From positions 1 through 64,000 of the forward strand of contig JAAUOM010000006.1 of NCBI GenBank assembly GCA_012034865.1: a stretch of DNA of 64,000 bases, given 5' to 3'. This stretch comes from Acaryochloris sp. CRU_2_0 (lineage in GTDB: Bacteria > Cyanobacteriota > Cyanobacteriia > Thermosynechococcales > Thermosynechococcaceae). A model generated the notes under the pieces. That model made no database searches, had not been told where the DNA came from, and saw only the letters and a program-made list of their open reading frames with translations. Shown in pieces: positions 1 through 64,000 of this stretch (positions are counted from its first letter, which is position 1; each line of letters starts with the position of its first letter). A program made the position numbers and the translations under genes.

Positions 1-357
1 GTTGGATCTCAGCACTCAAGCAAAGTCAATTGTTTGCCCCGATGACCTTTGAAGGGTCATGTAATCATGATTTGTTTGAGATGTGGTTGGGGGAGTGCCT
101 CCTCCCACGATTAACCCCTGGGGATGTTATCGTGATTAGACAATGCCAGTTTTCACCATTCTCAAGCCATTGAAGAGAGGGTGGCAGAGGCTGGATATGA
201 AATTTGGTATCTGCCTGCGTATTCTCCAGACTTGAACAAGATCGAGCACTGGTGGTTTGTGCTCAAAAACTGGATGAAGCAGCGGTGGGAGGAATTTGAT
301 AATTGCCGCGATTGTGTAGATGCCGCATTCAAAAACTGTCCTAACGTATGTCCGTAG
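1..357 (+). pseudogene. IS630-family transposase remnant (C-terminal part, frameshifted)
   Basis: This is the 3' part of a DDE transposase running in from the left edge. Reading from base 3 gives an open frame to about base 137. One extra base near 138 then shifts the frame, and from 139 it reads VIDNASFHHSQAIEE (joined across the shift) and continues to a stop at 355-357. The restored protein has the second Asp of the DDE triad (VIDNASFH) and the Glu in the SPDLNKIEHWW block, which is diagnostic for the IS630/Tc1-mariner type. The 5' part lies outside the window. The frameshift makes this copy inactive unless rescued by slippage. The IS end should lie in or just after TATGTCCGTAGTGCTATAA (about 347-365), but the matching left end is not visible. 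Confidence 0.8.
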
Positions 358-438
358 TGCTATAATCGTAGGGCTTGCCTTGTTTTCCCCATTTTTAATT
401 GTTCTCCTTTCAGAACCTGCTCAGCGGTTTGCTAGAAT

Positions 439-1509
439 CTATTGCCACCCCACTCTATCGGCAATTTTTACTGCTTCTGAATTGTTGCGACCGTAGGCAC
501 TGACATTGATAGCATCAGACTTGAATTTTTCGTAAGGTTTCAGGGCAGGTGCAACCTCTACACCATTGACGGCGGGATATTCATCATTCCCTTCCGCAAA
601 GATTTTCTGAGCTTCTGGACTGGTAAGGTACTCTATGAAGGCGATCGCATTCTGCTTATGGGGGGCTTTGGCCACTACCCCTGCCCCACTAATATTGACA
701 TGAGTACCTCGGTCTTTTTGATTAGGGAAAAATATCCCCACCTGTTTGGCGATAGCTTGGGTCTTAGGATCCTTCGATTCAATCATTCGCAATACGTAAT
801 AGTGGTTAACAATGGCCACATCACATTGACCCGCTGCCACAGCTTTAATTTGGTCAACATCCCCGCCTTTGGGCGGTCGTGCTAAATTAGCGACCAGCCC
901 CTTAGCCCATTTTTCAGCCGTTTCTACTCCCTTAGACTCAATAAAAGAACCCAAAAGGGATTGATTATAAATATTATTTGAGCTGCGGACACACACTCTG
1001 CCCTTCCAAGTTGGCTCTGCCAAAGCTTCATAGGTGGAAAGTTCCGTTGGTTTAACCTTAGCAGTGTTATACACTAGCACCCGCGCTCGCTTCGTCAGGC
1101 CAAACCATAGCCCCTCTGGATGTCGCAGATTAGCTGGGATTCTCTCATTGAGAGTTTTAGAGACAATTGGTTGCAATAACTCAGACTGCTCCGCCCGCCA
1201 TAAGCGTCCTGCATCGACAGTGATCAGCACATCCGCTTGAGGAGTACTGCCTTCACTTTTAAGTCGTTCTAATAGCTCATCATCTTTACTTTCTAGCAAT
1301 TTAACTTCAATTCCGGTTTTCTCCATAAATCCCTTATACAAAGCTTGATCGGTATCATAATGACGGGCAGAATAAACACTCACTACCTGGCCATTACGAC
1401 CCGCTGGCTGTGAAGTTGAGTTTGTTGAGTTCGTACAGCCACTGGCTATGGCCACCACCGCCACACTGAAAGACCCGATCAACGTGAATTTAGAAAAATT
1501 TAGAGCCAT
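439..1509 (-). CDS. futA: Iron(III) ABC transporter substrate-binding lipoprotein (FutA/IdiA-like)
   Basis: A 356-residue periplasmic ferric-iron binding protein that would deliver Fe3+ to an Fut-type ABC importer; a related role protecting photosystem II under iron stress is known for IdiA. The N-terminus has a hydrophobic segment ending in the lipobox-like IASGC, with Cys25 the likely lipidated residue. The candidate iron ligands His50, Tyr51, Tyr181, Tyr237 and Tyr238 keep the same spacing as the known His/Tyr ligands of Synechocystis FutA1 and FutA2, which is strong family evidence. No permease or ATPase gene is adjacent, so the transporter partners must be elsewhere, as is usual for cyanobacterial fut genes. 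The upstream region (1510-1560) is AT-rich and could hold a Fur site, but I cannot identify one with confidence. Confidence 0.9.
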   Translation of the reverse strand: MALNFSKFTLIGSFSVAVVAIASGCTNSTNSTSQPAGRNGQVVSVYSARHYDTDQALYKGFMEKTGIEVKLLESKDDELLERLKSEGSTPQADVLITVDAGRLWRAEQSELLQPIVSKTLNERIPANLRHPEGLWFGLTKRARVLVYNTAKVKPTELSTYEALAEPTWKGRVCVRSSNNIYNQSLLGSFIESKGVETAEKWAKGLVANLARPPKGGDVDQIKAVAAGQCDVAIVNHYYVLRMIESKDPKTQAIAKQVGIFFPNQKDRGTHVNISGAGVVAKAPHKQNAIAFIEYLTSPEAQKIFAEGNDEYPAVNGVEVAPALKPYEKFKSDAINVSAYGRNNSEAVKIADRVGWQ

Positions 1510-1730
1510 ATTGCTTCACTAGTTAATAAAAATGATTCCTATTTGAATCAAGACTTAACCTTATCGAAGTCGGTTCACCCCTGTCAAATAGTCGAGGGCG
1601 TATTAAATGGAAACTTTATCCTGCCAATCTCTAGAAAGCTGGCGATTAAAGCTGAAATCTTGATGGCATCAAGTTTATGGTGATTTCTGGGAAAATTTTT
1701 ACCACGGTAGGGTCAAATAGCCGTTCGACC

Positions 1731-3461
1731 CTACTTTGCTTCCTCCTCATCAGAGGAATGGATATTGGCCGTCGGGCGCAACTGTGGCGGTAACCCTGGA
1801 GTAGAAGGATGCTGTTCTAACCAAGCTTGCAGACTTTGGGAAAGTTGAGTCAAGGACACTGTTAATTCTTGGGGTAAGTCCAGCGGCAACTTGCCGGAGC
1901 GAATATGTAAATCTCGTTGGGGAAAAGGAATTTCAATATGGCGATCGCGTAATATGGTTTCAATCCGAAAATTGAGATCACTTTTAATCACAAATTGTTT
2001 GTCCGGTTCATTAATCCAGACGAGCAGGATAAATTTCAATGAACTCTCGCCAAATTCGGTAAAAAACACGCGAGGAGACGGATTTTTCAAAACACCTGCA
2101 TAATTGTTTGCTACTTCCATTAAAGCGTCTTTAACCGCTTCCGGCCTTGAACCATAGGCTATACCCACTGGAATTTGTAGCTGAGAGATAGACGTCCCAT
2201 GATCCCAATTCACCACCTCAGATTCTAAAAATTCAGAATTCGGGACAATAATGGAAACTTGATCGAGGGTGCGAATCTCCGTACTGCGGACATTAATCCG
2301 CTCAACCGTCCCTTGATAATCACCCACCTTCACAAAGTCGCCCACCTTGATCGGCTGCTCAAAAATGAGAACCATGCCACTAATAAAGTTTTTGGCAAAC
2401 CCTTGCAATCCCAGACCAATTCCTACCCCCAACACACTGGCAAACACCGTTAAAGAGCTGAGATCAAATCCCCAAAGCTGCAATAACACCAGGGTGCCAA
2501 TAAACAGCAAGGCATAATTGGCGACAAAAGCAACGGCCTCTTGCGCCCCCCGATTCAGCCCCGTCGCACTCAATACCCGCGTCCGTAAGAGATGTTGGGC
2601 GGTTTTGGCTAGATTCATAATCACAGCCAAAAAGACTAGTAAAACAGCAATATCCAAAACGGAATAAGACTTGCCCCCTGCTGGAATAAACGGGGTTGCG
2701 AAGGTTTGAGTCAGAGCATTAATCAGTCGATTCATCCAGATGCGAGTCCAGGGGAGTAAGCCACCGATATAGCTAATTGCCCCTACCCAGAGCAACACCC
2801 GCATCAGAGAAAGAATGACCTTGAACAAAAACTGTAAACTCTGTGGTTGCCGACCCGTGATCGGATCAACCGTCGCCTGTGGTAACAACCGCCATAACCT
2901 TTTACGCCAGAACCAACCGAATAGCCAGTGAAAAAGATAGGCTAAACCTAAACAGGCCAAGGATTGCAATCCTAACCACCAGACATTGGCTCGTTCTTGT
3001 TGACCACGATTAATCGCCGTTTGCAGTTTAGCTTGCCAGGTGACAGCCGTTGCCTCAAGAGAATTGCTCTGGGCATCTTTACTATTGACGATGAGCAAGT
3101 CGAGATCGGCTTGGCGATTATCGACATCGACTTTGAGGACGGGTAATGCCTGAGAATTATCGATGGTAACGGTCGCGGCTGCGGGTGAGTTCACTAACCC
3201 TTGCAACATTTGATTCACATTTTCTGCCCGTTGTTTGGCAGGCAACTCTTCCGAAGCACTCACTGGAAACAGCGGGATGCCATCCACTTGAATCATTGCT
3301 GTTTCTGGACTTTGGGCAGCCACAGGAGCTATCCCAGAATGGCCAAGGACAACTAGACAGGTGGTCAGTAGGGCAATCCACCCCCATCGCCATGCCCGCG
3401 CCGTTGCTTTAAAAGAACAGCAGCCTTGACGAAAACGGATGGTCTTAATCATGCCAGTCAT
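1731..3461 (-). CDS. MscS-family mechanosensitive ion channel
   Basis: A 576-residue small-conductance mechanosensitive channel homologue that would release solutes at the membrane on hypo-osmotic shock. A signal-like hydrophobic stretch (about residues 28-50) is followed by a roughly 100-residue extracytoplasmic region. Four further membrane segments lie at about 163-183, 215-235, 268-285 and 312-330. The pore-lining helix is at 337-362 (GVGIGLGLQGFAKNF), followed by the beta domain (VGDFVKVGDYQGTV) and the C-terminal alpha/beta domain. That order is typical of longer cyanobacterial MscS proteins. Methionine 1 or Met4 could be the start. It lies 49 bases downstream of the TamB-like gene on the same strand, so cotranscription is possible. 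Confidence 0.9.
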   Translation of the reverse strand: MTGMIKTIRFRQGCCSFKATARAWRWGWIALLTTCLVVLGHSGIAPVAAQSPETAMIQVDGIPLFPVSASEELPAKQRAENVNQMLQGLVNSPAAATVTIDNSQALPVLKVDVDNRQADLDLLIVNSKDAQSNSLEATAVTWQAKLQTAINRGQQERANVWWLGLQSLACLGLAYLFHWLFGWFWRKRLWRLLPQATVDPITGRQPQSLQFLFKVILSLMRVLLWVGAISYIGGLLPWTRIWMNRLINALTQTFATPFIPAGGKSYSVLDIAVLLVFLAVIMNLAKTAQHLLRTRVLSATGLNRGAQEAVAFVANYALLFIGTLVLLQLWGFDLSSLTVFASVLGVGIGLGLQGFAKNFISGMVLIFEQPIKVGDFVKVGDYQGTVERINVRSTEIRTLDQVSIIVPNSEFLESEVVNWDHGTSISQLQIPVGIAYGSRPEAVKDALMEVANNYAGVLKNPSPRVFFTEFGESSLKFILLVWINEPDKQFVIKSDLNFRIETILRDRHIEIPFPQRDLHIRSGKLPLDLPQELTVSLTQLSQSLQAWLEQHPSTPGLPPQLRPTANIHSSDEEEAK

Positions 3462-3510
3462 GGGGATAACGCATACAGAATCAATAGTTTATGGGGTAGG
3501 GCTAGGGGCA

Positions 3511-4740
3511 TTAGAAACGAACTCGATATTCTAAAACACCCACAGCCTCTCCTTCTGTGCTAACCGATGTTCTGGCTCTAAGTTGATCATTAATGTCATA
3601 GCTGAGGTTAAACAGAGTTGGCTCATCCACACCCGTTAAAATTTGCAAGACAGAAGCTGAGAAGCGATCTGTAATGTCGTAACCCAGTTCCGCCCCAAAG
3701 GCCAGCACCGAACTTTGGCTATTGTTCTGATTGGGAAGTAAGACCGGGAAAGCTCGGAAGGTAGCCCGACTACCCAGGGCATCGTTGAGGGTCTGTTGAA
3801 TGCCAGAAAAAGCGGCAGAAGTGGCAATATTGACGGCTGCCTGGGGAGCATCGCCAGCTTGCAACGATTTCTCTACACCGCCGCCTAATAGGGCAATAAT
3901 CTGCCCATTTGAACGATTCGGACGACTAGTGAGGGTGACAACTTTGTCAAAATCATTGATGAGTTCACTCGCACGGCCATCGACTGCGGCTTGAATTTTC
4001 ACCGATTGGATAGAGCCAATGGCACTCGCAGGCAATTCTGCAAATTCGTTGAGATCGGTGGTGGTGGCCTGGACGACTTCCGTGACGGTGGTTCTCATGC
4101 CGATATTCAAGTAGGGATCTAGGCCAAAACGAGAATCAAATTCAGCATAGTTTTCCCGGCGAGAGTCAACACTAAATAGGGCGGTGATTAAATTAATTGA
4201 ACCTTTGCGAAAACGAATCTTTCCATCGGCTAAAGGTTTATCCACCGAGCCATTAATCGCCAAGTCGCCTGTCGCTATAAAGCTGAAGACTGGGGGTTGA
4301 GAGATTTTGACATTGTCCCCAATTTGGACGACAAGATCTTTAAATTTCAGGGGGTTTTCTGATCCAGGTTGAGATTCTACTGGAGGAACAACGGCATTTT
4401 GGGTCTTGGCAGCGGGTTTGGCATTCGCATTCGCCAAGCGAACCTTGCCATTTTGCAATTGCAACTTTCCACCGACTTGGGGCCGAAGGACACTACCGCC
4501 CACCAGGATAGAACCATCGACACCGCCTTGATAGAGTTGCTGTACATTCAAGTTAAGATCCTGGAGCTTAACGGCTAGTGCTTGATTGTTCGCAGTTTGA
4601 AACATGGGCAGATTGCCCGTAGCCACTAATTGCCCTGCACCAATGTTGGCAGATAAACGCGGGATAGACACCAGATTACGATTAAATTCGATGGTGCCCG
4701 TTAGATTAGTGAGAGGCTGATTGAGAGCCGTGGTTTGCAA
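3511..4740 (-). CDS. TamB-like (DUF490) envelope protein, C-terminal part separated by frameshift
   Basis: This frame encodes the C-terminal TamB domain (409 residues from the first methionine). It ends in the typical pattern of beta-strand repeats and a terminal aromatic residue (VLEYRVRF). Upstream of the listed start the same frame stays open and reads DIDGTVRFQEAKLQTT, which continues the protein encoded at 4770-8729. The two parts therefore belong to one protein of about 1,740 residues. The break lies at a run of five T on the plus strand (4779-4783); six would restore one frame (GTIEKTDIDGTV). The independent start assumed here is probably not used. TamB-family proteins are long beta-helical bridges between inner and outer membranes, involved in outer-membrane lipid or protein transport. 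Confidence 0.85.
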   Translation of the reverse strand: MQTTALNQPLTNLTGTIEFNRNLVSIPRLSANIGAGQLVATGNLPMFQTANNQALAVKLQDLNLNVQQLYQGGVDGSILVGGSVLRPQVGGKLQLQNGKVRLANANAKPAAKTQNAVVPPVESQPGSENPLKFKDLVVQIGDNVKISQPPVFSFIATGDLAINGSVDKPLADGKIRFRKGSINLITALFSVDSRRENYAEFDSRFGLDPYLNIGMRTTVTEVVQATTTDLNEFAELPASAIGSIQSVKIQAAVDGRASELINDFDKVVTLTSRPNRSNGQIIALLGGGVEKSLQAGDAPQAAVNIATSAAFSGIQQTLNDALGSRATFRAFPVLLPNQNNSQSSVLAFGAELGYDITDRFSASVLQILTGVDEPTLFNLSYDINDQLRARTSVSTEGEAVGVLEYRVRF

Positions 4741-4769
4741 CTTTGCTTCTTGAAACCGGACGGTACCGT

Positions 4770-7700
4770 CTATATCGGTTTTTCAATCGTGCCTTTCACT
4801 CGCACATCTAAAGCACCCTTACCCCCGTTCCAGGCTACTTGGTCGGTAAATAAGCTCAACAGGGAAAAGCCATCATCTCGAAGGCTGGCGGTCAGCGAAA
4901 GCTGATCACTGGCAGGGGTGACCGAGACAAACGCAGGGGCATAAGGCACTTTCCCTTTGAGGATGAGGGGCTGGGAGCCGTTAATGCGGGCTTGACTATC
5001 AATGGTCAGCACGGCTTGCTGGTAACGCAGACTGGTCTGGGCACTATTGATGACAGCATCATCCAACCGCCCCTCGACTAGATCAAATTGACCTGTAAAC
5101 TGGGGATTGTCCAAATTACCGGCTAGATCGAGGCTGCCATTTAATTTGCCTGTGACCTGAACGGGTAGCTTAAGAAAAGGATTGATGGGGGCAACATCAA
5201 TATTTTGCAGTCGCAGCGTTCCAGTTTGGGAGGCACTCCCTAATTCTCCCTGGAATGCTAGCAAACTTTCCTCAGTTTGCACTCGCAGGGGCTTTAAGCT
5301 GAGCAGGCCATCTTTCAGGCTGCCATTCACGTGGAGTTGTTCAATTCTGTAGCGGTCTAACTTGAATTCTTGACCACGGATATCAAAATCGGCGTTAACC
5401 CCAGTCTGGGCCGATCCGGCAAAGGCAATTTCTCCGCCGAAACGGCCTGTTAGCTTGTCTAAAGCGAATAAGCTTGGTGGTTTCTGACTCTCTTTGAGGA
5501 TGGCGAGCTGTTGAATCTCTGTAAAGCGACGCAGTTGGCTCAGTAAGGGACCATTGACCCCTACAGGGACCGTTTGCAGATCGGCAGCACTACCATAGGT
5601 TGGGGCAGAGGCCGACCCCAATTTGGCAAAGTCTATGGCTTCAGCAATAGCAACGACATCCGCAATATTCCCCTTAGTAATGGCAAGGTTCCCAGAGTAG
5701 CGGGGATTTGCTCCGGGGACGAATTGGGCATCTAGGAGATATTGGCTATCGTCCTTAATTAAGCTTGCTTGATCGAGGCTGGCTACGCCGTCTCGATAGC
5801 GGATATTTCCAATGAGTCGGGTCGCTTGAATTTGCTTGAGGGTGGGTTGATCGACGGCAAAGCTACCCTCTAAATTTTGGCGCTTGAGATTGGCCACAAA
5901 TTGGCCAGAGGCTAGGCCAGAAATCGGTCCCAACCCTTGATTACTGAGGGCAGCGAGATTAAAGGCTTGTAGGGGAAATTGCTGCACATCAACGTGAAGT
6001 AACTCGCCTTGCGTCCTGCCTTGGGCAATGGCCTGATCACGGCGGATCAGGAAGGATTCCGGCAGGAATTGGGGATTGAGGGCAATGTTGATGCGATCGC
6101 GCTCCCCGCCCACCCGTAGATCCACACCTTGGCCGAAGTTGAGACTCCCCGTCATCAGGGGTTCAAATTGCAGTTGAGAGACGGCTAAGTCTTGCAATTG
6201 CAGGGACGCCACTAAATTCGGCGATGTTAGCGTTCCTGTCAAACGGCCTGTCAAATCTGCTCGACCCGTTAAGGGAATAGCTGTTGGCCCCAAATCAGCG
6301 AGGGTACGGAGATCGTAATCATTGGCTTTGAGATTTAGATTCAAAGCGGTAACTTGGAGACCTTGGGGCGTTTGCAATTGAGCATCAATGGTACCGTTAG
6401 CTTGAAAGCCCTTGGCAGTCACTTGCAGAAGAATCTGGCGACCCGTCCATCGAAACCGAGCATCTAGGGGTTGCTCTAGCAGAGACAGCCCTTGAGAAAA
6501 ATTGACTTGGCCTTGAGCCCTGAGGGTTTCGGCACTGAGATTGGGGAGGGGACCATTGAGGGCCACGCTGCCACTTAAGGCTCCTTGCAACTGGGGAGAA
6601 AACTCAGATAGGGTTATCCCCGCCAGTTTAATCTGGGCTTGCAGACTATCTGGATCCAATTGACCATCGATTCGGGCGGTGCCCTCCGCAACCTGGGCAA
6701 CAATATTGTCTAGGTAGGTCTTGCCCTTATAGAGTCGCAGATCCCCTCTGGTGGGATAGGTGGCTTGCGGAACTTGAAAGGCAATCTGCGTGCGTAAATC
6801 TTCGGGTTGACCTCGGACTTGGGTTTGGGCATAGACCGAACCAATCTTAATACCAGGAGAGGTACCGTAGCGTTGGGCGATCGCATCCCCCGGCACATCC
6901 ACAACGGCCACATCCGCCGCCAGTTCTGCTCCCGGCAAGAGATTGTAGCGAGCTGTCCCTGTAATTTTGCCCCCCGACTCTGGTAAAGCCAAGAGCTTAA
7001 CAACCTTCAAAGTCGGATTATCCAGGGTAAATTCGGCGTTAATGCCCTTAAACGCAACCCGATCAATAGTGGCCCCAGGAGCCATCACCACCTCACCTGC
7101 GATCAAGGGTCGATTGACGGCTCCGGTGACTCGAATTTCGGGAACACTGACTTGACCTGCCACGGGCACGGGTAATGTTGGGACTTGCAACGTGGCCAGG
7201 GCTGTCTTAACATCTAGTCCAGGAATTTGAGCCGTCAGGTTATAGCCGCGCTCAACATCAATGGTTCCCTTGGCTTGCAGGGGAACCCGATCATAGCGGG
7301 CGGTGATTCCTTCCAAAGAGGCCGTCAATCCTCGCAGACGCACATAGCCATTGGCATCATAGAAAGATTTGGGCAGACCAATAATTTGGGCATCAATATC
7401 CTTTAAGCGAGCAGTGCCCCGCGTATGGGGTGGTTTATTGGCCGCCAGACGCAACGTCAGATTGGCATCGACTCGACCGGAGCGAATCGCAATCGGCAAC
7501 TGAAAGGCCCGATCCAAAATAGGTGCAGACACATTTTGCGCCAACAGCAGAACCGTCATCTGCGTCAGATCCAGTTTGGTCTCTCCTTTGGTGCGCAGAC
7601 GCCCGCCACTGGCAATGCTGCCTTGGGCTTCAAATTTCAGCCGTTGCTGCGCGGATAGAAACTTCAGGGTGCCATTCGTGCGCCGTAATTGCTGCTTCTG

Positions 7701-8729
7701 AGACCGACCATTCTGGAAAATGAGATTTTCTGGGACTTCCAAATCAGCAGCGCGAAATTGGGCATCCCCATCAATTTTCGGGGGTTGATTCTCAGCGTAG
7801 ACAATCGCTAGATCGCTTTGCACGTCTTCCGCCTTGACCCGAATCTTCTGCTGGGGCAGACGGATATCCGCTTGCTTGACTTGGGCGATCGCAGACATCT
7901 TCAGCGGGCGTTGAGGTCGATACGCTAATTCAAAATCCCCCTCGACTTCCCCAGACTTGACCACCACAGGTAACCCTTCCGGTAAGAAGGCCATCAAGGG
8001 AGAGACCCGCAATTGTTTGGCTTTCAGTTTTAGTTGTAAAGCTTGAGTGGGCTGTAACCATTTCCCCTCTAATTGGGCTTTACCCCCCGAATCCAAGGTG
8101 CCCTTTCCTTCAAAATCAAAGCGCTGGTTGTCATCTTTAAAGAAAACAACGCCGTTTAGATTACTGAGTGTGCGGTTACTCGCTTTGAAGGGAGCTATCA
8201 CCGTTTCCCCGCCTTTTAAGCGCAAACTATCTAGCTTGATCTGCAGCCAGCTTTCTTTCTCTTCGCTCAGCCAAGTGGTCGCTAGCCAAGCTTTATCAGC
8301 GGTTTGATCAATATAAGCGTTGGCATTGATCAGCGTAATATCTAGATTGAGTTTTCTACTCCACAGGGTTTTCCACAGATCAAACTGAACCTCAACCGCA
8401 TCCACCCGGCCTTGATCCTTATCTAAAATGGTTTTTCCGTTCACCTGGTGACGATACGGTGGCACCGCAGATGAACCAAAGCGTAAGCCTGTGAGGGAGA
8501 AGTGTTCTAATTTGCCAATCTTAACAGGGCGCTGCAAAGAATCACTCAAGCTCTTGGCAATCTGAGGGGCAAGTTCTTCGTAAATGTAGTGGTAGACCCA
8601 CCCACCTGCCCCCAGCAAACCCGTCAGCAGAATCAGGGCTGTACCGATAACGGGCCGACTGCATAAAATCAGCCACAGACGACGAAAGGGACGGGGCGGT
8701 TGCTCTCCACTAGGAGGTGATTGAGACAT
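4770..8729 (-). CDS. TamB-like (DUF490) envelope protein, N-terminal part, frameshift-truncated
   Basis: 1,319 residues. A cytoplasmic proline-rich N-terminus is followed by one membrane anchor (about 31-52, LILLTGLLGAGGWVYHYIY) and then more than a thousand residues of repetitive beta-strand sequence (LQGALSGSVALNGPLPNLSA and many similar units), as in AsmA/TamB-like proteins. The frame ends at a TAG at 4770-4772 inside a conserved-looking VKGTIEKP segment, just past a run of five A (coding strand), and the protein continues in the next frame at 3511-4740. One lost base explains the break. Full-length homologues in cyanobacteria are of the combined size, as far as I recall. The window shows no BamA/TamA partner nearby. 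The ATG at 8729 follows a short upstream region, 8730-8930, in which I see no other gene. Confidence 0.85.
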   Translation of the reverse strand: MSQSPPSGEQPPRPFRRLWLILCSRPVIGTALILLTGLLGAGGWVYHYIYEELAPQIAKSLSDSLQRPVKIGKLEHFSLTGLRFGSSAVPPYRHQVNGKTILDKDQGRVDAVEVQFDLWKTLWSRKLNLDITLINANAYIDQTADKAWLATTWLSEEKESWLQIKLDSLRLKGGETVIAPFKASNRTLSNLNGVVFFKDDNQRFDFEGKGTLDSGGKAQLEGKWLQPTQALQLKLKAKQLRVSPLMAFLPEGLPVVVKSGEVEGDFELAYRPQRPLKMSAIAQVKQADIRLPQQKIRVKAEDVQSDLAIVYAENQPPKIDGDAQFRAADLEVPENLIFQNGRSQKQQLRRTNGTLKFLSAQQRLKFEAQGSIASGGRLRTKGETKLDLTQMTVLLLAQNVSAPILDRAFQLPIAIRSGRVDANLTLRLAANKPPHTRGTARLKDIDAQIIGLPKSFYDANGYVRLRGLTASLEGITARYDRVPLQAKGTIDVERGYNLTAQIPGLDVKTALATLQVPTLPVPVAGQVSVPEIRVTGAVNRPLIAGEVVMAPGATIDRVAFKGINAEFTLDNPTLKVVKLLALPESGGKITGTARYNLLPGAELAADVAVVDVPGDAIAQRYGTSPGIKIGSVYAQTQVRGQPEDLRTQIAFQVPQATYPTRGDLRLYKGKTYLDNIVAQVAEGTARIDGQLDPDSLQAQIKLAGITLSEFSPQLQGALSGSVALNGPLPNLSAETLRAQGQVNFSQGLSLLEQPLDARFRWTGRQILLQVTAKGFQANGTIDAQLQTPQGLQVTALNLNLKANDYDLRTLADLGPTAIPLTGRADLTGRLTGTLTSPNLVASLQLQDLAVSQLQFEPLMTGSLNFGQGVDLRVGGERDRINIALNPQFLPESFLIRRDQAIAQGRTQGELLHVDVQQFPLQAFNLAALSNQGLGPISGLASGQFVANLKRQNLEGSFAVDQPTLKQIQATRLIGNIRYRDGVASLDQASLIKDDSQYLLDAQFVPGANPRYSGNLAITKGNIADVVAIAEAIDFAKLGSASAPTYGSAADLQTVPVGVNGPLLSQLRRFTEIQQLAILKESQKPPSLFALDKLTGRFGGEIAFAGSAQTGVNADFDIRGQEFKLDRYRIEQLHVNGSLKDGLLSLKPLRVQTEESLLAFQGELGSASQTGTLRLQNIDVAPINPFLKLPVQVTGKLNGSLDLAGNLDNPQFTGQFDLVEGRLDDAVINSAQTSLRYQQAVLTIDSQARINGSQPLILKGKVPYAPAFVSVTPASDQLSLTASLRDDGFSLLSLFTDQVAWNGGKGALDVRVKGTIEKPI

Positions 8730-8931
8730 GAGCTTAAAGCTGCCGACTAGATCAGAGGGAAGTTACGGTTGCACGACTCAAGAGTTGTTAAGCAGATTAC
8801 CACTCTGCGATACCTATGGAGGGAAACCTAAATTACATTTCCGTGATAGAGATAAAAATACAAGCAACATCCCAAAGCTTGACTTAATCCTTCGTAGACA
8901 AAGCGATCGAGAGTCCCTTCTAGGGTAATCT

Positions 8932-9588
8932 TCATGGTTTGGTTTTTTGTTGTGGTTTTGGGGGTTGTGGCTTTTGCTGGGTTGAGGCAGGTTGTTGCAC
9001 CGCAGTGGGAGATTTACAAGCTGGGTTAAAACTATAGGCGGTTTTCCAGCTACTGACGGTTTTTTGATCAATTGGAATCAAAATTTTGCCGCCATTAGAT
9101 AAGGTGAGTCGAGCCCGTGTATCTTTGCTGGGGGCTTGCGCCAGAATAGCGGCAATCCCTGAATCCACCACAAAAATATTGCGGGTCATATACCAGGTTC
9201 CACTCGTCGTCTTCTCGCCAAAAAAACTGGTGTAACTATAGTCTTGGGAAAAGATTTTGGGTTGAGCTTTCGATTGGGGGGGAAGTTCAATCAGTTGACT
9301 ACCAATCCCCAGTTCTAATAGGGTGGGGATAATAGCCGTGGGGTCAGCTCTACCACTGGCGGGGGCATGCTGAATAATGACCTCCACAAAACAGCCTTCT
9401 ATCTTACTTCCCCATAGAGAGATAAAGGCACTCCGACCCGGTGCAGGTTGACTTGATCGGCCAAAGATGGAGCCATCTAGATCGTTACCCGTAATGTAGC
9501 GATCGGCAGTGACCTTACCCAAGGGCGTCTCCACCAAACTTTCTCTAATATCAACGGTTTTTTTGAAGGGTAATGCTTTGCCCCCCAC
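8932..9588 (-). CDS. Secreted protein of unknown function, C-terminal part (frameshifted)
   Basis: This open frame (218 residues if the GTG at 9588 is used) contains the main body of a secreted protein whose signal peptide is encoded in another frame at 9477-9752. Joined at the run of six C on the plus strand (9582-9587; seven would restore the frame) the protein reads TTTQGLQWGGKALPFKKTVD and is about 275 residues. It has mixed alpha/beta character, one Cys in the middle (EGCFVEV), another near the end (NPACKS), and a Pro/Gln/Lys-rich tail. I do not recognise the family. It sits downstream of a trypsin-like protease gene on the same strand, so both exported proteins may be cotranscribed. Confidence 0.6.
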   Translation of the reverse strand: MGGKALPFKKTVDIRESLVETPLGKVTADRYITGNDLDGSIFGRSSQPAPGRSAFISLWGSKIEGCFVEVIIQHAPASGRADPTAIIPTLLELGIGSQLIELPPQSKAQPKIFSQDYSYTSFFGEKTTSGTWYMTRNIFVVDSGIAAILAQAPSKDTRARLTLSNGGKILIPIDQKTVSSWKTAYSFNPACKSPTAVQQPASTQQKPQPPKPQQKTKP

Positions 9589-9752
9589 TGTAGACCTTGG
9601 GTTGTGGTCAGATCATCTTCATAAATAGCATCATCTTTTTTATCTTTTGCAAGGGCTGCATCAACGGTCAGTAAACCGATCACTAATACCAGACCAGCAG
9701 ACGCAAAGCTAGCGCCTAGATGTTTCTTAAGAGCAGTCATATTCCTAATCAA
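9477..9752 (-). CDS. Secreted protein of unknown function, N-terminal part with signal peptide
   Basis: The first 40-50 residues are convincing. A basic N-terminus and hydrophobic core (about residues 13-30, SAGLVLVIGLLTVDAALA) end in the signal-peptidase-like site ALA-KD, followed by acidic residues. After GLQWG the frame no longer looks like protein (Arg/Trp-rich, WWRRPWVRSL), because the real coding frame has moved to 8932-9588. The stop at 9477 is thus an artefact of the shift. Two homopolymers could carry the lost base: six C at 9582-9587 or seven T at 9559-9565 on the plus strand. Met5 may also be the start. Confidence 0.55.
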   Translation of the reverse strand: MIRNMTALKKHLGASFASAGLVLVIGLLTVDAALAKDKKDDAIYEDDLTTTQGLQWGAKHYPSKKPLILEKVWWRRPWVRSLPIATLRVTI

Positions 9753-9797
9753 AATAGGTGATAAAGGTCATTCTACATGGCCGTCTGACGACAACGG

Positions 9798-10730
9798 TTA
9801 GCAGTTACTACCTGCACAGACTGGCGATTCATCAGCTCCCGTCGGCCTAATGGGTTTAGGTCGAGAGGGAAGGCCACCGGGAGAAGTGGGTTGAAAGGCT
9901 GGTGGAGTTGCCGTTGGGATAGTTTGCTGGGTAGCGGATTGAGTGGGTGGGGCAGCGGGCTGCGCGGTTAGGGTCGGTTTGGTCTCCAAGTCCAGTTTAA
10001 GCCCCACTTTCGGGGCTAAGGTCAAGAAGGTTTTGATGGGAATTCCTAAGTTCAATCCCGCTTTGACTTGAATAGGGGCATTCTTGCCGTCTCCTGGCAG
10101 CACATCTGTTTCCGCTCGACCATGGATGCCAACTAGTTCTCCCTCTCCATTGAGAACAGGACCTCCACTCATCCCTGTACGAGTGATGTTGGTATAGATC
10201 AATGAATAACCGTCTTTGGCGTTGGGATTGTGGCCGGAGACTTCACCACTGGTAAATTGGAAAATCCGATTTTCAATGGCCTGACCTGGATCGGCGAATC
10301 CGGCAGTATAGACAGCTGAACCAATCCCCGCTTCATCTGCTTGGGCGAGGGGGGCAGTTTTGTAGGGGCGATCGCTCGTAAAACTCACCACGGCCAAATC
10401 CACACCTGGAAATTTCTTGACCGCTTGATATTTAACGGGATGTTTTTGGCCATCGAGGGTAACGATCTGATACTCAAAGTCGGCATGTTTGACAACGTGT
10501 TCCGCCGTGAGTACGGTGTAGGTTTTATCCTGTTTGGCAATAATCACTCCAGAACCTGGATACTCACTGTTAATTAACACAGTGAAATTTTCTGCATTTT
10601 TGCCAATCTGGCTAGAGGGCAAACCCAAACCCACCTGGGTTTGCCAACAAACCACTGTAGTTGTGAATAACGTTCCACCCAAAACGGTCATTAGCTTTTT
10701 GTTAAAGCGCATTGTCTTTTGCCCACTCAC
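9798..10730 (-). CDS. Exported trypsin-like serine protease (S1 family)
   Basis: A 310-residue serine protease of the trypsin/Deg fold without a PDZ domain. The N-terminal hydrophobic segment (about 14-36) should direct export. The catalytic triad is visible: His78 (TAEHVV), Asp111 (VDLAVV) and Ser188 (TGMSGGP). The C-terminal about 70 residues are Pro/Thr/Gln-rich with two cysteines at the end (CAGSNC), possibly a cell-wall or disulfide-linked tail. A paralogue with the same layout is at 21964-22821. The gene starts 35 bases after the mutY stop on the same strand, and an unknown secreted protein follows it. Its substrates cannot be told from sequence. Confidence 0.85.
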   Translation of the reverse strand: MSGQKTMRFNKKLMTVLGGTLFTTTVVCWQTQVGLGLPSSQIGKNAENFTVLINSEYPGSGVIIAKQDKTYTVLTAEHVVKHADFEYQIVTLDGQKHPVKYQAVKKFPGVDLAVVSFTSDRPYKTAPLAQADEAGIGSAVYTAGFADPGQAIENRIFQFTSGEVSGHNPNAKDGYSLIYTNITRTGMSGGPVLNGEGELVGIHGRAETDVLPGDGKNAPIQVKAGLNLGIPIKTFLTLAPKVGLKLDLETKPTLTAQPAAPPTQSATQQTIPTATPPAFQPTSPGGLPSRPKPIRPTGADESPVCAGSNC

Positions 10731-10764
10731 CTATAAAGAATCATACTCAAGGTCTCCAAGAACT

Positions 10765-11871
10765 TCAATCTAGGTTGAGCGCGGGGGGAGAGGATCGTAA
10801 CGCAGCAATAATGTCTTGATTAGCCTTGGGAAACGGGTACTGGTCAAGTTCATCCAGGGTAATCCAGCGAATTTCATCACACTCAATCGCTTGGGGTTCA
10901 CCTTGCAAGTACCGACAATGATGGACAGTGAGGGTAACTTTGAAGTGGGTATAGGCATGATTCACCGTGATTAAATGGTTCCCAACGTCAATGCTGATGC
11001 CCAACTCTTCTTGAATTTCGCGCTGGATACACTCAGGGATAGATTCTTGCGCTTCGACCTTGCCACCTGGAAATTCCCATAGTCCCCCCAGTAAACCTTC
11101 TTCAGGTCGCTTGTCAATGAGAATTTGACCTTGATCATTCCAAATCACAGCGACACCGATTTGTTTGTGGGGGAGGGGAACACGCGGTTCAGTCATGGGT
11201 AGAGTGGTTTGTAGATGTAGGTGATTTGCTTGGCAACAGGTTATCCATGGGCAGCGATCGCAATTCGGTTGTTTGGGTGTACAAATCGTTGCACCCAGAT
11301 CCATTAGAGCTTGGTTGAATTCCCTAGGATACTCTGGATCGAGCAAGGTTACTGATACCTGCCACAATTGAGGTATGGCTTGTTTGGGGGGCACCAAGAT
11401 GGCCATTAACCGGACTAAAATCCGTTTGACATTGCCATCCAGAATGGGAGTGGGTTGATTAAACGCTGCACTGAGAATGCCGCCGGCAGTAGTGCGGCCA
11501 ATCCCAGGTAGGGTTAAAAGCTGTTCAAGTTGTTGTGGGAATTGCCCATCCGACTGAGAAACAATCCATTGGGCAGTTCGGTGCAGATTGCGGGCGCGTG
11601 CATAATAGCCCAGCCCTTGCCAGACTTTCAATACCTCTTGCTGAGGAGCCGCCGCCAGACTGGCGATGGAGGGGAACTTGGCCAGCCAGCGATAGTAGTA
11701 GGGAATAACGGTTTTGACCTGGGTTTGCTGGAGCATAATCTCCGATACCCAAATGGCATAGGGATCGAAGGTTTGTCGCCAAGGCAAATCTCGACCCGCT
11801 TGCTGATACCACGATCGCAGCAAGACTCGTAATTCTGCGATCGGCAGTTGCTCCAGCTTGGACTTAACCAT
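10765..11871 (-). CDS. mutY: A/G-specific adenine DNA glycosylase MutY with C-terminal NUDIX-like domain
   Basis: 368 residues. MutY removes adenine mispaired with 8-oxoguanine. The glycosylase part shows the catalytic Glu44 (EIMLQQTQV), the helix-hairpin-helix (LPGIGRTTAGG, 121-131), catalytic Asp145 (PILDGNVKR) and the iron-sulfur cluster cysteines 197, 204, 207 and 213 with the normal C-x6-C-x2-C-x5-C spacing. The C-terminal 8-oxoG recognition domain carries a well preserved Nudix signature (GGKVEAQESIPECIQREI, starting at 269), closer to a true MutT box than in many MutY proteins. The start ATG at 11871 gives the usual length. Confidence 0.95.
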   Translation of the reverse strand: MVKSKLEQLPIAELRVLLRSWYQQAGRDLPWRQTFDPYAIWVSEIMLQQTQVKTVIPYYYRWLAKFPSIASLAAAPQQEVLKVWQGLGYYARARNLHRTAQWIVSQSDGQFPQQLEQLLTLPGIGRTTAGGILSAAFNQPTPILDGNVKRILVRLMAILVPPKQAIPQLWQVSVTLLDPEYPREFNQALMDLGATICTPKQPNCDRCPWITCCQANHLHLQTTLPMTEPRVPLPHKQIGVAVIWNDQGQILIDKRPEEGLLGGLWEFPGGKVEAQESIPECIQREIQEELGISIDVGNHLITVNHAYTHFKVTLTVHHCRYLQGEPQAIECDEIRWITLDELDQYPFPKANQDIIAALRSSPPALNLD

Positions 11872-12395
11872 ATCGTGACATATCCCGGTCTTCCCCCTAC
11901 CCGACGCTCATTGCAAAGCAATAGAGCGCAGGCTTCCGAGTCCTTAGCTCCTCGCTTAATCGGCTCGGCAACCCGACACCTCCACGAGATTAGTTTTACT
12001 TCCGCGTGATGCCCCACCGCAGAAGGATTTGAAGCGAGTTGTACAACGAGAAAACTTGTGAAGAAATTGCTTTCTACTCCCTATCCCAACCCTTCAACGT
12101 ACATGACCTGTCTCGTTGCAGGTTCAGAGGCATTCGAGTTGAGCAGCAAGGCGGGAAGCCCTGAAACACTAAGCCCACTTTGGCAGGTGAGCCAATTGTA
12201 CCATACTCGTTTGCAGCCTAAGAGTTTGCTCGTCTCGTCGTCGGTGTCCTTCCTGTTGACTGCGCCAAAGCGGTCAGACACCACTCCTCGACTCGCTCGT
12301 ATTCTTCCCGACGCTCGGCTTCGCCAGAGCGCGAGGCTGCTGCTGCAAAAGCTAAAACTGGTTCAGCAACCACCAGCGTTCTAGGGATGGGATAA
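11872..12395. other. Unrecognised non-coding stretch between mutY and the CRISPR repeats
   Basis: No convincing gene. A frame of 108 codons on the plus strand (12058-12384) and a shorter one on the minus strand (12081-12284) have no recognisable domain and Ser/Leu/Arg-rich composition, and they overlap each other. The stretch contains two short hairpins with related stems: CGCTCATTGC/GCAATAGAGCG at about 11902-11927 and CGCTCGGCTTCGCCAGAGCG at about 12312-12331. It may be decayed mobile DNA or the flank of an old CRISPR locus; I could not match it to a known element. Confidence 0.35.
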
Positions 12396-12649
12396 CTTTC
12401 AAACCCTATTCCCCGCGAGGGGACTGAAACAAATATTCAAAGGGATAACCGTGGGACGATAAACCCCTTTCAAACCCTATTCTCTGCAAGGGGATTAAAA
12501 TTTCCCTAATATTTTCTCTGGGGACATCTTCCAAAAAGCTTTCAAACCCTATTCCCCGCAAGGAGACTGGAACTTTTTGCCTCAAGAGTATCAAGTTCAC
12601 TTTGTTTGGCTGATCTTTCAAACTCTATTCCCCGCAAGGAGACTGAAAT
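12396..12649 (+). CRISPR. Small decayed CRISPR array, four degenerate 35-base repeats, no cas genes
   Basis: Four repeats at 12396-12430, 12467-12501, 12539-12573 and 12615-12649. Each begins CTTTCAAAC, carries the centre TATTCYCYGCRAGG and ends near GAAAC. The three spacers are unrelated and 36, 37 and 41 bases long. The repeats differ from each other at several positions (for example CTCTG in the second, GGAAC in the third, ACTCT in the fourth). The uneven spacers and the divergence suggest an inactive, ageing array. The 3' end ACTGAAAC resembles the 8-base 5' handle of type III or I-D crRNAs, which would put transcription on the plus strand. No cas gene lies within the window. A chance minisatellite is unlikely given unique spacers of typical length. 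Confidence 0.75.
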
Positions 12650-12906
12650 GTGAGTTTAGAGGCTATGTAAGATCTCTTCATCTGCAATGTACTCTCCTGT
12701 ATTTTGACTTTAGTCGTGCAGCAAAACGCCAACCATTTACCAAGGAATATTTTTGTCAGCCAAGAGTTTTAGTCCGTGATAGTTGCCATCAGCCTCTGGG
12801 TAACCTGAGAGTAGTAAGGAAGATCAGGGGTATCCGCAATGGTACTCTGATGAGCCAATGTCCTAGCTGCATGTATAGGAACTAAAGGTCACTCAGGGAC
12901 AATATT

Positions 12907-13488
12907 ATGACTATTATCCAATCCAGGGACTTAGAAGCACGAGGACTCTTGAACGACCAGTCTTCTGCTCTTGAGATTCAAGGAAAATGGTTTAAGCCTG
13001 GGCCTTCTTTTGCCAAATCATCTCGCCAAATCGCCATTGAATTTTGTGAGGAGGCTGTCTCTCAAGGACGACAATATATCCTGATTGAATTTCCCTCTTA
13101 TCTCATGGCTTGGCAGCGGATACATCTTAAGACTCCAGCAGTGGCTCTCTCTGAGGCAGAGGCACATCCCCCAAACCCACCACTGGGTCATCCAGGGAGT
13201 CCAGCTCATCCAGATTTATCTCATCCAACGGTGTCGCTACTTCAGCCAACCTCAACGGAGAGCGTTACTCCCCAACAGGGAGAGGGGGTCAACCTTGATG
13301 AAGCGTTTATTAATCAGTGCAAAGCAGAACTGGCTTTTCATATTGGCCCTATGGCCAAATGGATTACTGAACAAACCCTTCAGCAGTCTACTCAATTGAC
13401 CCCTAAACAACTGATTGAAGCCCTTGCTGCTCACATTTCAGACAGTAAAGCAGCCCTGTTGTTTAGGCAAAGTTTTGAGCTTCAGTGA
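12907..13488 (+). CDS. Conserved cyanobacterial-type protein of unknown function
   Basis: 193 residues. The N-terminal half is a compact domain (1-75, ending FPSYLMAWQRI). The middle (about 78-133) is a Pro/His/Ser-rich linker. The C-terminal 60 residues (AELAFHIGPMAKWITEQTLQ ... TPKQLIEALAAHI) resemble a helical domain found at the end of several cyanobacterial regulatory proteins and kinases, with the recurring pattern IGP-(I/M)-A. I recall this pattern as a DUF but cannot name it with certainty. It follows the decayed CRISPR array and precedes a three-hairpin repeat, so it is in an accessory pocket. No Shine-Dalgarno sequence is evident; the ATG at 12907 follows AATATT. Confidence 0.65.
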   Translation: MTIIQSRDLEARGLLNDQSSALEIQGKWFKPGPSFAKSSRQIAIEFCEEAVSQGRQYILIEFPSYLMAWQRIHLKTPAVALSEAEAHPPNPPLGHPGSPAHPDLSHPTVSLLQPTSTESVTPQQGEGVNLDEAFINQCKAELAFHIGPMAKWITEQTLQQSTQLTPKQLIEALAAHISDSKAALLFRQSFELQ

Positions 13489-13534
13489 GTTAACTCAGAT
13501 CTTGCACCATTCTCAATTGTTCCGCACAGCACCG

Positions 13535-13644
13535 CCCTGGAATAAATTCCGGGCTAATACCCAAAGTCCTCCCAAAAGAACTGGGAAAAGAGTCCAGTCC
13601 ATTTCAATGGACTTAAGCCATGAGCCAGGAAATTCATTTCCTGG
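13535..13644. repeat. Three-hairpin dispersed repeat
   Basis: A cluster of near-perfect palindromes with two-base loops: 13536-13553 (stem CCTGGAAT/ATTCCGGG), 13596-13613 (AGTCCATT/AATGGACT) and 13625-13644 (CCAGGAAAT/ATTTCCTGG). Intervening arms include CCAAAGTCC and GGAAAAGAGTCC. This layout matches a widespread family of cyanobacterial interspersed repeats made of short hairpins in fixed order. It is usually intergenic and may be a non-autonomous mobile element or an RNA-structured spacer. It follows the stop of the unknown gene at 13488 and precedes the ABC exporter's 3' end. Confidence 0.6.
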
Positions 13645-13841
13645 TGGTTGATGCAACAGGTGCAAGATCTCAGTTAAGCCTTAGCGGTGCAAAAAAGTCG
13701 TCAAGCCCTTGCCATGAGCGTATTGGGGAAGTGAATAGGGTGACAAAGAGGAAGAAACAAAGAGAAGCTTGAGTTCCTCAAGAATCAAGGAATCCCCATG
13801 GAACCCCCTGTGCCATATCGTCAACTGGAAATCGAATTGAG

Positions 13842-15635
13842 TCAATGGATTAAGCCAAATGAGTTTTGTGGCTTAGAAAGTTGGAGGGCATAAAGGTTGG
13901 CATAAACACCCTGTTTTGCCACTAGATCCTTATGGGTACCTTGCTCCACAATCTTGCCTTGTTGAATCACTAATACTTGGTCTGCTTCAGTGACGGTGCT
14001 GAGGCGATGGGCAATCACAAAACTGGTGCGCCCTTGGAGTAAACGAGAAATGGCATCTTGCACTAACGCTTCTGTGCGGGTATCAATACTGCTGGTGGCT
14101 TCATCCAAAATCAGAATTTTGGGGTTAATCAAAATGGCACGGGCAATGCTGACCAGTTGTCGCTGTCCCTGACTGAGGGGTGTGCCCCGCTCCCCCAACT
14201 GCGTACAGTACCCTTGGGGCAAAGAGGTAATAAATTCATGAACATTGGCCGCTTGGGCAGCCGCTTCGATCGCAGCATGGCTGACTTGGGGGGCACCAAA
14301 GGCAATATTCTCAGCCACCGTGCCCCCAAACAGAATATTGTCTTGAAGGACAATGCCAATCTGACGGCGCAAACTGGCCTGGGTAACGCTGCGGATATCA
14401 ATGCCATCAATTTTGACTGCCCCGGCGGAAACATCATAAAAGCGCAGAATCAAATTAATAATCGTGCTTTTCCCGGCACCTGTGGGACCAACCAAAGCAA
14501 TCATCTGTCCCGGCTTGACCAGCAAATTAATATCTTGGAGAACTTGTTGATTAGAAGTATAGCCAAAGGAAACATTCTCGAATGCCACTTCACCCTGAAT
14601 CGGCGGCATTTCCGTCGCGCCCGCAGCATCTTGCAGCACAGAGGGTTCATCCAGGAGCAGAAAAATCCGCTCTAACCCCGCCAAGGCCGATTGAGCTTGG
14701 GTATAAAACTGGCTGAGAATTTGAATCGGGCGAAAGAACTGCTGCACATATAGTAAAAACGACGTCACCACTCCCACGGTGGCGGCACCCGTGACGGCTA
14801 GATAGCCGCCATAGGCCATCACAGCAGCAGTGGCCAGGGTATTGAGAAAATCGATGGAGGGTAAAAAAGCAGCGGTGACCGCCACCGCTTGCACATTAGC
14901 ATCGCGGTTGGCGGCATTCAAACTGTCAAACTCGGCGATATTGAGCGGCACCCGATTAAAGGCTTGGGCTTCGCGCACGCTGCCAATATCTTCTTCTAGT
15001 TTGGCGGACAGGTCGCCAATTGTCTGGCGCGTCACCCGGAATCTGGCTCTCGCCCACCGAGAAAAGAAGTCCGTGGTTAAGATCATCAGCGGCACGACGA
15101 AGTTGCTGAGTAGCCCTAGTTTCCAGTTGATCGAGAACATGGCGATCACGATTCCCAAAAGGCTGAGGGTGTTGCCCAGCATTTGAGCCACGGTCAAACC
15201 AAAGGCTTGATTGACGGTGCTGACATCATTGAGCAACCGACTCATCAGATCACCCGCTTCACTGCGATCAAAAAAGCTGACGGGGAGGCTCTGAATTTTG
15301 GTGAAGATATCCTGGCGGAGTTGGGCGAGTAAGCGCTGCATAATCAAACCGACTCGTAAAATCTGGCCGCGAATCGCCCAGATGCCGAGAAAATAGATAC
15401 AGACTAACAACGCTAACATCCCCAACAACCCTTGGAGATTGTCCTGCGCAATCAGATGGTCAATGGCCCAGCCAATCAGAAATGGTCCCAAAGACTGACT
15501 GGCAGCACCCAGAGTCACTAGGAGCAGGGCAATGGGAATCTCGCGGCGATAGGGTTTCAGGTATCCCAAAAATCGTTGCAGCGTGGTTAGGCTCGGCTTT
15601 TCCTCCGCTGCTACCACTGGGCTGAATCCTCTCAT
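13842..15635 (-). CDS. ABC exporter, fused permease and ATPase (MsbA/MdlB type)
   Basis: 597 residues: an N-terminal six-helix transmembrane domain (about 30-315) and a C-terminal ATPase. The Walker A motif is GPTGAGKST (383-391), the signature LSQGQRQL, Walker B ILILDEATSS and the H-loop IAHRLST. It works as a homodimer or heterodimer to export lipids, peptides or drugs; the substrate is not predictable. Coupling-helix features such as FFDRSEAGDLMSRL are typical of the MsbA-like group. It is transcribed alone; the M48 peptidase gene upstream on the same strand is 117 bases away. Confidence 0.92.
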   Translation of the reverse strand: MRGFSPVVAAEEKPSLTTLQRFLGYLKPYRREIPIALLLVTLGAASQSLGPFLIGWAIDHLIAQDNLQGLLGMLALLVCIYFLGIWAIRGQILRVGLIMQRLLAQLRQDIFTKIQSLPVSFFDRSEAGDLMSRLLNDVSTVNQAFGLTVAQMLGNTLSLLGIVIAMFSINWKLGLLSNFVVPLMILTTDFFSRWARARFRVTRQTIGDLSAKLEEDIGSVREAQAFNRVPLNIAEFDSLNAANRDANVQAVAVTAAFLPSIDFLNTLATAAVMAYGGYLAVTGAATVGVVTSFLLYVQQFFRPIQILSQFYTQAQSALAGLERIFLLLDEPSVLQDAAGATEMPPIQGEVAFENVSFGYTSNQQVLQDINLLVKPGQMIALVGPTGAGKSTIINLILRFYDVSAGAVKIDGIDIRSVTQASLRRQIGIVLQDNILFGGTVAENIAFGAPQVSHAAIEAAAQAANVHEFITSLPQGYCTQLGERGTPLSQGQRQLVSIARAILINPKILILDEATSSIDTRTEALVQDAISRLLQGRTSFVIAHRLSTVTEADQVLVIQQGKIVEQGTHKDLVAKQGVYANLYALQLSKPQNSFGLIH

Positions 15636-15752
15636 GGCATCACCGTTGATTGAATTTGCGGTAACCTTTCAGGGGGTAAGGTCATACGCCCATTGTGACA
15701 ATACTGTTTACCAACGGTGGGATTACCAAGATCACGAGGAAATCCAGCATGT

Positions 15753-16622
15753 TTATGTCCCAGCACAATTGTAGGGGTTGTTGAGAGCTGATGTTGTGTG
15801 AGCATAGCGATGGGCTTGTAGGAGGGATTGATAGGAGGGACTGTCAGCCCATCGGTCAATTTCGCGGGCTCGCAATACGGGCAACGGATGGGTGAGTTCT
15901 ACGGTTTGCAGTGTTTTGAGTAGGGTAGCCCATTCATTATCGACTTGATCATAGGCACGGGCTTGGTCAATGAAGGCATCAACATTGAGTTGAGAGGCCA
16001 AGGTGGGTGACCCTCCAGCCAGCTTCATCAGCACCGATGCCATCACCTTGGCATTTTGGGAAACTAATAGACCGGCGCGATCGCAAGTGAACTCCGCACA
16101 GCGCACCCAGGCCATCAACTGCATTTGCAGACTTTTGGCAATTAATCCACCCCAGGGGGATAATTGCCCAGCGGCCAGTACCAGCAAATTGGCCAGGGTC
16201 AAGTAAACCCCATGTTCACATTTGAGATGCCCCAGTTCATGGGCTAAGACGGCCTGAATCTCGCCAGGATCCAGTAACTCCAACAGCGACGTGTGCACCA
16301 CAATAAAAGGTTGTTTCCCCCGCATGGCTAGGGTATAGGCATTGGGAGTTGGGTGTTGACGGACGTAGAGTTGAGGCAGGTCAAGGTCTAAGATGTGGCA
16401 GGCTTCTTGCAGCAGATGGTATAAGTCAGGGAGTTGCTTATTACTCACCAACACGCTAGAGCTAATATTCTCCAAATACAAGACCTGTTCTGCCATACCG
16501 CCCAGCACACTGCGAACCAGCCAATCCAAACCAGGGAGTTGCTGCAACATTTGAGTGGCTTCTAAATCAAGGGGATGTCGGAACTGGGCAGCTTGCAACC
16601 CCAATAACGGTATCTTAGACAT
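15753..16622 (-). CDS. M48-family zinc metallopeptidase
   Basis: 289 residues. The zinc-binding HExxH motif is His128-Glu129-x-x-His132 (LAHELGHLKCEHG), and a downstream Glu in CAEFTCDRAG is the probable third ligand. Classic HtpX has N-terminal membrane helices; here only weakly hydrophobic segments flank the active site (TLANLLVLAAGQL and AKSLQMQLMAWV), so it may be peripheral. Such proteins are common in cyanobacteria and are annotated as HtpX-like or Zn-dependent proteases with chaperone function. The C-terminal 60 residues contain a long region ending in many polar residues. The upstream 260 bases to infC show no other gene. Confidence 0.88.
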   Translation of the reverse strand: MSKIPLLGLQAAQFRHPLDLEATQMLQQLPGLDWLVRSVLGGMAEQVLYLENISSSVLVSNKQLPDLYHLLQEACHILDLDLPQLYVRQHPTPNAYTLAMRGKQPFIVVHTSLLELLDPGEIQAVLAHELGHLKCEHGVYLTLANLLVLAAGQLSPWGGLIAKSLQMQLMAWVRCAEFTCDRAGLLVSQNAKVMASVLMKLAGGSPTLASQLNVDAFIDQARAYDQVDNEWATLLKTLQTVELTHPLPVLRAREIDRWADSPSYQSLLQAHRYAHTTSALNNPYNCAGT

Positions 16623-16882
16623 AGGTATGACGTTTAGGTGGGTTTAATGAGGAAGCCTCATTCCTATTGTGACATTAGTTTGTGGGTGAAGAGATTGGAC
16701 ACCAGGGGGATAGGCTCAACGCTGTCCCTGCTCAAACTAGATGATGTGGGTGGGATTGCCTCACAATTGCAGATGCGATTCTCGGCTACCGTTTATAGGC
16801 AGATGTGACGGATGTGTTAAGAGTCTGCGGATTATGAGCTGAATCTGCTAGCTTGAAGGGGGTAATCGCTTTCTCTTAAAGT

Positions 16883-17452
16883 TTGTATTGCGATCAAAAT
16901 AATAGTAAACAGAACGCCTGTGGCTCCGATAAAAAAAGAAATCAACAAAACCAACCCAATATCAACGAGCGGATTCGCTTTCCTAAGATTCGAGTGGTCG
17001 ATGCTGATGGCTCCCAGCTTGGGATCATGGCTCCCAACGAAGCAATGGAAATTGCTGATGAGCGAAACCTCGATCTAGTCCTAGTCAGTGATAAAGCTGA
17101 TCCCCCGGTCTGTCGGGTTATGGACTACGGTAAATTTAAGTTTGAGCAAGAAAAAAAAGCGCGAGAAGCCAAGAAAAAGCAACACACTTCTGACGTCAAA
17201 GAAGTGAAAATGCGCTACAAAATTGACACCCATGACTATGATGTCCGGGTGAATCACGCCAAACGCTTTTTAAGCTCTGGAGACAAGGTTAAAGCAACCG
17301 TGACCTTCCGAGGCCGTGAGATTCAACATGCTCATCTGGCCGAAGCCCTCTTACAGAAAATGGCGGGCGATCTGCAAGAGTTTGCTGAAGTCCAGCAAGC
17401 TCCCAAACGAGAAGGGCGCAATATGATTATGTATTTGTCTCCCAAAAAATAA
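16883..17452 (+). CDS. infC: Translation initiation factor IF-3
   Basis: The conserved IF-3 body is complete ([19 protein letters not shown] through [19 protein letters not shown]). It binds the 30S subunit and controls start-codon selection. The start is problematic. The listed start is a TTG (16883) giving 189 residues, about 12 more than usual, with an odd Cys-containing N-terminus. There is no in-frame ATG before the core. In another frame, bases before 16931 read TPVAPIK, which resembles the conserved IF-3 N-terminus (M-P-V-I-x-K-K-R). That frame joins the core if the run of seven A at 16931-16937 had eight, with GTG at 16920 as start. So either a weak TTG or a base lost in the run. infC uses rare start codons in some bacteria for autoregulation. 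Confidence 0.9.
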
Positions 17453-17470
17453 CTCCCGGCTGGGTAGGTT

Positions 17471-17494
17471 AATCGCTCTAGGAGAGCGGCGATT
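17471..17494. terminator. Hairpin after infC (possible terminator)
   Basis: AATCGCTCT-AGG-AGAGCGGCGATT forms a stem of six perfect pairs (CGCTCT/AGAGCG) extended by AAT/ATT with a small bulge. It sits 18 bases after the infC stop and reaches the stop of the convergent YciI gene (17493). No T-run follows on the plus strand, so termination activity is uncertain. Confidence 0.35.
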
Positions 17495-17761
17495 ACAGTG
17501 GCTGCCCCCCAACTTGAACCCATTCGTGCAGTTCAAACTCCACACAGTGGTTCTTGATCAGGGGATCGTGCTGCACAAGTCGCAAGGCTTCTTCTGGGGT
17601 GGCAGCCTCAAAGATCAGCATTCCGCCTGCACTGTCCCGCCAATACCCGGTTTTGGCTCGATGCCCTGCCAGGGACTGGACATAGGCAACATGGGCGGAA
17701 ACATACTGATCAAAGGTTTTTTGTCAACAATACCGCGTTCAATTTTGACAAACCAGGCCAT
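17493..17761 (-). pseudogene. YciI-family protein, interrupted by a one-base deletion
   Basis: Minus-strand reading from ATG 17761 gives MAWFVKIERGIVDKK and then leaves frame. From the next frame the protein continues TFDQYVSAHVAYVQSLAGH and ends QLP-type (VQVGGQPL) at a TAA (17493-17495). The break is the run of six T at 17717-17722 on the plus strand; seven would give an uninterrupted 89-residue protein (VDKKTFDQYV). YciI-family proteins are small ferredoxin-like-fold proteins of poorly known function; conserved His (SAHVAY) and Asp (HDPLIKN) positions are present. It starts 4 bases after the mtnP stop, so the two form an operon. It could be a true pseudogene or an assembly error. Automated gene calling would miss it. 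Confidence 0.8.
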
Positions 17762-17765
17762 AGCT

Positions 17766-18638
17766 TTAAAGATATTTGTTTAGGATCAAAGATAGTTTTT
17801 CTTTGGCGGTGCTGGGAATTTGATCAAGGGGCGTTAAGATGGCATATTTCAAAGCCTGATGTGCGTCAGAAGCGGGGGGGGATTGGCTGAGACGTTGAAC
17901 AGTGGCTTGGATGACTTGTTGGGCATTCTTAGCATTTTTCTGGAGATTGCCAATAATCATTTCTACCGTGACGCTATCGTGGTCAGGATGCCAGCAATCA
18001 TAGTCCGTCACCAAGGCTAGGGTGGCGTAGGCAATTTCCGCCTCACGAGCCAATTTTGCTTCAGGTAAGTTGGTCATCCCAATTACGGTTCCGCTCCAAC
18101 TTCGATAGAGATTGGATTCCGCTTTCGTAGAAAAAGCGGGGCCTTCCATGCAGACATAGGTGCCCTGGCGATGCAGCGTGACATCAGAGAGATTAAGGGA
18201 GGCGATCGCATCCCCTAATACCTGTGCTAGTGCCTTACAAATAGGTTCACCAAAACCAATATGGGCAACAATGCCATTGCCAAAAAACGTAGAGATGCGA
18301 TGTTTAGTACGATCAATAAACTGATCGGGAATCACCATATCCAAAGGTTTGGCCTCGGGTTGCAAGGAACCCACTGCAGAAGCGGAAATAATATACTCAA
18401 CTCCCAAGGACTTTAGGGCATAAATATTGGCTTGAAAGGGCAACTCACTGGGAATTAAATGATGATGGCGACCATGACGCGCCAGAAAGACCACTCGCGC
18501 ACCTGCTAAAGTGCCCACAATGAAAGTATCCGACGGATCACCAAAAGGTGTACTCACCTGAACCTCTTCAATCTCCGTCAGCGCCTCCATTTGATAAAGG
18601 CCACTGCCGCCGATAATGCCAATTTTCGCCTGAACCAT
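17766..18638 (-). CDS. mtnP: S-methyl-5'-thioadenosine phosphorylase
   Basis: 290 residues. It splits 5'-methylthioadenosine with phosphate to adenine and methylthioribose-1-phosphate in methionine salvage and polyamine by-product recycling. Family motifs are the N-terminal [11 protein letters not shown], the phosphate-binding ARHGRHH, the PNP/MTAP hallmark [15 protein letters not shown], and [15 protein letters not shown]. Asp in DYDCW is the conserved purine-contacting region. Length and start are normal. The YciI gene follows after 4 bases. Confidence 0.95.
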
Positions 18639-18759
18639 ATCCCATCCGATTAAGTTATCAATTCTTCTGTAGTGTACTAGGTGGCAGGGGAGCGGTGGGG
18701 GTTATCAGTCCTTTTGTAGAGTAGGAGGGAAACCACCCGCTCCCCTTTGGGAGATTCGG

Positions 18760-20253
18760 TTAATCTCGATGCCACCGGATGCCGCCTCCGGCTTGATCAA
18801 TTAGGGTAATCCCTTGGGCTTTGAGCTGGTCACGGATGCGATCGCTTTCTCCATAATCTTTGGCTTGGCGGGCTGCTTGCCGTTGTTCGATCAACGCTTC
18901 AATCGCTTGATCGCTCAATCCCTCGCTACTCTTAGCGGTGTCTGGTTGAGCAGCTAGTCCTAAAACCTGAGATAAACACACCAGGGTTTGCCACTGGCTT
19001 TTGAGGGTATCACTGGCGGTTGGGGTTGCACCTTGATGAGTCAAGACATTGCCTTCTTTACGCAATTCCTTAGCCAATTCAAAAAGGACTACTAAACCTC
19101 CGGGAGAATTAAAATCATCATCCATCGCAGCCTCAAACCGCTGAACAGCCTCACTGGGATTAGGGATACGCATATTAGCCGGATTCCCAAAATCGGGATC
19201 ATTGCGATCGGGCCACTGTAAGGAACCCCCATACTCATAGCCAAACAGGAGTCCTTCTTTGAGGGTCTGCCAACTGTGCTGGGCAGCGGCGATCGCATCC
19301 TCGGTAAAATCAATGGGCTTGCGATACTGCGCTTGCAGCACAAACAAGCGTAACGCCATCGGATCGAAGACTTCACCTCCTAAGACAGGTAAGGGGGTAT
19401 CTAACAATTGGCGGATCGTCGTGAAATTACCCAAAGACTTAGACATTTTTTCATCCCCCACAGTCACAAACCCGTTATGCATCCAATATCTAGCCAGCCT
19501 AGAAGTTAAGACCGCTTCGGATTGAGCAATTTCATTTTCATGGTGGGGAAACACTAAATCTGAACCACCCGCATGGATATCAATCTCTGCCCCCAAATCG
19601 GCATGAACCATTGCCGAGCATTCAATATGCCAGCCCGGACGTCCCAACCCCCAGGGAGACTCCCAACTGGGTTCACCGGGTTTGGCTGCCTTCCACAGGG
19701 CAAAATCCAGGGGATGGTGCTTCTTTTGCTCCCCTGGCTCTAGCCGACCACTCGCCCCTGCTTCCATCTGATCGAGGGATCGGCCTGAGAGCTTGCCATA
19801 CCCTGGAAACCGCTCCACGGCATAGTAAACATCTCCCTGGGCAGCATAGGCAAATCCTTGTTCCTCTAAACGTTGGATCAAGGCAATAATATCTGGCATT
19901 GCCGCCGTTGCTTGCGGATAAGCATCCGCCGTCAAAATATTCAGTCGAGCCATATCCTCTGCATAGGCGCGGATAAAGATTTGGGTGATCTCTTGCCAAT
20001 CTTGCCCCGTTTGGGCAGCTCGATTCAGGATTTTGTCATCAATATCCGTGTAATTTTGCACATACTGAACCTCATAACCCCGCCATTGCAGATAGCGACG
20101 CACCATATCCCAAACAATGTAAGAGCGGGCATGTCCTAAATGACAATAGTCATAGACCGTCACGCCACAGCAATACATCCGTACCTGACCCGGCACAAGG
20201 GTCGCAAAGGGTTCTTTGGTTCGCGTTAGGGTGTTGTAAAGTTTCAAGGACAT
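18760..20253 (-). CDS. cysS: Cysteinyl-tRNA synthetase
   Basis: 497 residues. Class I aminoacyl-tRNA synthetase charging tRNA-Cys. The HIGH-type motif is HLGHARS near residue 38 with the zinc-ligand Cys in MYCCGVTVYDYCHLGH. The second zinc-ligand region is GWHIECSAM with HPHHENEIAQ. The KMSKS loop is EKMSKSLGN. The C-terminal DALR-like and tail domain (ARQAKDYGESDRIRDQL) is present. It is transcribed alone; 121 bases separate its stop from the mtnP start on the same strand. Confidence 0.96.
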   Translation of the reverse strand: MSLKLYNTLTRTKEPFATLVPGQVRMYCCGVTVYDYCHLGHARSYIVWDMVRRYLQWRGYEVQYVQNYTDIDDKILNRAAQTGQDWQEITQIFIRAYAEDMARLNILTADAYPQATAAMPDIIALIQRLEEQGFAYAAQGDVYYAVERFPGYGKLSGRSLDQMEAGASGRLEPGEQKKHHPLDFALWKAAKPGEPSWESPWGLGRPGWHIECSAMVHADLGAEIDIHAGGSDLVFPHHENEIAQSEAVLTSRLARYWMHNGFVTVGDEKMSKSLGNFTTIRQLLDTPLPVLGGEVFDPMALRLFVLQAQYRKPIDFTEDAIAAAQHSWQTLKEGLLFGYEYGGSLQWPDRNDPDFGNPANMRIPNPSEAVQRFEAAMDDDFNSPGGLVVLFELAKELRKEGNVLTHQGATPTASDTLKSQWQTLVCLSQVLGLAAQPDTAKSSEGLSDQAIEALIEQRQAARQAKDYGESDRIRDQLKAQGITLIDQAGGGIRWHRD

Positions 20254-20424
20254 CAGTTAAGGGTTAAAAATAAATGGGAATCAAAGACAGATTCAGGGTC
20301 ATGCAAGAATGCTAGACAGCTAAAACGGGAGGAAAATCTATTTTCTGAGGGACTATTGACTAAATGGACAAAATCATTAGTATTATTTTGGGTCTAATCG
20401 CTCAAAAATTGGCAAGGGATAGAC

Positions 20425-20430
20425 TATAAT
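20425..20430 (+). promoter_or_regulatory. Possible -10 box for coaD
   Basis: A perfect TATAAT lies 23 bases before the coaD ATG. No good -35 hexamer sits 16-18 bases upstream (the region reads TCAAAA), so this would be a type-2 promoter needing an activator, or a leader of only about 15 bases. Confidence 0.4.
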
Positions 20431-20453
20431 CGCCTCAATTGCAGGATCAACTT

Positions 20454-20984
20454 ATGATTGCAGTCTACCCCGGCAGTTTCGATCCCATTACTTTAGGACA
20501 TCTCGACATTATTGAGCGAGGATGTCAGCTTTTTGAAAAGGTCATTGTAGCCGTAGCTCGCAATCCTAATAAACAACCCTTATTTTCCATTCAACAGCGC
20601 TTAGCGCAAATTCAGACCTGTACCCAACATCTGGCCAACCTAGAGCTTGACACATTTGATACACTAACAGTGACTTATGCACAAAAGCGCAAAGCGCAAG
20701 TATTACTACGAGGGTTACGGGTTCTTTCTGATTTTGAGTATGAGCTGCAAATGGCCCATACCAATCACAGCTTATCTTCCCAAGTTGAAACCGTGTTTCT
20801 GGCTACATCCAATGAGTATAGTTTCTTAAGTAGTAGCTTAGTTAAAGAAATTGCCAAGTTTGGTGGTTTAGTCTCACATCTTGTTCCTGAAAACGTTGCC
20901 ATTGAGTTAGAAGAATGCTTCACCAAGACGCCTCCTTTCGTGTCGATACCCACGCCAACGGCTCCGACTACGCCAATGGATTAA
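20454..20984 (+). CDS. coaD: Phosphopantetheine adenylyltransferase
   Basis: 176 residues from ATG 20454; a TTG five codons upstream is unlikely because family members start right at [11 protein letters not shown]. It makes dephospho-CoA from 4'-phosphopantetheine and ATP. The nucleotidyltransferase motif [18 protein letters not shown] is present, as are [12 protein letters not shown] and the ISSSLVKE-like block [16 protein letters not shown]. The C-terminal tail ([10 protein letters not shown]) is longer than usual and overlaps the next gene. Confidence 0.95.
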
Positions 20985-21559
20985 CGGCTCATCAATCCCA
21001 AGGGTTGGAACTACAACAACAGCTCCAACGGTTGGAAGAAATTATTGTCCTAGATGGGTTAAAAATTCCCTTAACCCAGCGCACCGTTGTGGATGAAGAA
21101 CAACTGTTATCTCAGTTACTCGCAGTAGAAAGAAGTATTCCTGATACGATCCGCTCAGCCGAGAATATCTTGCACAACAAGGAAGAAATTATTAGTCGAG
21201 CCAATCAATATGCACAAGAACTCATTCAGTCTGCTGAACAACGAGCTGCCCAAATTGCAGACGAACTGACGATCATTCAGCAAGCAGAAATGGAGGGACA
21301 ACATCTGCGCAAGCAGGTTCAAAGTGAGGTTGAAACCATCCGTCAGCGCAATATCTCGGAAGTTGAGCGAGTCAGACGCCAAACTCAGCAGGAAATTGAC
21401 GCTATGCGCCAAACTACCCAGGCCGAATGTGAACAGATTCAACAAGAAGCCGATCGCTATGTTGAGCAGGTCCTCAAAGAATTGGAGGATCGATTAGGTC
21501 ATATGACAAGAGTCGTGCAAAATGGTCGCTCTCACCTCCACAGTTCTGCTGGACAATGA
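20915..21559 (+). CDS. DivIVA/AtpF-like coiled-coil protein
   Basis: 214 residues, mostly one long coiled coil (about 65-205, with [20 protein letters not shown] and [15 protein letters not shown]). The conserved start of the family is [20 protein letters not shown], near residue 38. The first ATG therefore lies earlier than expected and overlaps coaD by 70 bases; a TTG near 21005 (GLELQQQ) could be the true start. Proteins of this type next to coaD are common in cyanobacteria and are annotated as DivIVA-like or ATP synthase B-like. A scaffold or cell-division role is inferred from similarity only. Confidence 0.8.
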
Positions 21560-21604
21560 AAAATTGCTTATATTAATATTGATAGCAATCAACCTCTTGC
21601 CATC

Positions 21605-21937
21605 ATGACTGAGCCTATTCCTGCTGTAACCCTACCCCCTTGTAATAGACCAGAGCAAGAAGCGCAATGGCTCCAAGCGGCGTTACGCGAGTGGCTAGAC
21701 CGTGAGTTTTTGCCAGAATTGGTGAATCAAAAGATTGCCCAGCGTGCTGCTGCTGTCTATTTTCGACACCGCTTAGAAGGGGAAAACGATGTGGGGTCTT
21801 TGCTGATGGCGGTTTTAACTGAGATGCAAGGATTTGACTTTTCTAAAAGCTTTTACAGCGAGTTTGCGGTTGCTAATGCCGTCAGTGATCTGTTGCTGAG
21901 CAGTTTAGGCATTGATACCTGCTGTGGCCAGTCCTAA
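21605..21937 (+). CDS. Conserved cyanobacterial protein of unknown function
   Basis: 110 residues, acidic, all-helical pattern (QWLQAALREWLDREFLPELV, then FYSEFAVANAVSDLLLSSL) with a CC pair near the C-terminus. It follows the coiled-coil gene by 45 bases in the same direction, so coaD, the coiled-coil gene and this gene may form an operon. I recognise the general look from other cyanobacteria but not a named function. Confidence 0.75.
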   Translation: MTEPIPAVTLPPCNRPEQEAQWLQAALREWLDREFLPELVNQKIAQRAAAVYFRHRLEGENDVGSLLMAVLTEMQGFDFSKSFYSEFAVANAVSDLLLSSLGIDTCCGQS

Positions 21938-21963
21938 AATCATTCTAGGGATCGGCAATGCTT

Positions 21964-22821
21964 CTAGGCTTGACTTCTAAGATGAGGCGGCGCGAGGCTC
22001 AAAAAGCGTTCGACGGGGATCGCCCAACTGGAACGTTCCATCACTTTATGTAACGCTGGATTGGGCTTGGAGCCATCCGCAAAAATATAGGGGTCGCCCC
22101 AGAGCGGGTAGGCATGCATCCCATTAATGCCAATTACCTGTCCTTGACGGTTCAACACAGGGCCACCACTCATCCCTTTTTCGACAGGGTTGGTGTAGCC
22201 CAGTTGATAGCCTCCAACCAACACCTTGGGAGAGACTAAAGAGATTTGACCAGAGGTAAAGTGAAAGGTAGGTTGTGGGGGTTGCCGACGGGCCTGGGAC
22301 CAGCGGGAATCATTGGAGATCGGGAAACCCGCTGCAAAGACGGGCATTCCGGGTGACAGGGATAGCGCTGACGCCAGGGTAGCAACGGGATAGGACACCG
22401 TAGAACTCTGAAATTCAAGTAAGGCTAGGTCATTATCCTTAAATCCAGGATGATGCCGGAGACGGGCTGCATACCGTCGTCCATCGGATGTCATCACTTG
22501 AAAGTGCTTCCCGAAGTCCACCACATGTTGATTGGTAATGACGGTGTAAGTTGATCCTTGGCGATGGATGACGATACCTGAACTCCAATCTCCATCCACA
22601 AAGACAGTGACTGTAATGGTTTGGGCATAATGATGGAGTGTTTTGATTTGGGGAACAGACAAGCCACCCATGCGCATCATCAACTCAGAAGACCCTAGGA
22701 CTGGCAAAAGGGCTGTGGTTGGAATGCAAATCTTCATCCCCTGAGCGGGTCTTAGGGCAGACAAACCCATCAAACTCACAGTACACAATGAAAGAACTAG
22801 GCTTAAAGGCATAGGCAGCAT
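21964..22821 (-). CDS. Exported trypsin-like serine protease (S1 family), paralogue
   Basis: 285 residues with an N-terminal signal-like segment (about 4-28). Triad residues: His99 (TNQHVV), Asp131 (DNDLALL) and Ser218 (KGMSGGP). It shares layout and several motifs (GYTN-x-V, GMSGGPVLN-x-QGQ-V-IGI-G) with the protease at 9798-10730 but lacks its Pro-rich tail. It is convergent with the gene at 21605-21937 (26-base gap) and lies downstream of a COP23-like gene on the same strand. The 220-base leader contains mutually exclusive hairpins (22900-22973). Confidence 0.85.
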   Translation of the reverse strand: MLPMPLSLVLSLCTVSLMGLSALRPAQGMKICIPTTALLPVLGSSELMMRMGGLSVPQIKTLHHYAQTITVTVFVDGDWSSGIVIHRQGSTYTVITNQHVVDFGKHFQVMTSDGRRYAARLRHHPGFKDNDLALLEFQSSTVSYPVATLASALSLSPGMPVFAAGFPISNDSRWSQARRQPPQPTFHFTSGQISLVSPKVLVGGYQLGYTNPVEKGMSGGPVLNRQGQVIGINGMHAYPLWGDPYIFADGSKPNPALHKVMERSSWAIPVERFLSLAPPHLRSQA

Positions 22822-22899
22822 AGCAGATCAACCTTACCAGTGATTGTCTGGAGGACGAAGGAGAAGGTTGGAATGGCAGATAGTCTGCTCATACAAATA

Positions 22900-22973
22900 G
22901 ATAGGTTGACAGTAACTGGTGAGGAAGATATCTCGCCTCATTACATCAACCTATCTCTCACAGACGATAGGTT
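22900..22973 (-). promoter_or_regulatory. Three complementary arms that can form alternative hairpins
   Basis: Arm A GATAGGTTGA (22900-22909), arm B TCAACCTATC (22946-22955) and arm C GATAGGTT (22966-22973). B pairs perfectly with A (10 bp) or with C (8 bp), but not with both. In the minus-strand transcript this lies between the COP23-like gene stop and the protease start, so it could act as a terminator/antiterminator pair. There is no clear U-run, and the function is inferred from base pairing only. Confidence 0.4.
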
Positions 22974-23041
22974 TTGTGTCTAGCTGCGATCGCTGACGAT
23001 CCTAACTTCTAGTCCTTCGATGTCTGCCATGGAATGAGCTT

Positions 23042-23653
23042 TTACCATAGACTTAACGGCGTTGTAGAGGAGGGGTCAGACTGAGACTGGGGTTGTGTTG
23101 GCTGGACGTTGGGTTGCGGTAGGCTAGGAGCAGCACTCTCACTCAAGGTTGTGTCCACGGGAGCCTGATCCAAGAACTCTTTCATGTTGATATAGACCCG
23201 CTCTGATGTTTCATTCAGCGGCCCGCGTGAGTTAACTCTAACCCCCAACAGTTGCTTAAGGGTTTGCCCCGGATTACTACCTGGTTTTAAGGTAAACAGC
23301 AACCCACTACAAGGTCCACCTTCTGTAGTAGCTACACAAATAACCGACTGCTGATTCATCCTCCCGGTGGTCAGATAATTCAGGGTGCCGTCTTTATCAT
23401 AGGCTTCAAAGCGCTCAGACACTTTCTGACAACGAGTTTCCGCAGACCAACCAGAGTTACCAAAGTAGTCTGAGGTCCACTTAATGACGGGCACATTGCC
23501 CCGCTTGGTCTTAGCCATTGTGGCCGGAACACCCCCACTTTCGCCACAACTAAACCGTTGTTCACCTGCTTGGGCAGGCTGGCTACCCAGTATTAAAGTT
23601 GCACCAGCCACCACGGACAACGCAAGAAGACATGTGATCCGCTGACGCTTCAT
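23042..23653 (-). CDS. COP23-domain exported protein
   Basis: 203 residues. A signal peptide (about 1-29, ending PAQAGEQ) precedes a domain matching COP23, the circadian oscillating protein of Cyanothece. Features are RFSCGESGGVPAT, a conserved Trp (IKWTSDYF), ETRCQKVSERFEAY, VICVATTEGGPCSGLLFTL and ERVYINMKEFL. Four cysteines (SCG, RCQ, ICV, PCS) probably form disulfides. A Ser/Pro/Gln-rich tail follows. COP23-like genes are often found near trypsin-like genes in cyanobacteria, as here. The function of the family is not known. Confidence 0.85.
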   Translation of the reverse strand: MKRQRITCLLALSVVAGATLILGSQPAQAGEQRFSCGESGGVPATMAKTKRGNVPVIKWTSDYFGNSGWSAETRCQKVSERFEAYDKDGTLNYLTTGRMNQQSVICVATTEGGPCSGLLFTLKPGSNPGQTLKQLLGVRVNSRGPLNETSERVYINMKEFLDQAPVDTTLSESAAPSLPQPNVQPTQPQSQSDPSSTTPLSLW

Positions 23654-23967
23654 AATCCCGTCTAAGCCTCATTTAGCTGAAGAGTTACAATTCAGGTATA
23701 TCACGCCTTCTATAGGAATTGCAAAAGCCTAGATCACACCTTTGTGCAAATCTGAATCACGATCATTGCCTAAAGTTCAGACCAGTGTGGTGGTTTATCC
23801 TTTGCAGGGAGATTCAACAAGTTTGATGAAGCCAGTTTATCATTAAATCCATGTTTCACTCTAACCCTATGCATTCAGTTGATCTGACTTCATGAGGATT
23901 TTAAGACGCAGGGTATAGGAATAAAATTCTCTTGGGATTGCCAAACAAATAGGAAGGGAAGTAAGGA
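23654..23967. other. Intergenic, nothing recognised
   Basis: 314 bases between divergent genes (COP23-like on minus, dehydrogenase on plus), so both promoters should lie here. I see AT-rich stretches but no convincing promoter boxes, hairpin or small gene. The plus-strand gene has a Shine-Dalgarno-like GGAAGGGAAGTAAGG just before its ATG. Confidence 0.4.
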
Positions 23968-24933
23968 ATGCGAGGACTTTGGTTAGAAAACAATCAACTA
24001 GAGCTACGGACTGATTTGCCTGTTCCTGAACCCGCAGAAGGTGAAGCCCTCATCCGTGTCCTACGGGCAGGTATTTGCAACACGGATCTGGAGTTACTCA
24101 AGGGCTATTATCCCTATCGAGGGATTTTAGGACATGAATTTGTGGGCAGGGTTGTCCAAGGGGCTAACCCTTGGCAAGGACAACGGGTTGTGGGGGAAAT
24201 CAATGCTGCCTGTGGTCAGTGCTACTATTGCCGCCGCCATCAACCCACCCATTGCGATCGCAGAACTGTGTTGGGGATTGTGAATCGGCAGGGGGCTTTC
24301 GCTGATTATTTAACCTTACCGATCGCAAATCTTCACCCTGTCCCTGAGCATCTCTCAACTCAGACGGCCACCTTTACAGAACCTTTGGCAGCAGCCTTAG
24401 AAATTCAAGAGCAAGTGACGATTCATCCCCAAGATCGGGTGTTAGTGGTGGGAGAGGGTAAGCTGGGTCAGTTAGTTGCCCAGACCCTAGCCCTGACAGG
24501 TTGTCAGCTCTTGGTAGTGGGTCGCCATCCTGAAAAACTGGCGAATTTAGCAGCGCGCAATATTGCCACAGGTTTGGCAGATGCGGTGGGCGATCGCACC
24601 TTTGACATTGCTGTCGAATGCACGGGCAACCCTGAAGGCTTTGAGCAAGCGCGTCGGGCACTGCGTCCGCGTGGCACCTTAGTTCTCAAAAGTACCTATG
24701 CAGGCCAATTGACCTTGGATGCGTCTGCGCTAGTAGTGGATGAAATTACCCTGATCGGCTCTCGCTGTGGCCCCTTTGCCAAAGCCTTAGATCTGTTGGC
24801 AAAGGCCGCTGTGGATGTCTCGCCCCTCATCCAAGCCACCTATCCCCTCACACAAGGTTTGGAAGCTTTTGCCCTCGCCCAACAACGAGGGAGCCAAAAA
24901 GTACTCTTAGCCATGGAGGATCTACAGACCTAA
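23968..24933 (+). CDS. Zinc-type medium-chain alcohol dehydrogenase
   Basis: 321 residues, MDR superfamily. The catalytic-zinc Cys is in GICNTDLEL with GHEF at about residue 55, and the structural-zinc cluster is CGQCYYCRRHQPTHC. The cofactor fold is VLVVGEGKLGQLVAQTLAL. The variant Rossmann motif (GEGKLG instead of GxGxxG) is slightly unusual. It looks like a sorbitol or threonine dehydrogenase relative, but the substrate cannot be assigned. Its last 12 bases overlap the 3' end of the convergent SH3b gene. Confidence 0.88.
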   Translation: MRGLWLENNQLELRTDLPVPEPAEGEALIRVLRAGICNTDLELLKGYYPYRGILGHEFVGRVVQGANPWQGQRVVGEINAACGQCYYCRRHQPTHCDRRTVLGIVNRQGAFADYLTLPIANLHPVPEHLSTQTATFTEPLAAALEIQEQVTIHPQDRVLVVGEGKLGQLVAQTLALTGCQLLVVGRHPEKLANLAARNIATGLADAVGDRTFDIAVECTGNPEGFEQARRALRPRGTLVLKSTYAGQLTLDASALVVDEITLIGSRCGPFAKALDLLAKAAVDVSPLIQATYPLTQGLEAFALAQQRGSQKVLLAMEDLQT

Positions 24934-26070
24934 ACGCAGATTTTCGCCTTTGACCCAACCTTGAACACTGGGTTTATCCACGATCTTGATCGAATACCAA
25001 GCATAGCCATTATTACCCTTTGCTTGCTTGAGGACTTCCACTTTTTCTCCAGAGACACCTCGAATTGACAAGGCTCGTTCTGTTGAGGGTTCAGCATAAA
25101 AGTCAACCACTTGGCTCGACGGCGCACTCAACTGGGCTAGCTTGGGTATTGTAAAGCTTGTGAGTAAGCGCACCTGATCCCCTCGAACCCAGCCTTTAGC
25201 CTGGACATTCTCCATGAGTTGAACCTCATACCAAGCGAACCCGTCTTCGCCCTTCGCCATTTTCAGAATCTCTACCTTTTGGCCTGAGGTAGCCCGGTGT
25301 GGCGTTGCGGTCTGCTGAGCAGGGGTGGTTTGTAAAGACACAACAACCCCCGATGGTGCCGTGATCGACCCTGGATTTTTGGGCTGAGAGATCGGCTTGA
25401 CTTCTTTGACCTCTTTGGCCTCTGGCTTAGTCGGCAGAGCTTTCACAAAATCTCCGCGTACCCATCCTTCAGTCTTGGTGTTGACAAATTTGAGTTTGTA
25501 CCAAGTGTAGGTATCCTTGCCTAAAGTTTGTTGCAATACCTCCCCTTGCTCACCCGGTTTAGCTGCCCCTGAGGCTTTAGACTCAGTACTGGGTTCAGAC
25601 CGAACATTAATGGCAATCTGCGGATCTTGAGCCATGATCACGACCAACTGAGGTGTTTTCCCTGTTGGTGCAGGCAGAGATTGACCCACTGGCGGCGAAG
25701 CAGGGGGAGGAGTCGCGGGGGACGACTGGGGAGAAGCCGTCGCAGGAGGAAGAGTCGCAGGGGGTTGAGACCCTTCAAGCACTTGTAATGAGGCTTCTGG
25801 AACCCAATGATCGCCGATCTTCAGCCAAATTTGCCCTTCATTACTAAAAACTCGCAATGCGGGATTGAGAATCACCCCCGCATTATATTCACCAATAATT
25901 TCACCGGAACTCTTAGGTTGAGCAAAAATACTGGCTCCTCCGGGTTTGACTTGCACGGTTTTCGGAGGAGCAGGGGACTCAGCCCAGCCTCTGTCCATCG
26001 GCAATAATGCCGCCAGAGTGATGGCCACTCCGCTCACTAGTAGTGGAGATAGTCTTTTGACACACAGCAT
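24922..26070 (-). CDS. Exported protein with repeated SH3b domains
   Basis: 382 residues: a signal peptide (about 10-30), then bacterial SH3 (SH3b) repeats. Recognisable units are at about 38-100 (VKPGGASIFAQP ... GDHWVPEASLQV), 145-210 (INVRSEPSTES ... TYTWYKLKFVN ... GWVRGDFVK), 235-300 (GFAWYEVQLMEN ... GWVRGDQVR) and 320-382 (VDFYAEPSTERA ... GYAWYSIKI ... GWVKGENLR). A Pro-rich linker separates the first from the others. Such domains bind peptidoglycan or other ligands. No catalytic domain is present, so a cell-wall adaptor role is likely. Confidence 0.88.
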   Translation of the reverse strand: MLCVKRLSPLLVSGVAITLAALLPMDRGWAESPAPPKTVQVKPGGASIFAQPKSSGEIIGEYNAGVILNPALRVFSNEGQIWLKIGDHWVPEASLQVLEGSQPPATLPPATASPQSSPATPPPASPPVGQSLPAPTGKTPQLVVIMAQDPQIAINVRSEPSTESKASGAAKPGEQGEVLQQTLGKDTYTWYKLKFVNTKTEGWVRGDFVKALPTKPEAKEVKEVKPISQPKNPGSITAPSGVVVSLQTTPAQQTATPHRATSGQKVEILKMAKGEDGFAWYEVQLMENVQAKGWVRGDQVRLLTSFTIPKLAQLSAPSSQVVDFYAEPSTERALSIRGVSGEKVEVLKQAKGNNGYAWYSIKIVDKPSVQGWVKGENLRLGL

Positions 26071-26237
26071 CAGAGTTGCTCCTTAGCCCTTCACATCAGA
26101 GAAAAATCATGGTCTAGTCTGTCAGGATTTTGGAAGAGTTTCTAGGCGAACGCTAGATCTATTTACCTTTCTTAGCGCTGATGGAGTCGTTTAGCCCGTC
26201 TCTGTTGCCGTGAGCCTGAACTCTTGCAGCAAAAGCA

Positions 26238-27005
26238 TCACTCAGAGGACAAGGGGAACCAACTCGCCCGCCAAGCTGCGGTAGCTTCAGCGATGGTTTT
26301 TTCTCGTTGCTGTTGGCGAAAAGACTCTTGTAGGGATTTTAGCTTTTGCCACAGTTGACGCAACTGATGTCGTCCATTCATAACATCGGCGTCTGTAAAT
26401 TCTAAATCAGACAATTGCAGAAAAATCGCCACAACAGGATCACCACTGGTGGTGGATGAGAGTCCTTCTTCATCATCGACTAAGGCTTTGATCAGGTGAG
26501 GAGTACTGGTAATGGGTCGACCATGTTCTGCGGCCTTACTGGCGATTTCAAATAAGAGATCCATCGATTTGATTTCAAGGATTTGATGATCTTGTAACAG
26601 TTGATTGGCCTGCTGCGAAATTTGCCGTAGAACCTCTAGGATAGCTTGTTCTAGATCTTGCAAAAGAGTGATGAGTTGTTCAGGTTCAACTTCTTCTGTA
26701 GTGACAAAGGTGTTCAAAGGCTGTAAAAGTGTCGTCAATGACTCTTCTAGGTTTTGGCCTAAATGTTGTAACTTCTGTTGTAAGGTTTGTTGCTGGTTGA
26801 GGGACAACTGCAAAAACGCTTCAGGATAGATCTGAGTACACAGATGATAACTGGCAAGAATCAACTTTTGAGCAACAGCAGGGCTAAGTAACGCTAAGTA
26901 CTGTTGATAGCTTTCACGGGCTTCATGGGTTAATTCAACGGTCTGTTGAGTTAACTGATCAAGATGTTTTTGAATTTGCGTAATCTCTGTGGCCATCATT
27001 ATCAA
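26238..27005 (-). CDS. Conserved protein of unknown function, helical
   Basis: 255 residues, rich in Gln and Leu, predicted almost entirely helical with coiled-coil stretches (QIQKHLDQLTQQTVELTHEA, and a Gln-rich block near 60-85). No signal peptide, membrane segment or catalytic motif. The start could be Met1, Met3 or Met4 (MIMMATEI). Similar proteins exist in cyanobacteria as hypothetical proteins. It lies between the SH3b gene and glyS, all on the minus strand but with gaps of 164-167 bases. Confidence 0.75.
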   Translation of the reverse strand: MIMMATEITQIQKHLDQLTQQTVELTHEARESYQQYLALLSPAVAQKLILASYHLCTQIYPEAFLQLSLNQQQTLQQKLQHLGQNLEESLTTLLQPLNTFVTTEEVEPEQLITLLQDLEQAILEVLRQISQQANQLLQDHQILEIKSMDLLFEIASKAAEHGRPITSTPHLIKALVDDEEGLSSTTSGDPVVAIFLQLSDLEFTDADVMNGRHQLRQLWQKLKSLQESFRQQQREKTIAEATAAWRASWFPLSSE

Positions 27006-27169
27006 TAGGCTAACTGAACGAACGATACCTGATTTATACCCGTTCTCAAAAATCAGGCTACAAATGTCTTCCCCATCTTCTCCATCTCTATCTATAGTCG
27101 GATCAATGCTAAAGGGTCTTGTTTCTCCCCATCCCTACTGAATGAGTAAGGCTACTTCCAGTGGACAAT

Positions 27170-29326
27170 TTAGCTTTTGACAATTGCCCCAAAGTCGCCC
27201 AGAACCAGCGCATGGTTGCGTAACAAGCCTAGCAAGTTGAGGCGATTGCGGCGCAGGTCGGTTGCTTCTGCCATCACCAAGACACTATCGTCGCCGTCGA
27301 AGAATTGACTGACGGCAGGGGCAATTGCCTGCAACCCTTGAACCAGTTTTTGATAGTCACGGGTCACTTGAGCGGCTTGCGTTTGGGGCAAGAGCTTCAA
27401 CAATCCATCGTAAAAGAGTTGTTCACAGGACTGCTCAAAGAGTTGGGGCTTAACGAAATCATCTGGATTGAGGACGTCTAAAGGCAAATCCCCTTGTTTG
27501 GCCAAACGGGTTGCGCGATTGACGGTTTCATAGATAGTGTCTAGGGTGCCATCCGTGCGAATGTGCTGGAGAAATTGAGCGCGATCGCGCCCATCCAATA
27601 CATCCGTCAAGGCCCGCTGCTGGTATTCCTGAGCTTCTCCTAGAACTGCATTCACTAGATCATAATCAATCCCCCGTTCATCCTGAAGTAAATTGTGGAC
27701 TCGCACGGCCAAAAAGTCTTGCAACTGTTGTTGCAAATCGGGTAGAGGCTGAGATTTTTCACAGGTTTCGACAAAAGAGGTGATGGTTGCTACTAACAAC
27801 TGATCAAGGTTCAAATCTAGATTGGCATCCCAGATAATATTGAGAATGGCATTAGCAGCCCGCCGCAGGGCAAAGGGATCAGAAGACCCGGTAGGGGACA
27901 TCCCCAAGCCAAAAATGCATACTAAGGTATCTAGTCTGTCGGCAATGCCTACAACCCTACCCAAGAGAGTTTGAGGAAGGTCTCCCTGGGCACCTTTGGG
28001 CAAGTAATGTTCAGAAATCGCGACTGCAACTGCTGCATCTTCACCGCTGGTGATCGCATACTTTTGACCCATGATTCCCTGTAATTCTGGGAATTCTCCC
28101 ACCATTTGAGTCACTAAATCCGCTTTGCACAGCAGGGCAGCCCGGTGGATGCGTTGAGTCGTTTTGGAGTCTAACTGGAGTTGCTGAGCAATCCCTTTGG
28201 TAATAGCCACAATCCGATCAACTTTGGCACGCACCGAACCCAACTCTTCTTGAAACGTGACCGTTTCTAATTTCGGCAAATAATCCGCAAGGGCTATTTT
28301 TTGATCACTCTTGTAGAAAAACTGACCATCAGCCAGCCTTGCTCGAATCACCCGCTCATTGCCTTTAGCGATAATTTCGGACTTGGCGGGATCACCATTG
28401 GAGATCGTAATGAAATAGGGTAAAAGCCCTAGGCTGTCGGTTTGTTTACTATTGGCTACGGGAAAATAGCGTTGATGAGCAACCATTTCTGTAGTAATGA
28501 CTTCTGGGGGCAGCTCCAAAAACTCAGGATCAAAACCACCCATGACAGCGGTGGGCCACTCGACTAAATAGGTCACTTCCTGTAGTAAATCGGTGGAGAT
28601 GACAGCCTCTCCCTTGACCTTCTGAGCACACGCACGAACTTGTTTCTCGATGATGGTCTGGCGTTCGATCTGGTTCACTTGTACAGAAGCGGCTAACAAT
28701 ATGTCAACGTACCCTTGGGCATAGCTAATTGTGATAGGTTCAGGGTGCAAAACACGATGACCCCAGGATGTGCGATCGCTGACCATTGTGCTTGCTGCAT
28801 TCTCTAATCGCACCGGGATAACCTGATCGTCTAACAAACAGACCAGCCATCGGATCGGTCTGGAAAATCTCAGGTCTCCGTCTCCCCAACGCATAAACCG
28901 CTTGCCTTCCAGGCCAAAAATCCATTCAGGGATGAGAGCGGACAAGACCTGAGCAGCAGGTTGGCCAATCGTAGTTTTGTGGACAAAGACAAATGCGCCT
29001 TTGTCGGTATCACGTAGCTCAAAATCCTCAATATTAACCCCTTGTTTGCGGGCAAATCCTTGTGCTGCTGGAGTGGGTTTACCGTCTTTGAAGGCTGCAC
29101 TAGCAGCAGGACCTTTTAGTAATTCTGTTTGATCAGGTTGCACCTTAGGTAAGCCAACAGCCAAAATGGCTAGCCGCCGTGGGGTACCAAACACTTCTAT
29201 GGTTTGGGGGGCAAGAAGATGACTTTCAAGGCTTCTAGGAACCTGCAACTGCCATTGTTCAATCGCCGATTCCACAAAGTTGGCTGGCAATTCTTCTGTG
29301 CCAACTTCTAAGAGAAATGTCGCCAT
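27170..29326 (-). CDS. glyS: Glycyl-tRNA synthetase beta subunit
   Basis: About 718 residues from the methionine of [20 protein letters not shown], the universal GlyS start; a methionine four codons earlier is less likely. It pairs with the alpha subunit GlyQ (not in this window) to charge tRNA-Gly. Visible family blocks include [31 protein letters not shown], and the C-terminal HD-like/anticodon region [14 protein letters not shown]. The gene is divergent from the alpha-amylase gene. Confidence 0.95.
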
Positions 29327-29570
29327 CATAGAACCCACTTGAGTATTGTTTTACACAGTCTATCGTGGGAGTACAGAAAAATGGTGCGATGGTCAATGGT
29401 GGGACTCCATGCAGCAAATCTAGGGCACAAATAGGTGTCACACGATCCGCCTCTATCCTTGGATGGATGTTTGGTTGACACTGGGATAGATGTTATTGGA
29501 CGCTATTTCACCTAGAATCACGACTGAATATAGAGCCGTGAATTCTGTCTTACGTAGGAGGCAACCATTG

Positions 29571-31049
29571 ATGTCTGAAACGAATGGGGTAATGATGCAG
29601 TACTTCCACTGGTATATCCCAGAGGATGGCAAACTTTGGAATCAGTTGGCTGAGTCTGCCAAAGATCTAGCGAACGTGGGGATTACCTCTGTTTGGCTGC
29701 CTCCTGCTTACAAAGGAATTGGGGGTGGTATGGACGTGGGTTATGGAGTCTATGATTTATTTGATTTAGGTGAATTTGACCAAAAAGGCTCTGTCAGAAC
29801 CAAATACGGCACAAAGGATGAATATTTACAGGCCATTAAAGCTGCTCAAGAGGCCGGAATTCGCGTCTATGCTGATGCTGTTTTTAACCATAAATTAGGG
29901 GCAGATGAAGCTGAAGAAGTGGAGGCCACTCCTTTTGATCCGGAAAATCGGCAGGAAACTATCGGTGAGTACCAGAAAATTAAGGCTTGGACCCACTTTA
30001 CCTTTCCCGGTCGTGGTGAGACCTATTCCAGCATGAAGTGGCATTGGTGGCACTTTGATGCCATTGACCACAATGCCTATAACGAAAGGGAAAACGCCAT
30101 TTATTTGCTGAAAGGCAAGGAATTTGATCGCAATGTCGATTTGGAGAAAGGGAATTTCGACTACCTGATGGGCTGTGATCTGGATATGTCCCATCCTGAA
30201 GTTTGTGGCGAGTTGAAATATTGGGGAAAGTGGTATGTGGAAACAACGGGCGTAGATGGGTTCCGGTTTGATGCAGTTAAGCATGTCTCCGCAGAATTTT
30301 TCCGGGAGTGGCTGGATCACATCAGTCACGCCACCCAGCGCGATCTATTTGCAGTCGGAGAGTACTGGTCTTACGAAGTGGAGGCGTTGCATCACTTTAT
30401 CGAAACTACTAATGGTAGAGTGACACTGTTTGATGCACCGCTTCATTACAACTTCCATGTGGCTAGTCAGTCTGGCAATAGCTACGACCTGCGGCAAATT
30501 TTTGATAACACCCTTGTTCAACACCAACCGACTCTAGCAGTGACGCTGGTTGATAACCATGATTCCCAGCCTTTACAATCCCTAGAATCGGTGGTTGAAC
30601 CTTGGTTTAAGCCCCTAGCCTATGCCCTGATTTTGCTACGTCGGGAAGGATATCCTTGCGTTTTCTATGCAGATTACTATGGATCACGGTATCAAGACAC
30701 AGGGGATGATGGGGACGAGTACGAAATTTGGTTAGATAAACACAAGTGGTTGTTGGATAAGTTTCTCTTTGCTCGTCAAACCTATGCTTATGGCGATCAG
30801 TACGATTATTTTGACCATGCCAACACCATCGGCTGGACTCGGTTAGGCAACCCAGAATATCCTGGCGGGATGGCCGTCGTCCTCAGTAATGGCGAGGATG
30901 GTAGTAAGTTTATGGAAATTGGCCAGCCCAATCGCACCTATATTGATATCACTGAACATATCAGTGATCCAGTTACGACTAGTGATCAGGGTTGGGGCGA
31001 GTTTCGATGTAAGGGGGGGTCAGTCTCTGTGTGGGTTCCTCAGTCGTAG
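29571..31049 (+). CDS. Intracellular alpha-amylase (GH13)
   Basis: 492 residues from ATG 29571, which is preceded by a strong AGGAGG at 29556-29561; an upstream ATG in the same frame is not needed. No signal peptide, so it acts in the cytoplasm on glycogen-derived alpha-1,4-glucans. Catalytic residues are the nucleophile Asp in GFRFDAVKHV, the acid/base Glu in AVGEYWSYE and the third Asp in TLVDNHDSQP. The B-domain (EVEATPFDPENRQ, KAWTHFTFPGRGE) places it with bacterial liquefying amylases (GH13 subfamily 5). Confidence 0.93.
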   Translation: MSETNGVMMQYFHWYIPEDGKLWNQLAESAKDLANVGITSVWLPPAYKGIGGGMDVGYGVYDLFDLGEFDQKGSVRTKYGTKDEYLQAIKAAQEAGIRVYADAVFNHKLGADEAEEVEATPFDPENRQETIGEYQKIKAWTHFTFPGRGETYSSMKWHWWHFDAIDHNAYNERENAIYLLKGKEFDRNVDLEKGNFDYLMGCDLDMSHPEVCGELKYWGKWYVETTGVDGFRFDAVKHVSAEFFREWLDHISHATQRDLFAVGEYWSYEVEALHHFIETTNGRVTLFDAPLHYNFHVASQSGNSYDLRQIFDNTLVQHQPTLAVTLVDNHDSQPLQSLESVVEPWFKPLAYALILLRREGYPCVFYADYYGSRYQDTGDDGDEYEIWLDKHKWLLDKFLFARQTYAYGDQYDYFDHANTIGWTRLGNPEYPGGMAVVLSNGEDGSKFMEIGQPNRTYIDITEHISDPVTTSDQGWGEFRCKGGSVSVWVPQS

Positions 31050-31358
31050 TGTTTGTTGTGATGACTTATTCAATGTGCCTTATTCTTAGTCAAGCGCCAT
31101 GCTCGTTTGATCAACACAGATGGTGAGAGTACCACCTCTACCCCGGCTCACTTTCAGATTGTTCCCAAGGCTTTATCCGTGTTGGTTCCATAAACTGAGA
31201 TTTTGCACCCACCCTCCTAAGTCCCCCCTTGGTTCTAGCGCAGGAGGATTGGGGAGGGGTCAGCTCTGAAGCTGGTGCAAAATCGGAGATAAAGACTTTA
31301 GCGACATGCAATTAATGATTAAGTAATATCTAACGCTGCAAGAAGCAGCGTTGAGCGC
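31050..31358. other. Intergenic with a fold-back element
   Basis: 309 bases. The part 31085-31140 read on the minus strand gives a short open stretch (SRGRGGTLTICVDQTSMALD), which looks like a fragment of a coding sequence but is too short to name. The rest holds the inverted-repeat element listed separately (31199-31284). Confidence 0.4.
31199..31284. repeat. Fold-back element with 11-bp terminal inverted repeats
   Basis: Ends GATTTTGCACC (31199-31209) and GGTGCAAAATC (31274-31284) are perfect inverted repeats. The inside has a C-rich left part (ACCCTCCTAAGTCCCCCC) and a G-rich right part (AGGAGGATTGGGGAGGGGT), which are imperfectly complementary. It resembles the C-rich fold-backs common in cyanobacterial intergenic DNA and a second copy-type element at 33085-33217. 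It may end the alpha-amylase transcript. Confidence 0.55.
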
Positions 31359-32123
31359 ATGAATCACTCCTTTGGGTTTTATTGGCTGGCTTTCTTCGGG
31401 CTAATTCTGGGCCGATATTTTCTGATTGTTGGAGGAGCCTACTGGCTCTTCTATTCAGTTTTGGTGCAATTCTGGACAAAGCGAGAGCTGCACAGATCGC
31501 CGCCCATGGATAAGTCGATTCGCAGAGATATCAAATTATCGGTGTTTTCCGCAGTGGTCTTTTCCTTATGTGCGGCGGTTGTGATGTCAGGATACAACTC
31601 AGGTGTAACGCTCTTGTATGTATCTTGGCGCGACTATGGACTGTGGTATTTAGGGTTTAGCTATGGTGCCGTTCTGATCCTGCAAGATGCCTACTTTTAC
31701 GTGACCCATCGCATCTTTCACCACCCTCGGCTATTCAAATGGCTGCACCAAGGACACCATCGTTCCCGCCATCCAACGCCGTGGACATCTTTTGCCTTCG
31801 ACCCCGCAGAGGCACTTGTGCAGGGGCTGTTCTTAGTCTGTATTGTTTTTATGGTTCCGCTCCATTTCATTACCCTAATCGCTGTGCTGATCACCATGAC
31901 CGTCTGGGCAGTATTGAACCATATGGGACTTGAGCGGTTTCCTGCTTGGTTTCCCCACCATTGGCTAGGTAAATGGATCATTGGTCCAGCCCATCATTCA
32001 ATCCATCACTGCAGGTATTCTCTTCACTACGGACTCTACTTTACAGTCTGGGACAAACTCCTGGGCACTCATGATCCTGATTATGGCCTTGAGTTTGACT
32101 CTGCTTGTAGATCAAGAAATTAA
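31359..32123 (+). CDS. Sterol desaturase / fatty-acid hydroxylase family membrane protein
   Basis: 254 residues with about four to five membrane segments (10-35, 58-78, 95-112, 150-185). The di-iron His clusters are complete: HRIFHH, HQGHHRSRH and HHSIHH. Such enzymes introduce hydroxyl groups or double bonds into sterols, carotenoids or fatty acids using O2 at the membrane. The substrate is not predictable. The last 12 bases overlap the 3' end of the convergent response-regulator gene. Confidence 0.88.
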   Translation: MNHSFGFYWLAFFGLILGRYFLIVGGAYWLFYSVLVQFWTKRELHRSPPMDKSIRRDIKLSVFSAVVFSLCAAVVMSGYNSGVTLLYVSWRDYGLWYLGFSYGAVLILQDAYFYVTHRIFHHPRLFKWLHQGHHRSRHPTPWTSFAFDPAEALVQGLFLVCIVFMVPLHFITLIAVLITMTVWAVLNHMGLERFPAWFPHHWLGKWIIGPAHHSIHHCRYSLHYGLYFTVWDKLLGTHDPDYGLEFDSACRSRN

Positions 32124-32852
32124 GCCAGCCCGCAGTGCCCGCACCGCTGCTTGAGTGCGGTCATGGGCACAGAGCTTTTCGAGGACATTGCGGACATGGG
32201 TTTTGACAGTGCCCACGGTGATGTACAGCCGCTCAGCGATCTCGCTATTGGTGCAGCCCGCCACAATTAACTCCAGAACGTCTTGCTCTCGTTGGGTCAA
32301 TGGATAAGTTTCGATCACTTGTCCAAATTCAGGCTCTACAGCGCTAATTTCTACGGTTTTTTGGCTTGGATCTTGGGCGGTAGGAAAGCCCTCTCGTAAT
32401 TGTCGTAGGACAATATTGGCGATCGCAGGATCAATCCAGCCACTGCCACTTTGGGTTGCTTTCACAGCCTCTGCTAGACGCTCCATGTCCATACTTTTCA
32501 TGCAGTAGGCGTCAGCGCCAGCGGCAAAGGCAGCTAAGACGATTTCATCACTGCCTTGCATCGTCAATATCAAAATTCTGGTGCAATGGCCAAAGGCCGG
32601 TCTTCGACCATCGCTGCCCTGATCGCTCTGGAATTGTCGGAATTTCCGGGTTAATTCAATGCCATCGATGCCCGGTAAACCCACATCCACAATGGCAACG
32701 TCGGGTTGGGTAGTTTCTAAAAGCCGTAAACCTTGGGTACCACTGGCCGCTTCACCGACGATCTGGAGTTGATCATCCCGCTCTAGAGAAGCGCGCAAGC
32801 CAATGCGAACCACATCATGATCTTCAATAAGGGCAACATGGATCTGATTCAT
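32112..32852 (-). CDS. NarL/LuxR-type response regulator
   Basis: About 246 residues from the methionine of MNQIHVALIEDHD; an ATG six codons earlier also exists. The receiver domain has the acidic pair EDHD and the phospho-acceptor Asp in VAIVDVGLPGIDG; the Lys is in YCMKSMDM. A loop insertion (QFQSDQGSDGRRPAFGH) lies after the fourth helix. The C-terminal DNA-binding domain is LTQREQDVLELIVAGCTNSE with TVGTVKTHVRNVLEKL. It is divergent from a PAS histidine kinase 500 bases away, a possible but unproven partner, since NarL-type regulators usually pair with HisKA_3 kinases. Confidence 0.92.
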   Translation of the reverse strand: MNQIHVALIEDHDVVRIGLRASLERDDQLQIVGEAASGTQGLRLLETTQPDVAIVDVGLPGIDGIELTRKFRQFQSDQGSDGRRPAFGHCTRILILTMQGSDEIVLAAFAAGADAYCMKSMDMERLAEAVKATQSGSGWIDPAIANIVLRQLREGFPTAQDPSQKTVEISAVEPEFGQVIETYPLTQREQDVLELIVAGCTNSEIAERLYITVGTVKTHVRNVLEKLCAHDRTQAAVRALRAGLIS

Positions 32853-33084
32853 TATGCACAAACTACCCATTTTTAAACGATCTCTCTTTCTAATTTAATA
32901 CCGACTCATCGATTCAAGGGACTCTATCTAAGGGCATGAAGAATTCAAAATGTACGGTGTCCAAAATCTATCTTTAGGAATATAAAGCGATCCTGCGATG
33001 TCAGGATACTGGAGATCATGGATTCCTACCCTTCCCTTAGCCGATGGCGTACAGACATTTATCCCAAATAGCGTAATTCTGAGC

Positions 33085-33217
33085 AAACCCACCCCTGCCC
33101 CTCCCAAAAGGGGATAATCTAGAGAGATGTAGCAAATATGCTGCAATCATCTTGGGAACCCAGGGAAATGACCTAATCCCCTCCTGGGAGGGATGCCCGC
33201 AGGGCGAGGTGGGTTTA
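33085..33217. repeat. Long fold-back element between regulator and kinase
   Basis: Left arm AAACCCACC (33085-33093) matches right arm GGTGGGTTT (about 33208-33216). Inside, CTCCCAAAAGGGGATAA (left) matches the complement of TAATCCCCTCCTGGGAGG (right). Arms are about 33 and 45 bases, the right one with an insertion (GATGCCCGCAGG). A further small palindrome sits in the loop (TTGGGAACCCA). The segment ATGCTGCA at about 33139 also has a complement at about 33233, giving alternative folds. It is related in style to 31199-31284 and fills most of the 500-base gap; no gene is seen there. Confidence 0.6.
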
Positions 33218-33370
33218 TCCAGAGTTGGGCAATGCAGCATAAATTGCCCTCTGGAAGCTAGACTCCAGTTATTTGTATGCATATCGTAGCTTTCTCAAGA
33301 CAGTGGCGCGATAGCACGAGAGGGTTAGGGTGGGGTAATACTTAAAGTGTCCAAGCTTAAAGCAAATCCT

Positions 33371-35086
33371 ATGACTAAAATTTGCCAATCCTCTGAACCT
33401 GATCCGGTCGCCGAAGGCGGGTCTAAGTCCTACGGACAGCAAGCAACGACCATCGCACAAAGTACTACAAATCTAGAGGCTACCCTTCACGAGCAGCAGG
33501 CTAGAACAGAGGATGAAAAAGCAATCACCTACGCTATCAAGGATGCTGAGCGCCTGACCCTGGCTTTAGAGGCCGCCAAAATGGGCTGGTGGGATCTAGA
33601 CTGGACCACCCGGCAGACGCTCTGGAGTCCTAGACATGAAATCCTATTTGGGTATGAACCGGGTCAACCTGAACGGGATTACTTTGACTGGGAACGCCGC
33701 ATTCATCCCGATGATCTGGAGTGGATTCATCAAGCCACCCATTACGCTAGAGACCACCACCAAGATTTAGCGATTCAATACCGGATTATCTGGCCCGACG
33801 GCAGTCTGCACTGGATTGATACCCTAGGGCGCTTTTATTACGATTCCCAGGGAGAGCCTATCCGCATGGTGGGCGTGATCAGAGACATCACCGACCAGAA
33901 GCACTCAGAGGAAGCCTTACAAGACAGTGAAGAGCGCTTTAGAGCCACGTTTGAGCAGGCAGCAGTAGGAATTGCCCATGTCGATTTAGAGGGTCGTTGG
34001 CTGCGTGTCAACCAGACCCTCTGTAATATTGTTGGTTATTCTGAGGCAGAGCTATTAGAGCGCAGGTTTCAGGATATTACCCATCCCGATGATTTAGAGA
34101 CGGACTTGGGCTATGTTCAGCAACTGTTGGCAGGCGAGATTCAAACCTATTCCATGGAAAAACGGTATCTCCATAAAGAAGGGTTTCCAGTTTGGATTGA
34201 GTTAACGGTATCACTGGCACGCCATCGGCAAGCCGATCAAGACGGTTCCCTGGCAATTCTGGGAGAACCCAAGTACTTTATTTCTGTGGTGGAAGAGATT
34301 AGCGATCGCAAACGCTGTGAACGCGGACGCGACGAGGCTGAAGTGGCTCTCCAAGCTCGTGCCCGTGAATTGGCCGAGGCGAATCTGCTATTGACTCAAG
34401 CGGCAACACTGATCAATCTCCGCAATCAAGAACTGGATCAGTTTGTGCATGTGGTCTCCCATGATCTGAAAGCACCCCTGCGCGCCATTGCTAATCTTTC
34501 GGAGTGGATTGAAACCGATTTAGCGGGTCAATTACCCGCCGAGAACGAACAGCAACTGCAATTGCTACGCACACGGGTTCAGCGCATGACCACCATGATT
34601 GACGACCTCTTGACATACTCGCGCATCGGTCGGGTGGCAGGTACCACCGAAGCAGTCGATGTTGCAGAATTCCTAGCGGAGATTATTGACACCCTCGACC
34701 CACCCCCCACCTTCACGATTGAGATTGAGTCCCCCATGCCCATCCTCCAGACCAAGCGACTACCCTTGAGCCAGGTGTTTGCTAATCTGATCAGCAACGC
34801 CATTAAGCACCGAGATCGCCCCCAAGGTCACATCCACATCTCTAGTAGAGAACAAGCTGAATTCTATGAGTTTGCCCTCAGGGATGATGGCCCTGGCATT
34901 GCCCCAGAACACCATGACCATATTTTTACGATCTTTCAAGCTCTCAAACCCAATCAAGAGAGTACGGGGATTGGTCTCTCGATTGTTAAAAAGATTGTCG
35001 AAACAGAAGGCGGAATGATTCGTCTAGAGTCCCAGGTGGGAGAGGGCGCAGCCTTTTATTTTACCTGGCCTCGGAATGGGGGCTAG
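33371..35086 (+). CDS. PAS-domain sensor histidine kinase
   Basis: About 571 residues from ATG 33371; a GTG eight codons upstream is less likely. Soluble. Two PAS/PAC modules lie at about 55-180 (GWWDLDWTTRQTLWSP ... GVIRDITDQK) and 190-320 (FRATFEQAAVGIAHVDLEG ... VEEISDRK). A short coiled coil precedes HisKA with His in VHVVSHDLKAPLRAI. The HATPase has N-box NLISNAIKH, G1 DDGPGI and G2 TGIGLSIV. The HisKA resembles that of cyanobacterial phytochrome-type kinases, but no GAF chromophore domain is present. PAS ligand unknown. Confidence 0.92.
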   Translation: MTKICQSSEPDPVAEGGSKSYGQQATTIAQSTTNLEATLHEQQARTEDEKAITYAIKDAERLTLALEAAKMGWWDLDWTTRQTLWSPRHEILFGYEPGQPERDYFDWERRIHPDDLEWIHQATHYARDHHQDLAIQYRIIWPDGSLHWIDTLGRFYYDSQGEPIRMVGVIRDITDQKHSEEALQDSEERFRATFEQAAVGIAHVDLEGRWLRVNQTLCNIVGYSEAELLERRFQDITHPDDLETDLGYVQQLLAGEIQTYSMEKRYLHKEGFPVWIELTVSLARHRQADQDGSLAILGEPKYFISVVEEISDRKRCERGRDEAEVALQARARELAEANLLLTQAATLINLRNQELDQFVHVVSHDLKAPLRAIANLSEWIETDLAGQLPAENEQQLQLLRTRVQRMTTMIDDLLTYSRIGRVAGTTEAVDVAEFLAEIIDTLDPPPTFTIEIESPMPILQTKRLPLSQVFANLISNAIKHRDRPQGHIHISSREQAEFYEFALRDDGPGIAPEHHDHIFTIFQALKPNQESTGIGLSIVKKIVETEGGMIRLESQVGEGAAFYFTWPRNGG

Positions 35087-35118
35087 GGGGATCCCCTATT
35101 CAAGGTAAAAGCGAGGGA

Positions 35119-37509
35119 TTAGGAACTGCAATGGGCAAGGGTTACTCCGGTGCCGCCGTCGGCTTGATCGGCGAATTCATAACGCTGGACTTGGGGATGC
35201 TGGTCTAAGTAGGCTTGTACGCCTTGACGAAGTTTGCCTGTGCCGTGACCGTGAATAATCCACAGGGGGCCTTGGGTTTTGGCGATCGCGTTTTCTAGGG
35301 CTACTTCGGCATCAGCTACCCGTGACCCGCGCAGGTCAAGGGTATTTTGGGAGGTTCGGATCAACGGGGCAGAGGTAGGCGGATCTAATTTTTTAGGTGC
35401 CAGTTCGGTTTTTTTAGGTATAGGTTGAGGTTCTACTTTTTCTCCGGTTAGGGACTCGACTTCCGTGGGTTTGACGGTCATTTTCAGGAGACCGAACCGC
35501 ACGACTAGTTCTTGGGCGGTGGTTACCTCAATCACTTCTGCCTTTTGGTCAATCCTGGGGATGCGGACGCGATCTCCCACCTGGGGATTAAACCCTGGAG
35601 GTGGAGAGGACACGGGGGAGGATTGACGGGAGGGTAAGCGCTTGTTAGCAATTTTGTCTAAGCGTTGGCTGGCTGCTTGGGCAGCTAGGGCAGATTTGGG
35701 TTGCTGTTGCAGGTCACGAATAACTTGAGCGATCGCTTGCTTGGCTCCCCGAATTTCTGCTTGAATCACCTGTTCTTGCTGTTGGCGCAGCGTTTGCTCT
35801 TGGGCTTTGAGATCAGAGGCTTTTTGAGCCACTTGTTGGTGCAGATGTTCTGTCTGATGTAAAAGCTGTGCTGCGGCTTGGGCTTTGCTTTCTTGGTGGC
35901 GGCGCTCGGTTTCTAAACCCGTAATGACCTGATTGACGGCATCGGTTTTGTCTTCTAATTGGGCTTGAGCTTGGGCAATGACCTGGGCATGCAGCCCCAA
36001 GCGCTGGGCAATAATTAGGGCATTTGAGCGTCCAGGAATTCCCCAGAGTAAACGATAGGTGGGTTGTAAGGTGGCATCGTCAAATTCTACAGAAGCATTT
36101 TCAAACCGAGAATCGACGTACTTAAGGGCTTTTAATTCGCCAAAATGGGTGGTGGCCACCGTTAATTGGGCATGATCCGCCAAATACTGGAGGAGGGCGA
36201 TCGCCAGGGCAGTGCCTTCGGTAGGGTCTGTTCCGGCCCCGACTTCATCCAAGAGAATCAAAGACTGCTCACTCAAAGCCACAATAATTTCCTGAATCCG
36301 CCGAATATGCCCAGAAAAAGTAGATAAACTTTGCTGCAAAGATTGCTCGTCCCCGATATCCGCCAAAACTTGATCAAACCAGGGCATCTCTACAGGTTCT
36401 TGGGCGGGCACAAATAGCCCTGCCTTGGCCATTAATATGGCTAGACCTAGGGTTTTCAAGGTTACGGTTTTGCCCCCCGTATTGGGACCTGTAATCGCCA
36501 CAACCCGAATTTGTGGGTGAATGGCCACATCAATAGCAACGACTTCAGACCCTTGTTCATGGCGTTGTTGCCAAACCAACAGTGGGTGACGGAGGCGTCG
36601 GAGCGTAAGGGATTCAGAATCAGTACTCTCCAGGAAGCGGGGTCGATTGGCTCCTAGCCAATGGCTATAGCGTGCCCGAGCTGTCGCCAGATCAATGGCC
36701 GTGACAATCACCAGCAAAGATTCTAGATCCAGATGCACCTCAGCAATTTTGGCTGTTAGGGCTTGGCGAATAGTTTCAGCTTCGATCTGTTCTTGACGAG
36801 TGAGTTGACGCAGGCGGTTATTGAGTTCTACCGTCGCTTGGGGTTCAATATAGAGGGTGGCTCCCGTGGCCGAGGTATCATGAACAATCCCTGGTACGGC
36901 TTCTTTTTGCGGGGCTTTCACCGGAATTACAAAGCGATCGCTGCGTTGGGTAATCAGGCGTTCTTGTAGGGCGGCTCCTTGACGCTGCAAGATCCGCTGC
37001 AAAATTGCTTGAATCTCTTGGTAGACTTGGCGTTGGCGCTCTCGAATTCCCAGAAGCTTGTCACTGGCGCGATCGGCGACTCCGCCCTGCTCATCAATGC
37101 AATGGTGAATCTCTTGTTCTAGCTCTGGATAGGTGCGCAGGTCGGCCACCAACTGATTGAGATTGACTAACTCAGGATAACGGTTGATCAGTCGGCGCAA
37201 ATTGCGGCTGCCTGCCAACGTGGTGGCAACTTGCAAGAGTTCTGAGCCACTAAGGATGCCTTGACGGTGCGATCGCGCCAACGCCGCCCCAATATCATGA
37301 ATACCCTCAAAGGGGAGTGTCGTCAGCCGTTGCGTCTCTAAGGTGTCAACTTCCTGGGTCTGCTGTAAGAGGGTTTCACTCACCTCAACAGTCTCAGGGA
37401 TCGACAATTGCAGGGCTGCACTCATCCCCAACTTCGTGGCCGCAAAGGTTGATACATGCTGGCATAATCGTTGCCACTCTAGTAGTTCTAGGGTTTTAGA
37501 AACAATCAC
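35119..37509 (-). CDS. mutS2: Endonuclease MutS2
   Basis: 796 residues. A MutS homologue that suppresses recombination and rescues stalled ribosomes in some bacteria, not mismatch repair. Walker A is GPNTGGKTVTLKTLG (about 341), Walker B region LILLDEVGAGTDPTEG, then a long coiled coil (about 520-600) and a C-terminal Smr nuclease domain (LDLRGSRVADAE ... IHGHGTGKLRQGV). Domain order and size match the family. It is convergent with the kinase gene. Confidence 0.95.
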   Translation of the reverse strand: MIVSKTLELLEWQRLCQHVSTFAATKLGMSAALQLSIPETVEVSETLLQQTQEVDTLETQRLTTLPFEGIHDIGAALARSHRQGILSGSELLQVATTLAGSRNLRRLINRYPELVNLNQLVADLRTYPELEQEIHHCIDEQGGVADRASDKLLGIRERQRQVYQEIQAILQRILQRQGAALQERLITQRSDRFVIPVKAPQKEAVPGIVHDTSATGATLYIEPQATVELNNRLRQLTRQEQIEAETIRQALTAKIAEVHLDLESLLVIVTAIDLATARARYSHWLGANRPRFLESTDSESLTLRRLRHPLLVWQQRHEQGSEVVAIDVAIHPQIRVVAITGPNTGGKTVTLKTLGLAILMAKAGLFVPAQEPVEMPWFDQVLADIGDEQSLQQSLSTFSGHIRRIQEIIVALSEQSLILLDEVGAGTDPTEGTALAIALLQYLADHAQLTVATTHFGELKALKYVDSRFENASVEFDDATLQPTYRLLWGIPGRSNALIIAQRLGLHAQVIAQAQAQLEDKTDAVNQVITGLETERRHQESKAQAAAQLLHQTEHLHQQVAQKASDLKAQEQTLRQQQEQVIQAEIRGAKQAIAQVIRDLQQQPKSALAAQAASQRLDKIANKRLPSRQSSPVSSPPPGFNPQVGDRVRIPRIDQKAEVIEVTTAQELVVRFGLLKMTVKPTEVESLTGEKVEPQPIPKKTELAPKKLDPPTSAPLIRTSQNTLDLRGSRVADAEVALENAIAKTQGPLWIIHGHGTGKLRQGVQAYLDQHPQVQRYEFADQADGGTGVTLAHCSS

Positions 37510-38007
37510 AGCGTCTTAAATTGGAACCCGTTTGTCTGCACTCCTTTCATCGTAAATCTTGTTTACCTTTCCTTGCAGGGCGAGATAACCCATGTCGCTT
37601 CCAGTAGGATGGAAAAAACAGATGCCAACAGAAATGACAAAATTCTCAAAACCTTTCGAGAATGATCATGGGATCTGTTGCGATCGCCTATGCTTTGGGT
37701 CAAGAGGCTGGGTAGCATAAAAGGATTGAGATCTTTGAACCTCAGCACAACGCCCGATAATCTGTTTAGATAGCCTCAACGGGCTTTGGTTCGGTATTTT
37801 CCTTTGAGAGAACCATACAACTTTAGGTCAGGATACTTTACAATCAGCAATACTGCCCTGGGCGCAACTAAACAAAGACTTTAAGATCGAAATCACAAGT
37901 CCTTATGGTTTTGCCCGTGTCTGCTACAAGGGCAGCAAAACTATCTGACAACCACCCCTTGGTGATTTGTATAACGTTTGTAGCACCTAAACCTTAGAGA
38001 ATCCAAG
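37510..38007. other. Intergenic leader of the EF-G gene
   Basis: 498 bases between divergent mutS2 and the EF-G paralogue, so it holds both promoters. A hairpin GTTTTGC/GCAAAAC at 37908-37941 (with a small bulge and a 15-20 base loop) lies about 67 bases before the EF-G start. No small gene is seen. The EF-G start has no strong Shine-Dalgarno sequence (AGAGAATCCAAG before ATG). Confidence 0.4.
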
Positions 38008-40095
38008 ATGAAAGACCTGACCCGCTATCGCAACATTGGTATCTTTGCCCACGTAGATGCCGGTAAAACCACTACAACAGAACGTATTTTGAAACTTACC
38101 GGTAAAATCCACAAGATTGGTGAAGTTCACGAAGGGGAGGCCACGACTGACTTTATGGAGCAGGAGCAGGAACGGGGGATTACCATCCAATCTGCTGCCA
38201 CCTCTTGCTTCTGGAAAGATCATCAACTCAACATTATTGATACACCTGGGCACGTCGATTTCACGATTGAGGTGTATCGTTCTCTCAAAGTTTTAGATGG
38301 GGGGATAGGGGTGTTTTGTGCTTCTGGGGGGGTAGAACCCCAGTCTGAAACCAACTGGCGCTACGCCAACGACTCCAAGGTGGCCCGGATTATCTACATC
38401 AACAAACTCGATCGCATGGGCGCTGACTTTTACCGTGTCGTTGACCAGATCGATAAAATTTTGGCGGCAAAGCCCTTGGTGATGACCCTGCCCATTGGTA
38501 CCGAGAACGACTTTGTGGGCGTGGTGGATTTACTGACAGAAAAAGCTTGGATCTGGGATGATTCCGATGATCCCATGAGCTATGAGATCAAAGAAGTGCC
38601 TGCCGATATGCAGGAGAATGTCGCCACCTATCGTGAGCAGTTGGTCGAAATGGCGGTCGAGCAAGACGATGATCTCATGGAAAAATATTTAGAAGGTGAA
38701 GAAATTAGCATTGATGACCTCAAGCGCTGTATTCGCAAGGGGACTCGTGACTTGGTCTTCTTTCCCACTTACTGTGGTTCCTCCTTTAAGAATAAGGGGG
38801 TGCAGTTGGTCCTAGATGCTGTGGTCGATTATTTGCCCAATCCCAAAGAAGTTAATCCTCAACCTGAAGTTGATCTCGAAGGCCACGAGACGGGTAAGTT
38901 TGCCATAGTTGATCCAAATAACCCTCTGCGGGCTTTGGCTTTCAAGATTATGGACGATCGCTTTGGCGCACTCACCTTTACCCGCATCTATTCTGGCAAA
39001 ATTGCCAAAGGGGATAACGTCCTCAATACCGCTACGGGTAAAACCGAACGGATTGGGCGTTTGGTAGAAATGCATGCAGATTCAAGAGAAGAAATTGATT
39101 CTGCCCAGGCGGGCGATATTGTTGCCATCGTCGGTCTCAAGAATGTGCAAACGGGTCATACCCTGTGTGATCCGAAACAGCCTGCTACCCTAGAACCCAT
39201 GGTCTTCCCTGATCCCGTCATTTCTGTGGCGATCGCACCTAAAAAGAAAGGGGGAGATGAAAAAATGGGGATGGCCCTCAGCAAAATGGTCCAAGAAGAT
39301 CCCTCCTTCCATGTGGTCACAGATGAAGAGAGTGGCGAAACCATCATTAAAGGCATGGGCGAACTCCATCTAGATATTAAGGTGGATATCCTCAAGCGCA
39401 CCCACGGTATTGAAGTGGAGGTGGGTAAACCCCAAGTGGCTTATCGAGAGTCGATTACCAAACGTCTCGAAGATAGCTACACCCACAAGAAACAATCCGG
39501 GGGGTCTGGTCAATACGGCAAGATTGACTACGTAATTGAACCGGGCGAACCGGGAATGGGCTTCCAGTTCGAGTCCAAGGTGACAGGGGGTAACGTGCCC
39601 CGTGAATATTGGCCTGCGGTGGAAAAAGGCTTTAATACCAGCTTGGATAAAGGCGTCCTCGCAGGGTATCCCTGTGTGGACTTAAAGGTAACGCTCACGG
39701 ACGGTGCCTACCATCCTGTCGATTCATCCGCCATTGCCTTTGAGATTGCCGCCAAAGCAGCCTATCGCCAGTCTGTGCCCAAGGCAGGCCCCCAACTCCT
39801 AGAACCCATTATGAAGGTGGATGCCTTTACCCCAGATGATCATGTGGGAGATGTGATTGGGGATCTCAATCGCCGTCGGGGCATGATTAAGGCTCAAGAC
39901 TCCAATCCCATGGGGGTGCGGGTGAAAGCGGATGTGCCCTTAAGTGAGATGTTTGGCTACATTGGTGACTTGCGTACCATGACCTCTGGTCGAGGTCAGT
40001 TCTCTATGGAATTCTCCCACTACGCCCCTTGTCCGATGAATGTGGCCGAAGAAGTCATTAAGGAAGCCAAAGAACGGCAAGAAGCAAAGGCATAA
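38008..40095 (+). CDS. Elongation factor G paralogue
   Basis: 695 residues, complete GTPase-to-domain V layout. G1 is [13 protein letters not shown]2 [10 protein letters not shown]3 DTPGHVDF, G4 NKLD. The sequence differs from the main cyanobacterial EF-G of the str operon: it starts [18 protein letters not shown] and has [18 protein letters not shown]. It resembles the second EF-G of Synechocystis (sll1098 type). It stands alone, not next to rpsL/rpsG/tuf. EF-G paralogues may serve ribosome recycling or stress translation; which applies here is unknown. Confidence 0.93.
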
Positions 40096-40149
40096 GCCTT
40101 GGACTTTGCTGCGCCACCATGAGTCACCCCCTCTCTTTTTTAGAAACCC

Positions 40150-40866
40150 CTAGGTCGTCCAGGCCGGATGAGACAGTAGCGCATTGAGTACCTGAACCCC
40201 TCTAAGCTGGTTGGAGAGGGGGAGGTGACCTTTAGGGGCACTCAGATTCCAGGTAAACTCATGGGGATATCGCGTCCAATTGCGACCGGATCGCCAGTGA
40301 ATTTTGGGCCAGAGAGCCTCCCAATTCTTGCCAACGCTTAGCCATAGTTGTCGCTGCACACTATAGCCAAACTTCCCCTCGGAGTGAGCCAACCACAACT
40401 GGTTGATCGTGTGCAGATCCGTAATCGGATATTGTTCAACTTCCGTAAAATAGATCCATTTGCGGTTAACCGCCGTCGGACCGGATAGCTCACAGAGTTT
40501 TTTCAAGGTCAGGGCATCCGCTGATTGGAACTCCTGTTGCGCCAGTAAGCGTTGCAGGGGCAAATAATCAATACCCTGCTCAGAGTTAAGGGGAATCACC
40601 CCTTGCTCAAAATGCTGCTGTAAAAAGGCTTGCACGTCTGGTGCTTGGGTCTTGAATAGCAACTCGTAACAGCGGCCATCCAGACAATTAGGAGGCACCG
40701 ATTGCTGTTGCCGAGACAACAAAAAGTTCTGCAAGATCTGGTAACCTGCTTCCTCCCAGGCCAAGAGATTTGGCATCACCTGTAACTGGGTTTTCTCAGA
40801 TCCAGAGTTGAGTTGGGACTCCAACTCAGAGATATCGGAAGTTTGTGGTTGAGCAGATGCGTCCAT
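40150..40866 (-). CDS. gun4: GUN4, magnesium chelatase regulator
   Basis: 238 residues. GUN4 binds protoporphyrin IX and Mg-protoporphyrin and stimulates Mg-chelatase for chlorophyll synthesis. The N-terminal helical bundle (1-85) is followed by the GUN4 core: GIDYLPLQRLLAQQEFQSAD, TEVEQYPITDLHTINQLW, GKFGYSVQRQLWLSVGKNWE and GHLPLSNQLRGVQVLNALL. These match Synechocystis Gun4 closely. The core tail is present but lacks the C-terminal QYGW-type end. The gene lies 36 bases downstream of the cyclase gene on the same strand. Confidence 0.93.
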   Translation of the reverse strand: MDASAQPQTSDISELESQLNSGSEKTQLQVMPNLLAWEEAGYQILQNFLLSRQQQSVPPNCLDGRCYELLFKTQAPDVQAFLQQHFEQGVIPLNSEQGIDYLPLQRLLAQQEFQSADALTLKKLCELSGPTAVNRKWIYFTEVEQYPITDLHTINQLWLAHSEGKFGYSVQRQLWLSVGKNWEALWPKIHWRSGRNWTRYPHEFTWNLSAPKGHLPLSNQLRGVQVLNALLSHPAWTT

Positions 40867-40902
40867 AGACTCGTCGGCGAATGTGTCCTGTATCCTAAGC
40901 TA

Positions 40903-42207
40903 TCAAAAATCTTCCCATGGGATTGCCGCCAGTACCCGATAAACCTCAACTTGTTCGGCTTTGCCTTTGAGGGGTAGTGTGCCCCAATTCTCTACTGCAT
41001 AACGATTGTGCAAATAATCTAGGGTGGCTTTGGCAATTAATATCCGACAAGGGCTAGGTTGACGATCCTTGTCCAAGCTTTCTAAGCGGGATGCTGTATT
41101 CACACTATCCCCAATGACGCCGTACTCTAAACGGGTTTTACTGCCTAAACTCCCCACCACTACTGGCCCCGTAAAGATGCCAGCCCGCATCTTTACGGCG
41201 GGTAAATCATCTTGGAGCCATTGTTGATTGAGTTGGTCTAAGCGCTCTCCCATTTCTAGGGCACAGGCTACGGCATTTTGAGCATCTTGGGCGATCGCAG
41301 CTTGATCGGCATGGGCGATCGGTACGCCAAAGACAGCCATTACCCCATCTCCGGTGAATTTATTGATCACCCCATGATAGTGTTGGACGCTTTGGGTCAT
41401 CGCTTCTAGATATTCATTCAGCCAGACCAACAGGCGTTCGGGAGAAAGCTTTTCGGAAACGCTACTAAACCCCTGCAAGTCTGTAAACAGCAATGTGGCC
41501 GTCAATTTCTGACCCGTAAGTTTACCATCTTCTAAAAGTTCATTGCGGCGTTGCCATAGGGTTTCGGCAATTTCTGGGGAGGTACTTTGCCCCAACAACT
41601 GCATCACCATTTGTTGTTGGCGTTGGGCTTGTTGGGTATTGTAAATTACCCTACTCCCCGTTGCCCCCACAAAGGCCAGGAAGGGCGGCACCAAGGGAAT
41701 CCAAACTTGGTACAAGAAGAGAACCCGACAAACCCCATACAAAAGAGCAAGGGCAATGCCACTGCCCAGAGCCAAACCCATCGGCTGGCGAATCTTCCAG
41801 GCTAACAGGCTACCCGTTATCGCCCAACCGATAATCCAGATCATTTCCCCAGGTTCTGACCAAACGGAGATTAAAGGGCGGGTTCCTGTGGCAGCATCCA
41901 GGATCTGACTGACCATCTGGGCATGGACAACAACCCCCGGCATAGTTTGGCGATCCGTCAAGCTGGCACTATAGGGAGTATGAAATAAATCTTTACCACT
42001 TTCGGCAGTCGTGCCAATGATCACGATTCGGTTCTTAATTTGCTGGGGATTGACCTTATTCATGAGTACTTGGGTCAGACTCACTTGGGCGACGCTGTTG
42101 TGGGCAGACCGATAATTCATGAGGATTTGATAGCCCCTAGTGTCGGCGTTGACATAGCCACCATCATTCCTTTGTAAAGGCCAAAACACGGTGGATCCGA
42201 TTTGCAA
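40903..42207 (-). CDS. CHASE2-adenylate cyclase, C-terminal part (frameshifted)
   Basis: 434 residues in this frame. The end of the CHASE2 sensor (IKNRIVIIGTTAESGKDLFHTPYS), three membrane segments (about 115-190), then a class III nucleotide cyclase domain. The cyclase has TLLFTDLQGFSSVSEKL with metal-binding Asp, NKFTGDGVMAVFG with the second Asp, and LEYGVIGDSVNTASRLE. The frame is open upstream of the listed start (QSQRLQIGSTVFW) and joins the N-terminal CHASE2 half (42117-42878) after one lost base, so the start at 42207 is probably not real. It would make cAMP in response to an extracytoplasmic signal. Confidence 0.88.
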   Translation of the reverse strand: MQIGSTVFWPLQRNDGGYVNADTRGYQILMNYRSAHNSVAQVSLTQVLMNKVNPQQIKNRIVIIGTTAESGKDLFHTPYSASLTDRQTMPGVVVHAQMVSQILDAATGTRPLISVWSEPGEMIWIIGWAITGSLLAWKIRQPMGLALGSGIALALLYGVCRVLFLYQVWIPLVPPFLAFVGATGSRVIYNTQQAQRQQQMVMQLLGQSTSPEIAETLWQRRNELLEDGKLTGQKLTATLLFTDLQGFSSVSEKLSPERLLVWLNEYLEAMTQSVQHYHGVINKFTGDGVMAVFGVPIAHADQAAIAQDAQNAVACALEMGERLDQLNQQWLQDDLPAVKMRAGIFTGPVVVGSLGSKTRLEYGVIGDSVNTASRLESLDKDRQPSPCRILIAKATLDYLHNRYAVENWGTLPLKGKAEQVEVYRVLAAIPWEDF

Positions 42208-42878
42208 ACGTTGGGATTGACTGAGCTGGGTGCATCTTCAATCCCCTTATCCTTGAGGTAACGCAGAGCCATCCGCAGGGAAAAAGAGGGGAAATATTCG
42301 CCTTGATAGAGCAAATTACGCCGAATAATGCCGCCAGAGTCCACTACCACATCATTAAAGCCCACCTGTGCCTCAGCGATGCCAGCGGGGGCAGGAATAG
42401 TCACTTCCTCCGCAGAGCCGAATTTGGTAATGGCAATCAGTCGATCGGAGCTTTGTAACTGAGCCATCAATTCTGCATGTCCTGAGGTATCGGTGGGATC
42501 TTGCATATTGACAACGGGTAAATTCCGCCACAGATCCAAGCCAATTACTTTGGGCTGGTGCCTTTGCAATTTTTGCACAAGGGTAGACAGCACTCGATCG
42601 GAAATAGGCCATTGCCCCAGGCGGTGAATATCTGCTTCGGTAATCCCCACAACTAATAACCGTGGATCGGCTCCCAAATCTGGCTGGGATTGCACAAAGT
42701 GGTCATAGGTTGCCAGCTCTAGGGCTTGCAACCCCTCAAATCGCAGGAAACCAATTTGCCAGCGGGTCACTTGCCGCAGGCTCAAGATTAATCCACTGAC
42801 TGCGAGACCCGTCAAAGTTGCGATCGCCCACTCCGGCAAACGGGATCGAAAATGAGAAAGCAAAGAAGACAAGATCAC
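42117..42878 (-). CDS. CHASE2-adenylate cyclase, N-terminal part (frameshifted)
   Basis: 253 residues as read. An N-terminal membrane segment (about 18-34) is followed by the CHASE2 sensor (LELATYDHFVQSQPDLGADP ... LLVVGITEADIHRLGQWPIS ... VIGLDLWRN). After RYLKDKGIEDAP the frame goes off: the last 40 residues (CKSDPPCFGLYKG) are out-of-frame. One extra base near 42228-42230 (three G on the plus strand; four would do) gives EDAPQLSQSQRLQIGSTV, continuous with 40903-42207. The whole protein would be about 700 residues. Confidence 0.85.
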   Translation of the reverse strand: MILSSLLSHFRSRLPEWAIATLTGLAVSGLILSLRQVTRWQIGFLRFEGLQALELATYDHFVQSQPDLGADPRLLVVGITEADIHRLGQWPISDRVLSTLVQKLQRHQPKVIGLDLWRNLPVVNMQDPTDTSGHAELMAQLQSSDRLIAITKFGSAEEVTIPAPAGIAEAQVGFNDVVVDSGGIIRRNLLYQGEYFPSFSLRMALRYLKDKGIEDAPSSVNPNVCKSDPPCFGLYKGMMVAMSTPTLGAIKSS

Positions 42879-42947
42879 CCCAAAAACTTGTGATTGCGCT
42901 ATGAGTATATTGTAAAAACTTAGTGAGAGTGTACTAAATCAATTACT

Positions 42948-43457
42948 ATGGCAGATTATCTGGTGGCGACGTTAGGCGATCGCATTCAAGCCGAGGCCGT
43001 TTACGTGGCTTTGCAAAAGGCAGGTTTGCCAGAGTCCAATCTCAGTATTTTTGGGACAGGGTACAAAACCAGTGAAGCTTGCGATCGCTTTGACCCAGCC
43101 CTCATTGCCCAAAATCAAGTCAAACGCATGATGTTTTTTCTCCTACCCCTAGGATGTTTAGGCGGCGTCATTTTCTACCAATCGATACGTCTTGACGTGC
43201 TTCCTGGACTAGGAAGAATCGTTAACAGCGTGATGGGTGGCCTGCTGGGGGCAACCGCTGGTGCCCTAGGCGGTTTTATCACAGGAGGAGGCTTAAAAGT
43301 GAGGCTGGATAAAACCGTTCCCTATGCCCAGCAACTCCAGTCTGGTAAATATTTGGTAGTTGTCCAAGATGCCGATAATCTGAAAATGCGTCAGGCCAAT
43401 CGGACGTTAATGACCCTTAATATTGACAAGGTCGCCTTTTATGAGCGTCCAGATTAA
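42948..43457 (+). CDS. Conserved membrane protein of unknown function
   Basis: 169 residues. The N-terminal region (1-60) looks like the alpha/beta domain of general-stress 17M-type proteins (VATLGDRIQAEAVYVALQKA). Two hydrophobic segments follow: 64-82 (MMFFLLPLGCLGGVIFYQ) and a Gly-rich one at 95-122 (GGLLGATAGALGGFITGGG), a glycine-zipper pattern. A C-terminal hydrophilic strand-rich part ends the protein. Similar proteins occur in many cyanobacteria. Divergent from the cyclase gene (69 bases). Confidence 0.75.
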   Translation: MADYLVATLGDRIQAEAVYVALQKAGLPESNLSIFGTGYKTSEACDRFDPALIAQNQVKRMMFFLLPLGCLGGVIFYQSIRLDVLPGLGRIVNSVMGGLLGATAGALGGFITGGGLKVRLDKTVPYAQQLQSGKYLVVVQDADNLKMRQANRTLMTLNIDKVAFYERPD

Positions 43458-43810
43458 GGGGCTGCGTTGCTGTTTAATGAGGCGATAAGGTTATTCAACG
43501 GGCTATTGAGTCAACCTTAGACTCTCTAGGAATGTCATGCGTACATAACAAAGAGGTTGTTTCATTTGCACCCTGCTATCTCTGGCTGCATCCATCATCT
43601 TTGCGGGTGAGTAGCTGGATTTTGAACGTTTCAATTTTATGTTTTCTTGCGTTTTATTAAAATCATTAGCAACTTTGTTTTTTGACTATTATTTTGGATT
43701 GATCCTGTCTTTTTATTTTTTTGCTACAATGCCAATATATTAAAAGGTTATTTACTTAGATTTAATTAATATCCTGCTGATCTATTATTGAAAATTCTAG
43801 AATTATTTGT
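43458..43810. other. AT-rich intergenic region, promoter of the LabA-like gene
   Basis: 353 bases, strongly AT-rich from 43620 onward. A TACAAT at 43725-43730, 81 bases before the ATG, is a plausible -10 box. The nearest -35-like TTGATC (43699-43704) is 20 bases away, longer than ideal. No small gene or strong hairpin is seen. Confidence 0.4.
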
Positions 43811-44329
43811 ATGCAATCTGTGGTTAATCGAACTTCCATCTTTGTCGATGGAAACAATATGTTTTATGCTCAACAAAAAAATGGTTGGTTCTTTGACCCT
43901 CGACGTATTTTAGATTACTTCACTCATCAGTCTGATGTCAGATTAATTAATGCCTTTTGGTATACAGGCTTAAAAGATCCTCAAGATCAAAGGGGTTTTC
44001 GAGATGCCTTAATTAGTCTGGGCTATACCGTTCGCCATAAAATTCTCAAAGAATATTATGATGATTCCTCGGGTCGGTATTCCCAAAAAGCGAATCTAGA
44101 CATTGAAATTGTAGTAGATATGTTCAATACCGTTGACCAATATAACTGTGCAATTCTATTGAGCGGCGATGGCGACTTTGAACGGGCAATTGAGCTTTTG
44201 CGGTCTAAAAATACCCATATTACTGTTGTTTCTACAGAAGGAATGATTGCCCGAGAATTACGCAACGCAACGGATCAGTACATTGATCTAAATGATATTC
44301 GCGATCGCATTGAAAAATTTGACCCTTAA
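43811..44329 (+). CDS. LabA-like NYN-domain protein
   Basis: 172 residues, a PIN-like NYN (DUF88) domain. Acidic active-site positions are seen in SIFVDGNNMFYAQ, NLDIEIVVDMFN and LLSGDGDFERAIELL. It belongs to the LabA/LabB-type cyanobacterial proteins, of which LabA acts in circadian output; a putative RNase role is inferred from the fold. Start ATG 43811 fits. Length is slightly short, as only the NYN core is present. Confidence 0.85.
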   Translation: MQSVVNRTSIFVDGNNMFYAQQKNGWFFDPRRILDYFTHQSDVRLINAFWYTGLKDPQDQRGFRDALISLGYTVRHKILKEYYDDSSGRYSQKANLDIEIVVDMFNTVDQYNCAILLSGDGDFERAIELLRSKNTHITVVSTEGMIARELRNATDQYIDLNDIRDRIEKFDP

Positions 44330-44426
44330 GGATCATAGATTGAATGTAGGGACTTCCAGTAACGTAAACCTGCCTGGGAACACAGAGCATCAAAAGCCAA
44401 TCTAAAATGGTGGAGAAGGACTCCAG

Positions 44427-44432
44427 TATAAT
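44427..44432 (+). promoter_or_regulatory. Possible -10 box for the DUF928 gene
   Basis: TATAAT 114 bases before the DUF928 start. The -35 position (44404-44409) reads AAAATG, which is weak. Supported only by the hexamer and its intergenic position. Confidence 0.3.
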
Positions 44433-44545
44433 GCTTCCCAGCTACGTGGCTTTTAACTTGCCCTGAGGATGGAAGCTTGTCCATTGCCGTTTCTCTATGG
44501 CTTTGCTGGTGTTGATGATGGTCTCAAGAGGTTTGAGGAAACGGT

Positions 44546-45268
44546 ATGTTTGGGTTATTGTCTTTTAAAGAGTCATGGTGGGTCAAAGGGATTGCGATCG
44601 CAGCCATCACCAGCATCGGCTTACAAAGCCTGCCCAGTTGGGCCGCTTTTAATCCAGGCGGAACCGTAGGTAAACCGGGCAATCGGCGAGGGCTGGCAAC
44701 CCGAGGCGGAGAATGCAAAGCCAGTGGAACGCCCACCCTCACAACATTAGTACCCAAGAATAATGTGGGATTATCGGCCTCAGCCACGCCGACCTTTTAC
44801 TGGTTTGTCCCCAAAAATACTTATCAGTATGTCAACTTCGCCCTCTATAAAGTAGATGCCCAGGACAATCCGACGGAAACCCTTTACTCTACCTTGATGC
44901 AGATATCGGGACAGTCGGGACTAGCCAATCTCACCCTCCCCAACCAGCCCAGCATTCAACCTCTACAGGCGGGCGTCAGCTATCGCTGGATCATTAAACT
45001 TAGGTGCTCCTTACAGGATCGACGCGGTTTGGCAGCGATGGGTTGGGTGACCTATAGACCACCCAGCTCAGCCTTAGCCAATCAATTGGCGATCGCCTCC
45101 CCCGCCAACAAGCATAATCTCTACGCCGAGGCCGGATATTGGTATGACGCGGTCACAGAATTGGCGGCTCAGAAACAGGCAAAGCCCCGTGACCCGAAAG
45201 TTCAGCAAGCATGGCAGGCATTAATGGGATCTGAATATGTGCAACTCAATGAGATTGCGGCTCAATAA
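44546..45268 (+). CDS. DUF928-family exported protein
   Basis: 240 residues with a signal peptide (about 12-32, ending PSWAAF). The DUF928 pattern is clear: GKPGNRRGLATRGGEC, LVPKNNVGLSASATPTFYWFVP, a Cys in IIKLRCSLQDR, GWVTYR and the C-terminal AEAGYWYDAVTELA. A Shine-Dalgarno-like GAGGAAAC precedes the ATG. DUF928 proteins are common in cyanobacteria, often near CHAT or filamentous-haemagglutinin-like genes; no such neighbours are here. Function unknown. Confidence 0.88.
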   Translation: MFGLLSFKESWWVKGIAIAAITSIGLQSLPSWAAFNPGGTVGKPGNRRGLATRGGECKASGTPTLTTLVPKNNVGLSASATPTFYWFVPKNTYQYVNFALYKVDAQDNPTETLYSTLMQISGQSGLANLTLPNQPSIQPLQAGVSYRWIIKLRCSLQDRRGLAAMGWVTYRPPSSALANQLAIASPANKHNLYAEAGYWYDAVTELAAQKQAKPRDPKVQQAWQALMGSEYVQLNEIAAQ

Positions 45269-45335
45269 TACCCATTCTCGAAGATCAAGCCACAAATTAT
45301 TCCCTATTGATGCACTCACTTAATGCTATTAGGCT

Positions 45336-45572
45336 ATGAGATTTTGGAAAGGATTTTTCGCCAGCCTGATTTCGCCGGAGGTGACTCCCAGTGCCTTTAA
45401 GGTGGCTGTGGTTGTGGGTTCAGTCCTGTTTATCATCAACCACGGGAAAGCTTTGATGACTGGACAGATGAATGGCGATCGCTGGTTTTCGGTGGCGCTG
45501 ACCTACGTGGTTCCCTATTTGGTCAATGCTCACGGGCAGTACGTCGCCAAAAATAGGCGCAAACGGAACTGA
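45336..45572 (+). CDS. NrtS-like nitrate/nitrite transporter subunit
   Basis: 78 residues with two membrane segments (about 22-38, VAVVVGSVLFIINHGKA, and 50-66, FSVALTYVVPYLVNAHGQ). The pattern VxxxLxxINHG ... LTYxVPYxVN matches NrtS, the small nitrate/nitrite transporter described in marine cyanobacteria. Family members can be one or two subunits; only one gene is present here. No nitrate-assimilation gene is adjacent. Too short for certainty. Confidence 0.7.
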   Translation: MRFWKGFFASLISPEVTPSAFKVAVVVGSVLFIINHGKALMTGQMNGDRWFSVALTYVVPYLVNAHGQYVAKNRRKRN

Positions 45573-45611
45573 ATGTGCCATTAATGCAGATAGAAAAGGG
45601 TAATATCCCAG

Positions 45612-45938
45612 CTAAAGTGACTTTTGAATACTGTCTGAGTAAAGTTTTTTGGGTTTTAGTCCCACAATGCGATCGATGAGCTGATCTCCCTTAAACAGCA
45701 CCACCGTTGGCACACTGCGAACTCCAAGCTCTACGGCCAACTCAGGATCTTCAGTCATATCCACCTCAACTAGATGAAAGCTGCCCTGATGGTCAATTGC
45801 AAGCTGCTCTAATACTGGCTTGAGTGTTGCACAAGATCCGCAGTGTGGGGCACCCACTTCAACCAGAATCAGCTTGTCTGAGCTATGTCTCAACTGCTCA
45901 AAGGCAGAACTGCCTTGAAACGTGGTTTGGTCTAACAT
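45612..45938 (-). CDS. Thioredoxin
   Basis: 108 residues, no signal peptide, so cytoplasmic. The active site is GAPHCGSCATLKP (Cys33, Cys36), with His replacing the usual Trp and Ser the usual Pro of WCGPC. The cis-Pro is in VRSVPTVVLF. This non-classical active site should change the redox potential. It is the last gene of a five-gene minus-strand operon and is the likely partner of the reductase just upstream (58-base gap). Confidence 0.9.
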   Translation of the reverse strand: MLDQTTFQGSSAFEQLRHSSDKLILVEVGAPHCGSCATLKPVLEQLAIDHQGSFHLVEVDMTEDPELAVELGVRSVPTVVLFKGDQLIDRIVGLKPKKLYSDSIQKSL

Positions 45939-45996
45939 CGCTAAAATTCCTCGTCAGCATATAGATACAATCATTTCCTCTTCCAGATGCTTCTGC

Positions 45997-46956
45997 TCAG
46001 GCTGCAAAACTGAAGGCATTGGCTTGCTCCGCCAGCCAGCGTTCCGCTTCCAAGGCCGCCATGCATCCAGTTCCGGCGGCGGTGATGGCTTGGCGATACA
46101 GGTGATCTTGCACATCACCTGCGGCCCAGACCCCAGCAATATTGGTGGCTGTTGATTTGCCTGTCGTTTTGATATAACCTTGCGAATCTAAAGCCAGTTG
46201 TCCCTCAAAGAGCCGCGTATTGGGGCGATGACCGATCGCATAAAATAACCCGTTCACCTTCAGTTCAGATATAGCACCTGTGATTTGGTCTTGAAGCTGA
46301 ATCTGCTGAAGCACTTCATCGCCATGGGCGCTAATGGGTAATACCTGCCAGTGAATTTGAATTTTGCTGTGGTTCAAAACTCGGCTCTGCATGGTTTTGG
46401 AGGCTCGAAGGCGATCGCTACGAACCAGTAAATGCACCTGACTGGCATACTTGGTTAGATACAGCGCCTCCTCCGCAGCGGAATCACCGCCACCCACCAC
46501 CGCAATTTCAACATTGTGAAACAGCGGATTTGTACCATCACAAATGGCACAGGCAGAGATGCCATTGTTCCAAAACCGTTCCTCGCCCGGTAAGTGTAGC
46601 CGCTTTGCCGTTGCGCCCGTACAGACAATGACTGCATGGGTGTACATAATCAGATCCGTAGTTGCGATCCTAAACGGACGCTCCTGAAAATCTACCGCAA
46701 TCACGTCATCCGTGATTACCTGGGTGCCCCAACGAAGAGCCTGCTGCCGCATCTGTTGCATGAGTACTGGCCCTTGAATCCCCTCGGCAAACCCAGGAAA
46801 ATTCTCCACATCTGTCGTTGTCATCAACTGCCCCCCCGGACTCCCACCCGCCTCAAACCCCTCAAACAAAATGGGCTTAAGTTGAGCGCGTCCGGCATAA
46901 ATGGCAGCCGTATAGCCCGCAGGCCCAGACCCAATAATGACCAACTGCTCCATCAT
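45997..46956 (-). CDS. trxB: NADPH-dependent thioredoxin reductase
   Basis: 319 residues. FAD-binding motif IIGSGPAGYTAAIYAG at the start, redox-active Cys136-x-x-Cys139 (SACAICDG), NADPH motif VVGGGDSAAEEALYL, and the C-terminal FAD block GVWAAGDVQDHLYRQ. It transfers electrons from NADPH to thioredoxin. In most photosynthetic cells ferredoxin-dependent enzymes share this role. It starts 7 bases after the stop of the CcdA gene. Confidence 0.95.
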   Translation of the reverse strand: MMEQLVIIGSGPAGYTAAIYAGRAQLKPILFEGFEAGGSPGGQLMTTTDVENFPGFAEGIQGPVLMQQMRQQALRWGTQVITDDVIAVDFQERPFRIATTDLIMYTHAVIVCTGATAKRLHLPGEERFWNNGISACAICDGTNPLFHNVEIAVVGGGDSAAEEALYLTKYASQVHLLVRSDRLRASKTMQSRVLNHSKIQIHWQVLPISAHGDEVLQQIQLQDQITGAISELKVNGLFYAIGHRPNTRLFEGQLALDSQGYIKTTGKSTATNIAGVWAAGDVQDHLYRQAITAAGTGCMAALEAERWLAEQANAFSFAA

Positions 46957-46963
46957 GGCTCAC

Positions 46964-47815
46964 TTAACCTCCAAAGAACCATTGCGTACCTGTAAAGAGG
47001 TAGTAAGCCCCGGTCAAAATTAAGGCCAGACTGCCAAAGCGAATCACACCATCCGAGTGTTGCAAGAGGCGATTACTTTGTTTAGCTAACCCCGTAAACA
47101 AACTCGACAGAAAGATAATCATCGTATAGCCAAGGGCATAGAACACCATCGTCAGCGTTCCTAAAACAGGCGAACCCGTTCCCGCTGCCGCTGCCAACAC
47201 GGCAAATAACACCGGACTGGCACAGGGCGAACTCACTAAGGCAAAGGTCAACCCCACCCCATAGGGACCCGCTTGTGGCAGATTCACATTCATCTGTGGC
47301 AACGGGATTGTGATTGCCCCCATCAGCCATAGCCCCATGATTGCCATAATCAGCCCGACGGCGATGTTGATGTAACCACGAAACTCCACCATCACAAAGC
47401 CTGCAAAGGAGGAAACCAGGCCAAATAGACTCAGAATTGTGACTGCGCCTAAGACAAATAAACCTGCTTTGACAAAGGCATCCCCGCGCGATTTGATTTT
47501 GAGGGTGCCAATATAGCTGAGGTTAACGGGTAGCAGTGCCAAAATACAGGGGGATACGCTTGCTAACAACCCCCCAATAAAGGACAGCGGTAAGAGAATA
47601 AATGGATTTGCCGTATCTTGACGGTCAAACCATTGTTGGTACTGATTCTCAACGATAGAAATGACCCGTTCAATCGGGTGGCTCATCAACGGCCCAACGG
47701 TCAGAACTAAGATCAAAGCCAGAAGTCCTAAGCTGCCATAAATCAGCCATTTCCGCAGCGACCGATTGATTGGGGGCGGGGGACGCTTAGTGGAGGTGCG
47801 AGAGATTGGGGTCAT
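46964..47815 (-). CDS. CcdA-type thiol:disulfide membrane transporter
   Basis: 283 residues from the ATG at 47815, which has AAGGAG six bases upstream; an earlier ATG at 47836 lies before that site. A Pro-rich cytoplasmic N-terminus and one anchor helix (about 22-44) precede the six-helix CcdA core. The two redox cysteines are Cys90 (ASVSPCILALLPVN) and Cys198 (LVSSPCASPVLFAV). CcdA takes electrons from cytoplasmic thioredoxin and gives them to extracytoplasmic thioredoxin-like proteins. Its neighbours supply both partners. Confidence 0.9.
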   Translation of the reverse strand: MTPISRTSTKRPPPPINRSLRKWLIYGSLGLLALILVLTVGPLMSHPIERVISIVENQYQQWFDRQDTANPFILLPLSFIGGLLASVSPCILALLPVNLSYIGTLKIKSRGDAFVKAGLFVLGAVTILSLFGLVSSFAGFVMVEFRGYINIAVGLIMAIMGLWLMGAITIPLPQMNVNLPQAGPYGVGLTFALVSSPCASPVLFAVLAAAAGTGSPVLGTLTMVFYALGYTMIIFLSSLFTGLAKQSNRLLQHSDGVIRFGSLALILTGAYYLFTGTQWFFGG

Positions 47816-47860
47816 GGAGGTCTCCTTCCTTTTCAATACGTAGCGTTCCTCATCAACTCA

Positions 47861-48451
47861 CTAAGCTCCCGCCAAAGCGGCATCCAAAACTTTGGTGTAG
47901 TCTGCTTTGTTAGGGTTATTTTTGAACATTGCCAAAATTTTGCCCGTGGCTGGGTCAACAATGGCAACAGTGCTGGTTTTACTTTTGGTGGTTTCTAGAA
48001 ACTGAGATAGACCTAGTTTTTCGGCACTGGCTTCTGTTTCTTTGAGCTTGGCTTTATCCGTCACATCCAGCACGACAAAATGAGCCTTGTCAGCATACTC
48101 TTGCTTGAGTTGAGACAACGTAGGCTCAATGTTTTTACACCCCGGACACCAAGTTGCAAACACATCAATCACAACGGGTTTACCCTGAAGTTCTTGAGAT
48201 AGGGGACCTCCTACAGTCTGTGCTTTAGCGGCACAAGGATTTGCTTTAGAAGCACAAGGATTAGATTTAGCAGCACAAGGATTAGATTTAGCAGCACAGG
48301 GGTCTGTCTTCGACGCACAAGGATCCGCTTGGGCAACTGTACTGCTAGAAGTATTTGTGGTTTTAGCTGAACAGGGGTTGGTACAGCCTACGGTTACACC
48401 AAGGCTCAACACTGAAATTGCGGCAAGGGTGCCAAGATACTTTGCTTTCAT
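47861..48451 (-). CDS. Thioredoxin-like lipoprotein with tandem [N/D]PC[A/S][A/S]K repeats
   Basis: 196 residues. Signal with a lipobox-like VTVGC (Cys23). Six PC-motif units follow, with cysteines at 27, 45, 52, 59, 66 and 73; the last five are exactly seven residues apart. The thioredoxin-like domain (about 88-196) has active site WCPGCKN (Cys102, Cys105) and a VAIVDPATGK strand. The repeats may bind a soft metal or serve as reducible thiols; neither is shown. A strong GAGGAG lies upstream of the ATG. The paralogue at 48501 has two repeat units. Confidence 0.85.
   Translation of the reverse strand: MKAKYLGTLAAISVLSLGVTVGCTNPCSAKTTNTSSSTVAQADPCASKTDPCAAKSNPCAAKSNPCASKANPCAAKAQTVGGPLSQELQGKPVVIDVFATWCPGCKNIEPTLSQLKQEYADKAHFVVLDVTDKAKLKETEASAEKLGLSQFLETTKSKTSTVAIVDPATGKILAMFKNNPNKADYTKVLDAALAGA
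48225..48331. repeat. 21-bp tandem repeat inside the Cys-rich lipoprotein gene
   Basis: GCACAAGGAT-type units start at 48231, 48252, 48273, 48294 and 48315, exactly 21 bases apart, with slightly varied copies. They encode the seven-residue NPCAAKS units. Such in-frame repeats can expand or contract by slippage, changing the number of cysteines. Confidence 0.8.
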
Positions 48452-48500
48452 AAAAGCTCCTCTGTGGTAATGATCAAAATGGGTTAGATTGGGCGATCGC

Positions 48501-49022
48501 CTATTTCTTAGCCAGCGCCGAATCTAGAACCTTGGTGTAGTCAGGTTTATTAGGGTTATTGCGATGCTGCGCCAAGATTTTACCTGTCGCCGGATCAACA
48601 ATGGTCAAAGACCCCGTTTGGGTTTTATGGGCCGTAAAAAACTGACTGAGTCCTAGTTCTTTGGCTCTCGCTTCAGATTTGGCGGTCGTAGCTCTATTGG
48701 AAACATCTAGCACGACAAAATGAACTTTCCCTGCATATTGCTGCTTTAGCTGAGATAGCGTAGGCGCAATGTTTTTGCAGGCTGGACACCAACTGGCATA
48801 GATATCAACCACAACGGGTTTGCCCCGTAGTTTTTGGGCAAGCGGCCCGCCCACCGTTTTACCTTTAGCAGCGCAAGGGTTCGCTTTTGATGCACAGGGA
48901 TTTGCAAGGGCTTGTGTCCCAATGACTTCCGAGAGGATTCTGCTCCCAGCTTCGGGCTTGGCAAACGTTCCGATACTCAAGAGCGAGACAGTTGCCAATA
49001 GGGCTAGATACTTAACGTTCAT
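48501..49022 (-). CDS. Exported thioredoxin-like protein with two NPCA[A/S]K motifs
   Basis: 173 residues from ATG 49022, which has AGGAG nine bases upstream; the ATG three codons earlier overlaps the site. Signal segment about 4-22, then two PC motifs (Cys43 and Cys50) and a thioredoxin-like domain with WCPACKN (Cys79, Cys82). About half identical by eye to the following lipoprotein, so a tandem duplication. It has no lipobox and should be periplasmic or lumenal. It is the first gene of the operon. The cis-Pro region (TGSLTIVDPATGK) lacks the usual TP, as in the paralogue. Confidence 0.85.
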   Translation of the reverse strand: MNVKYLALLATVSLLSIGTFAKPEAGSRILSEVIGTQALANPCASKANPCAAKGKTVGGPLAQKLRGKPVVVDIYASWCPACKNIAPTLSQLKQQYAGKVHFVVLDVSNRATTAKSEARAKELGLSQFFTAHKTQTGSLTIVDPATGKILAQHRNNPNKPDYTKVLDSALAKK

Positions 49023-49257
49023 AATTTTCATCTCCTAAATAGCTTTGTTGCGGTTAATCTACATGCAGGTTTTATGGATACGCCTCATTCGGTAAACTGG
49101 CGTTTTAGTTCCGTTCTCAATTAAGGCTTAAGAAAATGAACCTCAGATGAAAAATGACAACAGATTACCTGAGAGGATGTCTGAAAAGGGTCAATCGGAA
49201 CCAAGCAATAAGAGTTTCAGTATTCATGGTGCAAGGGCAAGATAAGGGTTTCAGCCT

Positions 49258-49410
49258 ATGAATTCGACTTCTCAAACATCTCAAACATCTGTTGCAATCA
49301 ACACAGAAATGTCTCAAAGAATTCAGCAAAAATTTATCTCTGCTTTAGGCTCTCATCACGCTTCACAAGCGTTACTCGCCTACGCTAGGAGAAGTAAACT
49401 CAACACTTAA
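49258..49410 (+). CDS. Possible small protein (50 residues)
   Basis: An ATG-to-TAA frame coding for a Ser/Thr/Gln-rich start (MNSTSQTSQTS) and a more typical amphipathic end (QRIQQKFISALGSHHASQAL). The start is weakly supported (GATAAGGG upstream is too far to be ideal). It lies between divergent promoters of the redox operon and the cupin gene. It may be a real small protein or chance. Confidence 0.3.
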   Translation: MNSTSQTSQTSVAINTEMSQRIQQKFISALGSHHASQALLAYARRSKLNT

Positions 49411-49445
49411 ATGTTGGCGTTGCCTAGGTGCAGGAGAATCGAGGA

Positions 49446-50057
49446 ATGACAGGTCACAACTATTGGGTGGGTACAGGTGGACAATGTGTTGCTTGGGAAG
49501 ATAACCCTGAGAATGTAGCGCGAACCCAACCCTATCGTTTATATCGGTTTCTGAGCGACCTCGATGATATCCTGGAGCAGGAGCTAGATGATCAGCGGCG
49601 ATTAGCCCTGATCTGTCCCTTGGTGCGCCGTTTACTGAACAGTTCGACCTGGCTGCTGGACCATTATTTACCCCCCGACCCCGATACGGGCTGGTCGGTA
49701 CTCATGCTCTACGATGAACCGGACTATCCCATTACGGTACAAACCGTGGTCTGGACACCAGGAAGTGTTTCTCCAATCCATAATCATGCGGCTTGGGGCA
49801 TTGTGGCACTCCTGAGCGGTCAGGAGAAGAATATGTTTTGGCAGCGATCTGGGGTAGCAGACAGACCTGATTGCATCGAACCAGTGGGCGATCGCACCCT
49901 CTCCCCCGGCGATATCCTGTGCCTCATGCCGGATACCATCCACCACATTGAAGCCTGCTCTGATCAGCCAATCATTAGCTTTAATCTCTACGGCGAAACC
50001 AATTACACTCAGCGCTTTCAGTTTGATCCGGTACAGGGCACTGCCCAGCTTTTTTAG
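49446..50057 (+). CDS. Cupin protein, cysteine-dioxygenase-like
   Basis: 203 residues from ATG 49446, preceded by a GAGG Shine-Dalgarno sequence. Cupin metal motif SPIHNHAAWGIVALLSGQEK, matching the cysteine dioxygenase type I family (HxH with a distant His in DTIHHIEACS). Such enzymes use Fe(II) and O2 to oxidise thiols or related small substrates. The N-terminal helical part (RFLSDLDDILEQELDD) is as in bacterial members. The Rieske gene 156 bases downstream on the same strand suggests an oxygenation pathway. Confidence 0.8.
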   Translation: MTGHNYWVGTGGQCVAWEDNPENVARTQPYRLYRFLSDLDDILEQELDDQRRLALICPLVRRLLNSSTWLLDHYLPPDPDTGWSVLMLYDEPDYPITVQTVVWTPGSVSPIHNHAAWGIVALLSGQEKNMFWQRSGVADRPDCIEPVGDRTLSPGDILCLMPDTIHHIEACSDQPIISFNLYGETNYTQRFQFDPVQGTAQLF

Positions 50058-50213
50058 GAGAGTATGCCTAACTTTTCTCAATGGGTGTGGGCATGGACGG
50101 TTCGCAGAAAGAGTAGGATGATGGCTGTTCCTGGTGGACGGAGAAACAGGAAAGGCATTAGGATCATACTTATGCATCCCAGCAGAAGCTGTCTATACAT
50201 GAGGCAGGTGGAT

Positions 50214-51959
50214 ATGGAGACTCTAGAGCGCGATCGCAACTTTGTCCGAGTTGCCAACCTAGCAGATCTGTCGCCATCGGGCTGTCATGTGGTCTATGTG
50301 GCGGGCAAAGCCATTGCCCTATTCCAGGAAAATGATCAGGTCTACGCCATTGATAACCGCTGTCCCCATATGGGTTTTCCCTTGCATAAAGGCACAGCCA
50401 AAGATGGCATTCTCATCTGTCATTGGCACCATGCCCGCTTTGATCTAGCCAGTGGGGGCACCTTTGATCTGTGGGCCGATGATGTCCAGTCTTTTCCGGT
50501 AGAAGTGCGGGAGAGTCAGATTTGGGTGGATCTGTCTGCGCCGCTGGATCGCCCTGCCTATCAACGGCAGCGCTTAATCGATGGTCTGGAGCAAAATATT
50601 TCTTTAGTCATTGCCAAAGCGGTATTGGCCTTGATGGCCGCCGATACCGATCCCGCCGAACTCCTAGAAATGGGTCTGACCTTTGGGGCTCGTTATCGAC
50701 GGGAAGGCTGGGGTGCGGGCTTAACGATCTTGACTTGTATGGCCAATCTTTTGCCCTCCTTAGATCCAGCAGATCGCCCCTTAGCCCTGTATCACGGTCT
50801 CAGTGCCGTTGCCCGCGATTGTGCGGGTTCACCCCCTCGGTTTGATATTCAGCCCCTACCTCTACCTCAATCCCCGACAGAGTTCCCCACCCTCAAACGC
50901 TGGTTTCGAGAGTTTGTCGAAGTTCGAGATGCGCAAGGGGCAGAACGTTGTTTGGTCTCAGCGATTCGTGGCCAAGCCCAGCCCCAGGAAATTGCCGATA
51001 TGCTGTTTGCTGCGGCTACGGATCATCGGTTTCTAGATGGGGGACATACCCTAGACTTTACCAATAAAGCCTTGGAAGCCTTAGATCTGGCCGGATGGCA
51101 GCAGGCAGAAGCCATTCTCCCCAGTTTGGTTCGGGGCTATACGGAAGCCGAACGCATGGAAGAGTCTAGTGCTTGGCGCAGCCCCGTGGATTTGGTTGCC
51201 ATTCTAGAGCGAGCCTTTAGCCAGTTGCCAGAGGTGTGGCAGGACGGCCAACCTCATCAGACTCCGATCAACGCCGACGCCCTAGTGTCTGTACTGTTAG
51301 GGGATAACCCTGAACACATTGCTCAGGAACTTCTGCAAGGGATTCGGCAAGGTTATTCAGCCTTTGATTTGGCCCAAGTCGTCACCTATGCCGCCGCCCA
51401 ACGCCTAGTGCAGTTCAGTACCAATAACGATTTTCAAGATTGGGACATTGCCCACCACACGTTTACGTTTGCCAATGCAGTCTGTCAGGGTTTACGACGG
51501 GTACCAACGCTGGAGTTATTGCGAGGCGTCTTTGATGCAGCCATGCGCATCTATCTCAATCGCTTTTTGAATATGCCCCCCGTACCGCTGCCCCAACCAG
51601 GAGAGCGACAGATACCGGAGGATTACTTACAAGAGCTACCCGATTTGCTGGATCGCCAGCAACAGGTGAAAGCGGTGGGTCAGAGCGTGGTGCAATATCT
51701 ATTCAACGAGGGAGATCCCCAACCCCTTTTAGCCCATCTGGGGAAATTGCTGCTGCGGGAAGATCGCAACTTCCATACCATTCAGGAAGTGGAAGCCACC
51801 TTTCGCCAGTATGGACAATGGCCCCATGCCCAGACCAGACCTTACCTATTGGTTGCTGCGGCTCGCTATTTAGCGGCCCATGCCCCTACGAACAGAGCCC
51901 AAGGTCAAACCTATCAAATTGCCGATCGCCTGCATCGTGGTGATCAGGTATTTGAATAG
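50214..51959 (+). CDS. Rieske [2Fe-2S] protein with large C-terminal domain of unknown function
   Basis: 581 residues from the methionine at 50214 (METLERDRNF); an upstream ATG at 50064 would add an unrelated-looking basic stretch. Rieske ligands are Cys50, His52, Cys69 and His72 (RCPHMG, ICHWHH), domain 10-110. The remaining 470 residues are helical with His-containing motifs GGHTLDFTNKALEAL and HHTFTFANAV, which may bind a second metal. I do not recognise this domain with certainty. No membrane segment. Its stop is 9 bases before the next gene. Confidence 0.8.
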   Translation: METLERDRNFVRVANLADLSPSGCHVVYVAGKAIALFQENDQVYAIDNRCPHMGFPLHKGTAKDGILICHWHHARFDLASGGTFDLWADDVQSFPVEVRESQIWVDLSAPLDRPAYQRQRLIDGLEQNISLVIAKAVLALMAADTDPAELLEMGLTFGARYRREGWGAGLTILTCMANLLPSLDPADRPLALYHGLSAVARDCAGSPPRFDIQPLPLPQSPTEFPTLKRWFREFVEVRDAQGAERCLVSAIRGQAQPQEIADMLFAAATDHRFLDGGHTLDFTNKALEALDLAGWQQAEAILPSLVRGYTEAERMEESSAWRSPVDLVAILERAFSQLPEVWQDGQPHQTPINADALVSVLLGDNPEHIAQELLQGIRQGYSAFDLAQVVTYAAAQRLVQFSTNNDFQDWDIAHHTFTFANAVCQGLRRVPTLELLRGVFDAAMRIYLNRFLNMPPVPLPQPGERQIPEDYLQELPDLLDRQQQVKAVGQSVVQYLFNEGDPQPLLAHLGKLLLREDRNFHTIQEVEATFRQYGQWPHAQTRPYLLVAAARYLAAHAPTNRAQGQTYQIADRLHRGDQVFE

Positions 51960-51968
51960 GAGGTGGGG

Positions 51969-52901
51969 ATGAGAGTGATCCTATTGCCTTTAAGTTTGTC
52001 CCTGATCTTTGGTTTGGGGCTTTGTACTGCGCCTTCGCAACTCGCTCCCCAGTCGAGGACACCCACCAGTCCACCGCATGAGGTGGTCTACCGCAACTAT
52101 AACTTGCCTAAAGCGGTTGTCCATCTGGTTAAAATTCCTCAGCACCCGCACTACCTAATGTATCCGCTGGTTGCCGATGGGTTAATGACGGTGGATAAAT
52201 TTGCCCAACAGGATCAGCCCCCTCCTGGGGACGGAGAACAGTCTCCGTCCTCCAGACCCACTACTATCGCTGTCCTCAATGCGGGCTATTTTGATCCGAT
52301 GAATCAGCAAACCACATCCTATATCCAAATTAATGGCAAAGTCCAAGCAGATCCCCAACAAAATGCCAGACTAATGGAAAATCCTGATCTCCAGACTTAC
52401 CTACCTAAAATTCTCAATCGCTCTGAGTTTCGTCAATATCAGTGCGGTAAAACTTTGCAGTATGCGATTACACCCCATCAAGATCCTCTGCCGCCCAGTT
52501 GTCAACTGCGCTATGCCCTAGGAGCTGGCCCGCAGTTATTACCTGAATTAACGCTGCAAGCAGAAGGATTTACCGATACGGTCAATGGCCAGGTGATTCG
52601 AGATGCCATTGGCAGTAGCCAGCCCAATGCTAGGAGTGCGATCGCCCTTACTCAAAACGGCGATATCCTCTGGGTGATGGTGGAACAGCAATCCTCAGCT
52701 CAGCCCGGATTATCCTTGCCCGCCCTCGCCAATTTCCTCAAACAACAAGGGGCGAAAACGGCACTGAATCTGGATGGGGGGAGTTCTTCTGCTTTGGTTT
52801 ACCAAGGTAAAGTCTATGCAGGCCAAACTGACCCTTCTGGACAATCGAGGGTACGCCCGGTTAAGTCGGTTCTGATTTTGCAGGAGAAGGCATCTCAGTG
52901 A
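51969..52901 (+). CDS. Phosphodiester glycosidase family exported protein (NAGPA domain)
   Basis: 310 residues from ATG 51969, with AGGAGG just upstream at about 51959. A signal segment (3-20) is followed by the NAGPA/DUF2233 pattern: VAVLNAGYFDP-type (TIAVLNAGYFDPMNQQ), YALGAGPQLLP, ARSAIALTQNGDILW and LNLDGGSSSALVYQGK. Eukaryotic homologues uncover mannose-6-phosphate; bacterial roles concern phosphodiester glycans. A low-complexity insert (QPPPGDGEQSPSSRP) interrupts the front part. It is tightly linked to the Rieske gene, though a functional link is not obvious. Confidence 0.85.
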   Translation: MRVILLPLSLSLIFGLGLCTAPSQLAPQSRTPTSPPHEVVYRNYNLPKAVVHLVKIPQHPHYLMYPLVADGLMTVDKFAQQDQPPPGDGEQSPSSRPTTIAVLNAGYFDPMNQQTTSYIQINGKVQADPQQNARLMENPDLQTYLPKILNRSEFRQYQCGKTLQYAITPHQDPLPPSCQLRYALGAGPQLLPELTLQAEGFTDTVNGQVIRDAIGSSQPNARSAIALTQNGDILWVMVEQQSSAQPGLSLPALANFLKQQGAKTALNLDGGSSSALVYQGKVYAGQTDPSGQSRVRPVKSVLILQEKASQ

Positions 52902-53010
52902 AGGTATACCTATATGCTTTGAGATTAAAGCTTTATGGGGGAAGGCAAAAGTATTGTACTCAACACCTTACGATATCAAAGGTTTACGCACAACAGCCGT
53001 GATTCGCTCA

Positions 53011-54081
53011 CTAAGCTGCTGCTGCAAGTTGAGCTGCATAGAAAGCTGCACCGATCAATCCGACCTTGGGATTAAGGATCACATGCACAGGCACATTTTG
53101 GAGTAAAGGACTAACTCGACCTTTTGTACGAAAGGCTGCCAGGAACTCACCCCTTTGCAGTAAGGGCAGAATTTTGGCCGCGATTCCACCCGCGAGATAG
53201 AGACCACCATAGGGCAACAGTTTCAGGGCTAAATTGCCTGCTTCTGCGCCATAGGCTTCTACAAACAGGGTCATAACTTTTTGACAGAGGGGATCTGTTT
53301 GATTCAGGGCAGCTTGGGCGATCGCAGCCGCCAGATCGGGATGCGACTCTGTTGGCAGAGGCTGCTGTTCCCAGGCTTGAAACATCCGTGCTAACTGCGG
53401 CGATTCAGGAATGTTGCCCTGATGACGCATAAATTCATAGATGGAGACAATCCCATTCCCTGATATGATGCGCTCCACCGAAACTCGCTTTAATTGCTGT
53501 TGCTCCTGCAAAAAATACAGCAGTTCAGATTCAGTGGGGGTACGAGGGGCAAAATCTACATGGCCTCCCTCGCTGGGGAACACCTGATAGCCCGTGGCTC
53601 CTGGGATCAAGAATCCTTGTCCTAAACCTGTGCCAGCCCCAATCACGGCAATGGGGGCATGGGGGTTGGCAGTGACGGCTTGCAGAGGAGCCAAATCTGC
53701 CGCCGTTAATCCTAAGACCCCATAGCCCACCGAGGCAAAATCATTAATTAGGGCAACCTTGGAGATGTTAAATTCTTGCTCAAGGCTGTGGGCATCCAAG
53801 AACCAAGACAAATTTGTCAATTCTGAGGTATTGTCAATGACCGGGCCAGCAACCCCAAAACAAGCAACCTGAATCTGAGAAGATTGACCCGTCTGGGCTG
53901 CAACCTCCACTAAAAACTGCCTAATCATGGCACTCAAATTGGAAAAATCTTGGCTGGGATGAGTTTGTTCGTATACGGTTATCAATTGGGGAATCGATTG
54001 AGGGGATGACGGTGAAGATACCTGCACCAGCCGCAGGATCGTTTTAGTTCCGCCAATATCTCCGGCAAGAAGGGTACACAT
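53011..54081 (-). CDS. glk: Glucokinase
   Basis: 356 residues from the methionine at 54081 (MCTLLAGDIGGTKT); an ATG 39 bases upstream would add a hydrophobic stretch not found in the family. It phosphorylates glucose with ATP. Phosphate-binding LLAGDIGGTKTIL, catalytic Asp in ALINDFASVGYG, glucose-binding EGGHVDFAP and GAGTGLGQGFLI motifs are present. The C-terminal LYLAGGIAAKIL and GLIGAAFYA are typical of the non-ROK bacterial Glk family. Confidence 0.95.
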   Translation of the reverse strand: MCTLLAGDIGGTKTILRLVQVSSPSSPQSIPQLITVYEQTHPSQDFSNLSAMIRQFLVEVAAQTGQSSQIQVACFGVAGPVIDNTSELTNLSWFLDAHSLEQEFNISKVALINDFASVGYGVLGLTAADLAPLQAVTANPHAPIAVIGAGTGLGQGFLIPGATGYQVFPSEGGHVDFAPRTPTESELLYFLQEQQQLKRVSVERIISGNGIVSIYEFMRHQGNIPESPQLARMFQAWEQQPLPTESHPDLAAAIAQAALNQTDPLCQKVMTLFVEAYGAEAGNLALKLLPYGGLYLAGGIAAKILPLLQRGEFLAAFRTKGRVSPLLQNVPVHVILNPKVGLIGAAFYAAQLAAAA

Positions 54082-54132
54082 TAATTGAAAAGGGCATAGC
54101 AGCCAGAAAATGGGGATCAATCATCAGACGAC

Positions 54133-54167
54133 AAAGCATCCAAAAAACAATGATTCTTGGATGCTTT
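54133..54167. terminator. Hairpin between two minus-strand genes
   Basis: Perfect 11-bp stem AAAGCATCCAA / TTGGATGCTTT with a 13-base loop, between the small basic protein gene (54256-54450) and glk. It would terminate the upstream minus-strand transcript. It lacks a U-tract, so efficiency is uncertain. Confidence 0.45.
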
Positions 54168-54255
54168 GATTTCAGGCTATTCAATACACCTATCTGGAAT
54201 CGAGACATGAGCCATAAGCCTTTGCTGAAGCAGTCATGGCCAAGAGTGAGAATAC

Positions 54256-54450
54256 TTAATCTGTCGCTGCCGAAGCATCAGAATGGTTGTCTTGATTCTC
54301 TAGATCCTGATGATCGGAGGATGAATCTGAGCGATTAGAATTATACTGCCGCCTACCAAAGCGGCCAGAATTGGAGCGCTTGCGGAATTTCCTTGCATAG
54401 GCTTGATTTCGTAGAGCTTTTTCTTTTTTTAGGTTGCGGCGCTTAGCCAT
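54256..54450 (-). CDS. Small basic protein of unknown function
   Basis: 64 residues starting MAKRRNLKKEKALRNQAYAR, with Arg/Lys-rich N-terminus and an Asn/Ser/Asp-rich tail. An ATG 45 bases upstream is less likely because the conserved-looking part begins at MAKRR. It is probably a nucleic-acid-binding protein; similar short cyanobacterial proteins are known only as hypothetical. Divergent from the ABC ATPase gene. Confidence 0.65.
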   Translation of the reverse strand: MAKRRNLKKEKALRNQAYARKFRKRSNSGRFGRRQYNSNRSDSSSDHQDLENQDNHSDASAATD

Positions 54451-54569
54451 AGATACCTCAACAAAGATGACTGACTTTAACTCACAACTAGGCACAGACT
54501 CCCCTTCATTGTGGTTTCATCATTAGGGGGAGTTATAAAGTCAGTTGAACAATCTATACTATCACATCC

Positions 54570-55430
54570 ATGAATTCTGCTGTCTGCCTGCAAAATGTTT
54601 GCAAACACTATAACGATCGCTCCGTAGTCCAGGGTTTGTCCTTGGACATCCAGAATGGCGAAATTTTTGGCTTGCTCGGGCCAAATGGAGCCGGGAAATC
54701 GACCACTATTCGGATGATGACAACCTTAACGCAGCCAACCCAAGGGCACATTCAAGTTGCTAACTACAGCATCGATCAGATCCAAGACATTAAACGCAAG
54801 ATTGGAGTTGTCCTGCAACAGATCAGTCTGGATCCTGATTTAACAGTTTGGGAGAATATGGAGTTCCACGGTCGGCTTCATCATCTACCTAAATCCCTGC
54901 GCCAAGAACGCATTCATCGCTATTTGGACTATGTTGATCTGCTCCCTCGCCAAACCGATTCTGTTCGGCAGCTCTCAGGGGGAATGATGCGGCGGCTGCA
55001 AATTGCCAGGGCATTGCTGCATCAGCCAGAGATTTTATTCTTAGATGAGCCAACCGTGGGGCTTGATCCTCAGTCTAGGCGACGAATCTGGGAGATTATT
55101 CAGGAATTGAATCACCAAGGCATGACTATTGTGCTCACCACCCACTATATGGAAGAGGTGGAAGCGCTGTGCGATCGCATTGGCATCATGGATCAAGGCC
55201 AACTGATCGCCCTGGGAACCTTGGCGACCTTCAAGCAAGATCATGGCGAGGGCTTGCTGGTTAAACAGGTGGGAGCCACTAACCGTTCCCAATGGGAATA
55301 CCAGTTTTTCCCCACCTTAGCCGCCGCCCAAGCCTATCTCGATCAGCAGTGCGATCGCGTGGGCATGATGGTTCGCCCCGTCAACTTAGAAGATATTTTT
55401 GTTGAGTTGACCGGGCGCAATCTCGATTAA
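54570..55430 (+). CDS. ABC transporter ATP-binding protein (ABC-2 type)
   Basis: 286 residues. Walker A GPNGAGKST, Q-loop VVLQQISLD, signature LSGGMMRRL, Walker B EILFLDEPTVG and H-loop TTHYMEE. The C-terminal extension (VGMMVRPVNLEDIFVELTGR) is typical of DrrA/NodI/YhaQ-like ATPases that pair with an ABC-2 permease. No permease gene is adjacent; the next gene is scpB. The permease is likely elsewhere. Confidence 0.9.
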   Translation: MNSAVCLQNVCKHYNDRSVVQGLSLDIQNGEIFGLLGPNGAGKSTTIRMMTTLTQPTQGHIQVANYSIDQIQDIKRKIGVVLQQISLDPDLTVWENMEFHGRLHHLPKSLRQERIHRYLDYVDLLPRQTDSVRQLSGGMMRRLQIARALLHQPEILFLDEPTVGLDPQSRRRIWEIIQELNHQGMTIVLTTHYMEEVEALCDRIGIMDQGQLIALGTLATFKQDHGEGLLVKQVGATNRSQWEYQFFPTLAAAQAYLDQQCDRVGMMVRPVNLEDIFVELTGRNLD

Positions 55431-55533
55431 AATTGTTCCCCCATGTTGCGATCTCAGCTAGAGAAGCTATTATGAGCGCAAGACTTTTCCAAGAGTCTAC
55501 ACTCTCTCCAGAGTTGACTTAGGAGCTTTTGTT

Positions 55534-56034
55534 GTGGTTAGTTCTACTCAGACAGCGGCATCCACTCGTCTGGCAACGGTGATTGAGGCCATTCTCTATC
55601 TCAAGGCGCAACCCTTGTCCTTGAGCAAAATCGTTGAGTATGCCAAGTGCGATCGCGAGGATGCCGAAGATGCCCTGATCGAACTCATGCAAGACTATGC
55701 CCACCGAGACAGCGCCCTAGAAATTGTGGAAACCGATGAAGGTTTTAGCCTCCAACTGCGAAAAACCTTTCAAGATATGATCCACATCTTGGTTCCCGCT
55801 GATTTGGGGGTAGGTGCCCTGCGTACCCTGGCTGCTATTGCCCTCAAAGGTCCCCTGATGCAAACCGACCTCGTAGACCTCAGAGGTTCAGGAGCCTACC
55901 AGCATGTGCATGAGTTGGTAGAACAGGGCTTTGTGCAAAAGCGCCGTTCGTCTAATGGCCGTTCCTACCGAGTGCAAGTGACGGATCAGTTTTATCAATA
56001 TTTTGAGATCGATCAACTTCCTGCTATTGAGTAG
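55534..56034 (+). CDS. scpB: Segregation and condensation protein B homologue
   Basis: 166 residues from GTG 55534, with AGGAGC seven bases upstream. Two winged-helix units (ATVIEAILYLKAQPLSLSKI and ALRTLAAIALKGPLMQTDLV) are the ScpB pattern. ScpB works with ScpA and SMC in chromosome organisation; scpA is not in the window. The gene has VLVPADLGVGALRTLAAIAL, a typical cyanobacterial form. Confidence 0.85.
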   Translation: MVSSTQTAASTRLATVIEAILYLKAQPLSLSKIVEYAKCDREDAEDALIELMQDYAHRDSALEIVETDEGFSLQLRKTFQDMIHILVPADLGVGALRTLAAIALKGPLMQTDLVDLRGSGAYQHVHELVEQGFVQKRRSSNGRSYRVQVTDQFYQYFEIDQLPAIE

Positions 56035-56933
56035 TCAATCTCTTGAGCTTTTGTAGCCGAGACAACCGCTTTTTGCATTGAAGATTGCTAAAGTTGCAAG
56101 GGCGATTAAACTCGATTGCATAAGATCAGCAGTTCCTAATGACACGATTGGTTTATCCCCTCAGCTCCTCAATGGGGGTCTATATGATCCCCTATTTTCT
56201 ATCTCTTTCCTTAAGGATAAGCTCTGTATGCTATGCCATACCTGTCAGAGAAGACAAACTTGCTTACCGCTATTGTTAGCCCAAACCGACGCAATATTGC
56301 TCCAACAATTAAGCACGCTCCAGCAGTGCGATGGCCGAAGGCCAGTCGGAGACCATTGCCAATTACAGCGATCCACCCATCCCCACAATAAGCTGATGCA
56401 ATGGTTCGTGGCCGTCTATCGTCACCTGAGAAATCTACTTCTGTTTTTGTACCGCTTCGGTTTACCATAAGTTTTTGGTTCACTCAGGTTAACTAATGGT
56501 GAAAGCTAAGTTAATATCTTCTAGTAGAGTGTAGGGATATGGGCTAGACCGTTATCCCCTTACTTTTTGCTAGGTGAACAGATTGAACCTTCTTTAACTC
56601 AATGTTGAACGTTGACTAAAACAGGTCTGCACCAGCCCCTCGTCCTTGTGGAAAAGAACGGTAGGGGTTGGAACAATTGTTTTGGTCTATTGTCGTTGTA
56701 ACTATCTACAAAGAGGGTTTTTGTCAGAATCTTGAACTGTTTTCACCTGAAAAGTTGTTGAGATTCAGGGATTGCGGTGATCAGCTCTATGCAGGTTTTT
56801 GCACCCGAACGTATCAGCTCGAATACAATCAAATCCCATCTGAGATCCGAATTCAGTCATATCCTTAGCGTTTGGTTAGACGATTGATCAGGTTACTCCA
56901 AAACCCTAAATTCTGCGAAGGAGATATGTTTTA
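56035..56933. other. Long intergenic region upstream of the inositol-phosphate synthase gene
   Basis: 899 bases without a convincing gene. Frames of 130 codons (56078-56470, plus) and 90 codons (56211-56483, minus) overlap and have no recognised motif. A palindrome TGGCCGAAGGCCA lies at 56332-56344. The strong hairpin at 56632-56671 is listed separately. The length suggests a long leader, an ncRNA or decayed sequence. Confidence 0.4.
56632..56671 (+). promoter_or_regulatory. Strong hairpin in the leader of the inositol-phosphate synthase gene
   Basis: Outer stem CCAGCCCCT / AGGGGTTGG (9 pairs, one G-T), then inner CGT/ACG and CTT/AAG with one C-A mismatch, loop GTGGAA. It lies 263 bases before the GTG start. 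A role as structured RNA, ncRNA end or transcription pause site is possible; no U-run follows. Confidence 0.45.
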
Positions 56934-58037
56934 GTGGAAAAAATCAAAATAGCGATTGTAGGGATGGGTAACTGCGCAAGCTCCCTGATCCAAGGCATTG
57001 AATATTACAAAACCAAAAATGCTGAAGAAGCCATTGGCATCATGCATTGGGATATTGGCGGATTCAAACCCCATGATATTGAAGTGGTCGTAGCCTTTGA
57101 TATTGATCAACGTAAAGTAGGGCAGGATGTATCGGTAGCCATTTTTGCGCCCCCCAACTGCACAACCGTATTTTGTGCTGACATCCCTGCAAGTGGCGTC
57201 ACCGTTTCCATGGGCAAGCTCTTAGACGGCTTCTCTGAGCATATGAATCATCACAATCCTGAGCGCACCTTTGTGCTGAGTCAGGCAACCGAGCCTACTA
57301 AGACTGATATCGTGAAAGTTCTCAAAGACTCAGGAACAGAAATCCTAGTGAACTACCTGCCCGTCGGCTCAGAAGAGGCCACTAATTTTTATGCCGAATG
57401 TGCCATTGATGCTGGCGTGGGTTTTGTCAATTGCATTCCTGTTTTTATCGCTAGCAACCCCTTATGGGCTGAGAAATTTAAGCAAAACAATCTTCCCATC
57501 GTTGGCGATGACATCAAAGCCCAACTCGGTGCAACCATTACCCATCGTACCTTATCTGATCTCTTCAAAAAACGGGGTGTGAAACTGGAGAGAACCTACC
57601 AGCTCAACACTGGGGGCAATACTGATTTTTTGAACATGCTCAATCGCAGCCGCCTCGCCTCTAAGAAAGAATCCAAAACAGAGGCAGTTCAAGCTGTTCT
57701 CGCAGATCGTCTAGACGATAATGATATCCATGTGGGTCCCAGCGATTATGTCGCCTGGCAGCAGGACAACAAAGTCTGCTTCATTCGCATGGAAGGAAAG
57801 CTATTCGGCGATGTGCCCATGAATTTGGAGTTGCGCCTGTCCGTCGAAGATTCTCCCAATTCAGCCGGGGTCTCCATTGACGCTATCCGCTGCTGTAAGT
57901 TAGCCCTGCAAGCCAACAAAGGCGGCATCCTCCATTCCCCTTCTGCTTATTTCATGAAACACCCACCCCAGCAGTTCACTGACCAAGAAGCCTATGTGAT
58001 GACCGAAGATTTTATCGCTGGTCGTCGACAAGACTAG
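56934..58037 (+). CDS. Inositol-3-phosphate synthase
   Basis: 367 residues. Converts glucose-6-phosphate to myo-inositol-3-phosphate with NAD. NAD-binding IAIVGMGNCASSLIQG at the start, NYLPVGSEEA, GDDIKAQLGATITHR and LNTGGNTDFLNM are typical of the compact archaeal/actinobacterial-like form. Start GTG 56934 has AAGGAG ten bases upstream. A three-codon ATG-TTT-TAG (56926-56934) overlaps the start by one base and may be chance. Confidence 0.93.
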   Translation: MEKIKIAIVGMGNCASSLIQGIEYYKTKNAEEAIGIMHWDIGGFKPHDIEVVVAFDIDQRKVGQDVSVAIFAPPNCTTVFCADIPASGVTVSMGKLLDGFSEHMNHHNPERTFVLSQATEPTKTDIVKVLKDSGTEILVNYLPVGSEEATNFYAECAIDAGVGFVNCIPVFIASNPLWAEKFKQNNLPIVGDDIKAQLGATITHRTLSDLFKKRGVKLERTYQLNTGGNTDFLNMLNRSRLASKKESKTEAVQAVLADRLDDNDIHVGPSDYVAWQQDNKVCFIRMEGKLFGDVPMNLELRLSVEDSPNSAGVSIDAIRCCKLALQANKGGILHSPSAYFMKHPPQQFTDQEAYVMTEDFIAGRRQD

Positions 58038-58076
58038 GGGTCGAGGTTTTTGCCTCTTTTTACTTTCGCATAGCGG

Positions 58077-58619
58077 TTAGTAAGCGTCTTGGAGTTCATA
58101 GAAATCTGGGCTGATATAGTCTTTACGCAGGGGCCAACCCACCCAATCTTCAGGCATGAGCAGCCGTTTGAGGCAGGGATGACCTTCATAGACAATGCCA
58201 TACATGTCATAGGTTTCCCGTTCTTGCCAATCAGACGCCTTCCAGATCCAATAGAGTGACGGTACACGGGGATCTTCACGGGGAAGAAAGACCTTGATCC
58301 TTACTTCTGGCGGGCGATCTGCGTTGTCATTGAGCTGGGTCAGATGGTACATGCTCACCAAGTCTTGTCCAAGGCCAGAGTCATACCCCCCTTGGCATTG
58401 CAAATAGTTATATCCGTCCGCCTTTAAAGCTGTAATCACAGCAATCAGTTGATCCGCTGCCACCTTAATCATCTCAATACCCAGGTGATCCACGCCTAAA
58501 GGCTCAAGGGCAAGCCCTGCCTGGGAAAGCTTTTTAGCTAAAGGCCCAGCTTCGATAATGGGTGCGACGGGTTCTAGGGTTTGTTCGTCTTGATTAGGGT
58601 CTAGAGAGGACTCAGCCAC
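58077..58619 (-). CDS. ndhJ: NDH-1 subunit J
   Basis: 180 residues. Hydrophilic 30-kDa-type subunit of the cyanobacterial NDH-1 complex. Core pattern [51 protein letters not shown] and [19 protein letters not shown]. The tail is as in cyanobacteria. It follows ndhC on the same strand after 102 bases, in the place normally held by ndhK. Confidence 0.95.
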
Positions 58620-58721
58620 CGTTAATGTACTCCTGCTTATGAACCGACAGAAAAAATCAAAATGAAGAGGGATTGATCGAACCCTAAGTTGAGGGAATTA
58701 TTAAGGGCAAAGCAGATCCTA

Positions 58722-59084
58722 TTAGGACCACTCCAAAGCGCCCTTCCGCCAAGCATAGACCAAACCGATAATCAGGATAGCGATGAAGATTAAGGCTTCA
58801 ATAAAGGCTAATACTCCCAGTTTGTGGAAGGCAACGGCCCAAGGATAGAGAAAGACCGTTTCCACATCGAAGATGACGAAAACCAGGGCAAACATATAGT
58901 ACCGAATATTAAATTGAATCCAAGCGCCTCCCACAGGCTCCATCCCAGATTCGTAGGTGGTTCGTCGTGCTGGCCCCTGGTTACTAGGACGCAGGACTTT
59001 GGAGGCACTGAGAGCCAAGGCCGGGACTAAACTACAGAGAAGTAAAAAGCCCAAGAGGTATTCGTAGCCACTTAAAGCAAACAT
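58722..59084 (-). CDS. ndhC: NDH-1 subunit 3
   Basis: 120 residues with three membrane segments (about 5-27, 62-82, 90-112). Motifs [15 protein letters not shown] and [23 protein letters not shown] are those of NuoA/NdhC. In most cyanobacteria the order is ndhC-ndhK-ndhJ; here the 102-base gap to ndhJ holds no ndhK. Start ATG 59084 is normal. The upstream 208 bases show no gene. Confidence 0.95.
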
Positions 59085-59292
59085 ATCGTACAGGTTAGAG
59101 GTGTTGTGGTCGGGTTCTGTAGATACATTATACGGTTAGACCTCGTCCTTCCCCTGATTTTGAGAAATCAAGCCGTGAGTTTATCTTTTTAATTTAGATA
59201 ACAGCTATCTCCACAAGGCGAATTTAGCAGTCCTGCCATAGTTCTAACCTTATTACTCAGAGTTTCCTAGCAGCGCAAAATTGAGATTATCT

Positions 59293-59868
59293 TCAGAAGA
59301 AGCTTTTGACGGGGCATTGGAACCCAGTTAGCAAGGGTGAAGAGATCTGATCCGCACTTAAGAGGGTGGCGACCTGCTGGAGTTGGGAATTTTGTCGCCG
59401 ATAGACTTCTACCTGTTGCGATCGCCACTCGACGATCCAGTACTCTTGCACCCCTTTGAGGGAATACAATTTCAACTTGGCCTCTCTATCTCGACGCTCA
59501 TTGGTAATCCCTGCTGAGAGCACTTCCACAATCAATTCAGGTGCGCCCGTTAAGTGGCCTTCTGGGTCAACAATTTCTGCTAAACGCCCATTGCTGACCC
59601 AAACAATATCTGGGATGACGTTATCAACGTCAGAAAATATCAGACCAGGGGTGAGGAAGGGTTGTCCCAAATGGGTCTCTTCCGACCACAGCAGCAATTT
59701 GGCATAAATCCGACCGGCTGCACCTTGATGCCCAATATGAGGCGCGCGAGTCACAAACAGCTCTCCATCAATGATTTCATAGCGTTTCCACTCATCGGTT
59801 GCCAACAACTCAATATCAGCGCTCGTCCATTTTAATGGGCTTAATGGGGCCTTCCCAGGTTGAGTCAT
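59293..59868 (-). CDS. Uma2-family (DUF820) putative restriction-like endonuclease
   Basis: 191 residues. PD-(D/E)XK fold proteins very abundant in cyanobacteria. Conserved positions: YEIIDGELFVTRAPHIGH, VIPDIVWVSNGR, APELIVEVLSAG and ERRDREAKLKLY, then GVQEYWIVEW. It lies 12 bases downstream of gyrB on the same strand, so it is probably cotranscribed. Its role is unknown; the family resembles nuclease domains but activity is unproven. Confidence 0.88.
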   Translation of the reverse strand: MTQPGKAPLSPLKWTSADIELLATDEWKRYEIIDGELFVTRAPHIGHQGAAGRIYAKLLLWSEETHLGQPFLTPGLIFSDVDNVIPDIVWVSNGRLAEIVDPEGHLTGAPELIVEVLSAGITNERRDREAKLKLYSLKGVQEYWIVEWRSQQVEVYRRQNSQLQQVATLLSADQISSPLLTGFQCPVKSFF

Positions 59869-59880
59869 GGCGCATTCCTC

Positions 59881-61890
<2,010 letters not shown>

Positions 61891-61982
61891 CTATCACAAA
61901 AGCCTCTCAAGCGATTTTAGACCTGTCTTGAAGGCGATTCGGATTAGGGGTATATGATTCGATTCTTGGACTTGGAGACACC

Positions 61983-62936
61983 ATGACGGGGGGGCTGATT
62001 GTGATCTGTGGGCCAACGGCAACGGGCAAATCTGCTGTGGCTATGGCTGTGGCTGAACGGCTAGGCTCCCTTATCCTCAGTGCTGACTCCCGACAAGTCT
62101 ATCGCGGCTTTGATATTGGTACCGCCAAACCTTCCCTAGTCGATCAAGCCCAGGTGCCTCACTTCTTAATCGATATTTGTGATCCTACAGAAACCCTGAC
62201 GGTGGCTGAGTACCAACAGCAGGCTCAAGCCCAGATTACCCAAGCCCATGCCCAAGGTCAAATTCCGTTGTTGGTGGGGGGAACAGGACTGTATATTCGC
62301 GCGATTGTGGAGGGGTTGAAAATTCCGCAGGTGTCGCCGCAGTTAGAGTTGCGATCGCAACTGCAAGCCCAAGGTCAACCCCAGATCTATCAATGGCTCC
62401 AGCAAATTGACCCCCCGTCTGCTGCCAAAATTCATGCCCATGACCAAGTCCGCACCTTAAGAGCCTTAGAAGTCTACTACACCACCGGCATCCCCCTTTC
62501 TTCTCAGCAAAGCAGTGAACCCCCTACCTATCCCATCCTCCAAATTGGATTAGATTTTGCCGACCCTCAGGAGCAGCGACAAGCCATTCAACAGCGCACT
62601 GTGGCCATGATAGAACAAGACTGGCTAAGGGAAGTACAGACCCTGATCACCACCTATGGTGCTGATTTGCCCCTCCTCAATACCCTGGGCTATCGAGAAA
62701 TCAAAGCTTATCTGCACGAAAAACTGTCCCTCGAACAGGCGCAAGCACAAACCATCACCCGTACCTGCCAGTTTGCTAAACGCCAACGCACCTGGTTTAA
62801 GATGAGTCCTCACCTGCGTTGGTTCCAGGCCACCACCTCCCATTTGCCCGATCTGATCGATCAAATATGGGATTATATTCAGACTCAAGCTTGGGTTAAG
62901 ACCGATAAACTCCAGGAAATAATCACCAAAACCTAA
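61983..62936 (+). CDS. miaA: tRNA dimethylallyltransferase
   Basis: 317 residues. Modifies A37 of tRNAs that read UNN codons. P-loop GPTATGKSAVA, SADSRQVYRGFDIGTAKP, DICDPTETLTVAEY and VGGTGLYIRAI are family motifs. The C-terminal RTCQFAKRQRTWFK is present. Divergent from gyrB with a 161-base gap. Confidence 0.95.
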   Translation: MTGGLIVICGPTATGKSAVAMAVAERLGSLILSADSRQVYRGFDIGTAKPSLVDQAQVPHFLIDICDPTETLTVAEYQQQAQAQITQAHAQGQIPLLVGGTGLYIRAIVEGLKIPQVSPQLELRSQLQAQGQPQIYQWLQQIDPPSAAKIHAHDQVRTLRALEVYYTTGIPLSSQQSSEPPTYPILQIGLDFADPQEQRQAIQQRTVAMIEQDWLREVQTLITTYGADLPLLNTLGYREIKAYLHEKLSLEQAQAQTITRTCQFAKRQRTWFKMSPHLRWFQATTSHLPDLIDQIWDYIQTQAWVKTDKLQEIITKT

Positions 62937-62981
62937 CAGACCTTTGTTAAAATAACGGGGTTGTTTTGACACCATACCTCT

Positions 62982-63500
62982 TTGAGCCAGTCCCTCGATT
63001 TGCCTCGGGTTGGCGACCCTAAGGCTGATGAGTTTTTACAAGAACTAGCTGCCATTCAACAAACCAGTTCTAAACGCATCGCCATTCTGGGTTCTCGCCA
63101 TGTCCCCCTCATGCATCAACACATCATTGAAATGATGAGCTATGCCTTGGTTCTTTCTGGGAACCGTCTCCTCACATCCGGTGCCATTGGTACCAATGCG
63201 GCTGCTATCCGAGGGGCGATGCGAGCTGATCCTAAGCTATTAACTGTGGTTTTGCCCCAAAGCATGGAACAACAACCCCCAGAATCTAGGCGACAACTGG
63301 AACAAGTGATGCACGTTGTCGAAAAACCAGAACACGACCATTTACCCCTAGCAGAAGCCAGTGCTATTTGTAATCAAGAAATTATTTCCCGCTGTGATCA
63401 ATTGATTTGTTTTGCTTTCCATGACAGCCATACCCTCCTGCAAACTTGTCAAGAGGCGGAAGAGTCACGAAAATTAGTCACCCTCTTCTATTTTGACTAA
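62982..63500 (+). CDS. DprA-like Rossmann-fold protein
   Basis: 172 residues, reading from a TTG at 62982 (MSQSLDLPRVGDPK); no upstream ATG fits, and TTAAAAT upstream could be a -10 box. Core IAILGSRHVPLMHQHIIEMM, LLTSGAIGTNAAAIRGAMRA and QLICFAFHD fit the nucleotide/DNA-binding DprA-type fold in cyanobacteria. It is much shorter than true DprA, so function in DNA uptake is not assured. Same direction as miaA, 45-base gap. Confidence 0.8.
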   Translation: MSQSLDLPRVGDPKADEFLQELAAIQQTSSKRIAILGSRHVPLMHQHIIEMMSYALVLSGNRLLTSGAIGTNAAAIRGAMRADPKLLTVVLPQSMEQQPPESRRQLEQVMHVVEKPEHDHLPLAEASAICNQEIISRCDQLICFAFHDSHTLLQTCQEAEESRKLVTLFYFD

Positions 63501-63606
63501 GGATTATGAGTCCACTAAACTACCTCCGTCACAGCAGCCCAAAATGGAGTCAATCAAACGCTTTTAGCGAATTGGCGAATTACAACTGATGGTGTCTAAA
63601 CTCCAG

Positions 63607-64000
63607 TTATTGCAGTTGCCTGTGATAGTCCTGAATGGCTTTGACGTCCATCGCTTGCGATTGCAGCGATCGCAATGCTGCTGCCGTTGCTTTAGCCCCA
63701 GCGATGGTGGTAATCAAGGGGATTTTATAGGCTAGAGCCGAACGCCGGATCAAGCGACCATCCGCATGGGCATCGCTACCAGAGGGCGTATTCAAGATCA
63801 ATTGCACCTGGCGATTTTTGATTAAATCCAAGACGTTGGGTCTGCCTTCATGGAGTTTGAGGACAAGGGCAACCTCAAAGCCTGCTGCTTCTAGAACTTT
63901 CTGAGTGCCCGTGGTCGCCACCAATTTAAATCCCAGATCAATTAAATCTTTGGCAATGGGAATCACCGCTTGCTTATCGCGATCGGTCATGGATACAAAT
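63607..64000 (-). CDS. carB: Carbamoyl-phosphate synthase large subunit, C-terminal end (partial)
   Basis: The reading frame is open to the right edge, so only the last roughly 130 residues are present. They form the MGS-like allosteric domain of CarB: LIDLGFKLVATTGTQKVLE, LKLHEGRPNVLDLIKN, LILNTPSGSDAHADG and IRRSALAYKIPLITTIAGA. This domain binds regulators such as UMP. The methionine at 63990 is internal, not a start. The rest of the gene lies beyond the window. Confidence 0.93.
   Translation of the reverse strand, partial: FVSMTDRDKQAVIPIAKDLIDLGFKLVATTGTQKVLEAAGFEVALVLKLHEGRPNVLDLIKNRQVQLILNTPSGSDAHADGRLIRRSALAYKIPLITTIAGAKATAAALRSLQSQAMDVKAIQDYHRQLQ

Follow-up and report, generated by a model that had tools for sequence, protein, structure and literature searches.

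We analyzed a window of 64,000 nucleotides from Acaryochloris sp. CRU_2_0 (contig JAAUOM010000006.1, positions 1 to 64,000), in which five genes for thiol-redox proteins lie in a row (Table 1). The preliminary description had given these five genes in this order, and all five open reading frames were confirmed on the reverse strand, separated by gaps of 49, 45, 7 and 58 bases when the chosen starts are used. The interval assigned to them, 45612–49022, had the genes in place and was short at its upper end, the ATG of gene 1 being at 49031. On the reverse strand, a scan detected three terminator-like sites inside genes 3 and 4 and one promoter-like site inside gene 1; for both strands together, 8 terminator-like sites (vs. 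4.2 expected) and 2 promoter-like sites (vs. 4.3 expected) were counted, so that the scan is of little value for judging whether the genes form one transcript. The unit extends beyond these five genes to a divergent cupin gene and an upstream operator-like element; roughly half of the loci with the cupin also have a kinase/regulator pair.

Table 1. Features of the thiol-redox locus in the analyzed window.
Feature	Position	Strand	Remarks
Gene 1: exported thioredoxin-fold protein	48501..49031	-	176 aa; ORF list; Pfam Thioredoxin 48.9 bits
Gene 2: thioredoxin-fold protein, exported, probably a lipoprotein	47861..48451	-	196 aa; Pfam Thioredoxin 44.2 bits
Gene 2 Cys-repeat array, residues 44-78	48218..48322	-	21-bp tandem repeat in DNA
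Gene 3: CcdA membrane thiol carrier	46964..47815 from ATG	-	283 aa; TTG start at 47836 is an alternative
Gene 4: NADPH-thioredoxin reductase, NTR1 type, CAIC redox site	45997..46956	-	319 aa
Gene 5: thioredoxin of the TrxE type with an HCGSC active site	45612..45938	-	108 aa; Pfam Thioredoxin
Operator-like direct repeat, core TTCAT-N6-TTCAT	49135..49162	-	104-131 bp upstream of gene 1 ATG
Divergent cupin, bacterial thiol dioxygenase (3-mercaptopropionate dioxygenase) family (putative)	49446..50057	+	GTG start at 49428 is an alternative

An N-terminal hydrophobic segment is present in the product of gene 1 and spans residues 6–24 in that of gene 2, where a putative lipobox, read from the sequence, marks the protein as probably a lipoprotein. 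Their active sites are WCPAC and WCPGC, respectively, and by sequence and alignment the cis-Pro position is occupied by Gly in gene 1 and by Ser160 in gene 2. Across an alignment of 56 exported thioredoxins (54 of the 58 collected relatives, with four near-duplicates omitted, plus the two from the window), the CxxC was kept in every sequence, while Ser, Gly or Ala was found in place of cis-Pro in all 56. The thioredoxin fold was backed by an AF2 model and Foldseek; in the model of gene 2, the thioredoxin domain reached a pLDDT above 90, the tail was of low confidence and the strand 161–165 started right past Ser160. Since the CxxC and the fold are retained and cis-Pro is missing, we regard the exported thioredoxins as a variant of the thioredoxin fold. 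Every curated TlpA, ResA or DsbE model listed scored below its cut-off, gene 1 attaining 30.0 of 123.15 and 22.2 of 170 bits with dsbE/ResA models. Matches to the exported thioredoxins occurred in 45 of 242 genomes, some of them consisting of the repeat segment alone.

The Cys-repeat units previously noted in both exported proteins were found again: two NPCA[A/S]K units in gene 1 (Cys46 and Cys53) and six PC[A/S] units in gene 2, five of them within a 7-residue repeat array whose DNA shows a 21-bp tandem repeat (48224–48298, 90% self-similar). Among relatives, the number of units spans 0 to 11, and in distant genomes the unit is still PC[ASG]. The module was also seen standing alone or fused to a YHS domain. 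The repeats themselves belong to no Pfam or NCBIfam family, and literature searches retrieved neither NPCAAK and its variants (full text) nor a cyanobacterial YHS domain with cysteine-rich repeats. Circumstantial evidence suggests that the Cys tail may be a thiol or soft-metal sink, along the lines of the metal buffering or thiol reservoir suggested earlier.

Gene 4 matched Pfam Pyr_redox_2 and exceeded the cut-off of TIGR01292 (378.8 vs. 343.45 bits). It carries the CAIC site, its CxxC region being preceded by WNNG and followed by TNPL, and the NADPH motif GGGDSA, at places where we presume the NTR1 motifs to lie. GxGxxA/G is present, and the Trx-binding motifs GR/KG and FF are absent, matching the motif list published for NTR1 (CxxC and GxGxxA/G, without GR/KG and FF; PMC9025218). 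As an NTR that stands alone, gene 4 falls within the NTR/NTRC clade, and a non-canonical thioredoxin gene follows it downstream; in the tree, the operon NTRs formed a clade with a support of 0.97 when L103 was left out and of only 0.26 when it was included. The HCGSC site of gene 5, described before as unusual, is real, but it is typical of its own family, as H/Y-C-x-[S/A]-C was found in 25 of 26 distinct TrxE sequences, that of the window included, and the 26th is truncated. Judging by their sequences, genes 4 and 5 are the known cyanobacterial pair NTR1/TrxE, a split relative of NTRC. The best solved match of gene 4 was 7p9d (487 aa, E = 2.1e-118), which we take to be an NTRC and whose chain also matched gene 5 (E = 3.5e-19). 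The reductase and thioredoxin modules of NTRC are homologous to genes 4 and 5, whereas the window has two separate genes; no fused NTRC and a single NTR match were found in this genome, which is 92% complete.

The Anabaena counterpart of this pair is alr2204/alr2205, and part of the neighbourhood was already in print (PMC7242069). According to that article, TrxE (Alr2205) is reduced by NTR (Alr2204) and by NTRC, not by FTR, neither Anabaena NTR nor Alr2205 was detected in immunoblots under the conditions tried, WCXXC genes lie upstream, and NTR1/TrxE and their neighbours were suspected to be pseudogenes. The window shares with Anabaena the stand-alone NTR of the NTRC clade, the atypical-site thioredoxin directly downstream and the WCXXC thioredoxin-like genes upstream, but adds CcdA, the Cys-repeat exported thioredoxins, the operator and the cupin. 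The word CcdA does not occur in the main text of either NTR1/TrxE paper; given CcdA in the same operon, we propose a membrane acceptor for the pair.

Gene 3 matched Pfam DsbD_TM (35.4 bits vs. a cut-off of 27.1), and Cys90 and Cys198 of CcdA were conserved in 75/75 sequences. The linkage is conserved in other genomes, absence of which would have spoken against the proposed unit. CcdA was called beside the exported thioredoxin in 57 of 60 loci (raw counts, uncorrected for kinship), two of the remaining three being at a contig edge and one having a broken CcdA, and NTR1 with TrxE adjoined CcdA in 8/8 genomes (seven fetched plus that of the window), together with the exported thioredoxin in seven; in one of these genomes (L107), the NTR is broken. 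The core pair is the exported thioredoxin and CcdA. NTR1 and/or TrxE lay beside the exported thioredoxin in only 23 of the same 60 loci, and therefore other donors must serve elsewhere. The pair without NTR1/TrxE was also present in Synechococcus and Cyanobium records, and in the nearest relative retrieved (L018) the NTR was not found and TrxE is truncated. Fused NTRC was rejected as a partner, as neither CcdA nor an exported thioredoxin accompanied it in 20/20 loci, five of them on stretches shorter than 10 kb. A literature search for a cyanobacterial CcdA/thioredoxin reductase operon returned matches on Deinococcus and Leptospirillum and none on cyanobacteria.

The cupin gave a profile match to 6xb9 (E = 3.3e-16) and a TM of 0.73 in the structure comparison. 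H112, H114 and H166, invariant in 22 sequences, are predicted iron ligands by homology, and the Ser-His-Tyr network is changed to Ser-Asn-Tyr, with Asn180 also invariant in the 22. PMC10966181 reports that the H157N variant of 3-mercaptopropionate dioxygenase is still active, with a kcat about 20-fold lower. From its fold and its 3-His site, the cupin is a putative member of the thiol dioxygenase family. It was encoded in the same locus in 26 of 28 loci with at least two repeat units vs. none of 14 with fewer (23/32 vs. 0/13 after collapse to 45 names), at a distance within 0.61 kb in 20 of the 26; these counts, too, are uncorrected for kinship. Forty cupin loci had been hand-picked in rank order from a ranked list. 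Three NTR1/TrxE operons (L022, L031 and L100) had neither an operator match nor a cupin in the locus.

An 11-bp direct-repeat operator-like element was found upstream of many genes of the Cys-repeat set, including those of the window, where no other position on either strand matches as well (16.9 bits, the runner-up 9.3). Among the 64 regions behind this motif, L073 and L077 are spurious GC-rich ORFs, and neither has a site. A strict pattern matched 12 times in 242 genomes (reversed control, 0), always shortly upstream of an exported thioredoxin and once as a degraded copy, and revealed no regulon beyond the operon in these genomes; a looser pattern applied to the window's own genome gave one site, at the operon, vs. 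two for the reversed control, a count that carries no weight by itself. The core in the window is similar to the Synechocystis CopR site, TTCATN4-5TTCAT (PMC4182526). A sensor kinase occurred with the cupin in 19 of 32 cupin loci, and its Cys139, located between two predicted membrane helices, was invariant in 25/25 distinct kinases, including that of the window's genome. No kinase/regulator pair is adjacent to the operon in the window, the best candidates being on another contig.

All the families needed for an electron chain from NADPH to the outside are present in one unit, in line with the preliminary description. We consider it fairly probable that the whole forms a regulated extracytoplasmic thiol relay, running from NADPH through NTR1, TrxE and CcdA to the exported thioredoxins, with the Cys tail as a sink. 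In the cytosol, NADPH would reduce NTR1 and NTR1 would reduce TrxE, a step with the Anabaena precedent cited above; electrons would then move from TrxE to the paired cysteines of membrane-bound CcdA and on to the two exported thioredoxin-fold proteins in the periplasm or the thylakoid lumen. The disordered Cys-repeat tails of these proteins may be maintained in the free-thiol state and serve as a local sink for oxidants or for soft metals of the Cu(I) kind, and the two-component system, with one invariant Cys outside the membrane, might turn the unit on through the direct-repeat operator. The transfer from a thioredoxin via CcdA or DsbD to an exported thioredoxin-fold reductant, as read here from the genes, is the same as in CcdA-ResA/CcmG/HCF164 and DsbD, but the window's operon has its own NADPH reductase and its exported thioredoxins lack cis-Pro and bear Cys repeats.

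Other readings of the same genes were weighed against this relay. The one that we take most seriously, although we still hold it to be somewhat unlikely, is a dedicated copper (or mercury/silver) resistance module, in which the tails bind metal and the relay reduces the tails. The CopS/CztS-like kinase, the CopR-like half-sites and the YHS fusions are consistent with it, and the reduction of the copper chaperone ScoI by TlpA, known to us from a reference title in PMC8945050, offers a precedent. However, the kinase and regulator of L018 remained below the cut-offs of the CopRS/heavy-metal models (for the kinase, 245 of 292.55 bits with its top-scoring model, that of the heavy-metal sensor family; for the regulator, 223.9 of 279.2 bits, its own top-scoring model being NblR, with 259.4 of 300, rather than a metal regulator), and the CopR sites named for Synechocystis are those of the cop, mntC and nrs promoters, with no gene beginning with sll068 in the main text of that paper (PMC4182526). 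An envelope disulfide reductase or isomerase for protein quality control, with the Cys tail as a by-product of repeat slippage, would fit the WCxxC fold, the self-similarity of the 21-bp repeat and the variable number of units; such a role appears unlikely, as the presence of the repeat follows that of the cupin, the module is likewise found by itself or fused to YHS domains, its unit persists in distant genomes and the loss of cis-Pro would be odd for a general isomerase.

Assembly of c-type cytochromes or b6f, with CcdA serving an HCF164/ResA-like reductant, seems quite improbable. In plants and bacteria, the known cytochrome c pathway consists of CcdA and a lumen-facing thioredoxin-like protein (PMC3842002), and the Synechococcus and Cyanobium pairs without NTR1/TrxE agree with it. 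Against it stand the missing cis-Pro, the dsbE/ResA scores far below the cut-offs, the occurrence of the exported thioredoxin in too few genomes for an essential step and two more CcdA-like matches at other sites of the genome (identities of 32% and 26%, the latter containing a stop); such other CcdA-like genes could handle cytochrome assembly. Finally, NTR1/TrxE and their neighbours might be decaying genes, as PMC7242069 suggests for Anabaena, a reading to which the patchy distribution, the truncated TrxE of L018 and broken copies in L033, L107 and G158:C3:92402 lend some weight. We judge it very improbable, because the catalytic cysteines are conserved and dN/dS values of 0.07–0.13 for NTR, 0.08–0.10 for CcdA and 0.09–0.42 for TrxE, from 14 computable pairs (a fifteenth had a saturated dS), speak for selection; the genes are under purifying selection.

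This analysis adds the CcdA linkage, the cupin association, the operator-like element and the missing cis-Pro. NTR1/TrxE had been an orphan pair without a known target, and its linkage points to CcdA and hence to the thylakoid lumen or the periplasm. If the relay operates as proposed, it would provide an NADPH-driven thiol supply to these compartments; PMC3842002 describes the corresponding donor in plant chloroplasts as not known and names Trx-m as a candidate. The repeat–cupin association and the operator outline a regulated module across many cyanobacteria, and the unit hints at a poorly known way of protecting the cell's outer compartments from metals or oxidants.

Bufferins and EGKCG-repeat precursors, which are modified by MNIO, likewise have a signal peptide followed by Cys repeats and an iron oxygenase gene as neighbour, but the oxygenase of the window is a cupin of the putative thiol dioxygenase family and not an MNIO. 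Bufferins chelate copper, according to PMC12452194. MNIO was present in 14 of 242 genomes and was rejected as a general partner, occurring in only 4 of the 45 genomes with an exported-thioredoxin match; two repeat genomes (G188 and G195) do have it. In the genus of the window, 5/6 genomes have an MNIO gene, so an MNIO part is possible there; in this genome, the gene sits next to a small Cys-ended ORF, on a different contig. By analogy, we would entertain as a rather far-fetched extension that the Cys-repeat leader defines a class of exported thiol buffers (alone, with Trx or with YHS), whose cysteines might be tuned by the cytosolic iron cupin before export and recharged outside the membrane by NTR1-TrxE-CcdA. 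In L143, a small protein (4261–4740) looked cupredoxin-like by eye only and matched no Pfam or NCBIfam model. In L065 (Synechocystis salina), an exported thioredoxin, CcdA and a sigma-factor-like gene lie in a row that differs from the window in having no repeats, cupin or NTR1/TrxE and that is probably equivalent to Sll0685-Sll0686 of Synechocystis, where Sll0685 is annotated as a thioredoxin, sll0686 as a cytochrome c-type biogenesis protein and sll0687 as an ECF sigma factor.

The preliminary description of a five-gene thiol-redox operon held: all five genes are present on the (-) strand, separated by gaps of 49, 45, 7 and 58 bases. Genes 1 and 2 each encode an N-terminal hydrophobic segment, Cys-repeat stretch(es) and a thioredoxin (Trx) domain. 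Gene 3 encodes CcdA, with two Cys each conserved in 75/75 homologues; gene 4 encodes an NADPH-thioredoxin reductase (NTR), the sole one found (E 0.001) in the window's genome (cyanobacterial judging from its relatives; assembled to 4.89 Mb, 259 contigs, completeness 92%); and gene 5 encodes a thioredoxin with the active site HCGSC. Thioredoxins of the latter kind carried H/Y-C-x-[S/A]-C in 25 of 26 distinct sequences, the 26th being truncated. At the cis-proline position, Ser, Gly or Ala was found in 56/56 aligned exported Trx, and in the predicted model strand 161-165 directly follows this position. Loss of the cis-proline lets thioredoxin-type sites bind metal, as known from thioredoxin mutants.

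The five genes had also been regarded as a single unit, and parts of it are linked in other genomes: exported Trx occurred with CcdA in 57/60 loci, and NTR1/TrxE with CcdA in 8/8, the window included. The former loci (L018-L077; 59 titled cyanobacterial, L047 titled Gracilibacteria) come from a genome-collection scan with genes 1 and 2, in which the best 80 of 258 matches were taken as loci. Of the three loci where CcdA was not called, two (L035 and L062) stop at a contig edge, and in the third (L033) CcdA is broken. An NTR or TrxE call was made in 23/60. At E 1e-40, a search with gene 4 found matches in at least 185 of the 242 class genomes; 20 of the 22 listed unfused or short-looking matches, as well as 20 of the many fused ones, were examined. 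TrxE adjoined seven NTRs of the unfused or short set (that of L107 is broken), all with CcdA and six with exported Trx (7/8 including the window). The remaining 13 had neither TrxE nor CcdA; twelve were placed with the clade of NTRC, the fused NTR-Trx relative, and L117 fell next to the operon clade. Neither CcdA nor exported Trx was found beside fused NTRC in the 20 loci examined, five of which lie on stretches <10 kb. Operon NTRs formed a clade with support of 0.97 without L103 and 0.26 with it (FastTree, 52 distinct sequences). In the 14 pairs computed with a simple Nei-Gojobori script, dN/dS was 0.07-0.42 (NTR, 0.07-0.13). The twelve stand-alone NTRs inside the NTRC clade (L104-L106, L108-L116), which have no TrxE neighbour, occur in one family and seem to be NTRC after loss of its Trx domain. 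Separately, the row of three genes at L065 in Synechocystis salina probably represents counterparts of Sll0685-Sll0687.

Among solved structures, gene 4 is closest to chain 7p9d, which we take to be NTRC (the structure entry itself says thioredoxin reductase); the C-terminal part of the same 487-residue chain matches gene 5. This agrees with NTR1/TrxE as defined in PMC9025218 (Mallen-Ponce 2022), i.e., a stand-alone NTR related to NTRC, without the GR/KG and FF motifs, and a non-canonical Trx downstream of it. The same paper places WCXXC disulfide isomerases among the NTR1/TrxE neighbours. The running main text of neither PMC9025218, where neighbourhoods are drawn in Figure 4, nor PMC7242069 contains the word CcdA. 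The parts are known; no description of the whole assembly was found in the passages of the literature covered.

The Cys repeat is a module. The exported-Trx search of 242 genomes yielded seven matches consisting of leader and repeat alone, outside exported Trx. The stand-alone forms (L138-L144) lack a Trx domain and look like small secreted proteins, 72-113 residues long and carrying 5-11 units; the cupin, a thiol-dioxygenase-family protein, was present in 7/7 of these loci (3.7 kb off in L143). Cupin loci were also hand-picked down the ranking, 20 higher-scoring ones from genomes without an exported-Trx match and 20 lower-scoring ones, the identities of the two groups overlapping: a Cys-repeat ORF lay within 1.5 kb in 11 of the former, YHS-fused in three, and in 0/20 of the latter. 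The L159 fusion passed the YHS_seleno_dom cut-off (70 bits) with a score of 161, while L079, L161 and L165 were called YHS-like by eye. A leader M[K/R]xKY... is common to stand-alone, YHS and many Trx repeat forms; many first-copy exported-Trx genes carry a different one. Two small secreted-looking proteins, with no Pfam or NCBIfam matches for those at L138 and L143, recur beside stand-alone repeat genes.

Coordinates of features in the window and in related loci
Locus	Positions	Strand	Feature
Window	45336-45572	+	NrtS-family small membrane protein
Window	49135-49162		operator-like site; best in window, 16.9 bits (next 9.3)
Window	49446-50057	+	cupin, divergent from operon; counterparts recur beside related operons
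Window	50064-51959	+	Rieske-domain protein, 631 residues
L065	5866-7931		consecutive genes for repeat-free exported Trx, CcdA and a sigma-factor-like protein
L079	4821-5396		repeats fused to YHS-like domain
L159	4839-5585		repeats fused to YHS-like domain
L161	5316-5912		repeats fused to YHS-like domain
L165	5365-6165		repeats fused to YHS-like domain
L138	5516-5977		small secreted-looking protein
L143	4261-4740		small secreted-looking protein
L155	5758 onward	+	repeat-only gene, 11 NPCA[A/P]K units, between the operon's two exported Trx genes
G000:C8 (L215)	23833-24456 (4932-5762)		MNIO-family gene (PF05114) with 108-residue neighbour ending PCPACGMG

With a profile of 22 relatives, the cupin matched 3-mercaptopropionate dioxygenase 6xb9 (E 3.3e-16), and its AF2 model (pLDDT 92) has the 3-mercaptopropionate dioxygenase fold (TM 0.73); Pfam alone missed the window cupin and found CDO_I in 4/22 members. 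Three His are invariant, and the Ser-His-Tyr network is changed to Ser-Asn-Tyr. Where the locus spans 9 kb or more, the cupin was present in 26/28 with two or more repeat units vs. 0/14 with fewer; 20 of these 26 have it within 0.61 kb of exported Trx, and the others at 1-5.3 kb. The counts were 30/41 vs. 0/19 in all 60 exported-Trx loci and 23/32 vs. 0/13 after collapse to 45 names. Two or more units also track NTR/TrxE, more weakly than the cupin (21/41 vs. 2/19). The slot behind the cupin, which holds the Rieske-domain gene in the window, is occupied by kinase and regulator genes in many relatives.

Of the 32 cupin loci from the scan with genes 1 and 2, some of them cut by contig ends, 19 carry a called histidine kinase; in 16 an OmpR-type regulator accompanies it. 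Kinase Cys139 (L018 numbering), between two predicted membrane helices, was invariant in 25/25 distinct sequences, window's genome included. The learning set for the operator comprised 64 regions, two of them spurious, located upstream of genes that have at least two units. Shared words occurred in up to 24/64 regions vs. 7-8 in shuffles, which ignore shared ancestry, and 0/12 repeat-free controls. In the resulting operator-like motif, TCcATCTaaTCTTCATCTGAcACTCATt, the repeats are spaced 11 bp apart, and ~36 sites are expected among the 64 regions; two of 14 contrast regions scored high (L055 and L056, each carrying TrxE and a single unit), the other 12 did not. A strict pattern gave 12 sites in 11 of the 242 whole genomes (reversed control, 0), at least four of these 11 also contributing motif-learning regions; 12/12 are situated a short way upstream of an exported Trx gene, in one case a degraded copy. 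The strict pattern does not capture the window's site, which diverges too far from it. The site's core, TTCAT-N6-TTCAT, is similar to the CopR site in print (TTCATN4-5TTCAT; PMC4182526), with a spacing longer by one or two bases. On its contig C42, the window's genome encodes a kinase/regulator pair together with genes that flank the pair in relative L138, so regulation of the operon in trans is possible.

Electrons would pass from NADPH to NTR1, TrxE, CcdA and exported Trx, the Cys tails of which would serve as a reduced-thiol sink. The NTR1 to TrxE step has been shown in Anabaena (PMC7242069); we infer the further ones, including the sink role, from family roles and linkage. The target of the sink may be an oxidant or a soft metal, be it copper or a different one; most hints point to metal, none decisively, and come from the kinase family, the half-sites and the YHS fusions. 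For the cupin dioxygenase, possible roles are to deplete small thiols, to report oxygen or to modify the tails ahead of their export.

The NrtS-family gene (NF038050, 101.9 bits) recurs with the same operon in L018, L021, L023, L036, L045, L055 and L151. Elsewhere in the window's genome, the MNIO-family gene and its neighbour apparently constitute a separate modified-peptide locus.
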